From: Verrucomicrobiota bacterium
GTDB lineage: Bacteria > Verrucomicrobiota > Verrucomicrobiia > Limisphaerales > UBA9464
Length of the DNA stretch: 64,000 bases
Assembly (NCBI GenBank): GCA_947454705.1
Contig: CANGKZ010000014.1
Coordinates: forward strand, 1 to 64,000
Direction of reading: 5' to 3'
The notes under the pieces are model-generated. The model was given only the letters and a program-made list of their open reading frames with translations. It had not been told where the DNA came from and ran no database searches. The position numbers were made by a program, and so were the translations under genes. Of this stretch, positions 1 to 64,000 are shown piece by piece. Each line of letters opens with the position of its first letter. Position 1 is the first letter of the stretch.

Positions 1-530
1 CTCGTTTGGTTTTGCTTTCAACCAATTTTACTCAGTTGAAGCAGGGCTCTTCACTCATCGCACAACCAAAATTTCAATGATCAACCACCACCTCATTCTC
101 AGCTCATTGATTTCTCAATTTACCGATACTAGAGACGACGATTTGCCTTACGTCACCCTTTCACAAGTAACGCTCAGCAACAGCGTTCATTAAGAACGAG
201 ATCAATTTACCCGCCGGTGACGCTTTGACAATACCTTTTTGAGAAAAAGTTACCCGGAATCATCCCCAACGTTTCCATTGCCCCAGTTTCAGGCCCTTTT
301 CACGCGATCTCCCTCCACCAGAAATCTTTCGGGAGCAGCTCTGATGCGTGTTTTTGGCGTTCAGTTTCCACGCCTAGACCGAAAATCAACACGGGAAGCC
401 ACTTCCTGAGAATCGTCGGCAAAGTCTCCCGAAAAGCGTTCCTTTTCAGGCCTCAATCAGGGATGCGAAGAAGCCAACTGCTGGACGGATGAGCTTCCCG
501 GGAGGGATAGGAATCCCGTGGTGATTCCAC

Positions 531-1757
531 CTACTTCCCGAGCAATCGTTGAACTGCGAGCGCATTCAAAACGGTTTTGGGGACGAATGAGGCTGGTTCG
601 ACGTATTCGGGGAGTTTGGAGCCGTCGGCACTCCGCTCGGAACAGTGATCGTTGTCTCCAGAGGGCCCCAGGCCGTCGACCGTAGGCAAAGCATCCCAGA
701 GGAAGTTTCCATCGCTTAACCCGCCGCGGGATTCGGACTCAATGCGTTGTCCCACTTGTTCGCCGGCGGCTCGCCAGCATTCGAACAGGGATTCGGACCC
801 GGGGTTTTTCGGCCACGGGGCGGACTCATTTCCCACTTCCACCCGCACCTGGCAGGCCAGTCCATCGAAGGCGCTGCGTACCGAGCCTGGTCCGGCGAGT
901 GCGAGCAGACGGTCTCGTCCGACGGCATAGACCTCCGGCTTGAAGGCGCGGAATTCCCCCTCGGCCACTGCGCGATCAGGAACCCGGTTCAATCCGGTGC
1001 CGCCACTGATTCGTCCCGTGTTCACGGTCAGATCCCGCGAGTAGTCGGTAATGGATTCGACAGAGCGAAGCGTCTCCGCGAGCTGGAGGATCGCATTGGC
1101 GCCGTGGCCGTGTTTCACCCCTGCGTGGGCGGCCCGACCTTCCACCTCGATCCGGAACAATCCCCTGCCCTTGCGTGCAGTGACGAGCTTGCGTCCGCCC
1201 GGGAGACGTCCCTCGGCCTCGAACACCAGGGCTGCGATGGGTTGATCCCCGAGACGCTGACGGCACTGCGTTCCAAAATCGGGCGCGAGGACTTCCTCCG
1301 ATGCATTCAGCGCGAGCACCCAGGTCACTGAATCCAACAGCGCCGGGTTTTGCAGCTGGAGCGTCTGCAGCAGCATCCACATCAAGACAGTTCCGCCTTT
1401 GATGTCATGGGTGCCGGGGCCGTAGATGCGATCGCCCTCGGGTAACCATCGAAACGCGTTCCGTTCCTCTTCTTCCGGGGAGAAGACGGTGTCCAGATGG
1501 GAAACCATCAGGACGCGCGCCTTCGAGTTCCCCGGCCGGGTGAGGAACAAATGGTCGCCGTAGCCTGGGTTGGTGGAGGGCACCCGTTCGGCTTGGAATC
1601 CCAGCGGAGCGAACACCGATTCGGTGAGTTCTCCGACCCGGAGAACCCCGGCGCGATTTTCGGTCCAGCTGTTGATCTCCACCATCGCGCGGAGGTGTTC
1701 CAGCGCGGAGGGCATCAACGAAGTGGCGGTGTCACCGAGGGAGCGGAGATCAAACAC
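531..1757 (-). CDS. M20/M25/M40-family metallopeptidase (ArgE/CPG2-like)
   Basis: ORF 531..1793(-). Motifs VLMVSHLDTVF, GPGTHDIKGG, SEEVLAPDFG and RKGRGLFRIEVEGRAAHAG are typical of M20 peptidases. The TTG at 1793 overlaps a TTGACA box, so the in-frame GTG at 1757 is preferred. Confidence 0.85.
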   Translation of the reverse strand: MFDLRSLGDTATSLMPSALEHLRAMVEINSWTENRAGVLRVGELTESVFAPLGFQAERVPSTNPGYGDHLFLTRPGNSKARVLMVSHLDTVFSPEEEERNAFRWLPEGDRIYGPGTHDIKGGTVLMWMLLQTLQLQNPALLDSVTWVLALNASEEVLAPDFGTQCRQRLGDQPIAALVFEAEGRLPGGRKLVTARKGRGLFRIEVEGRAAHAGVKHGHGANAILQLAETLRSVESITDYSRDLTVNTGRISGGTGLNRVPDRAVAEGEFRAFKPEVYAVGRDRLLALAGPGSVRSAFDGLACQVRVEVGNESAPWPKNPGSESLFECWRAAGEQVGQRIESESRGGLSDGNFLWDALPTVDGLGPSGDNDHCSERSADGSKLPEYVEPASFVPKTVLNALAVQRLLGK

Positions 1758-1865
1758 GAGAGGAAACGTCCGAAGTCCGCTGCGCAATGTCAACGGACGC
1801 GAAGTTTGACACCGAACGCGCCTCTGCCGTCCCGCTGGGACTCAACGTGCACAACGCCCGCTTAA

Positions 1866-1890
1866 CCCAGGCCTGAAGGCCCGGGCTATT
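1866..1890. repeat. Partial copy of dispersed palindrome family B (CCCAGGCCTGAAGGCCCGGGCTATT)
   Basis: Matches the right arm of the large palindrome at 61918..62064. Confidence 0.6.
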
Positions 1891-1947
1891 ATCAATTTCC
1901 CACGTTCAAGGTTTCGCAATGCGATCGCGCACGGACGCATCGCTCCC

Positions 1948-1979
1948 CTTCAACGCTTCAACTTTTCAACCCTTCAACT
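1948..1979. repeat. Short tandem TTCAAC-type repeat (about four units)
   Basis: cttcaacgcttcaacttttcaacccttcaact read directly. Confidence 0.55.
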
Positions 1980-1991
1980 GCGCCCAGCAGC

Positions 1992-3338
1992 CTACACCTT
2001 CGCCACTTCGGGGTGAACCCAGGGCGAGCGGTACGGGCGGCGCAGGAGTCGGTTCGCCTGATCGTCGCCCACGATGCGGCCCTTCACCGGATCCCAGGTG
2101 AGGGAACGTCCGAGCTGTTGCGACAGGTTGGCCAGGATGCACGAGGTGGAGGAAATATACCCCTGCTCGATGTCGGCGACCGGCTTTCCGCGCGACGCAA
2201 TATTCGCGAGCAGATCGCGCATGTGGCCGCGCACCGCGGGCGCGCAGTGGGTTTCGAGATCCTTCTCGGTCTTGTCCTCCGGGTACTTGTCGAACTCGTA
2301 GGTGACGTCCTTGCTGATCTTGTTTCCGGGACCGTGGGGAATGAAATCGTAGCCGAATACGCTGGCTTTGAGCGTGCCCTTGTCGCCGTAGAAAGTGGCG
2401 CTCCAGGGGTACTTCGGATCGACGCCCTCGCCCCAGGTTCGGTGGTTCCAGACCACCTGGAGCTTCTCGAAATCGAACGTGGCGACCTGGGTGTCGGTGA
2501 TGTTCGCCTTGCTGGCCTTGTCTACGAGAATGCCCCCGGAGGAGTGCACGCTCTTGGGCCAGCCGAGCTCCATCATCCAGCGAACCATGTCGAGCATGTG
2601 GACACACATGTCGCCCACGATGCCGTTGCCGTATTCCATGAACGCGCGCCATCCGCGGGGATGCACCCAGGAATTGTACGGACGCATCGGCGCCGGCCCC
2701 GTCCACATTTCATAATCGAGATTGGAGGGCGGCGCGGAATCCGGCGGGTTGCCCTTCGCCCGCATGTGCCAGTAGCAGCAGATCTCGACATGACTGATGT
2801 TGCCGAGGAGGCCTTCGCGCAGGATGCGGTCGCGGGCTTCGATGAGGTGCGGGGTGGAACGGCGCTGGGTGCCGATCTGAACCACGCGCTTGTACTTCCG
2901 CGCCGCGGCCAGCATGGCCTGACCTTCGATCACATCGACGGAAATAGGCTTCTGGCAGTACACGTCGGCCCCCGTGCGAACCGCTTCGATCATATTCAAC
3001 GCATGCCAGTGATCTGGCGTGCCGATGACCACGATATCGAGGTCGCGCTCATGGAGCATCTTCCGGTAGTCGGAGTAGAGACGCGGCTTCTTCTTTGAAA
3101 GTTGGCGGCTGGCGACGATGTCGGCCGCGTTGGAAAGCATCTGGCTGTCCACGTCGCACAACGAAACCACTTCCACCGGGGCGACCTGGATCAGACGCAG
3201 CAGGTCGATCTTGCCGTACCAACCGCATCCGATGAGACCGACGCGCTTTTTGACGTCGGCCGCATCGACAAAACGGGCATTGACCTGGGAGAGGGCGAGC
3301 GCGGCGGCTCCGCCCTGAAGGAAGTGACGGCGGTTCAT
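1992..3338 (-). CDS. Gfo/Idh/MocA-family oxidoreductase, Tat-type signal
   Basis: MNRRHFLQGGAAALALS Tat-like leader; VGLIGCGWYGKIDLLRL Rossmann motif; DIVVIGTPDHWHALNMIEAVRTGADVYCQKPIS. Confidence 0.92.
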   Translation of the reverse strand: MNRRHFLQGGAAALALSQVNARFVDAADVKKRVGLIGCGWYGKIDLLRLIQVAPVEVVSLCDVDSQMLSNAADIVASRQLSKKKPRLYSDYRKMLHERDLDIVVIGTPDHWHALNMIEAVRTGADVYCQKPISVDVIEGQAMLAAARKYKRVVQIGTQRRSTPHLIEARDRILREGLLGNISHVEICCYWHMRAKGNPPDSAPPSNLDYEMWTGPAPMRPYNSWVHPRGWRAFMEYGNGIVGDMCVHMLDMVRWMMELGWPKSVHSSGGILVDKASKANITDTQVATFDFEKLQVVWNHRTWGEGVDPKYPWSATFYGDKGTLKASVFGYDFIPHGPGNKISKDVTYEFDKYPEDKTEKDLETHCAPAVRGHMRDLLANIASRGKPVADIEQGYISSTSCILANLSQQLGRSLTWDPVKGRIVGDDQANRLLRRPYRSPWVHPEVAKV

Positions 3339-3424
3339 GGCCCCGTTCTAGGACGGGACGGCCGGGAGTACAAGCCGCGAGGCGGATCAGGATTCCGAAG
3401 CCTGTCCGGAATCCGCCGCTGGAA

Positions 3425-3772
3425 TCACTTCCAGGAGACGTCGCTGATGTCGAGGTGCCAGTCGCTGCCGTCGGTGACGCGCATGCCGTTGGACTCGATT
3501 TTGTACACCACCTTGTCGAGTTGGACCGAGGCGGGCAGGACGTTGATGAGCACTTCACCGCTGACCGCGGCCACGATGCGGGTGCGGATTTCCGGTCGAC
3601 GGAAGAAAAGCAGGGTCATGGCATCGACCGTGTACACGTGGCCGGTCACGCGAACCATTCCGTCGGCATAGGAGTTCACCACCCCCACAAAATGCCGGTG
3701 GGGTTCATTCTCGGTGTGCCGACGATGAATCATGTGAACCTTTTCGCCGGGCGACAGAATCGCGTTTGTCAT
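3425..3772 (-). CDS. Conserved hypothetical protein (115 aa)
   Basis: C-terminal part of ORF 3425..4270(-). Likely start MTNAILSPGEKVHMIHRRH at 3772, because upstream it would overlap phoD antisense. Confidence 0.65.
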   Translation of the reverse strand: MTNAILSPGEKVHMIHRRHTENEPHRHFVGVVNSYADGMVRVTGHVYTVDAMTLLFFRRPEIRTRIVAAVSGEVLINVLPASVQLDKVVYKIESNGMRVTDGSDWHLDISDVSWK

Positions 3773-3902
3773 GCTGCCGAATGCTGGAGGAGGAATGGCC
3801 CGAGGGGAAGCGCAGGGTTTAACCAAACGAGGAGATCGTTCCTTTGCAGCTCGCCAGATTGGGGGGCTCGCCAAACCCGACACCCAACGGTAGGGTTCGG
3901 GC

Positions 3903-5525
3903 ATGCAGCCCAGTCGTGATCCCCACGGAATTTCCCGGCGATCCACCGGTCCCGTTTCCCTGAGTCGCAGGGCTTTTTCGGGCCGTCTTTTGGCGGCCGG
4001 GGCCTCTTCCCTCGCCCTCCCCGCCTGGCTCCGGGCGCAATCGGGCTCTACCGGGGCCCCCGCGGTGATCCTCGGCGGTCGTCCCGAGGTGTCCCACGGG
4101 GTCATGAGCGGCGATGTCACTGCGGATTCCGCCGTGATCTGGAGTCGGGCTACACGTCCGGGTCGCATGGTGGTGGAATGGAGCACCCACCCCGACTTCA
4201 GAAACGTTCGTCGCAAGATTGGTCCCGTTACGGGCCCCGAGGCCGACTTTACCGCGAAAACCCTTCTCACCCACCTTCCGGCCGGCGAGCGGGTTTTCTA
4301 CCGGGTCCGATTCGAGGACCGCGGTTCGCCCGGAGAGGCCGGTGCTGCGGTGGAGGGGCAACTCCTGACGGCTCCGAAAACGCGCAAGGATGTCCTCTTC
4401 GCCTGGAGCGGTGACACGGCGGGCCAGGGCTACGGAATCGATTCCCATTACGGCGGGATGAAGACCTACGCATCGATGCTGGGAGTTCAGCCGGATTTCT
4501 TCGTTCACAGCGGTGATTCCATTTACGCGGACAATCCCATTGCCGCCGAGTTGAAGCTCCCCAACGGAGCGGTGTGGCGAAACGAGCTGGATCCCGACAA
4601 ATCCAAGGTCGCCGAGACAGTGGCGGAGTTCCGCGGAAGCCATCGATACAACCTCCGCGATCCCCAGGTCCGCGCCTTCAACGCGCACGTGCCGATGCTG
4701 GCGCAGTGGGATGACCATGAGGTCCGCAACAACTGGTATCCCGGCCAAAAACTGAACGAAGACGCGCGGTATCGGGAAAAGAGCGTGGACGTGTTGGCCG
4801 CGAATGCGCGTCGTGCGTTCTTCGACTACATGCCCATCCGACCGAGCGCCGATTCGATCATCTATCGCTCGATTGCCCGCGGTCCGCTTTGCGATTTGTT
4901 CTTCCTCGACCTGCGGAGCTACCGCGGTGCGAACAATGCGAACCGGCAGGCGACCCGATCGCACGAGTCCGATTTCATGGGCACCACGCAGCTGGAATGG
5001 TTGAAGAAGTCGATGAAGGCGAGCCGCGCGCTGTGGAAGGTGGTCCTCACCGACATGCCGCTTTCCCTGCTGGTCGGCGACGGCGCAAACCGATGGGAGG
5101 CGTGGGCCAACGGGGACAATGGAGTTCCGCTTGGACGCGAACTCGAAATCGCCGACCTGCTGGCGTTCCTCAAGGCGCACTCGATTCACAACGTCATCTG
5201 GCTCACGGCCGATGTGCATTATGCGGCGTCGCACCACTATTCCCCGTCGCGGGCAAAGTTCACCGAGTTCAATCCGTTCTGGGAATTCGTGAGCGGGCCG
5301 CTGCACGCCATGTCGCTGGGACCAGGCGCGATGGATCAAACGTTTGGACCCGAAGCGGTCTGGACCGCGCGTCCCCCGGGAGCGCCCGCCTCGGGCCCCT
5401 ACACGGCCGAGCAGTATTTCGGCACGGTGCGGATCGATGCCAAGAGCGGCGCCCTTTCGGTCACGCATTACAATCGTGAAGGCGCACGCCTCTGGAGCCG
5501 GGAGCTCGAACCGCATGCGGCTTGA
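3903..5525 (+). CDS. phoD: PhoD-like alkaline phosphatase/phosphodiesterase, Tat-exported
   Basis: SRRAFSGRLLAAGASSLALP Tat leader; HGVMSGDVTADSAVIWSRA; FVHSGDSIYADNP; MLAQWDDHEVRNNW; IHNVIWLTADVHYAA. Confidence 0.9.
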   Translation: MQPSRDPHGISRRSTGPVSLSRRAFSGRLLAAGASSLALPAWLRAQSGSTGAPAVILGGRPEVSHGVMSGDVTADSAVIWSRATRPGRMVVEWSTHPDFRNVRRKIGPVTGPEADFTAKTLLTHLPAGERVFYRVRFEDRGSPGEAGAAVEGQLLTAPKTRKDVLFAWSGDTAGQGYGIDSHYGGMKTYASMLGVQPDFFVHSGDSIYADNPIAAELKLPNGAVWRNELDPDKSKVAETVAEFRGSHRYNLRDPQVRAFNAHVPMLAQWDDHEVRNNWYPGQKLNEDARYREKSVDVLAANARRAFFDYMPIRPSADSIIYRSIARGPLCDLFFLDLRSYRGANNANRQATRSHESDFMGTTQLEWLKKSMKASRALWKVVLTDMPLSLLVGDGANRWEAWANGDNGVPLGRELEIADLLAFLKAHSIHNVIWLTADVHYAASHHYSPSRAKFTEFNPFWEFVSGPLHAMSLGPGAMDQTFGPEAVWTARPPGAPASGPYTAEQYFGTVRIDAKSGALSVTHYNREGARLWSRELEPHAA

Positions 5526-7206
5526 TCCGGGCGGGCGGTACCATTTTTGGGCGGCCGGATGGATGGCATTCCTGCTGGGCGCACTGGCCTGCCGGGGAGT
5601 CGAATCCCCTGGGTTCGAAGTGGCGAACACGCAGGACGGAGTGTCCGTACGAATCGTCCTCAAAAATCCGGCTTCGAATCCGGAAACCCGCATCCAATGG
5701 ACCTCCGATGGTTCGCAGCCGACCGCGGTTCACGGAACCCGATGGATCGCCGGTGAAGCTCCGTTGAGCTTTCGCGCCACGACCGTCCTCCGCGCGGTGG
5801 CGATTCAGGGCAACCAACTTTCCCCGGTGGCCACGCGGACGGTATTAATTCCACGATCGGCCGTCGGCCAACGGGGCGAATCTCTTCCCGCATCGTGGGG
5901 ACGCCACGAGGGAAAGCCGCTGCCGTCGAGTTACACCCTTGCGGTGCATCCGGGCATTCCCGGGGCGGACCAACCGGCCCTCGAATCTGCTCTCACCGCC
6001 CTGCCCTCCATCAGCCTGGTGGTGCCTCCCGAAGATTTGTGGTCGCCCACCCACGGCATCTATCTGCATCCGGAGGAAACCGGCGAGGGATGGGAACGAA
6101 CGGCGTCGTTCGAGTGGTTTTCCAAATCGACCCCCGACGCCAAACCCACTCCGATCGGCTGCGGACTCCGAATCCAGGGCGGCTGGAGCCGCCGTCCCGA
6201 AGAGTCGCCGAAGCATTCGTTTCGACTCCTGTTCCGAAAACGGTACGGCACGGCGCATCTGCGAATTCCGTTGTTCGGGCCCGAACCGGAGGAGTTCTCC
6301 ACGCTGATCCTGCGGGGTGGCAACAACAACACCTGGCTCCATCCCGCCACCGAAGAGCGACGCCGGGCAGAATACCTTCGGGATTCGTGGATGCGCGCGA
6401 CCTACGACGCCCTCGGGCATCCTTCGGCGCGTGGTCGATTCGTGCACCTGTATCTGAACGGTCTGTACTGGGGCATTTACCAGGCCACCGAACGCCCTGA
6501 CGCCACCTTCTCCGCGCGGGTGTTTGGTGGATCACCTGCGGATTACGATTCGCGCAATTCGGATAAGGTCATCGCCGGCGACGAGGTTGCCTGGAAGCAA
6601 CTGTTCGCAGTCGTGAATCCCGGGGTGCATTCCGATGCGGAGTACGAGCGGGTCGGTCAATTGTTGGATCTGCCGTCGTTCATCGATTTCATCCTGGTGA
6701 ACCTTTATGGAGCCAACGGGGACTGGGACCGTGGATCCAACTGGTACGCCACGCGACGCCGCACGCCGGCGGGCGGGTATCGGTTTCTGGAATGGGATGG
6801 CGAACGAACGTTGGAAGCGGTTGCGGACAATCAGATCGGAACCGACGACGATGAAAGCCCCATGCGCCTGTTCCAACGGCTTCGAAAATGGCCGCCGTTT
6901 GTGAAGGCCTTCTCGGATCGGGCCCGCGTGGTGTTGGCCTCCGGAGGTCCGCTTTCGCCTGAAGCGGCGGTCGGGCGGTATCGGAGGTTGGCGCAAGAAC
7001 TGGAGCCCGCCATCGCTGCCGAAGCTGCGCGCTGGGGCACGTATCGACGCGAACTCGCTCCATTCCGAACCGGGCCGTACGAGGTTTACACCCGTGAGAC
7101 TCATTGGAAGCCCGAGGTCAAACGGCTGCTCAACGAGTATTTCCCGGCCCGTACGGAGGCTCTCCGGCGCCAGCTGACCGAGGCCGGATTTTCGGTCGTT
7201 CCATAA
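5515..7206 (+). CDS. CotH kinase family protein with N-terminal chitobiase C-terminal-like segment
   Basis: Start ATG 5515 overlaps the phoD stop by 11 bp. HLYLNGLYWGIYQATERPD, YGANGDWDRGSNWYATRR and FLEWDGERTLE are CotH-like. Confidence 0.82.
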   Translation: MRLDPGGRYHFWAAGWMAFLLGALACRGVESPGFEVANTQDGVSVRIVLKNPASNPETRIQWTSDGSQPTAVHGTRWIAGEAPLSFRATTVLRAVAIQGNQLSPVATRTVLIPRSAVGQRGESLPASWGRHEGKPLPSSYTLAVHPGIPGADQPALESALTALPSISLVVPPEDLWSPTHGIYLHPEETGEGWERTASFEWFSKSTPDAKPTPIGCGLRIQGGWSRRPEESPKHSFRLLFRKRYGTAHLRIPLFGPEPEEFSTLILRGGNNNTWLHPATEERRRAEYLRDSWMRATYDALGHPSARGRFVHLYLNGLYWGIYQATERPDATFSARVFGGSPADYDSRNSDKVIAGDEVAWKQLFAVVNPGVHSDAEYERVGQLLDLPSFIDFILVNLYGANGDWDRGSNWYATRRRTPAGGYRFLEWDGERTLEAVADNQIGTDDDESPMRLFQRLRKWPPFVKAFSDRARVVLASGGPLSPEAAVGRYRRLAQELEPAIAAEAARWGTYRRELAPFRTGPYEVYTRETHWKPEVKRLLNEYFPARTEALRRQLTEAGFSVVP

Positions 7207-7225
7207 ACCGGGAGACTGCGGCTGA

Positions 7226-7359
7226 AACCACAGATGGACACAGATTCACACAGATCGAGAGGGAGATGGGTGGTTTGACAGGGCTCGAACGGTTTCGCCT
7301 CCCGGGTGATCCATCGATCCTTCCGTTCCGAGCAGTTCCATCCGTGTCCATCTGTGGTT
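7226..7359. repeat. Dispersed palindromic element, family A copy 1
   Basis: Arms AACCACAGATGGACACAGAT / ATCCGTGTCCATCTGTGGTT form a 19/20 inverted repeat. The loop shares blocks with the copy at 55346. Confidence 0.85.
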
Positions 7360-7466
7360 GAACCCTTCTTGGATTGCCGTTTCGAGGCTCATCGTTTCAT
7401 CCGATTTTTCCATGCGTCGACGGCCAGAGTGACCCTTCCGCTCTTTCCCCGCCCCGCAATCGCAAG

Positions 7467-7499
7467 AAACGCCGCCCCCCCTTGCGGAGAGCGGCGTTT
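7467..7499. terminator. Hairpin, possible terminator
   Basis: aaacgccgc ... gcggcgttt inverted repeat, no long T tract. Confidence 0.4.
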
Positions 7500-7717
7500 C
7501 ACCCAAATGACCCTAACCTATACAACCGGCCACACGGCCGGAACCCACGTCACTTTAGCCAGTTCAGTGCCAAGTTTGGTTTCGCCTCGAAGATTGTGGA
7601 CATTTGTAATCGTTACATCGCGGTAACGGAACCCGGAGTCGAATCCTGGAACCGCACGATCGCACCAGCAGGCTTGTAGGATGCAATTCGCACGCTATGC
7701 TTTGCTCCCTATTCTGA

Positions 7718-10700
7718 ATGGATGCCGCTGATTTTGCCGGGTTTGACACCGATGCAGCCCGCCAGTTTCTGGCTGAATTGCCGACGGAGGTGCGTCGCCG
7801 CGGAGAGCGGCTTGAGGCGGAGGGCGCCGTGGTGGAGATCACCTGCGATTCCCCGGGCGGCCTGTACGTCGCCGCGCTGAAAACTCCCGAGCCGGTGGAA
7901 ACCCGGCTGACCTTTGACGCAGAGACGCGTTCGTGGTGGGAAACCTGCACTTGTCCGGCAGGTGGCGGATGCGAGCACTCGGCGGCCGCGATGCGCCATT
8001 TGCTCGGCGAACACGGCTCGGTGGCGGTCCGAAATCTCAGCGCCGAGAAGCCCAAGGCTCGCAAGCTCACCCCGAACGCCTCGGGAACCTTTTCCGGCGG
8101 TCAGCTCATGCAGCTCGCGACGGCCGGGGCGGGACGGGTGCTCACCCGGACGGAATCGGAATTCGTCGCGAAGGTGGAGGATCGCTTCAGCCGGCTTTCT
8201 CAGAAACCGTTTTTGACCGGCGAGGATTTGCTGGAATTGGGCATCCGCTATCAGGGCCCGCACGCCTGGGAGAAGCTGGACCTCTGGCCCAGCCCGCCGC
8301 GTGCGATTCAGGAATTCTGGAACTACATCGCCCTCGCCGCCGAGGAACGCGAACTCAAGTACCCCGGGTTCATGAAGGCGATCACCTCGCTCGATGAACT
8401 CCGGGAAAAAGTCGCGGTCTGGCGGCGTGGTCGTGATGTCGAACGGTGGCGTCAGCTGCTGAATCATGTTCAACCCACCACCACCGCCGATTCCTCCGAA
8501 CCGGAAGGCGTGGAGCTTCGCATGCGTCTCACCGCAGAGGAAGTGCTGGTGGAGTACCGCAAGGCCGGCGCTCCGGACTGGGCGTTGATCAAGCCCGGGC
8601 GGTTCAAAGATTTTGATGAGAAGTCGGGCGACGACCTGGCCCCCGAGCTGGCTTTGCTTTGGCAGCCGCTCGCCCAGCGCGCCCGGTATGGATACGCCGT
8701 CAATCTGGTGTACCACGAGACCCAGACGCGGCGTTTGCTGAACCGATTGCTGCGCCTGCCGAGCCTCGCCCCGTACATCGTGGGGTCCGATGGCGAACCG
8801 CTTCAACGCCCGGAAGAACCGTTGCGATGGAACCTGGTGCCGGCTTCGGATGAGTCCGAGGACTACCTGTTTCGTCTGCAAAAGTCCGACGGCAGCCCGG
8901 CTCCCAAGCCGCTGATTATTCTTCCCGGCCGGCCCACGCTTCTCGTGACGCAAGATTCCGTATGGAGCAGCGCGCCGATTGAAGATCGTGCCGTGGATCC
9001 GACCGTGGAAACCCGCATTCCGGCACCGGCGCTGGAAACCGCCGCCGGGGTGCGATTCCTCCAACTGCACGGCGTTCCCCTGCCCCCGCGTCTCGCGGAT
9101 CGGGTGGAAACCGTGAAGCTCCGGCCGATGATCCGGGGCGAGCTCCGGACCATCGCGTTCGGCAACGATACGGAATACGCAGTGCTCGAAGTGGTTTCCG
9201 TTCGTGAGGACGGGACGATTCAAGAGCGATGGAACGGCACGGCCTGGGTTGAGGATGCCAACGCCCCGGCCCCCGGGGATCGATTGGTCACCTACGACCG
9301 GAGCGGACTCCAGGAAGCGGTGCGCCAGCTTGAGCCCTCGGGCTTCAAGTGGGATTTCGCGCGTCAACGCTGGCTCATGCGTGTGACCGCCAAGTTCCCG
9401 GACCTGTTCCTGAATTGGATCACCTCGCTTCCGCGCGAAGTGCAGCTCGAACTTCGCGGCGAACTCGGCTCGCTGAGCCAGGCGTCGATCGCCGGACAGA
9501 TCCGTCTGGAGCTGGAGCCCGCGGAATCGGGCGGGACCGATTGGTTCGATCTCAAAGTCATTCTCGACGTCGCCGACGCCCAACTCACCCAGGACGAGAT
9601 TCGCGCGCTCATGGATGCCCGCGGCAAATGGGTCCGACTCGGAACCAAGGGCTGGCGGAAACTCGAATTCAAACTCACCGAGGACGAGGACAACCAACTC
9701 GCCCGCATGGGAATCAATCCGCACGAACTTTCCGCGGAACCCCAGCGCATCCACGCCTTGCAGCTGGCCGATCCCGCGGCCGAGGCATTCCTCGGAAAGG
9801 AAATCTTCCGAGCCCTGCGGAATCGTGCAGAAGAAATCCGCGCCCGCGTCACGCCCGATGTTCCCAAGACGCTGCTGGCCGACCTGCGCCCGTATCAGCG
9901 CGATGGCTTTCACTTCCTGTGCTACCTCGCGGCGAATCGGTTTGGTGGAATCCTGGCCGACGACATGGGCCTTGGAAAAACCCTCCAAACCCTCGCCTGG
10001 ATCGCCTGGTTGCGCGCGTTGCCGTTCGATCAGCAGGGCGAAACGGTGTCCGCCCCGCCCACCGGCAAGCGCACCAAGAAATCCAAGGCCGCGGCCGCAG
10101 CTGCTGCGGATCCGGTCGAAACGCCGTTGCGCCGCCCGTTCCTCGTGGTCTGCCCGAAGTCGGTCACCGACAACTGGCGTGCCGAAGCCGCGCGGTTCAT
10201 TCCCGGATTGGAAGTCCGCGTGTGGCCCGCTGAAGAAGTGAAGCTCCTCGCGCTCCAGGCCGGCAGCGCGGAACTGCACGTCATCAACTACAACCAGCTC
10301 CGCATCATCGGCGAATCGCTTTCCAAGGTGCAGTTCCACGCGGTCATCCTCGACGAAGGACAGTACATCAAGAATCCCTCGAGCATCACCGCCCAGCTCG
10401 CCCGGGGATTGAATGCCGCCCACCGATTGATCCTCTCCGGCACGCCGATTGAAAACCGGCTCATGGATCTGTGGAGCCTGATGAGCTTCGCCATGCCCGG
10501 AATCCTTGGATCTCGCACGGAGTTCGCGCGGCTGTTCGATTCCAAGACCGATCCCCTGGCCCGACGCCGTCTGGCCGCGCGGGTGCGTCCGTTCCTGCTT
10601 CGCCGAACCAAGAGCCAGGTTGCCCGCGATCTGCCCGACCGCGTGGAAGAAGACCTCTTCTGCGAATTGGAAGGCGAACAAAAGGTGCTCTACCGCGCCG

Positions 10701-11353
10701 AGCTCAAGCGCGCGCAGTCGATGCTGCTCCGGGTCAACACCCCTGCGGCCCTCGCGAAACACCGGTTCAATTTCCTCACCTCGCTGCTGCGGCTGCGTCA
10801 GATCTGCTGCGACCCACGTCTGGTTCAGGCCGAGTCCAAGGCCGAATCCGCCAAGGTGGAGGCGTTGTTGGAGACGCTCGAACCCTTGATCGAAGAAGGT
10901 CAGAAGGTGCTCGTATTCTCCCAGTTCGTGGAAATGCTCGAACTGCTCCGCACCGCCATCACCGCGCGCGGGTGGCCGAATTCCTTCCTCGTCGGTGCCA
11001 CGGAAAACCGCGGCGATCTCGTCCGCGCATTCCAGGAACAGGAAGGCGCGTCGGTGTTCCTCATCTCGCTCAAGGCGGGCGGCTTCGGACTCAATCTCAC
11101 CGCGGCGAGCTATGTGATTCTCTTCGATCCCTGGTGGAATCCCGCCGTGGAAGCCCAGGCCATCGATCGAACCCATCGCATCGGCCAGACCCAAAAGGTC
11201 ATGGCGTATCGACTGCTCATCAAAAACAGCGTCGAGGAAAAGATCCGCGCCCTGCAGCGCACCAAGTCGAATCTTGCCAGCGATCTCCTCGGCGAAGAGA
11301 CCTTTTCGCAGGGGCTCACGCTGGAAGACTTCCAATTCCTGCTGGCGGATTGA
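7718..11353 (+). CDS. SWIM zinc-finger SNF2/DEAD-box helicase
   Basis: N-terminal CTCPAGGGCEHSAA (SWIM CxC..CxH); GGILADDMGLGKTLQTLAW (Walker A); ILDEGQYIKN; LSGTPIENRLMDLWSLM; DPWWNPAVEAQAIDRTHRIGQ. Confidence 0.95.
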   Translation: MDAADFAGFDTDAARQFLAELPTEVRRRGERLEAEGAVVEITCDSPGGLYVAALKTPEPVETRLTFDAETRSWWETCTCPAGGGCEHSAAAMRHLLGEHGSVAVRNLSAEKPKARKLTPNASGTFSGGQLMQLATAGAGRVLTRTESEFVAKVEDRFSRLSQKPFLTGEDLLELGIRYQGPHAWEKLDLWPSPPRAIQEFWNYIALAAEERELKYPGFMKAITSLDELREKVAVWRRGRDVERWRQLLNHVQPTTTADSSEPEGVELRMRLTAEEVLVEYRKAGAPDWALIKPGRFKDFDEKSGDDLAPELALLWQPLAQRARYGYAVNLVYHETQTRRLLNRLLRLPSLAPYIVGSDGEPLQRPEEPLRWNLVPASDESEDYLFRLQKSDGSPAPKPLIILPGRPTLLVTQDSVWSSAPIEDRAVDPTVETRIPAPALETAAGVRFLQLHGVPLPPRLADRVETVKLRPMIRGELRTIAFGNDTEYAVLEVVSVREDGTIQERWNGTAWVEDANAPAPGDRLVTYDRSGLQEAVRQLEPSGFKWDFARQRWLMRVTAKFPDLFLNWITSLPREVQLELRGELGSLSQASIAGQIRLELEPAESGGTDWFDLKVILDVADAQLTQDEIRALMDARGKWVRLGTKGWRKLEFKLTEDEDNQLARMGINPHELSAEPQRIHALQLADPAAEAFLGKEIFRALRNRAEEIRARVTPDVPKTLLADLRPYQRDGFHFLCYLAANRFGGILADDMGLGKTLQTLAWIAWLRALPFDQQGETVSAPPTGKRTKKSKAAAAAAADPVETPLRRPFLVVCPKSVTDNWRAEAARFIPGLEVRVWPAEEVKLLALQAGSAELHVINYNQLRIIGESLSKVQFHAVILDEGQYIKNPSSITAQLARGLNAAHRLILSGTPIENRLMDLWSLMSFAMPGILGSRTEFARLFDSKTDPLARRRLAARVRPFLLRRTKSQVARDLPDRVEEDLFCELEGEQKVLYRAELKRAQSMLLRVNTPAALAKHRFNFLTSLLRLRQICCDPRLVQAESKAESAKVEALLETLEPLIEEGQKVLVFSQFVEMLELLRTAITARGWPNSFLVGATENRGDLVRAFQEQEGASVFLISLKAGGFGLNLTAASYVILFDPWWNPAVEAQAIDRTHRIGQTQKVMAYRLLIKNSVEEKIRALQRTKSNLASDLLGEETFSQGLTLEDFQFLLAD

Positions 11354-11506
11354 TCGGATCCCACCCCGGTTGGGGGGTGTGCCATAAGGATTCTTTGAGG
11401 CGGTGAAACTCGGGGCTTGATTGGGCTAATGTTCCGGCCAATCTCGCTCTGTTCCCCATAGGTAGTTTCACAGGAGTAATCTCTCCCTTACTCGCATCCT
11501 CATCCC

Positions 11507-14500
11507 ATGTCATATCCATCCAATCCCCATTCCCGGTCGCGTTACGCGCTCGCGTTGATGCTGGCAGCCTCGGCTGCCCTGGCCTCGATCCAGGCCAAGA
11601 CCATTACCGTTACGACCACGAACAACGACAACCCTGCAGCGGGCAGCGTCTCGTTGAAGCAGGCCATCGCCCAGTTGGCCGATGGCGACGTAATCCAGTT
11701 CAACATTCCCGGAGCCGGACCCCACGTGATCGCCACCCCGTTGGGAGGCTACGCTCAGATCACGGCGAATAATGTGACCATCGATGGTTACTCCCAGCCC
11801 GGATCGAAGCCGAACAGCAACGGAATCCTCGGGGGCAACAATGCGGTGATCGACATCGTGCTCGATTCCACCGGAAACGAGTCCGGTCCGAGCGCTGATC
11901 CGGGTGCTCCGGATCAAGTCACCCGCCGTTCCACCCGCATGCTGATGTCGGGCTACGGCGACAGTGAAAACGCCATTCTGGGTGTGGTCGGCGGCGACGG
12001 ATTCAAGGTGCGCGGGTTGTCCTTCATTGGCCGCCCGACCGATGGGAGCACCGGGGATCCTGCGATCTACGCGATCGCCCTCGCCCAGGAAGCCAAGAAC
12101 GCCAAGGTGCAGGGCTGCTGGTTCGGATTGAAGCCCGGTGATCCGTACACCATGGAGAGCATCAAGCCGGTCACCGATGCGGTGGCGGCCTTCCGGTATC
12201 GCACCGGTGGCGATGTCTATTCCGGTGGGCTCACCGTGGGCACCGACGGTGACGGCACGGCCGACGTGCAGGAATTCAACGTCGTGGTCGGAACGCACAT
12301 CGCGCTCGCCATCGAAGCGCCCGATCTCCGCGTCTCCGGCAACTACATCAACGTGTTCCCGGACGGCGTGACCTTCGTGGACGTCGAAGCCATGAACGGA
12401 GTGTATCAGGCCGCCGGACGCAGCGGTGGTGATGCCAGCATCGAGTTCATGGAAAACGGCCGCGTGACCGACAACACCATCATCGGCACCAACGGCGACG
12501 GAAAGAGCGACGGCAACGAGCGCAACATCGTGGCCCATCCGTTCTACAGCCACGACATCGAGTTCTACAGCGCGGCGAACAACCTGGTGGTCGCCGGCAA
12601 CTACTTCGGTGTCGGAGTGGACGGCACCACCGCCCAGCCCGCCCTCACGGCCGTCACTCCGGATCTGATCTCCCTCCCCGGAGGCAACGCGTCGATTCGT
12701 GTTGGATCCAACGGAGACGGCGTCAGCGACGACATCGAGGGCAACGTGGTGTTCAATCAACCCGGTGGCCGCTTCGTGCAATCCGGCGTCACCACTCCAA
12801 TCACCGCACGTCGCAACCGTTTCGTGAACGCGGCCTTCGCCGGCTTCCCGTTTGCCGACGGCGCCGACAACCGTCCGTACGCCGACTACTACGCGTCGGC
12901 CATCGACAATCCCTCCAACGGAGTCGTGCCCACGATCACCTCGATCACCGACGGAATCCTGACTGGAACTCTTCCCGCGCCCAAGGCCGGCACCTACACG
13001 AAGAGCGTCGTGGACATCTACGTCGTCGATAAGAAGGCAGCCGACGCCGGGCTCAATCTGCCGGGCACCTATGCCGGTTCCTTTGCCGATGGCGGCACGG
13101 GCGACCAGGATTCCGCTGCCAACAAGTTCAAGGTGGACCTTCGCGGCCTGCCGATCGCACCGGGTGACTCGATTGCCCTTGCGGTCACCTACACCTCGGC
13201 CGCCGCGGGCACGCCGGGAACCAACTCCATCACCGGACCGCTCTCGCTGGCATCGGTGGCAAATCTCCCGGTCATCATTCCGGGCAGCGTCGAATCCATC
13301 GGCCTCACCCGCATCGTTCCCGACAAGCCGATCAACGTTCCCCAAAACGATTCGCTCGGAAACTGGGAGCCGTACGCCAGCGTCGTCGGCACCACGACCT
13401 TCGTGATCGAGGGCAACACCTTCGCGGATGGATATGATTCCACCTCGGATGGACGCCAGCGCTACGTGGTCGCGCTCCAGCCCGCGGACGGCAAGGCTGG
13501 CAAGACGGTCGAAGGCTTCTACAACGACGCCAAGCAGCCGTATGCCGGACCGGTCAACGCCTCGCGTCAGAACGGCAACCCCGGCCGTGTCGCCGGTGAC
13601 ACCCGCCCCGGGGCCACTCACTACATCGTCGGCGGCGAAGCCTCCCCGCACGTGTTCCTCGATCAATTCGGCTCCGACAATCGTTGGACGCTCGGTTTTG
13701 ATCGGTTGGTGGACGGCCGCTACGGCACGGTTCAAACCTTTGACCTGAACCTCAGCACGGTCACTCCGACCCCGCTCATGAAGGCGGCAGATTCCTCCAA
13801 CGGCCGTCTCAAATCTGGGACTGCTGCTGGCAACCAAATCTCCCGCTACGGCGGCGATGTCGTGGGCCTCGGCAACGGCAACTTCCTCTCCGTGGTGGAA
13901 GATCGCTCGCACGTGATCGCTCCGGTGGACGCGGTGATCGCCACGATCTTCGCCCCGGATGGCACGGTGGTGAAGGATTCGTTCGTCGTCGCCAACAGCG
14001 ACATCTGGGCCAACGTCGCCGCCTTCCAGGGCGGATTCGCCGTGCGCTGCAAACCGCAGGATGGATCGGCGGGCCGCGTCATCTACCTGTTCGACAATGC
14101 CGGCAATCCGAAGGGCGTGATCAACCAGACCTCGTCCGGAGCCAGCTTCGACGGCGGACGCGGCGATGGCACGCGCATCGCGGGCCACGTGAATTCGCCC
14201 TACATCTACCTCACCGGAAAAGTCACCGATGCCCAGGTGGTGAAGGTGGCCGTGTGGGATACGCGCGATCCGCAGCGGTCCGCGACCTTTGATGTCAGCG
14301 AGCCTGCGTTCGTCGGCAACAACGACCGCGCCAACCTCGCCGTGGACGCGTTGAACCGCGTGACGGTTTCTTGGGTTTCCAGCCCCGATGGGTACGAAGC
14401 CAACCAGGTGGCGGCCCGCGTGCTGGCCTTCAATGGCGACACAATGAAGTTCACCGCATTGACCCCGAGCTTCTTCCCGTTCGTGAACGCGGCGAAGACC

Positions 14501-14905
14501 GGCGGCATCCGCACCCTCCAGATGAGCGTCGCCATGACCACGCGTCAGATCTGCGTCGCCGCCAAGGGTGAGATCAACCTGCAGAACAAGCCCGCGCAGG
14601 GCGCCACGATCAACGCCTCGACGGGAGCCCCGTTGAAGGAGTTGAACTTCTACACCGTGTTCTCGCATCCCGCCCCTCAGGATGATCCAACGCCTGCAGT
14701 CGGCGGCGGCAGCAGCCTCACGGTCACCGCGACGAAGTCCGGGGCAAATCTGGTGCTGACCTGGACCGGAGGCAGCGGGCCGTTTGTTGTGCAGAAGAAG
14801 GCGGCAATCACCGATGCCTGGACGGACGCCACCTCCACATCGGATCGCACCTTCAGCATTCCAGCGTCGGCCGCAACCGGCTTCTACCGCGTGACGGCAC
14901 CCTGA
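11507..14905 (+). CDS. Giant secreted protein with CSLREA-like/parallel beta-helix N-terminal region
   Basis: Signal peptide; SLKQAIAQLADGDVIQFNIPGAGPHVI and NVTIDGYSQPGS resemble CSLREA-domain proteins; ends in the shared C-terminal module (GFYRVTAP). Confidence 0.8.
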   Translation: MSYPSNPHSRSRYALALMLAASAALASIQAKTITVTTTNNDNPAAGSVSLKQAIAQLADGDVIQFNIPGAGPHVIATPLGGYAQITANNVTIDGYSQPGSKPNSNGILGGNNAVIDIVLDSTGNESGPSADPGAPDQVTRRSTRMLMSGYGDSENAILGVVGGDGFKVRGLSFIGRPTDGSTGDPAIYAIALAQEAKNAKVQGCWFGLKPGDPYTMESIKPVTDAVAAFRYRTGGDVYSGGLTVGTDGDGTADVQEFNVVVGTHIALAIEAPDLRVSGNYINVFPDGVTFVDVEAMNGVYQAAGRSGGDASIEFMENGRVTDNTIIGTNGDGKSDGNERNIVAHPFYSHDIEFYSAANNLVVAGNYFGVGVDGTTAQPALTAVTPDLISLPGGNASIRVGSNGDGVSDDIEGNVVFNQPGGRFVQSGVTTPITARRNRFVNAAFAGFPFADGADNRPYADYYASAIDNPSNGVVPTITSITDGILTGTLPAPKAGTYTKSVVDIYVVDKKAADAGLNLPGTYAGSFADGGTGDQDSAANKFKVDLRGLPIAPGDSIALAVTYTSAAAGTPGTNSITGPLSLASVANLPVIIPGSVESIGLTRIVPDKPINVPQNDSLGNWEPYASVVGTTTFVIEGNTFADGYDSTSDGRQRYVVALQPADGKAGKTVEGFYNDAKQPYAGPVNASRQNGNPGRVAGDTRPGATHYIVGGEASPHVFLDQFGSDNRWTLGFDRLVDGRYGTVQTFDLNLSTVTPTPLMKAADSSNGRLKSGTAAGNQISRYGGDVVGLGNGNFLSVVEDRSHVIAPVDAVIATIFAPDGTVVKDSFVVANSDIWANVAAFQGGFAVRCKPQDGSAGRVIYLFDNAGNPKGVINQTSSGASFDGGRGDGTRIAGHVNSPYIYLTGKVTDAQVVKVAVWDTRDPQRSATFDVSEPAFVGNNDRANLAVDALNRVTVSWVSSPDGYEANQVAARVLAFNGDTMKFTALTPSFFPFVNAAKTGGIRTLQMSVAMTTRQICVAAKGEINLQNKPAQGATINASTGAPLKELNFYTVFSHPAPQDDPTPAVGGGSSLTVTATKSGANLVLTWTGGSGPFVVQKKAAITDAWTDATSTSDRTFSIPASAATGFYRVTAP

Positions 14906-14936
14906 GTCCCGATAACGCGATTCATCGGGTAAAAAC

Positions 14937-14970
14937 AAACGGGGCGGCTTTCAATGGCCGCCCCGTTTTT
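14937..14970. terminator. Rho-independent terminator
   Basis: aaacggggcggctttcaatggccgccccgttttt, strong GC stem plus T tract, between convergent genes. Confidence 0.88.
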
Positions 14971-15026
14971 CTTGGGTTGGGTCGCAACAGACGCACGTAC
15001 CTCTCGGGTACCCCGTTCGCGCAAAC

Positions 15027-17969
15027 TCAAACCACCGTTCGACCCGCCACGTAATAATCGGGAAGCCGGGCCGCCGAAGGAGTCCAGGCCCCTTTCAGAT
15101 CCGCAACGGGATCGCCCCAAACAAACTGCGGATTCCGCCACACAGTCCAGCGGAACGCCTCTCCTCCAACTCCCTCGGCCGCGAACTCCACCTCATGGGA
15201 TTCCGCGTCCGGTGCGGGAAGTGCGGCGACAGGCAGCGAGAACCAATGCCACTTACGATCTTCGGGCTCGCGCACTGCGTCGATCACCGCGTCCAGCACG
15301 AGGGTTCGATTGACGCGAACCTTAAACGCGCAAGCGCCGCTTTCCGGATTCGTCCACGCATCGGGATGAATCGCGATCGCGAATGTCAGGATTCCTTCGC
15401 CCCCCACGGGAAGCCTCCAAACGGCGCGGGCCGGGGCGCCCAGAAAAAGGGTTCGAGACGTGCGACCCGCGAGGGTGGCCGGTCCCGCGGAGACCGAACC
15501 GTGGCGTTCTGTGCGCAGGGTCGCCGAGGCCAGTTGGTCCACCATCGAAAACACCCGAAGTTCCGTGATATCCCGCCCCAACGCCGACTCCACCAGTTCA
15601 GCGGCCTGACCCAATCCGTGATTTCGCTGCTGTCGAGCCTCCCTGAGCATCCTGTGGGCTGCATCAAGCTCGTATTGAAGTCGGGCCAGCGGGGCCGCCG
15701 AAAATGCGCTCAACTCAGAATGCACCTGCCGATAGTCAAGCACCCCATCACGCATCGGTTTTACGGCATCGTCACGAGCACTCCCGGCCCCGGTTCGGAC
15801 CGCATCCCGTATCACCGTGACCAACCGCTCGGTCGCGTTTCCAGACTCAAGTTCATCGGCAAGACACGCGTTTTGCCACGCGAGTTTTTCCGCCGGGGGA
15901 TGCAGCAATTCCTGAATCACCGAAGGGATCATGTCCGTAGACCGAATCTCCCAGGCACTCGCGACGTACAACGGCACGGCGCGAAACTCAATCTGTGCCA
16001 CCGGAACCCCCTTTTGCATCGCCTCAAGCACGCAGGTTGAAGGAAACGTGACGAGAGCCGAGGCCTTCTCCAGCGCGGCTGAGAAAGAGCCGCCAATCGC
16101 CGGGCTGACGCCAATATCCTCTGCCAACTCAGCGGAGATCCGCCAGATGGGTTGAATGCCTGGAACCGTGTCAAAAAACGCCTTCAGGTCCCGCAGGGCA
16201 CGACGTGCCATGATCTGTTGTTCGGGATCGTGCCCGGCAGTGCGTGCGGTGGCGACGAGCACCCGCGGTGGCGCCCCCGCCTCGATGCATCGGGTCCTGG
16301 GGTAGGAGTCGAATCGCGGGAGCCCCACCAGATGGAGTCGGGGGCCGAGCCCCAAGGACGCCAGAATCCGGGCGGGATGGCGGCCAATGACGCAAAGGTG
16401 GTCCGCGATCAGGGGCTGAAGCATCGCGCCCTGCGGGCGGATGTGGCTCAGATTGTTCCAGACGTAAGACCACTCAAGAACTCCATCCATCACATAGATC
16501 ACGGGAATGCCCGCGCGACCGCACGCCGCCGCGGCCAATCGCCACTCCGGGGTCCACTCGCGACTCAGCAGCAACACATCCGGATGCGCCGCCACCAGGG
16601 AATCGATGGAAAGGCCCCTCGCGTCGATCCGGTCGGCGTCGATTTCCTCGAGCGCCCTCCCGAACAACTCGCGGTGCCGTTCCGGTTCATCGAGCAATGC
16701 CACGCGCAGACGACGCATGGCAGACGCACCGTTCGCCACCGCGGGAGCCGACGCCTGATCGGACTGAGCCGGTTCCCCTTCCCGAACCGCCACCACCACC
16801 CACCATTCGGCATCCTCTAATCCCCCGGCTTCGGATTCGTTCCCAGGAAAGCGCTCCAGCCGATCCTCCTGGGGGCGTTTCCAGGTTCCTCCCGCGTTCT
16901 GCCGGTAAACCTGCTCGATTCGAAAGAACCGCTTCAGTTCCCGGGACACCAGAGGCAGGTCATAAACATGAAGGTGCTGTGGAACGGGGTTGTTCCCCTG
17001 TTCGTCCAACCAGCGATTGGCGACAGAAACAATCAGCCGCCCCCCGGGCTTCAAGACGCGGTGAACCGCAGCCAGGAATTCCCCGGGATCCACCAGGGAT
17101 TCCAACGTATCAAAGGAGGTGACCAGATCGAATGAAGCCGGCGCGGCGAACTCAAGGCGTTCGAGTCCGTCCAACTCGGTAAACAGAAACCGGGTGCCGG
17201 AACCGGCGGGCGAGTAGTGACGCCGCGCGTAGTCCACGGCCTCCCGATCCCGGTCGACCCCGGTCACGCGGACCGGAAGATCACCGCGAAGAACCGCGGC
17301 GCCAGCCCCTCGGCCGCAACCGACATCCAGAACATCGCTTTCGGGAAGCACCCATTCCCGGGCCAGGGAATAACGTTGCACGGCGGCGTTGGCGCGGCGC
17401 CCGGTTTCGCGCAGCAGGTCCGGAAACCGCTGGGGCTGCCCCCGCCCGATGCGGCATGGATCAACCGCAGCCGCCGGGGCGTGAATCTTTTCATACAACA
17501 ACAGCGCAAATCCCTCCGGCGGCATGAGGATTCGAAGGCGCCGCGCGGTGGACGAATGACGCATGGGATGCAGCCTGCCATTGAGGGCAAGCACGCGATC
17601 ATCCCAATCCTTCTCGGTGCGTCCGAAGTCGAGCGGAACAACCAGTCCGATGAGATGCCCCGAAATGCGAACCGCCTCGGCGACCACCGAATCCAGCGAC
17701 CCGATTCCAAGAGACGAAACCGCTGGGCCCACCCAAACGGCAGGACAAGTTCCCGAAGCCCAGCGCGTCGGCGCAGGTTCGGAGGCTTCCTTCGGATGAA
17801 ACGCCGTTACTGGTACTGACTCCACGCCGTGACCGCGCAGACGCATCCGCGCCGCAAGGTTTTCGTCCGGGCAAATCCACACCAAGGCTGACGATCCGAG
17901 CACGGATTGGAACAGTCCGATGAGCTCGGAACTGCTGTCGGAATCGGAAGAAGGAGGAGAGGAATTCAC
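15027..17969 (-). CDS. Multidomain protein: class I SAM methyltransferase + glycosyltransferase-like domain + C-terminal beta-sandwich-like region
   Basis: LDVGCGRGAGAAVLRGDLPVRVTGVDRD and VLKPGGRLIVSVANRW (methyltransferase); VATARTAGHDPEQQ ... SALVTFPSTCVLEAMQKGVPVAQIEF (polysaccharide GT/CDP-glycerol transferase-like). GTG start. Confidence 0.8.
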   Translation of the reverse strand: MNSSPPSSDSDSSSELIGLFQSVLGSSALVWICPDENLAARMRLRGHGVESVPVTAFHPKEASEPAPTRWASGTCPAVWVGPAVSSLGIGSLDSVVAEAVRISGHLIGLVVPLDFGRTEKDWDDRVLALNGRLHPMRHSSTARRLRILMPPEGFALLLYEKIHAPAAAVDPCRIGRGQPQRFPDLLRETGRRANAAVQRYSLAREWVLPESDVLDVGCGRGAGAAVLRGDLPVRVTGVDRDREAVDYARRHYSPAGSGTRFLFTELDGLERLEFAAPASFDLVTSFDTLESLVDPGEFLAAVHRVLKPGGRLIVSVANRWLDEQGNNPVPQHLHVYDLPLVSRELKRFFRIEQVYRQNAGGTWKRPQEDRLERFPGNESEAGGLEDAEWWVVVAVREGEPAQSDQASAPAVANGASAMRRLRVALLDEPERHRELFGRALEEIDADRIDARGLSIDSLVAAHPDVLLLSREWTPEWRLAAAACGRAGIPVIYVMDGVLEWSYVWNNLSHIRPQGAMLQPLIADHLCVIGRHPARILASLGLGPRLHLVGLPRFDSYPRTRCIEAGAPPRVLVATARTAGHDPEQQIMARRALRDLKAFFDTVPGIQPIWRISAELAEDIGVSPAIGGSFSAALEKASALVTFPSTCVLEAMQKGVPVAQIEFRAVPLYVASAWEIRSTDMIPSVIQELLHPPAEKLAWQNACLADELESGNATERLVTVIRDAVRTGAGSARDDAVKPMRDGVLDYRQVHSELSAFSAAPLARLQYELDAAHRMLREARQQRNHGLGQAAELVESALGRDITELRVFSMVDQLASATLRTERHGSVSAGPATLAGRTSRTLFLGAPARAVWRLPVGGEGILTFAIAIHPDAWTNPESGACAFKVRVNRTLVLDAVIDAVREPEDRKWHWFSLPVAALPAPDAESHEVEFAAEGVGGEAFRWTVWRNPQFVWGDPVADLKGAWTPSAARLPDYYVAGRTVV

Positions 17970-18053
17970 AACAGGAACGATGAAATCCGGGACGCGGAAT
18001 GGAGCAAACCCTCTCCCCGTCGGCTCCCCAACGTCAAGGATCCGGCCGACGAT

Positions 18054-18620
18054 TTAATTCACCGTGAAATCTTCCGGAGACATCGCGAGCAATCGGTCAC
18101 GCCAGTTCCCACGATTCCGTAAAATATGCTGCCACAGCGTCTCGGGCGGAACATCGAACAACAGCTCGAGCGAGGCCGGATGGGTCAGCCAGGCCTTGCG
18201 TTTCATTTCATCGTCCAACTGCCCGGGAGACCATCCGGCATATCCCGCAAAAACGCGCAACGCCACGCGCGTTTCCGGATGTTTTCCCAACTGAATCAAG
18301 GCATCGAGATCGTGATGCAACACCACGCCGGGCAGCGGAGTTTTCGCCGGTTCCTTGGCCTGACCGGGATAGAGAAAACTCAACGCCGCGGGCTGGACTG
18401 GGCCGCCGGAAAACAACGGACGCTGCCGGAGCGAAGAAGGAAGGGTGCGATCAAAGGCCGCTTGCAGCTGGGTTTCCGTCGGACGGTTGAGCACGAGACC
18501 GAAGGCCCCGTCCTCATCGTGGCTGCAAACAAAGACAACCGTCCGGCTGAAATAGCTTCCCCGGAGTGTCCCTCCATCAAGCAACAACTGACCTCCAAGC
18601 CTGGGCTCTGGTTTCGGCAT
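18054..18620 (-). CDS. YqgE/AlgH family protein
   Basis: MPKPEPRLGGQLLLDGGTLRGSYFSRTVVFVCSHDEDGAFGLVLNRPTE; YAGWSPGQLDDEM. Confidence 0.92.
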   Translation of the reverse strand: MPKPEPRLGGQLLLDGGTLRGSYFSRTVVFVCSHDEDGAFGLVLNRPTETQLQAAFDRTLPSSLRQRPLFSGGPVQPAALSFLYPGQAKEPAKTPLPGVVLHHDLDALIQLGKHPETRVALRVFAGYAGWSPGQLDDEMKRKAWLTHPASLELLFDVPPETLWQHILRNRGNWRDRLLAMSPEDFTVN

Positions 18621-18679
18621 CGCGACCTCGAAAATGCGCCGCCCTTGTGAGGTCGGCAAATCTGAATATCGTTGCACCA

Positions 18680-18805
18680 ATGACGATGTCTCGAAACCTC
18701 AAGATTCTGATTCTCGCCGCGCTCGCGGCCCTCACCTTCACCGCCTGCCATCATTCCGCCGGCAGCCGCGAGTTCGTGCCCGGACGCGGTTGGGTTCCGA
18801 ACTGA
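18680..18805 (+). CDS. Small lipoprotein (41 aa)
   Basis: MTMSRNLKILILAALAALTFTACHHSAGSREFVPGRGWVPN; lipobox LTFTAC; a promoter-like TTGTGA-16-TATCGT lies just upstream. Confidence 0.65.
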   Translation: MTMSRNLKILILAALAALTFTACHHSAGSREFVPGRGWVPN

Positions 18806-18847
18806 GCCCGGTTGCAATGGCCCTGATTCCGGTTTCCCGGAAAACAG

Positions 18848-18892
18848 AACGCCGGTGCCGGCCTGAATCTCAGGCCCGCACCGGCGTTTTTC
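18848..18892. terminator. Rho-independent terminator (possibly bidirectional)
   Basis: aacgccggtgccggcctgaatctcaggcccgcaccggcgttttt. Confidence 0.85.
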
Positions 18893-18913
18893 TAAGAACG
18901 AGGTTGAATCGAA

Positions 18914-20998
18914 TCAACCGGCGATGAGCGCGAGCGCCGCTTCGGCCATCTTCGGGCCGCTCAGACCGTGCTTCACGTACAGTTCTTCAGCGGTGTAGGC
19001 GGATTGACCGAACTCACCCGGGATGCCGAGGGTGCGAACGCGGTGCGCGATGCCGGCCTGCGACAAGGCGTGAGACACCTGGCTGCCCATGCCGCCGATC
19101 ACCTGGTGATCCTCAATGGTCACCAACCGACCGCCGGCCTTCTTGACCGCTGCGCCGATGGTCTCCACGTCCACCTTGTTGATGAACGGATTGTTGATCA
19201 CGGTGGCGGCCTTGCCCTGGGCCGCGAGGATCTTGGCAGCTTCGAGCGCCTTGTTGAACAGCACGCCGGATCCAACGAGCACCACATCGGTGCCTTCCTG
19301 GATGACCTGGGCGCGTCCCCACGGATACGAGGAACCTTCGACCCAGCGGACGGGATAATTCTCACGGCCGACGAAGAAGATCACCGATTCGCCATCCCGC
19401 CCCGCAGCGCGTTCTTCGGCGATGTGTTCAATCGCCTGGAACATGAAGGCTTCGGCTTCCTCGGCGCAGCTCGGAGCGATCACCACCGTGTGGGGAATCG
19501 CGCTCACTGCAGCGAAGTAGGTCGTGGCCTGGTGGCTCGCGCCGTCCGCCGCGTCCTGGAATCCGACGTGCGAGAACATCGCAATCACCGGGGCCTGCGA
19601 CAGAGCCGCCATGGTGAGAGGCAGGTTGCCCTTGGTGACACCGAACTGACCGAAGGTGTCCACAATGGGAATGTAGCCAATCTTCGCCAGACCGGCCGCG
19701 GTGGAAACCATGTTGGATTCCGCGATGCCGACTTCGATGAAGTTGCCCGTCGCCTTCTGGAAGGTGCTGATGCCGGTGGAACCCTGCACGTCGCACGACA
19801 CGGAATAGACCGGATAACCCTTCTGCGCCGCGCGGATGGCACCGGCCGCAAGACCGGCCTGAACCTTGTCCTTCTTCACCGCAGGCGCGGCGGAAGCAGC
19901 AGCCGGTGCCGCAGCAGCGGCAGCAGCCTTGGCCTTCTTGGCGGCTTCCTTCTGCTCCCAGTCGAGACGCAGGCTCTGCGCCCAGGCCTTCAGATCGGCG
20001 GGCGTCTGGTTGCCGTAAATTTCATCCACGAACTCGACGATCTTCTCGCCGTTCGCGAGCGGGAACCCGTGGCCGCCCGCGCTGTTCTCCATCGTGCTCT
20101 TCACGCCGTAGCCCTTGATCGTCTTGAGCCACAGGCAGACCGGCTTCGAAGGATTCGCCTTGGCATCGGCAACCGCCTTTTCGACGGCAAGGAACACCGC
20201 GGGGAGGTCGTGTCCGTTTTCGATACGGCGCACGTCCCAACCCTGATCATCGAGTGCCTCGAAGGTGGGCTGCATCGAGAAGGAATCCTTCGTGATGCGG
20301 CCGGAGAGCTTGGTGTCGTTGTCCGAGAGCACCATGACGAACGGATTCACGCGGCCCTTGGCGGCGAGTCCGGGGATGGCGGCGAACGATTCGCGCGCTT
20401 CGCCTTCCATGCTGGCACCGTCGGACATGAGGCAAATCGTGACGCGATCGGAACCATTCAGCTTGTCGCCGATGGCCAGACCTTGCGCGACCGGGAGCGA
20501 GGAGCTCAGCGGGCCGTTGGAGATCAGCACGCCCTCGGGATTGAGGTGCGATTCGCCGTGGCCGGTGAGCTTGGAGGAAATGCTGCGGAAGCCCTTGAGG
20601 GTGTCGAAGGTCATGCCGTCGAACCCGTAGAGGGCGCGCACGGCGTAGATGCCGTTTTCGGCGTGGCCGGCGTCATTGACGAAATGATAGGCCTCGTACC
20701 AGGGACGTCCCTCGGTGGAGAACATGAGTCCGTGCACGGCGGCGCTGACTTCGGCAAAGGCAGCAGGACCACCCCAGTGGCAGGCGGCGCCGCCATTCAC
20801 GGCGTGAACGTCCATCAAGGCCACGAGTGCGCGGGTCGCCCGCGGATCCGCAAGCACCACCGGCTTGCCGGCGGCGTTGGTCACGGTGACCGAATAGCGG
20901 GGCGGTTGCGCCGGGGTGGGAGCCAAGCGGGATTTCAGCACCTGCGGCTTGAGGGGCGGAAGTTCGACTTTGGCGACAACAGACGTATCAGCGGCCAT
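18914..20998 (-). CDS. tkt: Transketolase
   Basis: GHAENGIYAVRALYGFDGMTFDTLKGFRS, LMSDGASMEGEARESFAAI, GIAESNMVSTAAGLAKIGYIPIVDTFGQFGV, VTIEDHQVIGGMGSQVSHAL. Confidence 0.94.
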   Translation of the reverse strand: MAADTSVVAKVELPPLKPQVLKSRLAPTPAQPPRYSVTVTNAAGKPVVLADPRATRALVALMDVHAVNGGAACHWGGPAAFAEVSAAVHGLMFSTEGRPWYEAYHFVNDAGHAENGIYAVRALYGFDGMTFDTLKGFRSISSKLTGHGESHLNPEGVLISNGPLSSSLPVAQGLAIGDKLNGSDRVTICLMSDGASMEGEARESFAAIPGLAAKGRVNPFVMVLSDNDTKLSGRITKDSFSMQPTFEALDDQGWDVRRIENGHDLPAVFLAVEKAVADAKANPSKPVCLWLKTIKGYGVKSTMENSAGGHGFPLANGEKIVEFVDEIYGNQTPADLKAWAQSLRLDWEQKEAAKKAKAAAAAAAPAAASAAPAVKKDKVQAGLAAGAIRAAQKGYPVYSVSCDVQGSTGISTFQKATGNFIEVGIAESNMVSTAAGLAKIGYIPIVDTFGQFGVTKGNLPLTMAALSQAPVIAMFSHVGFQDAADGASHQATTYFAAVSAIPHTVVIAPSCAEEAEAFMFQAIEHIAEERAAGRDGESVIFFVGRENYPVRWVEGSSYPWGRAQVIQEGTDVVLVGSGVLFNKALEAAKILAAQGKAATVINNPFINKVDVETIGAAVKKAGGRLVTIEDHQVIGGMGSQVSHALSQAGIAHRVRTLGIPGEFGQSAYTAEELYVKHGLSGPKMAEAALALIAG

Positions 20999-21090
20999 GG
21001 GACGGGTTCAGTAATTTACGGTTTGAGTTAGCAAAGTGACAGCCCGGGGACGCTACGAGCGGGGCCCCGAAATGGAAGCCGGTTTTTTGA

Positions 21091-24000
21091 TCATTGGAGC
21101 ACCCGCGCACGGAAGAACGTGGGCTGACTCCCGGCTGCGGGTTGTCCGAGGTCCACGGTGCGATCGCCCCCGGGAATCGTTTGGAGCGCGTTCCAACGGA
21201 TCAGATCCACGGAGGACTCCAGCTGCAGCGTGATCCCCGGAGCCGAGCTCAATTTGAGCAGAAGACGACCATCGACCGAACGATCCAATGAAATAGAGGG
21301 AGCTGCAGTTCCGGTAATTGTGAAGATCGATTCCGAATGGAGCGGCGTCCCTCCCGGCTCTTCATTCCAATGAACTGCCGCCTGGTTGGTGAACGTCCCG
21401 CCCACGCTGGAACGCAGCGTCACGGTAAAGGTTTCGGGAATGAGCAGAGGAAGTCTTCCCAGCGTGAACGCCAGATTGTGTCCGTCGAATGTCACCTTCC
21501 CCCGGGTGCTGGAGGTCGAAACCACCTGCCAGGAGGACGGAAGCGGCTGAATAACTTCAACTCCCGTGGCTCCGCATTCTCCATGGGCGGACACCGTGAG
21601 GATGAGCGAAAACTCCTCGCCGACATTTCCGACGGCAGGGCTGTAGTCGATGGTGGAACGAACCACCTGGGAGAAACACAAGTGCCCCACCAGCCAGTCC
21701 ACCGCATTTCCAAACAGTGCATCGCGACTCACGAGGCTCGACGACTCGGTGCCCGCAGTGTGCAGGAAGAACTGGGTGACGGTGTTGGGGTTTGCCGGAT
21801 CCTCGGAACTGTCCGCGGAAGGAGCCATCAGCAGCACCGGCTTTCCACCCACGGTGGCGTCCACCTCAACATCCCCGGCGCCCGCGAAGGCGGACTCGAT
21901 CGCTCCCGGATAATGGAAGTTTTCCACCAGACCGTTTCTGGAACGAATCAAGGGATGATCGGTGGTGACCTGCTTGAACTGCAGTTCAGCCCCGGACACG
22001 GAACTGCTTCCCGAGGGCGTTGCGCGAAGCAATTGATACCAACGATTGCGCAGCTCGGGTGCCAGTCCGGAAACGGCGCCAAAGAGGTGTTCGCCCACGA
22101 AGTAGAGCGCCGTCCCGTTCAAGCGGGCCGTCTCAAATGCGGCAACGATGGGTTCCGTCAACCGAACCGCTGCGTCACCGTCATCGGTCCAGATCGCAAG
22201 GCGATATCCAAACAGGGATCCCGGCCCCACGGTCTCAGCAGCCAGAAAATCGACGGTCCTGGTCATCTTGCCCAGAGCCTCCGCGATGTACGCGGTCTCC
22301 GGCCCCCTTCGACTCGAAACCACGGCGATCTCGGAGCGATGCCCCCCGACCGTCACTGTCACCGCCGGCGAAACCACCGACGCGCCCGAGTTGAGAACCG
22401 CCCGCGCGATCAACGAGTAGGAGCCAGGATCCACGGTTATCCACTCCGCGGCGAACGGCGCCGATGCGCTGGACGCCACAGGGCTGCCGACGACGAGATA
22501 TTCCACACGCACCGGCGGCACCTCGAAGTTTTGCAAGTCTACGGCCAGTGAAATCGGAGTACCGAGAAAGAACTTGGTTCCTTCGACCGGCTGGGTCAGT
22601 CGTATCGACGACGGCGGCTTGGGAACGAAGGCGGTTACCCGTACGGAAGGCGAAACGGTGGATGCGCCGGAGTTGTCGGTCGCACGCGCGGAAAACACAT
22701 GGGTTCCCTCCTGGAGCGAATTCACCACGAATCGATGAGGCGGTGTCGCGATCGAGGCCAAAAGTGTATTTCCGTCGAAAAACTCAACCTTCACCACCGA
22801 TCCATCGGGGTCCTTGGCGTCGGCCACCAACTCCACGGACGCGGGCAACTGAACCCGGCCGCCTTCGGCCGGAGACGACAGAGTGATCGAGGGCGGTTGA
22901 TTCGGATTCACAACGCTGATCAAGACGGCGCGTGAAACCGTGGTGACGCCCGATACATCGGTAGCACGGGCGGTCAGCGAGTAATTTCCCGCGGCCACGT
23001 TATTCCAGGTCATCCGGTACGGCGCTCCCAGAACCCCGCCGATGCGCACAGGGCCGTCAAAAAACTCCACCTGCCGAATGACGTCCGTCCCGGGCGTCAC
23101 CTGGGCATCGATCTGGATCGAGGCCGGAGCGGTTCCCGTGAATCCAACGATCGGAGCGGTGATCTGCACCACTGGTCCGACGTGCGGCAGCACCTGAACA
23201 ACCACCTGGGCGAGGGTTGTCTGCGCGGGTGAACCGGAATCGGATACGGCCACCGGAATCTGCACGGTTCTCGCGCCGGGGCCGCGGGGAGGAGTCCACT
23301 GGACCACACCGGAAGCCGCGTCAATTCGAGCTCCGATCGGAGCGCCCGCCCCGAGGGCGTAGGAAAGCGCCTGCCCGGAATCGACATCCGTCGCGTGAAT
23401 CGTGAACGCCACCTCCCGTCCTTCGATCTGACTTGGAGCCGGCAGCGGATCGAAGACCGGCGGGTGATTCGCTGGAAGCACCACCTCCAAGTGAACCGGA
23501 GCCGAGGTTCCCTTGACCCCAAGGAGGTCTGTGGCGATCGCAACCAAATCGAGCGGGCCGGGCTTGAGATTCGTTAATCGCGCTTCAAAAGGCGGATTGG
23601 CACTGCTCCCCAGCAGTCGCGAACCGTCGACAAACTCCACGACACGAATCCCTGTGGAATCCAGCGCAACCGCCTCGGCGCGGACGAGCACCGAATCATC
23701 GACACGAACCGTGTCGCCACTTCTCGGGCTGATAATCGCCACTTGCGGGCTTCGATGCGGAAGCACACGAATGCTTACCTGAACGGTATCCGACGACGGG
23801 GGAATTCCGGAGTCGGTTCCTGTCACGAGGATCCTCCGGACGACTCCTCCATCGGTCAGGGGCGGCGTCCATCGAAAATCCCCGGTGACCGAATCCAGCA
23901 CGGCCCCTGCCGGAGCCCCCGGCTCCAGCGAATAAAGCAACGGAACCGTCGAGTCGGTATCCCTGCCCGTGACCTTGAATCGCACCTCGTTCCCGGCGGC

Positions 24001-25743
24001 AACGGTCAGGTCAGGGATTGGATCCAAATGGGGAATCTGATTTTGCCCCACGCCGCCGAGATCGGTGATGGAACATGGGAGCGCGCGAAACGAGAAACTT
24101 CCCTGCCCTGCGATCAGTTGAACGTTGCCCTTTCCCGGACCTGCCGGGACCAGGGCTCGAAACACTCCGTTCGCATCCGTAACTGCCCCCACATATCCGC
24201 GCCCGGCGAAGTCGAACAGATTGGCGAGGGTTCCCGCCGGAACCGGTTGGCCGTTCAGTAGAACGCGTCCTTGAACAACCCCCAGCGGACCACAGAGGTC
24301 CAACAAAATGGTGTTGGTCTTTCCGGGGAAAATTCGAATGGGCATCGGTGTGGTCGACGCCAGGAAATCCGATTCGGTGCCAAGGATCGCGGAGCCAAAT
24401 CCCAGGCGGATCATCCCGGTTACCGGAGGAAGGTTTGCGATCAACGTGGAATCCGCCGAAACCGTGTTGGTCAGAATTCCATCCGCGCGCACCACAACGG
24501 CGGTATTTGCCGGGATGGCGGAGATGGGCTCTCCCTTGTAGGTCAGCTTGATGAGCAACGCCCCGGAACCCACGTTCAGGTCTCCGATATTATCCTCCCC
24601 GCCGCCTCCAACCGAGTAGGTAAAACCACCCTGACCGTCGACCAGATAAACATGCCCACTGCCACTGCCGGCCGGCACGAGAAACTGAAACACGCCGTCG
24701 GCGGAAGTCTTGCCGCTGGCGAGGGTCCTTCCGTCCGACGCGAACAACACCGCATCCACCCCCGCACCCGCCGGCCTTCCATTGACCACCAATCGGCCGC
24801 GGACCAGCCCCAAAACCCCGCTGAGATCCACAGCAACTCGATTCGTGATTCCGGCAGCTAAAGTCACCGATTGCGGGGTTACCAAATCCGGCACATTGGC
24901 CTCAAAGGCGGTCGCCCCGTAGCCAAATCGCAGGGACAGCGTGGTGGCCGGAAGAAAGCCCAGAAGCGTACCTCCGTCACTCATGGAAATGATCCGGCCG
25001 AACAAATCCGCTGCACTCACCGCCACCGATCCATTCACCCCCAGCGCGGAAACGGGCTGCCCCTTGTAGAGCAGATCAATTCGAAGGGCCGCCGAGCGAA
25101 CGGCGATTTCCCCGGCATCCATCGACTCGCACGCCCGGGCCTCGTAGGAAAAGGCACCCTGCCCCGCCACCAGCTGAACCTGCCCTTTCCCCGCGCCAAT
25201 GGGAACCAGTGCCCTGAATCGGCCCTGATCATCGGTCCGCGCCCCAATCCAGGGCTGCCCACCGGAATCGGAAAGCGTCACCAGTCGGAAGGCCGGTGGA
25301 ATCTCCCCATTGAGCGTCACCTTTCCGGTCACCAACCCCACCGCCTGGCACAAATCAAAATCGAGCCGGTTTGTTTTTCCCGCTTCGAGGGACACCACCC
25401 GGGCCGGCACCAGATCCGCCCCCTGCCCCCCGGTGCTGCCTCCGTACCGGACGTGAACAATCGCGTTGGTCGGAGGAAGGCGCGTCAACGTGGTGACACT
25501 TTCTGAAAGCGTGGAACTGAAGACTCCGGCGGCCGAAACCTGAATGCTCCCCGCGGCGCCAAGACTACCAATCGGCTGACCATTCCAATTCAGCCCGATG
25601 ACGAGGGTGCTCGAGGTGAAATTGATGTTGGTCTGGGCGCCCGCTCCAAAATGGAACAGCAGCCAAATCAGGAGCCCCAGGGAGCTCCCTAGGGATCGCG
25701 AGACCAGGGCAGGACGATACCCACCACGTTTCCAAGCCAGCAT
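21091..25743 (-). CDS. Giant secreted protein: three carboxypeptidase-regulatory-like repeats, cadherin/Ig-like domains, DUF11-like domain, shared C-terminal module
   Basis: Likely start MLAWKRGGYRPALVSRSL at 25743. Repeats VVQGRVLLNGQPVPAG..GVFRALVPAGPGKG x3; VEFFDGNTLLASIATPPH Ig-like; ends TFFRARVLQ. Confidence 0.82.
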   Translation of the reverse strand: MLAWKRGGYRPALVSRSLGSSLGLLIWLLFHFGAGAQTNINFTSSTLVIGLNWNGQPIGSLGAAGSIQVSAAGVFSSTLSESVTTLTRLPPTNAIVHVRYGGSTGGQGADLVPARVVSLEAGKTNRLDFDLCQAVGLVTGKVTLNGEIPPAFRLVTLSDSGGQPWIGARTDDQGRFRALVPIGAGKGQVQLVAGQGAFSYEARACESMDAGEIAVRSAALRIDLLYKGQPVSALGVNGSVAVSAADLFGRIISMSDGGTLLGFLPATTLSLRFGYGATAFEANVPDLVTPQSVTLAAGITNRVAVDLSGVLGLVRGRLVVNGRPAGAGVDAVLFASDGRTLASGKTSADGVFQFLVPAGSGSGHVYLVDGQGGFTYSVGGGGEDNIGDLNVGSGALLIKLTYKGEPISAIPANTAVVVRADGILTNTVSADSTLIANLPPVTGMIRLGFGSAILGTESDFLASTTPMPIRIFPGKTNTILLDLCGPLGVVQGRVLLNGQPVPAGTLANLFDFAGRGYVGAVTDANGVFRALVPAGPGKGNVQLIAGQGSFSFRALPCSITDLGGVGQNQIPHLDPIPDLTVAAGNEVRFKVTGRDTDSTVPLLYSLEPGAPAGAVLDSVTGDFRWTPPLTDGGVVRRILVTGTDSGIPPSSDTVQVSIRVLPHRSPQVAIISPRSGDTVRVDDSVLVRAEAVALDSTGIRVVEFVDGSRLLGSSANPPFEARLTNLKPGPLDLVAIATDLLGVKGTSAPVHLEVVLPANHPPVFDPLPAPSQIEGREVAFTIHATDVDSGQALSYALGAGAPIGARIDAASGVVQWTPPRGPGARTVQIPVAVSDSGSPAQTTLAQVVVQVLPHVGPVVQITAPIVGFTGTAPASIQIDAQVTPGTDVIRQVEFFDGPVRIGGVLGAPYRMTWNNVAAGNYSLTARATDVSGVTTVSRAVLISVVNPNQPPSITLSSPAEGGRVQLPASVELVADAKDPDGSVVKVEFFDGNTLLASIATPPHRFVVNSLQEGTHVFSARATDNSGASTVSPSVRVTAFVPKPPSSIRLTQPVEGTKFFLGTPISLAVDLQNFEVPPVRVEYLVVGSPVASSASAPFAAEWITVDPGSYSLIARAVLNSGASVVSPAVTVTVGGHRSEIAVVSSRRGPETAYIAEALGKMTRTVDFLAAETVGPGSLFGYRLAIWTDDGDAAVRLTEPIVAAFETARLNGTALYFVGEHLFGAVSGLAPELRNRWYQLLRATPSGSSSVSGAELQFKQVTTDHPLIRSRNGLVENFHYPGAIESAFAGAGDVEVDATVGGKPVLLMAPSADSSEDPANPNTVTQFFLHTAGTESSSLVSRDALFGNAVDWLVGHLCFSQVVRSTIDYSPAVGNVGEEFSLILTVSAHGECGATGVEVIQPLPSSWQVVSTSSTRGKVTFDGHNLAFTLGRLPLLIPETFTVTLRSSVGGTFTNQAAVHWNEEPGGTPLHSESIFTITGTAAPSISLDRSVDGRLLLKLSSAPGITLQLESSVDLIRWNALQTIPGGDRTVDLGQPAAGSQPTFFRARVLQ

Positions 25744-25820
25744 GGCGGGGATAACAACATAAAGGGGTGCACCTAACAAGAACCTACTGCATATGGGGCC
25801 ACCCGCCACTCACCACACCC

Positions 25821-26213
25821 TCATCCCCACACGGGACGCTTCCAAATCGGCACGATTCGCTTCATTTCGTCCAGGATCCAACCCAGCGCCGCGAGGGCTT
25901 CGGCCCGATGCGGCGAGGTCACCCGGATCCACACCGAAGGTCGGCCCGGTTCCACCCGGCCGGTCCGGTGAACCACCTCCACCGACTCCAAGGGCCAGCG
26001 AGCTTCCGCCTGATCGAGAATCACCTGAAACTGCCGGTGTACCATTTCTGGAAACGCCTCGTACTCGATGGCTGCGAGGGTACGGCCCGATTCCATTGAA
26101 CGGACGCATCCCAGAAAGGACACCACTGCCCCGGCCGTGGCCGACACCGGACGGCTGGCAGCGAGCGATGCCTCGTCAAGCGGATCGGCGGTGAGAACGA
26201 CGGAACGGTTCAC
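25821..26213 (-). CDS. moaE: Molybdopterin synthase catalytic subunit MoaE
   Basis: GAVVSFLGCVRSMESGRTLAAIEYEAFPEM; VEVVHRTGRVEPGRPSVWIRVTSPHRAEAL. Confidence 0.93.
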   Translation of the reverse strand: MNRSVVLTADPLDEASLAASRPVSATAGAVVSFLGCVRSMESGRTLAAIEYEAFPEMVHRQFQVILDQAEARWPLESVEVVHRTGRVEPGRPSVWIRVTSPHRAEALAALGWILDEMKRIVPIWKRPVWG

Positions 26214-26235
26214 AGGAGAACAGGGCTAAAAAACG

Positions 26236-26481
26236 TCACCCTCCCTGCACAGGCGGAAACAGGGAAACCTCGGAGCCAGGCTCCAGCACCTGATTGGAAT
26301 CCGCGTACTCCACCCCCACCGCCACCAATGCGCTGCCGCGGAGCGGAACCAGCGCGGAGTGACGCCCGTAGACCAAGTCAAGAAACGCGCCCACGTGCGT
26401 GCCTGGGGGAACCTCAAACTGATCGGACTTGATCCCGGTCAGGTCGCGAAAATAGGACCAAAAATGGACCGTGATGGTCAT
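26236..26481 (-). CDS. moaD: MoaD/ThiS-family sulfur carrier
   Basis: 81-aa protein ending in Gly-Gly (VSLFPPVQGG), adjacent to moaE. Confidence 0.9.
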   Translation of the reverse strand: MTITVHFWSYFRDLTGIKSDQFEVPPGTHVGAFLDLVYGRHSALVPLRGSALVAVGVEYADSNQVLEPGSEVSLFPPVQGG

Positions 26482-27110
26482 GGCTTGGTCTCAGGTGCGT
26501 AAACCTCGCGCTTCAGAACTCCGACGAATGGCAGGTTCCGGTACTTCTCCGCGTAATCCAGTCCATAGCCCACAACGAACAAATGCGGGACCACAAATCC
26601 GACGTAGTCCGCCTCAAACCCGCCGTCCGGACGGCTGGTCGGTTTGTCGAGCAACACGCACGTGCGAAGCCCCGCTGCCCCCATCGACTTCAACTCGTTG
26701 GTCACTGCAGTGAGCGTTTTTCCGGTGTCGAGGATGTCATCAATCACCAGCACCTGACGCCCCCGCACATCAAGCTTCAGGCGTTTCGTGTAGGTGAGCT
26801 CGCCCGAAGTCGTTCCGGATCGGTAGCTGCTCACTCCCATCAAATCGAGCGTAAGCGGGAACTCCATTCGGCGCATCAAGTCGGCAAGGAACGCCACCGT
26901 CCCGTTGAGCAACGCCACCACCACCAGTTCCTGTCCTCGGTAATCGGCGGAGATCGCGGCAGCCAGCTCCTCGACGCGGCGTTGAATCCTCGGAGCCGTG
27001 ATGAGAATCGACTCAATGTCGCGCCGATGCCCGACCGGCACCGGTGCACGACTCTTCCGAACGTGGGGCGGCGGGGTGATCGGGGTGCGGGGTAGCGATG
27101 CAGTGGCCAT
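26478..27110 (-). CDS. hpt: Hypoxanthine phosphoribosyltransferase
   Basis: VLVIDDILDTGKTLTAV PRPP motif; VVALLNGTVAFLADLMR; YVGFVVPHLFVVGYGLDYAEKYRNLPFVGVL. The stop overlaps the moaD start by 4 bp (ATGA). Confidence 0.93.
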   Translation of the reverse strand: MATASLPRTPITPPPHVRKSRAPVPVGHRRDIESILITAPRIQRRVEELAAAISADYRGQELVVVALLNGTVAFLADLMRRMEFPLTLDLMGVSSYRSGTTSGELTYTKRLKLDVRGRQVLVIDDILDTGKTLTAVTNELKSMGAAGLRTCVLLDKPTSRPDGGFEADYVGFVVPHLFVVGYGLDYAEKYRNLPFVGVLKREVYAPETKP

Positions 27111-27235
27111 GAGGCGAAATGCCGTCTGGGTTAAAACGGCGACGGAATTCGACGCCGGATTCCCCGGGACGGTCAATGCCGCATTCAAGGAATCCGCACG
27201 CCCGGGACAAACCCACCGTTCACCGACGCTCTCAA

Positions 27236-27616
27236 TTAGATGTGCTTGGAGTCGTCATGATCCTTGGCCACGTAGCCGGTCTCCTGACGCTTGAAGTTCA
27301 CTTCATTTTTCTTCACGTACGCCGCAAACACGTCGTCCGCACTCATCCCGAGCACCTGGGCCATCGAGATCAGGAAGTGGAGCAGATCGACCACCTCCAC
27401 GCGGGCATTCTGTTCATCGAACTTTTGATACTTGGCCCACCACTTCCAGGGCACGCTGTCGGTCAGTTCAGCCATCTCCTGCGACATCGCGCGGCAGTAG
27501 TTGAGGATCCACTTCGTCTTCTCCGCCTCGTCCATCTGGTCGGTGAACACGCCGATGCGCGCATTCAGCGCCTTCTGCATCCGAAAAAGTTCGCGCAATT
27601 GATCAGGAGTTTCCAT
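27236..27616 (-). CDS. Dimeric-type dUTPase superfamily (MazG/dUTPase fold)
   Basis: NYCRAMSQEMAELTDSVPWKWWAKYQKFDEQNARVEVVDLLHFLISMAQVLGMSADDVFAAY. Confidence 0.85.
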   Translation of the reverse strand: METPDQLRELFRMQKALNARIGVFTDQMDEAEKTKWILNYCRAMSQEMAELTDSVPWKWWAKYQKFDEQNARVEVVDLLHFLISMAQVLGMSADDVFAAYVKKNEVNFKRQETGYVAKDHDDSKHI

Positions 27617-27830
27617 CGGCCAAAGGTGACCGCCCCCGGGATGCCGATCCAAGCGCAAACGCGATTTACACGCCTCAAAACTGCAAAACGCAAGGGCCTC
27701 CCCCAATTCGGGTTTTTCAAGACTTCAACTGGACAGAACGCCTCCGTTTCGGCTTCTTGGAGGTTCTGAAACGGGCAATCCGGTCAGTGGCCCCCTGTTG
27801 ATCGCAGGTTGTCCAGCAGACTCAGCTCCC

Positions 27831-30800
27831 ATGAAATCGAATCGCATACCAATAATCCTCGCCGGTGCGACGCTGTCCTTTTGGCAGCTCTCAGCGGCCA
27901 CGAATGACCTCCCGGCATCCATCAAATTGCCGCTCGGAACCTCCACCACCCGCGGATTTGTCGTGCGCACCGTGCAGGCGCCGGAAGCCGTGACGGTTGG
28001 CAACAGCCTCCAACGTGCGTTGAAGCAGCTCAACGGCACCCTCGCCGATTCCACCGGAGCCCTGATCTCCAACGAGGCCACTCCTGGTGCCGGCGCCGCC
28101 GGTGCCTACACCGTCGACACCCTGAACTTCGATGCCGACGGCAACACCTACGACATCCTTCAGGCTCCCGGCACTCCCGATGAGACCGTCATCTTCACCC
28201 TCAACCCGGTGCTCTTCCCCGGCATCCCGGGAACCGGCGGTCACACGCTGAACTTCGCCACCGAAGCCGTCGCCTACCTCGAACTCCCCGCAGGTGTCAC
28301 CACCTTCGGCGTGAGCGTGGGTGCCGATCGTACCGACGTGAATGACGACGACAGCTATGTCGCCTTCGCCGGACAGAACCCCCGCGACTTCTTCGCCGCG
28401 CAGGTTGGCAGCTACGAGCGCGGCGGCGTCCAGGCCTTCAAGAGCAACCAGCATAGCGAAAACACCTGGTCGGTGAACGCGCCCTCCGCTGGCATCTATC
28501 CCTTCCGCATCGTTCAGTGGCAGACCGGCCACGGATCCTCGCTGGCCTTCTACACCGTCACCCCGACCACCGATCCGAACTTCTCGGAACGCGTGCTGGT
28601 GAATGACCCGAACGACGCCCGCGCGATCAAGGCCTACACCACCTCGTCCGTTGCCGCAGCCACCGCTGCCTCCGTGGCCGAAGTGAGCCCGTCGCCCGGT
28701 TCCGCCGGTAACGCCGCCTCCGCTCCGATCACCGCTGTGATCGCGGACGGATCGACCACCGTCGCCACCACCGGCGTGAAGCTGTACCTCAACGGCACCG
28801 CGGTCGTTCCGCAGTCGCTCAGCAAGACCGGCAGCAAGGTCAGCCTGAGCTACAGCCCGAACGCCACCCGCACCGACAAGGTCAACACGGCCCGCCTCGA
28901 GTACACCGACTCCACCGGCGTCACCCGCACGAACAGCTGGACCTTCGACATCGTCGTCGGCTCCGGATCTTCGACGCAGGTCGCTGGCCAGTGGGACTTC
29001 AACAACGGCGACCTCTCGGCCACTGTTGGCAAGCCGCTCGCCTACCTCGACGGCCCGAACGGTCTCACCAAGCAGGGCACCGTCTACGGCACCACCACCG
29101 AGCTCGGAGTTCCGACCATCGGCGGCAAGGAAGCCAAGATCATCAAGCTTCCGGGCGACCTGAAGCGTGAGATCGGCCTCCTCATGGACCACGGCATCAA
29201 GCCCAACGGCGGCGGCACCCGGGTCAACCAGTACACCCTCATTTTCGACATCTTTGTCGGAACCTCCGGCCCCGGCGCAGCCTCGCTGCTGCAGGTCAGC
29301 TCCACCAACAACGCTGCCGGCGACGACGGCGATCTGTTCTGGCAGGGCTCGAACTTCGGCCAGGGCGGCGGCGGCTACAACGGCACCGGCGCCTTCACCG
29401 CTGGAGCCTGGCACCGCGTTGCCGCAGCCTATGACGAAGCCGCGAATCCTCCGGTCGTCACCAAGTACGTGGACGGCATCAAGCAGGACGACTGGACCAA
29501 CAACCAGGGTCTCGACAATCCCCGCCGCGCCCTCCTTCCCTACGCCGTTCTCTTCGGCGATGGCGACCAGGACGAGCGCCGCGAGATGTACGTGAACTCG
29601 ATCCAGATCCGCGACGGCAAGCTGAGCGATGCGGAAATGTACCTCCTCGGCGGACCTTCCGCTGACGGCATCCCCCAGGTCATCCCCAGCAGCAACGTGA
29701 CCGGTCAGTGGGACTTCGAGCGCGGCGACCTCTCCGCCTCCATCGGCAAGCCCCTCCAGTATCTCGACGGCGCCAACGGCCTCACCCAGCAGGGCTCGCA
29801 GTACGGCCTCTGCTCCGAACTCGGCGTTCCCACGATCGCCGGCAAGGACGTGCGCATCCTCAAGCTTCCGGGCGACCTGAAGCGTGAAATCGGCCTGATC
29901 ATGGATCACCAGATCAAGCCCAACGGTGGCGGAACCCGCGTCAACCAGTACACCATCGCCTTCGACATCCTCGTCGGCACCACCGGCCCCGGCGCAGCCT
30001 CGCTGCTCCAGGTCAGCTCCACCAACAACGCTGCCGGCGACGACGGCGATCTGTTCTGGCAGGGCTCGAACTTCGGCCAGGGCGGCGGCGGCTACAACGG
30101 CACCGGCGCCTTCACCGCTGGAGCCTGGCACCGCGTCATCGCAGCCTATGACGAAGCCGCGAATCCTCCGGTCGTCACCAAGTACGTGGACGGCATCAAG
30201 CAGGACGACTGGACCAACAACCAGGGCCTCGACAATCCCCGCCGCGCCCTCCTCCCCTACGCCGTTCTCTTCGGCGACGGCGACCAGGACGAGCGCCGCG
30301 AGATGTACGTGAGCTCGATCCAGATCCGCTCCGGCAAGCTCACCGACGCGCAGCTCGCCCTCATGGGAGCTCCGGATGGCGACGCCCTCCCGGTGGCTCT
30401 TCCCGACTCCACGGTCACCGGTCAGTGGGACTTCGATCGCGGTGATCTCTCCGCGACCGTCGGCAAGCCCCTCCAGTTCCTCGACGGCAGTGGTGGCCTC
30501 ACCCAGACCGGCAGCCAATTCGGCACCTGCTCCGCCCTCGGTGTTCCGCTCATCGGCAATGTCGATGCGCTCATCCTGAAGGTCCCTGGTGACCTCTCCA
30601 ACAAGGTCGGTTTGGTGATGGATCACCAGATCAAGCCCAACGGCGGCGGAACCCGCGTCAACCAGTACACCATCACCTTCGACATCCTCGTCGGAGAATC
30701 CGGTCCTGGTGCGGCCTCGCTGCTCCAGATCAGCTCCACCAACAACGCCGCCGGCGACGACGGCGATCTGTTCTGGCAGGGCTCGAACTTCGGCCAGGGC

Positions 30801-31322
30801 GGCGGCGGCTACAACGGCACCGGTGCCTTCACCGCTGGTTCCTGGCACCGCGTCACCGCGGCCTACGACGAAGCGGCCACGCCTCCGGTGGTCACCAAGT
30901 TCGTCGACGGCATCAAGCAGGACGACTGGACCAACAACCAGGGTCTCGACAATCCCCGCCGCGCACTCCTCCAATACGCCGTTCTCTTCGGCGATGGCGA
31001 TCAGGACGAACGCCGCGACATGTACGTGAACTCGATCCAGATCCGTGCTGGAAAGCTGAGCGACGCCCAGATGGTCGCACTCGGCGCTCCGACCGGCGCT
31101 GGCATCCCGCTCGCCCTCACGGTCAAGACGCCTCCCGCGCTGACCATCACCAAGTCCGGTGCGAACGTCACCGTGTCCTGGCCTGCTGACGCCTCCGGCT
31201 ACACCTTGGAATCCACCTCCTCCGTCGGCGCGCCGACCTGGACCGCGGTTCCCAACGTGACCGGAAACTCGGTCGTCCTGCCGGCCTCCGCGGCGACCCA
31301 GTACTACCGCCTCCGCAACTAA
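27831..31322 (+). CDS. Giant secreted protein with three tandem ~239-aa LamG/concanavalin A-like lectin modules and shared C-terminal module
   Basis: Likely start MKSNRIPIILAGATLSFWQLSAA at 27831. xxGQWDFxxGDLSAxxGKPL begins modules at 28980, 29697 and 30414; ends QYYRLRN. Confidence 0.85.
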   Translation: MKSNRIPIILAGATLSFWQLSAATNDLPASIKLPLGTSTTRGFVVRTVQAPEAVTVGNSLQRALKQLNGTLADSTGALISNEATPGAGAAGAYTVDTLNFDADGNTYDILQAPGTPDETVIFTLNPVLFPGIPGTGGHTLNFATEAVAYLELPAGVTTFGVSVGADRTDVNDDDSYVAFAGQNPRDFFAAQVGSYERGGVQAFKSNQHSENTWSVNAPSAGIYPFRIVQWQTGHGSSLAFYTVTPTTDPNFSERVLVNDPNDARAIKAYTTSSVAAATAASVAEVSPSPGSAGNAASAPITAVIADGSTTVATTGVKLYLNGTAVVPQSLSKTGSKVSLSYSPNATRTDKVNTARLEYTDSTGVTRTNSWTFDIVVGSGSSTQVAGQWDFNNGDLSATVGKPLAYLDGPNGLTKQGTVYGTTTELGVPTIGGKEAKIIKLPGDLKREIGLLMDHGIKPNGGGTRVNQYTLIFDIFVGTSGPGAASLLQVSSTNNAAGDDGDLFWQGSNFGQGGGGYNGTGAFTAGAWHRVAAAYDEAANPPVVTKYVDGIKQDDWTNNQGLDNPRRALLPYAVLFGDGDQDERREMYVNSIQIRDGKLSDAEMYLLGGPSADGIPQVIPSSNVTGQWDFERGDLSASIGKPLQYLDGANGLTQQGSQYGLCSELGVPTIAGKDVRILKLPGDLKREIGLIMDHQIKPNGGGTRVNQYTIAFDILVGTTGPGAASLLQVSSTNNAAGDDGDLFWQGSNFGQGGGGYNGTGAFTAGAWHRVIAAYDEAANPPVVTKYVDGIKQDDWTNNQGLDNPRRALLPYAVLFGDGDQDERREMYVSSIQIRSGKLTDAQLALMGAPDGDALPVALPDSTVTGQWDFDRGDLSATVGKPLQFLDGSGGLTQTGSQFGTCSALGVPLIGNVDALILKVPGDLSNKVGLVMDHQIKPNGGGTRVNQYTITFDILVGESGPGAASLLQISSTNNAAGDDGDLFWQGSNFGQGGGGYNGTGAFTAGSWHRVTAAYDEAATPPVVTKFVDGIKQDDWTNNQGLDNPRRALLQYAVLFGDGDQDERRDMYVNSIQIRAGKLSDAQMVALGAPTGAGIPLALTVKTPPALTITKSGANVTVSWPADASGYTLESTSSVGAPTWTAVPNVTGNSVVLPASAATQYYRLRN
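28980..31130 (+). repeat. Three tandem in-frame repeats with a 717-bp period
   Basis: Period measured from the V-x-G-Q-W-D-F codons at 28980, 29697 and 30414. The LLQ[VI]SSTNNAAGDDGDLFWQGSNFGQGGGGYNGTGAFTAG block is near-identical in all three. Confidence 0.93.
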
Positions 31323-31342
31323 GCGGATCGGAATATTCCCAC

Positions 31343-31375
31343 AAAGCCGCCGCGTAACCCGCGGCGGCTTTTTTG
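31343..31375 (+). terminator. Rho-independent terminator
   Basis: aaagccgccgcgtaacccgcggcggctttttt. Confidence 0.9.
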
Positions 31376-31406
31376 TTTCTCCGGTTCCTTTTGCGATCCA
31401 GCCCCA

Positions 31407-31436
31407 TTGACCACCGGCGCGCGGGAATCGTAGTTT
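31407..31436 (+). promoter_or_regulatory. Putative sigma70 promoter TTGACC-N18-TAGTTT, leaderless relative to GTG 31443
   Basis: Read directly; -10-like box ends 6 nt before the start codon. Confidence 0.5.
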
Positions 31437-31442
31437 CGGTCC

Positions 31443-32492
31443 GTGATCCCACGATTCTCCCTCGCGCTCGCGCTTGCCGGGCTGGTTTCCACCTGGACCC
31501 AATTCAGCCACGCCGCTGAGCCGAAGAACGTCGCGAAACCCTATCCCACCTACGGATCAATCGAACGCCTCGACGCCGCCCTCGACAGCGTCCTCGCGCC
31601 CAACGCGCGCATGGAGGATCTCGCGGAGGGTTTCACTTGGTCCGAAGGCCCCACCTGGCTCAAGCGCGAACGGGCTCTCGTCTTCTCCGATGTCCCCGCG
31701 AATCGCATCTATCGCTGGAGCGAACGCGACGGCGTCTCGGTGTACCTCGAACCCAGCGGCTACACCGGATCCGCCATCGCGTGGAACGAACCTGGCTCCA
31801 ACGGCCTGACCACCGATCGCGCCGGACGGCTGGTGCTCTGCCAGCACGGCGACCGAACCATCTCACGGCTGACCAAACGCGATGGCCGCACCGGAGTTTT
31901 CGAACCGCTCATCACCACCGTCGAGGGGCGACGCTTCAACTCCCCCAACGACCTCGTCTTCGACCGTCAGGGCAATCTCTACTTCACCGATCCCCCCTAT
32001 GCGCACAAGGGCGTGAACGCCAGTCCACTCAAGGAACTGGCCTACAACGGCGTTTTCCTGCGGCGCACCTCGGGTGAAGTGGTCCTCGTGGAAGGCGGGA
32101 TGACCTTCCCCAACGGCATCGCACTTTCTCCCGACGACAAAATCCTCTACGTGGCCCAGAGCGATCCCAAGGCCCCGATCATCAAGGCCTACGACGTGCA
32201 GCCCGATGGAACCCTTCTTCACGGACGCGTGCTGTTCAATGCCCTGTCTCTGGTCAAGGCCGAGCGCCCCGGAATGCCCGACGGCATGAAGGTCGATGCC
32301 TCCGGCAACCTGTGGGCCACCGGCCCCGGCGGCGTGTTGATCATCGATCCGCACGGACGCCACCTCGGCTCGCTCCTCACCGGCAACCCCACCGGCAACT
32401 GCGCCTGGGGCGGTGACGGATCCACGCTCTACATCACCGCGAACCACCACCTGCTCCGCATCCAAACCCGGACGCGCGGATCAGCCTGGTAA
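31443..32492 (+). CDS. SMP-30/gluconolactonase-family protein
   Basis: EGFTWSEGPTWLKRERALVFSDVPANRIYRW; FNSPNDLVFDRQGNLYFTDPPYA; FPNGIALSPDDKILYVAQSD; PDGMKVDASGNLWATGPGGVLIIDP. Confidence 0.92.
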   Translation: MIPRFSLALALAGLVSTWTQFSHAAEPKNVAKPYPTYGSIERLDAALDSVLAPNARMEDLAEGFTWSEGPTWLKRERALVFSDVPANRIYRWSERDGVSVYLEPSGYTGSAIAWNEPGSNGLTTDRAGRLVLCQHGDRTISRLTKRDGRTGVFEPLITTVEGRRFNSPNDLVFDRQGNLYFTDPPYAHKGVNASPLKELAYNGVFLRRTSGEVVLVEGGMTFPNGIALSPDDKILYVAQSDPKAPIIKAYDVQPDGTLLHGRVLFNALSLVKAERPGMPDGMKVDASGNLWATGPGGVLIIDPHGRHLGSLLTGNPTGNCAWGGDGSTLYITANHHLLRIQTRTRGSAW

Positions 32493-32593
32493 GGCGCCTG
32501 GATCATTTTTGAGACACGCGCCGATCCGCAGGGATGGGTGCGTGCGATCATTCGCTTCGATTTCCAAGCGGCTCCCGCTATGCTTTTCCCCAG

Positions 32594-33862
32594 ATGAACG
32601 TCAATCTCGCCTACGGACGCGGCGGACTCACCGTGGACCTGCCCAAAGACCGCACCACGGTCATTGAACCCACCTTTCGCCCCGGGCTCGCCGATGAGCG
32701 CGCGGCCCTCCTCGAAGCCCTTGAGTCTCCGATCGGCGCCCAGCCGTTGAAGGCCTGGCTCAAGCCCAACGCGAAGATCTGCATCCTCTTCACCGACATC
32801 ACGCGGGCCACTCCGAATCACCGGATCATTCCCTGGCTGCTCGCGTATCTGGAGTCGGCCGGGGTCCGACGCGACCAGGTTACGCTGCTGAACCAGCTCG
32901 GCACGCATCGGCCGAACACGAAGGCGGAGCTGGAGAAAATGCTCACGCCCGAAGTCGTCGCAGGCTGGCGCGTGGTGAATCACGAACCCGAGAACGAACA
33001 CGCCTGCGTGACCCTCGGCACCACCCGCACCGGTGTGCCGGCGCGGATCAATCGGATCGCCGTCGAGGCCGATGTCCGCATTCTCACTGGATTCATCGAA
33101 CCCCATTTCTTCGCCGGATTCAGCGGCGGCCCCAAGGCGCTGATGCCCGGCGTGGCGCATCTGGAAACCGTGATGAGCAATCACGGCGTGGACCACCTCA
33201 ACGATCCGCGTTCCACCTTTGGAATTTGCGAGGGCAATCCGTTGTGGGAAGAGTTGCTGGAGATCGCCCTGCGCGTGGGGCCGAGCTTCCTGCTCAACGT
33301 CACCCTCAATGAACATCGCGACATCACCCGCGTGTTCGCCGGCGATCTCGTCGAGGCGCACCGGGTGGGACGCGAGTACGTCCGAACGGCTGCGATGCAG
33401 AAGGTGGATCGTCCGTTCGAAGTCGTGGTCACCACGAACTCGGGCTATCCGCTCGACATGAATCTCTATCAGGGCGTGAAGGGCATGAGCGCCGGAGCGC
33501 GCGTCCTCGCCCAGGGCGGCACGCTCATCCTCGCCGCCGAATGCAGTGAAGGCGTCCCAGCCGGAAGCCCGTTCGACAAACTGCTCCGCGAAGGCGGATC
33601 CCCCGAGGAAATCCTCGGCCTGCTCGCCACGCCGGGATTTGTCCGCCCCGAGCAATGGCAGGCCCAGATCCAGTCGCTGATCCAGCGTCGCGCCAAGGTC
33701 TTGTTGTACTCGTCCATGTCGGCCGATGTCCTGCGCGCTGCCCATCTCACTCCGTGCACCGACATCGCCGCGGCGGTCCGACAGGAGCTCGAACGCTTCG
33801 GCCCCGGATCCCGCGTGGCGGTGCTGCCCCAGGGTCCGTTGACCATTCCGTACATCGCCTGA
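32594..33862 (+). CDS. Lactate racemase (LarA)-like nickel-dependent racemase/epimerase domain protein
   Basis: ILFTDITRATPNHRIIPWLLAYL; GFIEPHFFAGFSGGPKALMPGVAHLETVMSNH matches the LarA family. Confidence 0.85.
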   Translation: MNVNLAYGRGGLTVDLPKDRTTVIEPTFRPGLADERAALLEALESPIGAQPLKAWLKPNAKICILFTDITRATPNHRIIPWLLAYLESAGVRRDQVTLLNQLGTHRPNTKAELEKMLTPEVVAGWRVVNHEPENEHACVTLGTTRTGVPARINRIAVEADVRILTGFIEPHFFAGFSGGPKALMPGVAHLETVMSNHGVDHLNDPRSTFGICEGNPLWEELLEIALRVGPSFLLNVTLNEHRDITRVFAGDLVEAHRVGREYVRTAAMQKVDRPFEVVVTTNSGYPLDMNLYQGVKGMSAGARVLAQGGTLILAAECSEGVPAGSPFDKLLREGGSPEEILGLLATPGFVRPEQWQAQIQSLIQRRAKVLLYSSMSADVLRAAHLTPCTDIAAAVRQELERFGPGSRVAVLPQGPLTIPYIA

Positions 33863-33871
33863 GCCCCGCCC

Positions 33872-35290
33872 ATGCCGACTCTTTTTTGGAACTCCCGCCG
33901 TTCGCATCGGCCATCGCGGTCACTCTGGCTCGCGCTGAGCCTCTTCGTTTGCGGCGTGTCGCTCGCGATCGCGGCCGTCCCCACCGACCGCAACGAACGC
34001 CGCACCGCGACCACGCCGAACATCATCCTCATCGTGGCCGATGATCTCGGCTACGGCGACCTGGGCAGCTACGGACAGAACGAGATCAAGACGCCGAATC
34101 TGGATCGGCTCGCCGCCGAGGGAATGCGCTTCACCCAGGCCTACGCGGGAAACACGGTGTGTGCCCCGAGCCGATGCTCGCTGCTGACCGGCATGCATTC
34201 CGGACACAGCCGCATCCGCAGCAACGTCCAGGTGCCGCTGGAACCGACCGATTACACCCTCGGCGATCTGGCCAAGCGCTCCGGCTACCGCACCGCCGCG
34301 ATCGGCAAATGGGCGCTCGGATGGGAAGGAAGCACGGGACATCCGAATCGTCGCGGATTCGATGAGTGGTTCGGCTTCCTCGATCAAAGCCACGCGCACG
34401 AATACTATCCCGCCTACCTCTGGCGAAATGAAGACGCGCGTCCGATGTCCGGGAACCAAAATGGTCGCCGGGGCGACTACGCCCCCGACTGGTTTGAACG
34501 CGCCGCGACCAACTTTGTGCGCATCTACGAGGACAAACCGTTCTTCCTCTATTTCGCCTCCACGATTCCCCACGCCAACAACGAGCGCGGAACCAACGGC
34601 ATGGAAGTGCCCTCGCTGGGCCAGTACCGGAATCAACCCTGGCCCGAACCGGAGAAAGCCAAGGCGGCCATGATCACCCAGCTCGATGCCACCGTGGGAC
34701 GCCTGATGGAAGATCTCAAACGGCGGCGCATCGATCAGGACACCGTGGTCCTTTTCACCAGCGACAACGGCCCGCATTCCGAAGGCGGTGTGCATGCGAA
34801 CTTCTTCAAGAGCTCGGGCACCCTTCGCGGAATCAAACGCGATCTCTACGAAGGCGGCATTCGCGTCCCGCTCATCGTTCGATGGCCCGGCGTCATCAAA
34901 CCCGGCACCACCTCAGATCGTCCCGTGGCGTTCTGGGACATGCTGCCCACCATGGCGGATTTGCTGCAGACCAACCTCCCGGTGAAAACCGATGGCTTGT
35001 CCTTCGCCGCCGTGTTGCGCGGCAAGGAACCCGCCGCCACGCACGATCATTTCTATTGGGAATTCCACGAACGCGGTTACCAGCGTGCGGTGCGATCAGG
35101 CGATTGGAAGGCCATTCAATTGGCCGAGGGAAAACCGGTGGAGCTGTACAACCTCGCCGACGATCCTTCGGAAAAGAAGGAATGCGCCGCCGAGCATCCC
35201 GAGATCGTAGCGCGGCTGACCGCGTTGATGAAATCCTCGGCGGACCCGTTTGTCGCTCCGGTGGAGAAGTCTCCCTTCAAGCGGAACTGA
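33872..35290 (+). CDS. Sulfatase (formylglycine type)
   Basis: NIILIVADDLGYGDLGSYGQNEIKTPNLDRLAAEG; CAPSR motif in NTVCAPSRCSLLTGMHSGHSRIR. Confidence 0.95.
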   Translation: MPTLFWNSRRSHRPSRSLWLALSLFVCGVSLAIAAVPTDRNERRTATTPNIILIVADDLGYGDLGSYGQNEIKTPNLDRLAAEGMRFTQAYAGNTVCAPSRCSLLTGMHSGHSRIRSNVQVPLEPTDYTLGDLAKRSGYRTAAIGKWALGWEGSTGHPNRRGFDEWFGFLDQSHAHEYYPAYLWRNEDARPMSGNQNGRRGDYAPDWFERAATNFVRIYEDKPFFLYFASTIPHANNERGTNGMEVPSLGQYRNQPWPEPEKAKAAMITQLDATVGRLMEDLKRRRIDQDTVVLFTSDNGPHSEGGVHANFFKSSGTLRGIKRDLYEGGIRVPLIVRWPGVIKPGTTSDRPVAFWDMLPTMADLLQTNLPVKTDGLSFAAVLRGKEPAATHDHFYWEFHERGYQRAVRSGDWKAIQLAEGKPVELYNLADDPSEKKECAAEHPEIVARLTALMKSSADPFVAPVEKSPFKRN

Positions 35291-35336
35291 GTACGGAGTC
35301 CCGCCGTGCGAATCCCGCGTGCGCTCCGGCGCGGGA

Positions 35337-36119
35337 TCAGGCGTGGGAAACGCCGCTGACGGTCGATGCCGATTCAGCGGTCGAAACCGGCGACGGTTTG
35401 CGTCGCAGCCCATTTTGGATCCAGAGGCTCCACACCATCCAAAGGGCTTCGCGAACGATGTGCTTGGACATCTTGGACGTGCCCTGGAATCGATCGGTGA
35501 AAATGATCGGCACCTCCGCAATGCGCCCGCCTCTGCGCCAGATACGATGGGTCAGCTCAATCTGAAAGCTGTAGCCATTGCTCCGCACCGTCTCCAATTC
35601 GAGAGTGGCGAGGGCGCGTCGTCGGAAACACTTGTACCCACCGGTCGGATCCGAGATCTCCATTCCGGTGATCAGCCGCACATAGCGAGCTGCGCCAATG
35701 CTTAGGAGCAATCGGTTCAGCGGCCAGTTGATGACGCGGATGCCATCCTTGTAGCGCGAGCCCAGGACGAGATCGCAATCCCCAGCCTTCGCGGCTTCGA
35801 GGAACCGGGGAATGTCGGAAGGATTGTGGGAGAAATCCGCATCCATCTCGAAGATGAACTCGTACTCCCGCTTCAACGCCCAGAGGAAGCCGTCGATGTA
35901 CGCACGTCCCAACCCCGACTTCGAAGGGCGGTGCATGACGTGGACATTGGGATTCGTCGCAGCGATCGAATCCGCCAGCTGTCCGGTGCCGTCCGGGGAG
36001 TTGTCATCCACGACCAACACGTCCAGCACCACGGGCTGCGCCATGAGGCGCTTGATCAACTGCGGGAGATTATCCCGCTCGTTGTAGGTGGGTACGATGA
36101 TGAGCGCCTCGGCGGCCAT
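35337..36119 (-). CDS. GT2-family glycosyltransferase, polyprenol-monophosphomannose (dolichyl-phosphate mannose) synthase-like
   Basis: ALIIVPTYNERDNLPQLI; VLVVDDNSPDGTGQLAD; EFIFEMDADFSHNP; DPTGGYKCFRRRAL. Confidence 0.92.
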   Translation of the reverse strand: MAAEALIIVPTYNERDNLPQLIKRLMAQPVVLDVLVVDDNSPDGTGQLADSIAATNPNVHVMHRPSKSGLGRAYIDGFLWALKREYEFIFEMDADFSHNPSDIPRFLEAAKAGDCDLVLGSRYKDGIRVINWPLNRLLLSIGAARYVRLITGMEISDPTGGYKCFRRRALATLELETVRSNGYSFQIELTHRIWRRGGRIAEVPIIFTDRFQGTSKMSKHIVREALWMVWSLWIQNGLRRKPSPVSTAESASTVSGVSHA

Positions 36120-36272
36120 GCTGGGAAGAAGCCTGCGTGTGAGGTGAATCGGAAACAAGTGTCAACTCTCCTCCAATCCGGGATCGCCCCGGGCGCATCT
36201 CCCTAGGGAAGAGTAGGTTCGCTTGAAACAAAATCCTTTTGGGTCCACGAGACTTGCCCCTAGGTTCGGCCC

Positions 36273-36935
36273 ATGTCGCAGCGCAGTGCCACCCTTCGAC
36301 GCGAGACGTCGGAAACAAAAATTGATCTCAAACTGGAGATCGACGGGACCGGCCGGTCCAAAATCCGGACCGGGGTCGGGTTCTTTGACCACATGCTCAC
36401 CGCGTTCTCACGGCATTCGCTGTGCGATCTGACCCTGCGCTGCCGCGGCGACCTCCACATCGACGCCCATCACACGGTGGAGGACTGCGGTCTGGCCCTT
36501 GGACAGGCCTTCCTCAAGGCTTTGGGAGACAAACGCGGCATTCGTCGTTACGGCGCCGGATTCGATCCCCGCAATCCCTTCACCGGAGAAGCCTTCGTAC
36601 CCATGGATGAATGCCTGGCCCGGTGCGTGATCGATTTTTCCGGCCGGCCCCACCTGGTCTGGCGTAAAATGGACGATCTGTCGCAGCGTCGCATCTCGTT
36701 GGAAGACAAGACTCAGGACATGTCGTCCGCCTTCCGTTTCGGGTTGGCTCGGGAATTCTTCCAAGCCTTCACCAACGAGGCCAAATGCAATCTGCACCTG
36801 GAACTCATCACCCCGGGTGAGCCGCATCACGTGGTCGAAGCGCTGTTCAAGGCCTTCGCCCGGGCCGTGGATTTTGCCTGCCAGCGCGACCCCCGACTGG
36901 GCGATCAAATCCCCAGCTCCAAAGGAAAACTCTGA
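36273..36935 (+). CDS. hisB: Imidazoleglycerol-phosphate dehydratase
   Basis: GVGFFDHMLTAFSRHSLCDLTLRCRGDLHIDAHHTVEDCGLALGQAF; EAKCNLHLELITPGEPHHVVEALFKAFARA. Confidence 0.96.
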   Translation: MSQRSATLRRETSETKIDLKLEIDGTGRSKIRTGVGFFDHMLTAFSRHSLCDLTLRCRGDLHIDAHHTVEDCGLALGQAFLKALGDKRGIRRYGAGFDPRNPFTGEAFVPMDECLARCVIDFSGRPHLVWRKMDDLSQRRISLEDKTQDMSSAFRFGLAREFFQAFTNEAKCNLHLELITPGEPHHVVEALFKAFARAVDFACQRDPRLGDQIPSSKGKL

Positions 36936-37005
36936 TCTCGTGATGGTTAGAACAACTTTTCACCGGTCTTAAGTTTCCTGAATTCCTCCGCCCGAGTTCC
37001 CGTCC

Positions 37006-37614
37006 ATGCCCTCGTCGTTGAACAATGACTATCCGTCATCACCGGACGAGGCTCTGGTTGGCTGGGCTCAGAAGGGCGATACGGAAGCCTTCGAGGAGCT
37101 TGTGCACCGTCATCGGGACAAGATCTACGCGCGGGCGATGATGATGATGCGGAACGAGGATGAAGCCCTCGATTTGTCTCAGGAAGCATGGGTAAAAGCA
37201 TGGCAACGGTTGCACCAGTTTCAGGGGGATTCCTCCTTTGCGACTTGGATGACGCGGATCGTCATCAACCTCTGCCTCGACCAAATCCGTCGTCAAAAGA
37301 AGATGCGGGCGGAATCGATCGAACAGATCGAGGAAGAAGCCGGCGGTGTGGAACGGCAAATGCCGGTGGAACACGTCAATCCCATTGAAGGCCTGGAAAA
37401 GGAAGAACTGCGGAAACGGATCGATGAAGCGATGGGCAAGCTGACGGAAGCCCATCGGACGGTGTTGGTCCTGCACGAGTTTCAGGGGATGGAGTACAAG
37501 GAGATCGCCCGAAAGGTGGGGATCTCGATCGGGACGGTGATGTCCCGGCTGTTTTATGCGCGGCGTCGAATGGCGTCGCTGTTGCAGGGGTTGAAGCGGG
37601 AACGCAAGACCTGA
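37006..37614 (+). CDS. ECF-family RNA polymerase sigma factor
   Basis: FEELVHRHRDKIYARAMMMMRNEDEALDLSQEAWVKAWQRLHQFQGDSSFATWMTRIVINLCLDQIRR; YKEIARKVGISIGTVMSRLFYARRRM. Confidence 0.95.
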   Translation: MPSSLNNDYPSSPDEALVGWAQKGDTEAFEELVHRHRDKIYARAMMMMRNEDEALDLSQEAWVKAWQRLHQFQGDSSFATWMTRIVINLCLDQIRRQKKMRAESIEQIEEEAGGVERQMPVEHVNPIEGLEKEELRKRIDEAMGKLTEAHRTVLVLHEFQGMEYKEIARKVGISIGTVMSRLFYARRRMASLLQGLKRERKT

Positions 37615-37636
37615 GGCAACGATTGGAGATGTTGTT

Positions 37637-38071
37637 ATGGATGAGAAGAAATCGTTGGAATTGATGGCCCTGCTGGATGGAGCCGAAGAGCTTGGTCGCC
37701 GTGAGGCGGTCGAGGCTTGGCTGAAGTCCGAGCCGGATGCCGCCGCCCTTCGTGACGAACTCACCTGGGTAAGCCAGGCACTGCGTTCGCATGAACCGGT
37801 GGCCAAGGTTCCCGAGACCCGGGAATTCTACTGGTCCCAGATCCAGCGCCGGATCCAGGCCGAAGCCGCCCAAGCCGCGCCCGCCAAGCCGACCCGCCGC
37901 CTGTCCGATTGGCTCAGCTGGCTGGTCCCCATCGCCGGCGTCGCCGCGGTCACCATGCTCTTTACCGTTCATCCGTGGCAGCCTGGCTCCCGCACTTCGG
38001 GCTTGAACGAAGCTTCGGCCACGACCTACACCAGCGAGACCGACGGCGTCACGATTCATTGGATCGATTGA
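37637..38071 (+). CDS. Putative membrane anti-sigma factor (cysteine-free)
   Basis: Directly downstream of the ECF sigma gene; acidic N-terminus, single TM (WLSWLVPIAGVAAVTMLFTV), short periplasmic tail ending DGVTIHWID. Confidence 0.65.
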   Translation: MDEKKSLELMALLDGAEELGRREAVEAWLKSEPDAAALRDELTWVSQALRSHEPVAKVPETREFYWSQIQRRIQAEAAQAAPAKPTRRLSDWLSWLVPIAGVAAVTMLFTVHPWQPGSRTSGLNEASATTYTSETDGVTIHWID

Positions 38072-38106
38072 CTCCCTGCTCCTTCCTTCTGATCCTACCC
38101 CTTCAG

Positions 38107-38586
38107 ATGAAACTCTTCCTGCGGCGTCAGTTCGCCTTGGCTTTGCTGGGTGGACTGGTTGCCGGACTCCCCATCGTCGCTTCCGCCTCGGATTTCAAAA
38201 TCAAGGCGCAGCTCGCCTGGGGCACCGATGACTCCAAACCCCAGGGCAAGGAGCTTCAGGAACTCGATCCCAAGCTGCGCGAGAAATTCCGGCATCTCCG
38301 CTGGAAGAACTACTTCGTGGTCAAGGCCGAGACGGCCGCAATCACCGGCAAGGCCAGTCAGCGGGTCACGTTGAGCGAGAAGTGCTCGCTGGATTTGAAG
38401 GATCTCGGAGACGGGAACCTCGAAATCCGCATCCTCAGCGTCAAAGCCGGCGGCCAGGCCACGGTGGTGAAGACCGAGGCCTGCCCCATCGCCAAGCTCA
38501 AGGCCGGACACATTTTCGCCTTCGCGGGCGATACCAAGGAAAAGTGGGACGACGCCTGGTTGGTGATCGTCACTTCCGCCAACTGA
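38107..38586 (+). CDS. Exported protein of unknown function
   Basis: MKLFLRRQFALALLGGLVAGLPIVASASDFKIKAQLAWG signal peptide; third gene of the sigma cluster. Confidence 0.7.
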   Translation: MKLFLRRQFALALLGGLVAGLPIVASASDFKIKAQLAWGTDDSKPQGKELQELDPKLREKFRHLRWKNYFVVKAETAAITGKASQRVTLSEKCSLDLKDLGDGNLEIRILSVKAGGQATVVKTEACPIAKLKAGHIFAFAGDTKEKWDDAWLVIVTSAN

Positions 38587-38677
38587 TTTCCGCCTGCCCG
38601 ATTCCCATCGGGCGGCCCCGGACCACTACGGGTAGGTTAGGAACCTCGTTCCAGCCCCCATTCCTTGTAGAATCCTA

Positions 38678-41243
<2,566 letters not shown>

Positions 41244-41293
41244 GCGAAGCCCGAGCACGCCCGTACGATTCCAACTCCATTTCCGCACGCACC

Positions 41294-43945
41294 ATGCCTG
41301 ACGAATCCGCTCCGTTACCGCCTTCCCCGTCGTCCCCCGCCCCGTCGGGCGGCGCCTACTCGGTGGGCGAAAAAATCGCCAAGATCAACGTCGCCGACGA
41401 GATCAAGGCCTCGTTCCTCGACTACTCGATGTCGGTGATCATTTCGCGCGCGTTGCCCGACGTGCGTGATGGTCTCAAGCCCTCGCAGCGCCGCATCCTT
41501 TACGCGATGCACGAGCTGTCCCTCTTCCCGGGACGCAAGCACTACAAGTGCGCCAAGATCTGCGGTGACACCTCCGGAAACTATCACCCCCACGGTGAAG
41601 CGGTGATCTACCCCACGCTCGTCCACATGGCGCAGCCGTGGGCCATGCGCGAGAAGCTGGTCGATGGCAAGGGCAACTTCGGTTCGGTCGAAAACGATCC
41701 TCCCGCGGCCATGCGTTATACCGAAGCCCGGTTGACGCACCTTGGCGCCGTCCTCATGCAGGACATGGACAAGGACACCGTCGATTTCGTCCCGAACTAC
41801 GACGAGCGCATGACGGAGCCCACGGTCTTCCCGGCCGCGTTCCCGAATCTCATCGTCAACGGCGGCACCGGCATCGCAGTCGGCATGGCCACCAACATGG
41901 CCCCGCACAATCTCGCGGAAGTCATCGACGGCATCTGCGCCCAGATCGACAAGCCCGAGATCACCAACGCCCAGCTCCAGAAGTTCATCAAGGGCCCGGA
42001 TTTCCCCACCGGCGGCATCATCTGCGGCATCGAGGGCATCAAGAATTACTTCGAGACCGGACGCGGCGGCGTGAAGCTCCGCGGCAAAGTCGGGATCGAG
42101 CAGATGAAGGGCAACCGGGAACAGCTCGTCATCACCGAGATCCCGTTCAACGTCAACCGGGCCGCCCTCGAAGAGCAGATCGCCGACTTGGTGAACAACA
42201 AGGTCGTCACCGACATCAGCGGCGTCCGCAACGAGTCGGATGAAAACTGCCGCCTGGTGATCGAGTTGAAGCGCGATGCCATCCCCAAGGTGGTCATCAA
42301 CAACCTCTTCAAGCATACCCAGCTCGAAGTCAGCTTCAGCGTCAACGCGCTGGCCATTGATCACGGCAAGCCGAAGACGCTTTCGATGCGCGAGCTCATC
42401 GCCGCGTACATCGATCACCGCCGCGAGGTCATCCTCCGCCGCACCCGCTTCGAGCTCAAGAAGGCCGAAGACCGCGCCGAGATCCTCGAAGGCTACATCT
42501 GCGCGCTGAACAATCTCGACGAGTTCATCCGCATCATCCGCAATTCGAAGAATCGCGATGAGGCCAAGGTGAAGTTGCTGGCCTTCGAATGGACCCGCGC
42601 CCAGGTGGAACGCTGGGGCGTTCTGGTTCGCCGCGAAGAGCGCCTCGAAAAGGGCCGCTACATGCTGTCGGAACGCCAGGTCGAAGCCATCCTCGAACTG
42701 CGCCTCTATCAACTCACCGGACTCGAAATCGACAAGGTCCGCGCCGAATACGGCGAGCTCGTGGAACGCATCAAGGACTTGATGGACATCCTCGCGAAGG
42801 AATCGCGCGTGATGTCGATCATCAAGAAGGAGCTGAAGGACATTAAGGACAAGCATGGCAATGCGCGTCGCTCGGAGATCGTTCCGGACGAAGGCGAAAT
42901 CGCCATCGAGGACCTGATCGCCAACGAAGGCGTCATCGTCACCCTCACGCACAACGGCCTCATCAAGCGCACCAACGTCTCCAGCTACCGGGCCCAGCGG
43001 CGCGGCGGCAAGGGCGTCATCGGCATGGCCACGCGCGAGGCCGAGAAGCCCGAGGATGCGGACTTCATCGAGCGCCTCTTCACCGCGAGCACGCACGACT
43101 ACCTCATGTTCTTCACGAACCTGGGACGCGTGTATGTCGAGCGCGTGCACGAGATTCCCGACATGGGACGCGCCGCCAAGGGCCGCAGCATCGCCAACCT
43201 CCTCGAGCTTCGCCCCGAGGAAAAAGTGCAGACCGTCGTCCGCGTGAACGCCAAGTACGGCGCCAACAAGGAAGACCAAACCTGGCAGCAGACCAATGAG
43301 CTGTTCTTTGTCACCCGTCAGGGCACGACCAAGCGCACCGCGTTGAGCGATTTCCAGAACGTCCGCAAGGGCGGCATCATCGCCATCACGCTCGAACCCG
43401 GTGATGACCTCGTCGAGGTCAAGCTCACCTCGGGCCAGAACGAGATCGTGCTCATCACCCAGGAAGGCATGAGCATCCGCTTCGCCGAGGACCAGGTCCG
43501 GTCCATGGGCCGCAACGCCGCCGGCGTGAAGGGCATCGAATTGGAGAAGTCCGACGCCGTGGTCGCCTGCGCGCTCGTCGAGAAGGACGCCACACTGCTG
43601 GTTGCCGGCGAAAACGGCATCGGCAAGCGCACGGACTTCGAGGAGTACCGCCTGCAGTCCCGCGGCGGCAAGGGCATCATCACCATGAAGACCGGCGACA
43701 AGACCGGCCGCGTGGTGGGTGCGCTCACCGTTCGCGACACCGACGAGATCATGCTCATCACCAACGGCGGCCAGATGGTTCGCACCCCGGTGAAGGACAT
43801 CCGCGAGGCGGGCCGCAACACGATGGGCGTGAAGCTCATCAACCTCGACGACAAGGATCGTCTGCAGGCCATCGCTCCGGTGATTTCCGAGAACGACGAA
43901 GAAGCCGCCACCGGTCCGGTCACCGAACCGCTGCCGGGCGTCTGA
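41294..43945 (+). CDS. gyrA: DNA gyrase subunit A
   Basis: FLDYSMSVIISRALPDVRDGLKPSQRRILYAM; GNFGSVENDPPAAMRYTEARL; six-blade GyrA C-terminal repeats; 50 bp after gyrB. Confidence 0.97.
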   Translation: MPDESAPLPPSPSSPAPSGGAYSVGEKIAKINVADEIKASFLDYSMSVIISRALPDVRDGLKPSQRRILYAMHELSLFPGRKHYKCAKICGDTSGNYHPHGEAVIYPTLVHMAQPWAMREKLVDGKGNFGSVENDPPAAMRYTEARLTHLGAVLMQDMDKDTVDFVPNYDERMTEPTVFPAAFPNLIVNGGTGIAVGMATNMAPHNLAEVIDGICAQIDKPEITNAQLQKFIKGPDFPTGGIICGIEGIKNYFETGRGGVKLRGKVGIEQMKGNREQLVITEIPFNVNRAALEEQIADLVNNKVVTDISGVRNESDENCRLVIELKRDAIPKVVINNLFKHTQLEVSFSVNALAIDHGKPKTLSMRELIAAYIDHRREVILRRTRFELKKAEDRAEILEGYICALNNLDEFIRIIRNSKNRDEAKVKLLAFEWTRAQVERWGVLVRREERLEKGRYMLSERQVEAILELRLYQLTGLEIDKVRAEYGELVERIKDLMDILAKESRVMSIIKKELKDIKDKHGNARRSEIVPDEGEIAIEDLIANEGVIVTLTHNGLIKRTNVSSYRAQRRGGKGVIGMATREAEKPEDADFIERLFTASTHDYLMFFTNLGRVYVERVHEIPDMGRAAKGRSIANLLELRPEEKVQTVVRVNAKYGANKEDQTWQQTNELFFVTRQGTTKRTALSDFQNVRKGGIIAITLEPGDDLVEVKLTSGQNEIVLITQEGMSIRFAEDQVRSMGRNAAGVKGIELEKSDAVVACALVEKDATLLVAGENGIGKRTDFEEYRLQSRGGKGIITMKTGDKTGRVVGALTVRDTDEIMLITNGGQMVRTPVKDIREAGRNTMGVKLINLDDKDRLQAIAPVISENDEEAATGPVTEPLPGV

Positions 43946-43970
43946 TCCAAGCCGCACCGAATCGAAACAC

Positions 43971-44009
43971 AAAAGCCGGGATCGGATTCACTCCGACTCC
44001 CGGCTTTTT
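43971..44009 (+). terminator. Rho-independent terminator after gyrA
   Basis: aaaagccgggatcggattcactccgactcccggcttttt. Confidence 0.85.
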
Positions 44010-44058
44010 GTTTTTCGTGCGTGGGGATGCAAACGGGACGTGATGCGGCACCGACCGA

Positions 44059-44234
44059 TTTTGGAGTGCGGTGGCAGAGCGCAGCGCCGACACCGCTTTC
44101 GAAACCGGGCGCGGTGCAAAACCGACCGCCTTCCTTCGCAGCCGTAATTTCCAATCGCGCCGGGAAAAACAGTTTCCCCCCGGCGCGCATGCCAAAGCGG
44201 CGTGGCGGTGCGCTTCCCGCCGCACTCCAAAAAG
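44059..44234. repeat. Dispersed palindromic element, family C (ends TTTTGGAGTGCGG / CCGCACTCCAAAAA)
   Basis: Arms 44059..44100 and 44191..44234 are imperfect inverted repeats. They are read through by several spurious ORFs (for example MECGGKRTATPLWHARRGE). Confidence 0.75.
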
Positions 44235-44257
44235 GAGCCGCCGCGTGCTGACTCGGC

Positions 44258-45163
44258 TCAATTCTCGCGCTCGAGCAGGTAGCGCGCGAGTGCCTCCAGC
44301 GCGACCGCCTTGCCGTTGAACGGCTTCAACGCATCGAACGCCTTCGCGGTGAGCAGGGCGGCGATCTTCTTCGATTTCTCCAAGCCCACCAAACGCGGAT
44401 AGGTCGCCTTCTGCGCCGCCACGTCCTTGCCGGCAGTCTTGCCCAGCTTCTCGGAGGTTTGGGTCACGTCGAGAATGTCGTCGATCACCTGGAACGCGAG
44501 GCCGACATTGTAACCAAAATCGGTCAACGCCTTGAGCTGCGCCGGAGTTGCATTCGCACTCATGCCGCCGAGCCGCACGGAGCAGGTCAGGAGCGCACTG
44601 GTTTTACGCTCGTGAATGTACCGCAGATCGGGCACCGAGAGATCCTTCCCCTCGCCTTCCAAATCGGCCACCTGCCCTGCGATGAGTTGGAGCGAACCCG
44701 ATGCGACCGCGAGTTCCATCACCGTGTCGCGAACCGAGTAGCGCTTGCCGGGAACGGCCTGGGCGATGATTTCAAACGCCTGGGTCAGCAGCGCATCGCC
44801 CGCGAGCACCGCGATGCCGTCGCCAAACACCTTGTGATTGGTCGGCTTGCCGCGGCGGAAATCGTCGTTGTCCATCGCCGGGAGATCATCGTGGATCAAC
44901 GAATAGGTGTGGATGCACTCCACGGCGCAGGCGAATGGCAGCGCGGCAGCCTCCGCACCACCGCAGGCCTCGGCGGCGGCGATCAACAACGCGGGACGCA
45001 TCCGCTTGCCGCCGGCGAAAATGGAATACCGCATCGACTTGTGAATCGTTGCGGGCTTCTTCGACGCCTTGGGCATCGAACGATCCAGCGCGGCATCGAC
45101 CGCTTTGGATTTCTTGGCAACCCAGGTGGAAAGATCGAACGAAGGGGATTTGGACGCGGCCAT
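44258..45163 (-). CDS. Polyprenyl (farnesyl/geranylgeranyl) diphosphate synthase
   Basis: FAGGKRMRPALLIAAAEACGG; ECIHTYSLIHDDLPAMDNDDFRRGKPTNH (FARM DDxxxxD); FQVIDDILDVT (SARM). Confidence 0.94.
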   Translation of the reverse strand: MAASKSPSFDLSTWVAKKSKAVDAALDRSMPKASKKPATIHKSMRYSIFAGGKRMRPALLIAAAEACGGAEAAALPFACAVECIHTYSLIHDDLPAMDNDDFRRGKPTNHKVFGDGIAVLAGDALLTQAFEIIAQAVPGKRYSVRDTVMELAVASGSLQLIAGQVADLEGEGKDLSVPDLRYIHERKTSALLTCSVRLGGMSANATPAQLKALTDFGYNVGLAFQVIDDILDVTQTSEKLGKTAGKDVAAQKATYPRLVGLEKSKKIAALLTAKAFDALKPFNGKAVALEALARYLLEREN

Positions 45164-45259
45164 GTGGGGCAAAGGTTAGAAAACTCGACCCGGTGGGTCC
45201 AAGACGGAAACATCGATCCGAGACTTTTGTCATCCTAGGGAGTCCGATAGCCTGAGCCC

Positions 45260-45718
45260 GTGAGTCGGAAATCCGAGAAGATCGCCGCCCTGATTGCGGA
45301 ATGCCCTGATGACGGCCTCTCGCGTCATTACTCCGGCTATTTCGCCTGTTTCAACCGTCAGTGGTTTTTTGAAGCGCACGACGTCCTTGAGGAGCTCTGG
45401 CTCGCGCAGGGCAAAACCGGAGCGAACTACTCCTACTACAAGGGCCTGATTCAGCTGGCCGGGGCGTTCGTCCATTTGCAGAAGGATCGGCTCCGGCCTT
45501 CGGTGGCGTTGTTCGATCTCGCCGATGCGAACTTGCGGAAGTATCCCGCGATCCACGACGGACTGGATTTGACGAAAGTCCTCCAGCTCATCAACGACTG
45601 GCGGAAGCGTATTCTGGAGTCCGGTTTTTCCAAAAACCCGCTGCCCGCCTCCGAGCCTCCGCAGCTTCAGGAACCGGACTATCCAATCCTCCGTGCGTCC
45701 GCGCCCAGCGTGGCTTGA
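45260..45718 (+). CDS. DUF309-family protein
   Basis: YFACFNRQWFFEAHDVLEELWLAQ..GLIQLAGAFVHLQKDR is typical of DUF309. GTG start 6 nt after TAGCCT. Confidence 0.82.
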   Translation: MSRKSEKIAALIAECPDDGLSRHYSGYFACFNRQWFFEAHDVLEELWLAQGKTGANYSYYKGLIQLAGAFVHLQKDRLRPSVALFDLADANLRKYPAIHDGLDLTKVLQLINDWRKRILESGFSKNPLPASEPPQLQEPDYPILRASAPSVA

Positions 45719-45951
45719 AACGGCGTCTCAAGGTGGAGATTCCCAACCGGTCGATACCAGGCCGGTTCATGTATTTCGGCCCGCTTCAACCTGCGACGGG
45801 ACTCCTTGCGCTTTTTCCTGCTTCTTTTGCGCTCCGGAGCGACACCCCCGGGACCCCGCATACGTAAATACCGTCATATCAGCAGTTCCCAGTTGGGGTG
45901 AATCCATTCCAAGTGGCAGCGTTGGGGCTTGTTCGGATCTGCGACACTGCA

Positions 45952-48900
45952 ATGAATTCACGCCCAAACGCCACGCCACTTGCCTTCCTTCACCGCCGCA
46001 GCCCATCGAATTTCCACACACATGTGAGCTCGATGGTTGTCATGGCAGCGCTTTCCCTGGCTCCCGTCCTGATGTCCCACGTTCAAGCCGCGCTTCCGGC
46101 CGGACGTGACACCACCTTCCAGACCCCCGCCCTCGACGGACTCGCCAACGCCGCCGTGGTCCTGCCCGATGGCAAGATCGTCATCGCCGGCAACTTCACC
46201 ACCGTGGGCGGCGTGTCGCGCCCCGCGCTGGCTCGGTTGAACTCCGATGGCACCCTCGACACGTCATTCGCCCCGCCAATCGCATCGACCGGTGCCTTCG
46301 GCAAACCTTCTGTATCAGCCCTGGTGCGCCTGCCCGATGGCAAGCTGATCGCCGCCGGTCAGCCTTCGTTCTTCACCACCGGCGCGGTGGTACGGACCAA
46401 CATCATCCGCTTCACCGCCGATGGCGCGGTGGATGCCGGCTTCAACGCGAATACCGCCAATCACCTGGCGGGTCTTGCCGTGCAGCCGGATGGCAAGGTG
46501 CTGTTCTCCACCTTTCTCACCAGCGTCGGCGTGTTTGGGCCCACACGCTTGAACGCGGACGGTTCGGTGGACTCCGGGTTCAAGTACACGTCGGGCCTCC
46601 AATCGGGATTGCAGCCGCTGCAATTCCAGGTGCAGGCCGACGGCCGCATCCTGGTGCTTCAGGGCGACAACAATCCGAATTCGGGCGGCATTCAGAATCT
46701 GGTCCGCTTCAGTTCCACCGGCGCGCCCGATCCCGGATACAAATTCCCGTTCCAGCTTCAGGATGAGAGCCGGTTCGCCGTGGCGGCCGATGGCAGCATT
46801 CTGGTGGCGGGCTACAACGCACCGCCTTCCAGCTTCACGCCGCAGATCCAGCGCGTGGCTCCCGATGGAACCGGGGATCCCAATTTCATCTTCTTCACCC
46901 AGCCGAACAACCAGGGTGTCCACCCGGTTCCCGCTGCGTTCCTGCCCGATGGCGGCGCGGTGATCGTTCGCAATCCCACAGCGGGTGACCGGCGCGTGAG
47001 CTTCTTCTATCTCACCGCCTCGGGAAAACTCGCCGGGAGCGTGGACCTCGCCAACGCCGGCAGCGTCCCAGGCCTGGGCACCCAGACCACGCGGGCCTTC
47101 GCGATGCAGCCCGACGGAAAGCTGCTGTTCTCGCAGGTATTTCTCGACGGCACGCAGAACGTGTTCGGCATGTTCCGCATGCCTCCCCCGCCCTCCCCGC
47201 TTCCGCCGGTGATCACCGTCCAGCCGGTGTCCAAGACGCTCGCTGCGGGCGAGGCCTTGTTCCTGACCTTGACCGCGACGAGTGCGAGTCCGATGACCTA
47301 CCAGTGGAAACACGCGGGCACCAACCTGACCGCGCAGACCAATCAATCGCTCAGCATCGGACAGGATTCGCCGGAGCGCGCCGGGGATTTCCTGGTGGTG
47401 GTGAGCAACACGTTCGGAAGCGTCACAAGCCAGACGGCCACGATGACGATTCGTCCTCCCGCCGCGATGGCCATCACCACCCAGCCGGTCGGCGGCACGG
47501 TGAAACTCAGCCAGTTGTTCAGCTTCTCGTCATCGTGCTCCACCGAAGTCACCACGGGCTATCAGTGGTTCAAAAATGGTACACCCCTCACCTCGGGGGC
47601 CGGACAGAGCTTCGGACAGGCCTTTCTTTCGCTCGCGGCCAATGATGCCAATCGCGGCGGCGATTACTTTGTGGTGTTCACCAATGCATTCGGGGGATCG
47701 GTGACAAGTTCGGTGGCGCATCTGGATGTGATCCTGCCCGGACCGCCGCAGATCACGCTGCAGCCCCTTGATTTGGGCCTGTACGCGTCGCAGCCGGTGC
47801 AATTGAGCGTGGCCGCGGTCGCCGATGGAGCGCTCACCTACCAATGGATGCACGCGGGAACGAATCTGAAAACGAGCAGCACCATCCCGAGTGTCACGGG
47901 GCCGACGCTGAACGTTTCGGCCGCGAATCCGGATCGCTTCGGCACCTACGCGGTTGTCGCCACGGTCACTCCCGGAGGCAGCACCACCAGCCGCGTAGCG
48001 CAGGTCACGTTGTTGCCCTCGGGCCCGCCGATTCTTCTGAGCCAGCCGAGTTCGTTCACCACCGACTTCGGCAAGAGCACCAACGTGTCGGTCGCCTTCA
48101 ACGGCGAGGTCCCGCTCACCGTGTACTGGCTCCACGCCGGGACCAACGTTCTCTTCTCACGCGGGCTTCCCGGATCGATCTACCCCACGCTGGATGCCCC
48201 GAGCACAAATGCCTACGCGTTCGCCGCCCTGCCGGCCACCGCGGGCGAGTATCAGTTCATGGCCTCGAATCGCTTCGGCGTGGTTCGCAGCAGCGTGGCC
48301 ACGGTGACCGTGACGCCTCCGACACCGGCAACCCTGGTGCGCGATCTCACCAACAGCGTGGTGGGAATCGGCGAATTCAATGGGAAGGCGCTCCGACAGG
48401 GCCTTGTGGTGACCAACCTCAGCGTGGTCGAGACCACCCACATCCTGTCCTTCCGCGTGGAGGGAAGCCTGCCTCCGTTCCGCTCCAGCGGCACCTGGCA
48501 ACTCGCGCTCGGGGTGAGCAATCGCTTCTGCGTGGGCGAGAATTCCGGTGCCGCCGCGGCCACCGGCACCTGGGGCTACATCGCCGGCGGAGACGTATTC
48601 TTCGCGCTGACCAATTTTCCGCGTGCCGGGGATCTCTCACGACTGGAGGCCTACGAGGACGGCCGATACAGCGTGGTGCTCGGAGGCAACAGCAGCCAGT
48701 TCCAATCGGGCACGTATCGAGTGCTCGGCAACAAGCGTCCCGCGACCAACACCTTCACCGTCGATGTGGTCAGCCCGAATCCGGTCGCCTACCGATGGAT
48801 CAAAGACGGTCAGCCGTTGACCCGCCTGTACACCACCACGACCACTTCGCTGGGCAATCCCCCGGCGCCCGGTGGAGTCAACCAGCGGGTGCAGATCAGT

Positions 48901-51900
48901 CTGGCCGATGTGCTACCTTCGGACGCCGGAACCTATGCGGTGGAAATCGAGAACTGGTTTCCGAATCCGGATCGCAGCGCGGGTCAGCCCGCATATTTGG
49001 TCACCTCGGTCACCCGCGGCGCACCCGCCACCCTCACGGTTCGGGGCTACGCCGAGACCAATGCCCCGGCGGTGACCAGCGTGTTCGAGTTCGCCCGCAG
49101 CGAGCCCACTTCATTGACGCTGCTGTCGGACAATTCCCTGCTGCTCGGCATGGGGCCCGTGCTCAGTTCCGTCTCGCCCGAGGGCCGGACCAACTGGTCG
49201 AAAAACGGCCTGCCGGCGCCGGTTCGCGCGGCGCTGAGCGATGGGCTCGGCGGCGCGATCTTCGGCGGTCACACCGGGGACTCCGGCGACTGGTACCTGC
49301 ACCGGATCCGTCCCACCAATGTGGTGAGCGGCGGCAAAACGAATTTGGTGATGACCAACTTCTGGACCCTCACCGTTGCAGGCCCGAGCACGAACTTCAT
49401 CGACACTTCCGGCATCGTTCATGGCGCCGAGGTGGCGGGACTCCTGCCTTCCAACGACGGCGTGCTTGTGGCGGGACGCTTTCGCGGACAGACCCGGTTC
49501 GGTGTCACCAACGTGCCGTACATTGGAACCCTGTTCTTCCCGCTTGGCGGCATCACCCTCACCAACGCCGCGCCGGGGGCGTTTGATCGCTCCTGGGATC
49601 TCTACCTGGCCAAGTACGACTCGTTCGGGAAAATCGTCTGGGTGCGCGGATACGGCGGTGTGAACGATGAACGCGTGGCCAGCTTCACCACCGACGCCGC
49701 TGGAAACCTGTTTCTCTCCGGCTCGTTCAAAGGCGTGGCGAAATTCGGAAGCCTCACGCTCGAGTCCACCAAGCGAATCGATTCCGCCACGGTTACCAAC
49801 TACGCGACCGACGGCTTCATCGCCAAGTTCACTCCGGACGGGTCGCCAATCTGGGCGAAGCGTTTCGGCGGAATGTTCAACAGTGCCTTGGCCGACACCC
49901 AGATCGCCTCGGCGGTGAGCGACGCCGCGGGCAATGTGTATTTCACCGCGACCCGCACGCAGACGCCGGTCGTGCTTCAGCCAGGAATGGCCGTGGGGGT
50001 TCACTACCTCGCCCGGATCAATACCGACGGCGAACTTCAATGGGCCCAAACCATCGAGGCCGTGGGAAACCCGGATTCAGCCAACGTCCCAGGGAACTCA
50101 CGTCTGGCCCTCGATGGCGAGGGCAATGCCCTGCTGGTCGAGGCTCCGTTGGTCACCGGTTCCAGCACCGCCGTAAGCCTGGGCGCGGCGTTGCTCGATC
50201 GACGCCCTTCGGCCGCCACCATGGTCGCCAAGTTCGCACCCAATGGCAGCATGCTCTGGATGCGCATGCTCGATGAGAAACTGCCCTTCGCCGACGACGC
50301 ACGGGGTGCCAGCACGCGGTACATCGCAGCGAATCCCGCCGGCGACCTCGTGCTCGTGGGATCCATGTCGGGCGGCACCACCTCAAGCAGCACCCGCACC
50401 GCAGGACAGCGTTTCGACACCATCGAACTCTTCACCACCAACAGCGCCACAGTCGTTCCGACCGTGCTATACATCGCGCGCCTCGCGCCAACCTTTGCCC
50501 CGGCGGCGCCCCGGTTCACCGTGCTTCCGGTCGATCAAACCGGTTTATTGCAAGATTCCCTCACGCTCTCCGGCGAAGTAACCGGCGTGCCCGTGCCCAC
50601 CTTCCAGTGGTTGCTCAACGGCACTCCCATTCCCGGAGCCACCAGCCGAGTGCTGACGTTTCCAGATTTGGAACGCACCAACCGCGGACGCTACGTGCTG
50701 GTGATCAGCAACGCGCTCGACGTCATCCGCAGCCCGTCGGTGGAAGTCACCCCGCAGCTGCGTCCCAACATGACCGGATGGACGATGGTCACCGCCACCA
50801 CCAACTACCTCGGTGCCCCCGCAAACATTGGTGCCGACGACGCGGGCAACAGTTACGCCCTGCTCATCGGCTGGGCCAACGGCGGCATCCTGGATCTGCG
50901 AAAATTCGACTCCGGTGGAAATTTCCGATGGCGATTTGTGGATCATCCCGACGCCTCCACCACGTACCTGCTTTCTCCGTTTGCACCGGTCGTGGCGCAT
51001 GGCGGAGAAGTCTTCATCGCCGGACGCGCCATCAATCAGCCCAGCCAGTTCAACCGCACGGAAGGAAACTTCATCGGTCGTTTGAATCCCGTCGACGGCA
51101 CCCTTCTCTGGACGAAGTCGCTCGGCAATGTGGCGGTCGGACAAACCGATTTGTCCACCGTTCGACTGCTGGATCTCGATGGCGCGGGACAGGTGCGCGT
51201 GGTCACTGCAGACAACCTGGGCAATTCGCGGGCGGTTCGATCGTTCCGTTACGACGGTACCGAAACCACCGGACCCGCACGTTCTTTCATTCCCACGGTG
51301 AAGGACGTTAACAATGGCCGCTATGCACTCGACACCTCTGGCGCGCTTTACTTCTGCGCGAATCGCGTCGAAGCCCTCGCCCTTGGCGGCACCAACATCA
51401 CCGCCCTGGGGAACAACGGCGCGCAATCGTTCGTGGTGGCCAAGTACGATCCCACCGGCGCCTTCCAATGGGTGCGCACCTTCACGGGCCCGAACGGCGG
51501 AGTGATCCGAGTCCCGGCGCTCAATGTGGACACGGGCGGCAACCTGCTGATCGCGGGAGAGCTTTCGCTCAGCACGGGACAAACGCTTCAGGTCGGAACC
51601 AACCTGCTGTCGGGCCGGAGCTTTATCACCAAGCTCACGCCCTCTGGAGACATCGCCTGGGCCCGGGGAACTTCCCTGGTGGTGCGCGATGCCGATCTCG
51701 GCCCTGACAACGCGCTCTACCTTGCGGGATGGTTCCGATTCGCCCCGGCGGCCAATGGCGGGGTCACGCGGAAGATTCCGTTCGGCACCAACTACGTCGC
51801 GGGATCGAGCGTCACCGGACACGATCTCTTCGTGGCCAAGATCGGGGCCGACGGATCGGAGCAGTTCATCCGGCAAAGCGGCGGACCCGAGTTCGCCACC

Positions 51901-52311
51901 GAGGATAACGCCACCGCGTATTTCGTGGCGGTGGATTCACGCGGCGTGATCACCACCGCCGGGTACACCCGGGTGCCGCACGCGGGAGGCGGTTTGGACT
52001 TCGGCGAACTGCGGTACCTCTGGCCCGATCTCAACCCGTTCGACATCGCCAACACCTTCGGCGACGTGCCTAGCTATTACATCGCTCGGGTCGAAGTGGG
52101 TGTGGCTCCCAACGTAACTCCGGAACTCAGCTTCATTCCGCCCGCGCCTGGCGCCACGTCACTCACGCTGACCTGGCCAACCGGATTTCGGCTGCAACGC
52201 CAGACCTCGCTGCAACCCGGCGCGTGGGAAACGCTGAACGTCACGTCTCCGTACGAGGCGAATCTGTCGGAGTTCACCCAGGGATTTTTCCGGGTGGTGC
52301 CAAATCCGTAG
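45952..52311 (+). CDS. Giant secreted protein: delta-60 repeats, Ig-like domains, SBBP-like beta-propeller repeats, shared C-terminal module
   Basis: ORF 45898..52311 with likely start [16 protein letters not shown] at 45952. [44 protein letters not shown] (delta-60); [40 protein letters not shown]; ends FFRVVPNP. Confidence 0.85.
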   Translation: [2119 protein letters not shown]

Positions 52312-52335
52312 TCAACGGCGGATAAGAAGACTCCA

Positions 52336-52366
52336 GCCGTGAACCCGAATCAAATCGGGTTCACGG
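52336..52366. terminator. Perfect 13-bp hairpin between convergent genes
   Basis: gccgtgaacccga-atcaaa-tcgggttcacggc, no U tract. Confidence 0.55.
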
Positions 52367-52382
52367 CAAACCGGCGCGTCGG

Positions 52383-53618
52383 CTAACGAACCGGATTGAG
52401 CTTCGCGCGGCCTCCGCCCTTTCCGTCGAGATTCCACCGGCGGATCAGCGCATTACCAAGTCGGATACCGGGCTCCTCGATCCACCGCTGGGATACCATC
52501 GATACAAGGACGGCTGAAACCAGCGGCATAAAAATCCAACCCGCCTGCACCACCCAATCGGGAGCATTCCATCCAATGGTTTTCAGAAACCGATACTGAG
52601 CCCCCCAGGTGACTCCCATCACCACTGGATGCAGCAGGTAAACGCTGTAGCTCACAACGCCGATTCGGGATACGAGCCGGTTCACCAAAAGCGGGGCTGG
52701 TTTGAGGGCCAATCCCAGACTCAACCCGAACCAACCCACAGCTGCGATGTAGGTTTGAATCGGAACGTTCACCGGCAGCCACGCAGTGCTCAGCGCAATT
52801 GCAAGCGATCCCCAGGGAAGCCAGGTGATTAGCCAGGAAGGTACCCTCCAACTGGAATTCCGGAGCGATTCCAACACCCAGTACAGCAGCAGGCCGATCA
52901 AGAAAGTCGGAAGCTGGGTGGGAAGGGAAAAGAAGACGAAATATCCCCAGAGCGTCTTATCTGAAATCATCGGACGGCCGAGCAGAAACGAGTACTGCAA
53001 GGGGCAAAGAATGAGGGCCACCACCACCGCGAGGAGTGCATGCTTCCAGCTCCGGATGAACTTCCAAAGCAGCGGCATCAAGGTGTAGAACATGAACTCC
53101 ACCGCTACCGACCACCCCCCCATCACCACGCTGTTGATCCAGTACGGGTAGAATCCGTGGAGAAGGAATGCTGTTCCGAGAATGTGCGACCAACCGATGG
53201 ACGGATGATCCCCAAGCATGGCGCGCGACCCAACGCCGTAGACCCAAAGGTGGAGAGGAATCGCGACCCAGAACAACGGCAGGATGCGGAACAATCGGCG
53301 CACAAAAAACGCCGCTACCGGTCGGCGCTCCACCGCATACCGGGTGGCCATCGAGCGGGCCAACATGTAAGCGCTCAACACGTAGAACAGCTGAACACCA
53401 CGAGCCCCACCGAACGTGAAGGTCGCCCACTTCGGATGCAGCTCCACCACGCGGGCCGATGAATGGTGCAATACCACCAGGATCACCGCCCATCCCCGCA
53501 ATGCATCACCAAACTCCAGACGCTTCGCCCCTTTTGTGGCCGCATGGATGCGATCCGATTCCGCCAGGGAACCTCCGGAGGCGGATGTCGCAATCTGAGT
53601 CACTGGCGTGGAATCCAT
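52383..53618 (-). CDS. Acyltransferase 3 family membrane protein
   Basis: LEFGDALRGWAVILVVLHHSSARV; multiple TMs; GARGVQLFYVLSAYMLARSM; VSYSVYLLHPVVM. Confidence 0.92.
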   Translation of the reverse strand: MDSTPVTQIATSASGGSLAESDRIHAATKGAKRLEFGDALRGWAVILVVLHHSSARVVELHPKWATFTFGGARGVQLFYVLSAYMLARSMATRYAVERRPVAAFFVRRLFRILPLFWVAIPLHLWVYGVGSRAMLGDHPSIGWSHILGTAFLLHGFYPYWINSVVMGGWSVAVEFMFYTLMPLLWKFIRSWKHALLAVVVALILCPLQYSFLLGRPMISDKTLWGYFVFFSLPTQLPTFLIGLLLYWVLESLRNSSWRVPSWLITWLPWGSLAIALSTAWLPVNVPIQTYIAAVGWFGLSLGLALKPAPLLVNRLVSRIGVVSYSVYLLHPVVMGVTWGAQYRFLKTIGWNAPDWVVQAGWIFMPLVSAVLVSMVSQRWIEEPGIRLGNALIRRWNLDGKGGGRAKLNPVR

Positions 53619-53642
53619 GATTGAAAATGCGCAGATTGATGC

Positions 53643-55280
53643 CTAGAGCTCGCGCCACCGGTGGGCGATCGGAATCCGTCGCCCCATTCCGAACGCCTTG
53701 GTGGTGACCTTCAGTCCCGGCGCGGCCTGTCGGCGCTTGTACTCCGCACCGTCGATCAATCGCACCACACGCTTCACCGCCGCTTCCGGAAGCCCCTGCG
53801 CCATCAACTCCGTCGGACTGCGCCCCTGCACCACGTAGCCGTCGAGAATCGCATCCAGCGTGTCGTACGGAGGCAGACTGTCCTGATCGGTCTGATTCGG
53901 CCGCAGCTCGGCACTGGGCGGCTTGGTGATCGAGGCATCCGGAATGATTTCCCGCTCCCGGTTGATCCAGCGGGCCAGCCGGTACACCAGCGTCTTGGGC
54001 ACGTCGGCAATCACCGCCAGCCCGCCGCACATGTCGCCGTACAGTGTGCAATAGCCCACTGCGATCTCGCTCTTGTTGCCCGTGGTCAACAGCAGCGAAC
54101 CAAACTTGTTCGACATCGCCATGAGGATCACCCCGCGCAGACGCGCCTGGATATTCTCCTCGGTGGTGTCCTCCGCGAGCCCGGCAAACAAGGGCGCCAC
54201 GCCGATCTTCACCGATTCAAACGCGTCCTTGATCGCCACCGTCTCGTGCCGGATTCCCAGCGCCAGCGCGAGCGATCGCGCATCGTCGAGACTGCCCTGC
54301 GAGCTGAACTGCGACGGCAGCGAGAGCCCCATCACATTCTCCGCCCCGAGCGCCGACACGGCGAGACACGCCACCACCGCGGAATCAATGCCGCCGCTCA
54401 ATCCCAGCACCGCCTTCTTGAATCCGCACTTGGACAAGTAATCGCGCGTGCCCAAAACCAGGGCGTCGTGAACCAACTGTTCCTCGGCGTACACGCGTTC
54501 CGAATGGCCGCCGGCCATGTCGGTCTCGATCACGCGGAAATCCTCGCGGAAGGCATCGGCCTGCGCGAGCAACGCGCCCTCGGAATCGAGCACGAGGCTT
54601 TGGCCATCGAAGACCAGCTCATCGTTCCCGCCCACCAGATTGCAGTACACCACCGGAACCCCGTGCTTCGACGCCAGGCTTCGAAGCATGGCCAGACGCG
54701 TCCGGTCCTTGCCCAAATGCCACGGCGAAGCCGACAGATTCAAAATCATCCGCGCACCTGCCGCGACCAGCGATGCCGCGGGATTCGGGCGGTAGCGGCG
54801 CTCCGACCAAAAGTCCTCATCGTTCCACAGGTCTTCACAAATGGTGATGCCCACCTTCACCCCGCGAAACTCCACCGGCGTGTTTTCCACCGCGGGCTCG
54901 AACCAGCGGTCTTCGTCAAATACGTCGTAGGTCGGCAACAGCGTCTTGGTGCGCGTCGCCACGATGGCCCCATCGGCGAGCAGCGAGGCGGCATTGGTCC
55001 ACTCGCGTCCAGGCCGGGCCGCATTCACTCCCACGTGCCCCACGAGCAGACCGGTGCGACCGGTTTGCGCGGCAAGGCGGTGCAATGCCGCGTCACCCGC
55101 GGCGGCGAGGCCGGGGCGCAGAAGCAGGTCGCGCGGCGGATAACCGATCAGCGACAACTCGGGGAGAATCACCAGATCCGCCCCCGCCGCAACGCCGCGA
55201 CGATAGGCTTCCAGGATTCGCGCCTCATTGGCCGCGACATCTCCGACCGTGGTGTTGATCTGCGCTAGGGCAATCCGCAT
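53643..55280 (-). CDS. nadE: Glutamine-dependent NAD+ synthase
   Basis: N-terminal nitrilase domain (MRIALAQINTTVGDVAANEARI, LVILPELSLIGYPPRDLL, GVKVGITICEDLW); AVLGLSGGIDSAVVACLA; ATP pyrophosphatase SGGxDS motif. Confidence 0.96.
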   Translation of the reverse strand: MRIALAQINTTVGDVAANEARILEAYRRGVAAGADLVILPELSLIGYPPRDLLLRPGLAAAGDAALHRLAAQTGRTGLLVGHVGVNAARPGREWTNAASLLADGAIVATRTKTLLPTYDVFDEDRWFEPAVENTPVEFRGVKVGITICEDLWNDEDFWSERRYRPNPAASLVAAGARMILNLSASPWHLGKDRTRLAMLRSLASKHGVPVVYCNLVGGNDELVFDGQSLVLDSEGALLAQADAFREDFRVIETDMAGGHSERVYAEEQLVHDALVLGTRDYLSKCGFKKAVLGLSGGIDSAVVACLAVSALGAENVMGLSLPSQFSSQGSLDDARSLALALGIRHETVAIKDAFESVKIGVAPLFAGLAEDTTEENIQARLRGVILMAMSNKFGSLLLTTGNKSEIAVGYCTLYGDMCGGLAVIADVPKTLVYRLARWINREREIIPDASITKPPSAELRPNQTDQDSLPPYDTLDAILDGYVVQGRSPTELMAQGLPEAAVKRVVRLIDGAEYKRRQAAPGLKVTTKAFGMGRRIPIAHRWREL

Positions 55281-55345
55281 GGGTGTCAAAAGCTTCGAAT
55301 CCTCGAATCAAAAACAGAATGGCTAAACCTAAAAGCGGCAGTTCA

Positions 55346-55489
55346 AACCGCAGATGGACGCAGATAAACGCTGATGAAGCGGAAGATGAATCCCTTGCTG
55401 CGCTTCGAATTCATTCGCTTGCCGGGGGAATCTCAATGGCCTCCGTTCCGCGCATTTGAATCTGCGTCCATCTGCGTTCATCTGCGGTT
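55346..55489. repeat. Dispersed palindromic element, family A copy 2
   Basis: AACCGCAGATGGACGCAGATAAACGCTGATG ... ATCTGCGTCCATCTGCGTTCATCTGCGGTT. The loop shares TTCGCYTSCCGGG and CYTCCGTTCCGMGCA with the copy at 7226. Confidence 0.87.
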
Positions 55490-55528
55490 GATTTCTTCCT
55501 CTCTCCGCTTCTTCAAGCCGGCTTGGCC

Positions 55529-56140
55529 TCAGCGGAGGATTGCCCGGCGGCCCAGCACGTCGCGCAACGAACCGGAATCGGTCCGGATGACTGTACCAGG
55601 TTTGATTCCATTGCGTTCAAACCAATCGGGCGCGGTCTCCAGCACGAACTGGATGTTGGCGGACTTCGAGGGCACGGGATCCACCACCTGCTTCTTGAGC
55701 TGAACCACCTCGGTCACCACGCCTTCGGTGTCGATGTACGCCGCAGCGATGTCGAAGCTGACGTTCTTCATGTAGAACGACCGCTGCTCTCCAGTGCCGA
55801 ACGCAAAGATCATCGATTCATTCGGACCGATTCCCTTTCGATGCATGAGCCCGGTGGCCACCTGGGGCAGCGTGGTGCAGACCTCGGCCTCGAGCTCCGC
55901 CGGACCAATCCAGAGGCGCACCCGGGGGAGATCCACCTGCGCGTGGTCGAGATGGTAGTGCGGCTCCTCCACCGCGGCGCGCACCGCATTCGTCGATGCG
56001 ACGGAATTCGTCGGCGTCCCTGCAGCCTTGCCCGAATTCGTCGAAGCAGCCGGAGACGTGGCCGACGCCGGCGCATCGGGTCCGCAGCCGGTCAGCAGGC
56101 CGGCGAGCAGCAGGAACGGAACAGTCAGTGCGAGACGCAT
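55529..56140 (-). CDS. DUF192-family lipoprotein
   Basis: Lipobox LLAGLLTGCGP; LEAEVCTTLPQVATGLMHRKGIGPNESMIFAFGTGEQRSFYMKNVSFDIAAAYIDTEGVV is DUF192. Confidence 0.88.
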   Translation of the reverse strand: MRLALTVPFLLLAGLLTGCGPDAPASATSPAASTNSGKAAGTPTNSVASTNAVRAAVEEPHYHLDHAQVDLPRVRLWIGPAELEAEVCTTLPQVATGLMHRKGIGPNESMIFAFGTGEQRSFYMKNVSFDIAAAYIDTEGVVTEVVQLKKQVVDPVPSKSANIQFVLETAPDWFERNGIKPGTVIRTDSGSLRDVLGRRAILR

Positions 56141-56171
56141 CGGGCGAACATGCGGTGACATGGCCCGCATT

Positions 56172-56963
56172 TCAACCCCGCTTGGGAACCCGTGAGCCAA
56201 CCTGGGCCACAGGCTCGTGATGCGATTTCCAGACGTGCAGCAATCCCTCCAGCGTCAGATTCGCGCGCACCGTATCAATTTCGGGAACCCCGCGGGCAAT
56301 CAACCCGGCATATCCGCCGGTGGCCACCACCGGGAGCCGCCTCACTCCGAGGTCGCGCTTGAGTTCGGTGATCAATCCCTTCACCAGTCCGCGATAGCCG
56401 TGCACGGCGCCGATGCGCATCGCCTGACGCGTGCTCTTGCCGACCGCCGCGCGGGTCTCACGAATCCGGATGCGCGGCAGCAGCGCGGTTTTTTCGTGCA
56501 GGTAATCGGTCATGCACGCGAGGCCCGGGGCGATGATGCCGCCGACGTAGTTGCCCGCCGCATCCACGACGTCAAAGGTCACCGCGGTACCAAAATCGAC
56601 CACCACAGAAGGCGCGCCGAACCGCTGATGCACGGCCACCGCATTGGCCAGTCGATCCTGCCCGATGGTTTTCGGTTTCGGATAACGAATGCCCACCCCG
56701 CGAATGGTCTTCGGCGTGAGCTGGAGCGCTTCGAGCGCGAACAGTTCGCGAACGAGTTGAAGCGCCGGTTTCACCGCTGCCGGTACGACGGAGCACAAGC
56801 AGGCCCCGCGCAGGGAACGGCGTCCCACAAACTTTCGCAGTGCGTCGGACGCGGTCCCGGCCAGCAGGTCGGCAGTCTTGAGATTCACCGTGCGCAGAAT
56901 GGTCCGCGCGCCTCCAAGACCCAGATGCGTGTGGGTGTTGCCGATGTCGATGAGCAGGATCAT
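56172..56963 (-). CDS. coaX: Type III pantothenate kinase
   Basis: MILLIDIGNTHTHLGL; GQDRLANAVAVHQRFGAPSVVVDFGTAVTFDVVDAAGNYVGGIIAPGL; VVATGGYAGLIA. Confidence 0.94.
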   Translation of the reverse strand: MILLIDIGNTHTHLGLGGARTILRTVNLKTADLLAGTASDALRKFVGRRSLRGACLCSVVPAAVKPALQLVRELFALEALQLTPKTIRGVGIRYPKPKTIGQDRLANAVAVHQRFGAPSVVVDFGTAVTFDVVDAAGNYVGGIIAPGLACMTDYLHEKTALLPRIRIRETRAAVGKSTRQAMRIGAVHGYRGLVKGLITELKRDLGVRRLPVVATGGYAGLIARGVPEIDTVRANLTLEGLLHVWKSHHEPVAQVGSRVPKRG

Positions 56964-56988
56964 TTCACGGGCGAACCGCTCGGGCGGT

Positions 56989-58026
56989 TCAGGGTTGAGG
57001 CGGCACCTTTTCCAGAGTCACGTCGCCGCCCACGATGCGTTCGATGCGGCCATGTTCCGAGCGCACCAGCAGCGATCCCTCCTCATCGAGCGCCTCGGCC
57101 GTACCCACGATGAGCCGGTCGCCCATCAGGATTCGCACGCGCTTTCCCAGCGTGGTGCAGCGGCGCATCCATTCATCGCCGATCTCGTGGAAATCCCCCG
57201 TGTTCAACCGGTGGTACGCGGCATCGAGTTCCTTGAGCACGCCGGCAGCGAGTTCTGCGCGATCAATTCGATGACCCGCCTCGGCCTGAAGCGAGGTCGC
57301 GATGGGACGCACTTCTTCGGGAAAACACTCCACCGGCACATTCACATCGATGCCGATGCCCAGCACCACGTGTCGGATGTGATCCAGCTCCGCACCGAGT
57401 TCGATGAGAATCCCCGCGCATTTGCGGGTGCCGAACACGATGTCGTTGGGCCATTTGATTTCCGGGCTCAGACCGGTCTGACGTTCGATCGCGCGCGCGA
57501 CCGCCACGGCGGAAATCACCGTGAGCTGCGTGGCCGCCTGCGGACGCAGGTTCGGCCGCAGCAACACCGAGAACCAGAGCCCGCAGCCATCGGGAGAAAC
57601 CCAACGGCGTCCGAGGCGTCCCCTGCCCTTGGTCTGCGATTCCGCAAACACGGCGATGCCCTCCGACACGCCGTCGCGCGCGAGTTTTTCCACGATGTCG
57701 TTGGTGGAATTGGTTTCACCAAACACGCGAATGTCGCGGCCGATCACGCGCACGCGCCCCATGCGCGACAGCAAATCATCCGCGTGCAGCAGATCCGGCG
57801 TGGCCTTGAGCACGTAGCCCTGATGCGGACTCGCGCCGATTTCGTAGCCGTGTTTGCGCAGTTCCTCGATGCGCGCCCACACCGCCGCGCGGCTAACACC
57901 GAGCTGACGCGCCAGCTCCGCGCCGGACACGCCCACTTCGCCGGCCTGGCGCATCGCTGCAAGGATCCGTCCATCGGCACCCATCTTCGCCGCGGGATCC
58001 AGCAGGGGTTTCGGGGCAAAGTTCAT
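56989..58026 (-). CDS. birA: Biotin--[acetyl-CoA-carboxylase] ligase with N-terminal HTH
   Basis: GVSGAELARQLGVSRAAVWARIEELRKHGYEIGASPHQGYVL; GETNSTNDIVEKLARDG; ESQTKGRGRLGRRWVSP; IKWPNDIVFGTRKCAGILIE. Confidence 0.95.
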   Translation of the reverse strand: MNFAPKPLLDPAAKMGADGRILAAMRQAGEVGVSGAELARQLGVSRAAVWARIEELRKHGYEIGASPHQGYVLKATPDLLHADDLLSRMGRVRVIGRDIRVFGETNSTNDIVEKLARDGVSEGIAVFAESQTKGRGRLGRRWVSPDGCGLWFSVLLRPNLRPQAATQLTVISAVAVARAIERQTGLSPEIKWPNDIVFGTRKCAGILIELGAELDHIRHVVLGIGIDVNVPVECFPEEVRPIATSLQAEAGHRIDRAELAAGVLKELDAAYHRLNTGDFHEIGDEWMRRCTTLGKRVRILMGDRLIVGTAEALDEEGSLLVRSEHGRIERIVGGDVTLEKVPPQP

Positions 58027-58030
58027 GCGA

Positions 58031-58882
58031 TCATTCAAAGTCCAATCCAATGTCCACCGCCGGGGCCGAATGGGTCAACGCGCCCACGGAAATAAAATCG
58101 ACGCCCGACTCGGCAATCGCGCGGATGGTGTCCAGGCGCACGCCGCCACTCGCCTCAGTTTTGGAACGTCCGCCAATCTTCGTCACCGCCTCGCGCAATT
58201 GGGCGGGGCTCATGTTGTCGAGCAGGATGATGTCCGCCCCCGCATCCGCAGCCTGAGCGGCTTGTTCAAGGGTGTCGGCCTCCACCTCCACGCGCAGTTT
58301 CGGAAAGGCCGCGCGGGCCCGCGCCACGGCGGCGGCAATGGCGTTGGGCTTCGCATCGACGAGCGCGGCGAGGTGGTTGTCCTTGATGAGAATCAGGTCA
58401 TACAATCCCACGCGGTGATTCGTACCGCCGCCGCAGGTCACGGCGTATTTTTCAAAACGCCGCCAGCCCGGAGTGGTCTTGCGCGTGTCGAGCAACCGCA
58501 CGCCGGTCCCCTCGATCCGACTCATGAACCGATGCGTGATCGAGGCCACGCCGGAGAGCCGCTGGACGTAATTCAGCGCCACTCGCTCCGCGGAAAGCAG
58601 CGCGCGGGTGGATCCTTCGACCGAAAGCAGACAGGTGCCCTTTGGTGCCCGATGCCCGTCCGTGGTGACCCGCGTGACGACCGCATTGGGGTCGAGTTCG
58701 CGAAAGGCGATCTCGGCGAATTGCGATCCGGCGACGGTCAGATCCTCCCGTGCCATCATGCGGGCCAACGATCTCGATTCCAACGGGATGCACGCCAGCG
58801 TCGTGGCATCGCCTGGGCCCAGATCCTCCGCGAGCGCGGTGCGGACGGCCGATCGAATTTCCTGGGGAGTCAACGAACTCAC
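58031..58882 (-). CDS. nadC: Nicotinate-nucleotide pyrophosphorylase (carboxylating)
   Basis: [92 protein letters not shown]. Confidence 0.96.
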
Positions 58883-58962
58883 GGGGCGAGGCTGTCGAAA
58901 AGCCGCCCCCGGGAGAACCGCAAACTTCCGGCCAAACCCTCAAATTGCAGGATTTCTCGCCG

Positions 58963-58990
58963 TTGACGGTTTCCGGGCAATTGATAGGTT
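58963..58990 (+). promoter_or_regulatory. Putative sigma70 promoter TTGACG-N16-TAGGTT for ppdK
   Basis: Read directly 56 nt upstream of the ppdK ATG. Confidence 0.55.
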
Positions 58991-59045
58991 CGCGGCTCAA
59001 TTTTCCGGCTTACCGCCAGAACCACGCACTGATCACGTCACAGTT

Positions 59046-61802
<2,757 letters not shown>

Positions 61803-61837
61803 GGAAAGTGATCCGCAAGGATCCCTGCCCCTTTCAC

Positions 61838-61872
61838 AAGGCCGTCCCGAAAACCGGGACGGCCTTTTTTCT
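61838..61872 (+). terminator. Rho-independent terminator after ppdK
   Basis: aaggccgtcccgaaaaccgggacggcctttttt. Confidence 0.9.
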
Positions 61873-61917
61873 TACCGCAATCGATCCCAAGAGAAGTCCC
61901 GAAAAACGCCCCATTTG

Positions 61918-62064
61918 AAAATAGCCCAGGCCTTCAGGCCTGGGATTTGATGCACCAACGCCCCGAGTCCCGGAGGGACGACAGAACCCCACATCTGCCG
62001 TCCCTCCAGGACTCCCAGAAACCCGACACCCGGAGACCCAGGCCTGAAGGCCATGGGCTATTTT
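61918..62064. repeat. Nested palindromic element, family B
   Basis: Outer arms aaaatagcccaggccttcaggcctggg / cccaggcctgaaggccatgggctatttt; inner arms gagtcccggagggacgacag / ctgccgtccctccaggactc. Confidence 0.87.
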
Positions 62065-62270
62065 CACCCATCGCACGTTCGTTGCGCACCGGCGCGCAAA
62101 CGCGTGCGCGGTCACAACCCACCCAATCAGTTCTCCTCAGAATCCGTGTCTCTCCGTGAAATCCGTGTCTCGCTCTCACAGCCCCCATTCTTGGGCGCGT
62201 GGATGAAGCCCACCCCAAGGTCCCTGCTGACAGCCGCAACGATTCTCCTCCACTGTTCCCACCACTCCGC

Positions 62271-63158
62271 ATGAAACGCGTTCACGCCCTCGGCCTCCGC
62301 CTTCTCCTCGGTGTCTTCTGCGCAGCGGCGGCGCTCGGCGCGGAGCCTTCCCCCACTCGCATCGATCGCGACATCGAGTACGCACGCGTCGGCGAGCTGA
62401 CGCTGAAGTTGGATCTGCACCGCCCGTCGAAGGATTCCCAGCTTCCCCTCATCGTGTGGGTCCACGGCGGCGCGTGGCGCTCGGGATCGAAGGAATCGAT
62501 GCCCCTCGGCCCGCTGGTCGAAGCCGGATATCCCGTGGCCAGCGTGGACTATCGACTCTCCACGCAGGCGCGGTTCCCGGCCCAGATTCACGATCTCAAG
62601 GCGGCCATTCGATTCCTCCGCGCCACCGGATCCCGATGGAACCTCGCCACGAAAACCATCGTCATCGCCGGAGATTCCGCCGGAGGACACCTCGCCGCGC
62701 TGGTCGGCGTGTCCAACCATCACGCAGAACTCGAAGGCACCGTCGGAACGCAGCTCAACCAAAGCTCCGACATTCAAGCCATCGTGAGTTTTTACGGCGG
62801 ATCCGATCTCACCACGATCCTCCAACAATCCACACCCAAGGGACTCTCCGTGCGCGTGCCGGCGCTCGATCTCCTGCTCGGCGCGCAGCCCGATGCCGTC
62901 CCCGACCTCGCCCGGCTCGCCAGCCCGGTCTTCCATGTCGATCCCACCGATCCGCCCCTGCTGCTCCTGCACGGCGACCAGGACCCGCAGATGCCCATCA
63001 ACCAGGCGCACGAACTCATGGGCGCCTACCGCAAGGCCAACCGCCCCGTGCAGTTCGAGGTGGTGTACGGAGCCGCCCACGGGGGCGCGCAGTTCTACGA
63101 CTCCGAACGCCTCGCCGCGGTGAAATCATTCCTCGCCCGACACCTGCCTCAACATTGA
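62271..63158 (+). CDS. Secreted alpha/beta hydrolase (esterase/lipase-like)
   Basis: Start MKRVHALGLRLLLGVF signal; LPLIVWVHGGAWRSGSK (HGGAW oxyanion); TIVIAGDSAGGHLAALVG (GDSAG); LLLHGDQDPQMPINQAHEL. Confidence 0.92.
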   Translation: MKRVHALGLRLLLGVFCAAAALGAEPSPTRIDRDIEYARVGELTLKLDLHRPSKDSQLPLIVWVHGGAWRSGSKESMPLGPLVEAGYPVASVDYRLSTQARFPAQIHDLKAAIRFLRATGSRWNLATKTIVIAGDSAGGHLAALVGVSNHHAELEGTVGTQLNQSSDIQAIVSFYGGSDLTTILQQSTPKGLSVRVPALDLLLGAQPDAVPDLARLASPVFHVDPTDPPLLLLHGDQDPQMPINQAHELMGAYRKANRPVQFEVVYGAAHGGAQFYDSERLAAVKSFLARHLPQH

Positions 63159-63237
63159 TGCGAGCGATGCGGAATCACGGAGCTCCGGAATCTGCCTTCT
63201 TCTCCTGCGTTCTGCCGCTAGCCTTCAGTCCCGGAAC

Positions 63238-63993
63238 ATGAACACGCCCTCCAGCCCAGACTCTCCGCTGAAGATTGCCCTCGTCACCGGTGCGTCCCGG
63301 GAGACCGGGCTCGGACGCGAGATCGCGCGTCAGCTCGCGCAGGCCGGATTCCGGGTTCTGCTCACCGCCCGGCAGATCGCCGCCGCGGAAGGCCACGCCG
63401 CCGCGCTGCGCGCCGAGGGACTCGATGTCGTGGCCCATGCCCTCGACGTCACCCAGGACTCCAGCATCACCGCCCTGCGCGCGCACGTGGAGACCACCTA
63501 CGGACACCTCGATGTCCTGATCAACAACGCCGGCAGCTACTACGACGCCGGCGCGACGGCCCTCACCACAGACCTCGCCTACGCGCACGAGGCTCTCGAG
63601 TTGAACCTCTTTGGCGCGTGGCGCATGACCCAGGCCTTTGTACCGCTTTTGGAACGCAGTGCGCATCCCCGCATTGTGAACGTGGGCAGTGTCGCCGGCA
63701 GCTTTGAGGATCCCACGCTGGGGCTTGCCGCGCATCCGCAGGGAGTGCCGAGCTACGGCATTTCCAAGACCGCGCTGCATGCGTTGACCGTGAAGCTCGC
63801 GCTGGAACTCAAGCCTCGGAGAATTCTCGTAAACGTCATCTGTCCCGGATTCGTCGCCTCGCATCCGGGCCTGGAAAAATTCGGAGCGCGCCCCGTTCCC
63901 GACGGTGCCCGCTGCATCGTGTGGGGAGCATTGATTCCCGACGACGGCCCCTCCGGCGGCTTCCACCGCGACGGAAACCCCCTCCCCTGGTAA
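63238..63993 (+). CDS. Short-chain dehydrogenase/reductase (SDR)
   Basis: KIALVTGASRETGLGREIARQLAQAG; DVLINNAGSYYD; VNVGSVAG; SYGISKTALHALTVKLA (YxxxK). Confidence 0.94.
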   Translation: MNTPSSPDSPLKIALVTGASRETGLGREIARQLAQAGFRVLLTARQIAAAEGHAAALRAEGLDVVAHALDVTQDSSITALRAHVETTYGHLDVLINNAGSYYDAGATALTTDLAYAHEALELNLFGAWRMTQAFVPLLERSAHPRIVNVGSVAGSFEDPTLGLAAHPQGVPSYGISKTALHALTVKLALELKPRRILVNVICPGFVASHPGLEKFGARPVPDGARCIVWGALIPDDGPSGGFHRDGNPLPW

Positions 63994-64000
63994 TTGGACA

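Follow-up and report, generated by a model that had tools for sequence, protein, structure and literature searches.

A C-terminal module with a predicted Fn3-like fold on exported proteins of Verrucomicrobiota and its possible role in protein localisation

Four large exported proteins with similar C-terminal ends

The window, i.e. the whole 64,000-nucleotide stretch of Verrucomicrobiota DNA analysed here, carries four open reading frames for large exported proteins whose presence, lengths and C-terminal sequences agree with the preliminary description. The first, at 11507–14905 on the forward strand, codes for a 1132-aa protein with a signal peptide at approximately 11507–11596 and no Pfam or NCBIfam domain. 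Its C-terminal module (..LVLTWTGGSGPFVVQKKAAITDAWTDATSTSDRTFSIPASAATGFYRVTAP) spans 14714–14902, ends at the stop codon (14903–14905) and is recovered with profile E-values of 1.5e-27 (seed) and 7.7e-16 (A2). This tail had been placed at 14713–14905; the module itself stands, but the frame had to be corrected, as coding runs from 14714 and a start at 14713 is one base out of frame. The second protein (1174 aa, 27798–31322, forward strand) contains three Laminin_G_3-like repeats and likely starts at the ATG at 27831, with a signal peptide at approximately 27831–27899; its module, also matched by the profile, lies at 31134–31319. The three LamG-type units, each of ~230 aa, are near-identical, which suggests a recent internal duplication.

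The third and largest protein (2137 aa, 45898–52311, forward strand) is built of Ig, delta-60-repeat and SBBP-type propeller domains. It likely starts at the ATG at 45952, followed by a signal peptide at approximately 45952–46092, and its module was assigned to 52120–52305 from the profile matches and the position relative to the stop codon. The fourth, a 1572-aa protein on the reverse strand (21091–25809), has Big_7, He_PIG and DUF11 domains, a putative start and a signal peptide at approximately 25743–25633, and carries a divergent, profile-matched version of the module at 21097–21303 on the same strand (LLLKLSSAPGITLQLESSVDLIRWNAL...PTFFRARVLQ). The pattern first proposed for these ends, L.LsW....xLe.s....W....(F/Y)(F/Y)R, is right, with W and R as its only near-invariant columns; these two are also the only invariant residues in the alignment of the four window tails. 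W and R alone amount to a weak similarity, and the tail was therefore tested as a profile.

A large family in one genome and across the phylum

In the 5.4-Mb genome to which the window belongs, a profile built from the four tails yielded 38 matches at E ≤ 1, 34 of them new, and the newly recovered tails have endings visibly like those in the window. A profile of 27 tails raised the number to 111 at the same threshold (best E 6.6e-22), and a decoy profile of 14 reversed tails, a rough control in view of its smaller alignment, gave none. The shared C-terminal module on exported proteins is thus real, and it is found on about a hundred proteins rather than four. In 95 of the 111 cases, no more than 10 residues separate the end of the match from the stop codon; the last [FYWLI][RQ] mostly falls 2–6 residues from the C-terminus, and proline is the terminal residue in 44 of 96 tails. 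Only one W, one R and residues of the core are conserved; the tails are otherwise very divergent.

The remaining 16 matches are of mixed kinds (displaced, tandem, N-terminal, internal and Fn3-like), and part of them are C-terminal after all, with a match that is truncated or slightly displaced. One open frame of ~2817 aa holds three copies of the module (G000:C22:21645-23078), one of them C-terminal. At other loci (C40:41811, C34:21327 and the C11 loci L028/L039) the module sits close to the N-terminus, between the signal peptide and a further domain, and a few of the 111 matches are internal. Because copies follow the signal peptide or lie internally, the module is not a strictly C-terminal signal, and a signal of the T9SS type becomes less likely. 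In L028, the part downstream of the N-terminal module reads like an SGNH-type hydrolase.

The tail profile matched 94 of the 195 Verrucomicrobiota genomes sampled, spread over 63 of the 108 genera, and as tails were counted among the best 30 scored candidates of each genome, the counts per genome are to be read as 'at least'. Among 29 loci from 19 families that were inspected outside the original genome, 27 end no more than five residues before the stop codon; of the two exceptions, L150 stops 29 residues short of it, and L149 did not give a readable frame in this analysis. A scan of 85,462 species with a consensus protein, insensitive for so divergent a family, returned four loci, all in Verrucomicrobia, and an equally insensitive search of plasmids gave no match. 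A literature search found no description of the module, a C-terminal family that is real and large and apparently undescribed.

Proteins that carry the module

A simple, home-made signal-peptide score (not SignalP) was 2.0 or higher for 76% of the N-termini of tail proteins, as opposed to 11% of segments taken from the interior of these proteins. Together with the placement near the stop codon, this bears out the expectation that profile hits would be C-terminal and signal-peptide positive. The bodies are diverse: a Pfam scan of 20 tail proteins identified PA14, RCC1, TIG, BNR, LamG, vanadium-chloroperoxidase-like and lamin-tail bodies as well as HpiC1-like, cyclophilin, InlB-repeat, NHL, CAP, C-type lectin and Ig domains, and in none of the 20 did a Pfam domain cover the tail region. 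The original observation of like ends on unrelated exported bodies therefore holds well beyond the window. Clustering of the tail proteins by the similarity of their bodies gave 29 groups, one of which comprises 60 proteins that are probably chained through shared repeats. The open frames have a median length of 966 aa and are mostly long and beta-rich, and some are of 136–330 aa.

Verrucomicrobiota are important degraders of polymers in soil and sea, and to our knowledge little is known about how they place very large exported proteins. A tail that is shared by as many as about a hundred proteins in a genome and is absent from Pfam and NCBIfam offers an annotation handle for many 'hypothetical' exported proteins, and it makes substrate recognition directly testable in cultivated strains.

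Exchange with PEP-CTERM tails

Like the PEP-CTERM/exosortase system (PF07589, PF09721), the module is a region of C-terminal homology that recurs on many signal-peptide proteins of a genome that are otherwise unrelated. PEP-CTERM was first noticed in Verrucomicrobium spinosum (PMC1569441). The two differ in size, a predicted folded sandwich of ~65 aa versus ~24 aa, and in the proteins that they terminate, those with the module being mostly long (median frame 966 versus 271 aa). The genome of the window has 32 PEP-CTERM matches, all in open reading frames other than those with tails. That the module might itself be PEP-CTERM is ruled out, as the preliminary description had maintained: the tails end in the W..FYR module and lack a PEP motif, a TM helix and a basic cluster.

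When the bodies of the tail proteins were compared with the PEP-CTERM proteins encoded in the genome of the window, homologous bodies proved to carry either one end or the other. In one body family, distributed over three genomes, two proteins have the module and two have PEP-CTERM. Two of these are tandem paralogs (L163, G000:C10:127500-132000) that align over 238 residues with 42% identity (E 1.9e-47) and stay colinear up to their tails, which are the module in one and VPEPGTWALLG...RRNRR in the other. A search for this body in 388 genomes added two homologs to the family (E 5.6e-11 and 9.9e-6), of which L189 has a module-like end (..NWPFIATLTSG..KFYSITAQ) and L190 ends in VPEPSVYG...RRRRAAAQA. 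A second clean pair, C48 with PEP-CTERM and C9 with the module, shares 37% identity over 178 residues, and no protein with both ends was found. The exchange of the module with PEP-CTERM on homologous bodies, the main functional evidence, suggests that the module probably serves as an address label or an anchoring handle of a hitherto undescribed kind; homologs with alternative tails have served the same reasoning for GlyGly-CTERM, PEP-CTERM and LPXTG (PMC3237569).

The genes for the two kinds of protein also tend to be neighbours in the window's genome, where 10 of the 32 PEP-CTERM matches are no more than 2 kb away from a gene with the module, which they often follow directly downstream, against a random mean of 2.6. 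In three other genomes the figure was 5 against about 2.9 expected, and this weakness led us to drop gene pairing as a mechanism.

Predicted fold and relation to Fn3 domains

Pfam and NCBIfam models gave no match to tail members beyond chance. An AlphaFold2 model of the tail at 31134–31319, computed from nine sequences, has a mean pLDDT of 88.3 and a pTM of 0.69, with strands at residues 11–15, 18–22, 31–35, 53–57 and 64–68, plus a short bridge close to the conserved Trp; its last strand, which the DSSP order suggests to be the equivalent of strand F, stops one residue before the C-terminus. Foldseek comparison of the 69-residue model with the PDB retrieved mostly Fn3 domains (TM by query about 0.5–0.6, E 0.05 or worse), and the lack of a significant E-value can be expected for so short a query. 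In profile searches of the PDB, the matches were glucanase/chitosanase modules of the CBM-like type (partial, E 3e-6) and, weakly, FN3con (3.5e-4). The model and these matches indicate an Fn3-like beta-sandwich that would end at strand F, without strand G, and that may therefore present strand F as an open, exposed edge.

With Fn3 (PF00041) the module shares the predicted strand order A-B-C-C'-E-F, in addition to the Foldseek and FN3con matches. It departs from Fn3 in that, on this strand assignment, the seven-strand A–G sandwich is incomplete, that a near-invariant C' Trp and a strand-F Arg are its own features, and that it is confined C-terminally. Pfam fn3 also misses it: no tail matches above the Pfam cut-off, and the five places in the genome that fn3 matches at E ≤ 0.01 include none of the listed tails. 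The preliminary description had named a generic Fn3 or Ig fold with no C-terminal bias as grounds for giving up the idea of a sorting signal; the predicted fold is indeed Fn3-like, but the C-terminal bias is extreme.

The CBM-like and FN3con matches bring to mind a ligand-binding domain (carbohydrate-, EPS- or surface-binding) that acts after secretion and goes unread by the secretion machinery, a role with which the many lectin-, LamG- or PA14-type hosts and the occasional N-terminal, internal and tandem copies accord well. Binding modules, however, are normally not confined to the last ~65 residues of a protein, nor do they stop just past their last strand; conservation here extends only to one W, one R and the core, and the exchange with PEP-CTERM suggests a localisation slot. 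We consider a binding domain a serious possibility, though on balance a rather unlikely one.

A function with no partner at all, as a passive folding or protease-resistance cap at the C-terminus of large, beta-rich exported proteins, would account for the length and composition of most hosts, for a compact tail predicted with high confidence and for sequences so divergent outside the core. Its presence on frames of 136–330 aa and on enzymes such as the cyclophilin, as well as its exchange with PEP-CTERM, makes a mere cap improbable. That the tails are ordinary Fn3 domains that happen to come last in their proteins is very unlikely: the predicted fold and two weak matches that look like complete C-terminal Fn3 domains (G000:C27:35506-35682 on the reverse strand and C42:42318-42494) speak for it, and the results with Pfam fn3, the end before strand G and the C-terminal position of the great majority of matches speak against it.

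Secretion machinery in genomes with the module

Both a GspD-type secretin (E < 1e-80) and exosortase were detected in all 55 of the 195 Verrucomicrobiota genomes with at least five tails, compared with 99 and 90, respectively, of the other 140 (Fisher 2.6e-7 and 3.2e-9), a correlation that ignores phylogeny, genome size and secretome size. In family f3, the sole tail-rich genome (G179) is also the sole one with a strong GspD, and its tail-poor members have weak secretin matches. Tails are few or lacking in many of the genomes that are positive for type II secretion, and exosortase, for which the window's genome has four PF09721 matches, is not specific to the module. Because GspD and exosortase associate with the tails equally well, the correlation cannot single out a machine. 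The preliminary description had suggested looking for co-occurring secretion or protease genes; no dedicated partner gene was identified.

The GlyGly-CTERM/rhombosortase system offers a parallel, as its tail is likewise correlated with type II secretion and homologs of its proteins bear PEP-CTERM or another tail instead (PMC3237569); GlyGly-CTERM is, however, a short tail of the TM type, and the module has no TM segment. Pel3/PelI lends some plausibility to a link with type II secretion: a loop of its Fn3 domain is needed for recognition by the type II system (PMC7949064), and these Fn3 domains are among the Foldseek matches of the modelled tail. As the Pel3/PelI domain is complete and N-terminal, the comparison is one of analogy only.

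The T9SS route is not supported, SprA_N being found in none of the 195 genomes in a search that also gave no match in the 14 genomes meant as positive controls. A divergent T9SS C-terminal domain (type A/B) would resemble the module in its general layout, a C-terminal beta-sandwich on Sec-exported proteins with signal peptides, but the lack of profile similarity (known models of T9SS C-terminal domains, like all Pfam and NCBIfam models, match no tail member) and the copies that are N-terminal or otherwise not C-terminal make this the most improbable explanation of all.

A possible role in localisation

The module thus lies, in most cases C-terminally, on unrelated signal-peptide proteins, is found widely in the phylum and alternates on homologous bodies with a known sorting tail. 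These observations favour the sorting or anchoring role originally put forward; the notion of a strictly C-terminal signal gives way before the N-terminal and internal copies. Localisation is the reading with the best support, and we see about an even chance that the module is a C-terminal localisation or retention domain of exported proteins. The ~65-residue tail would then be a folded, Fn3-like domain stopping after strand F. Sec would export the protein by means of its N-terminal signal peptide, the tail would fold in the periplasm, and a partner in the envelope would recognise the folded tail as a handle and transfer the protein across the outer membrane, with the type II system as the most plausible route, and/or hold it at the cell surface. 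The tail may occupy on large proteins the place taken by PEP-CTERM on smaller ones.

That the type II secretion system is the route that recognises the tail is a tentative proposal, and we would not count on it. Docking is more speculative still: strand F could serve as the docking edge, with binding through edge-strand completion. Carried further, the tail might be the recognition tag of an undescribed Verrucomicrobiota sorting route, in which a dedicated envelope receptor contributes the beta-strand that completes the open Fn3 edge and which acts with type II secretion in parallel to exosortase/PEP-CTERM; this fuller scheme strikes us as doubtful. The apparently complete Fn3 ends of the C27 and C42 proteins are possible relatives of the truncated tail.
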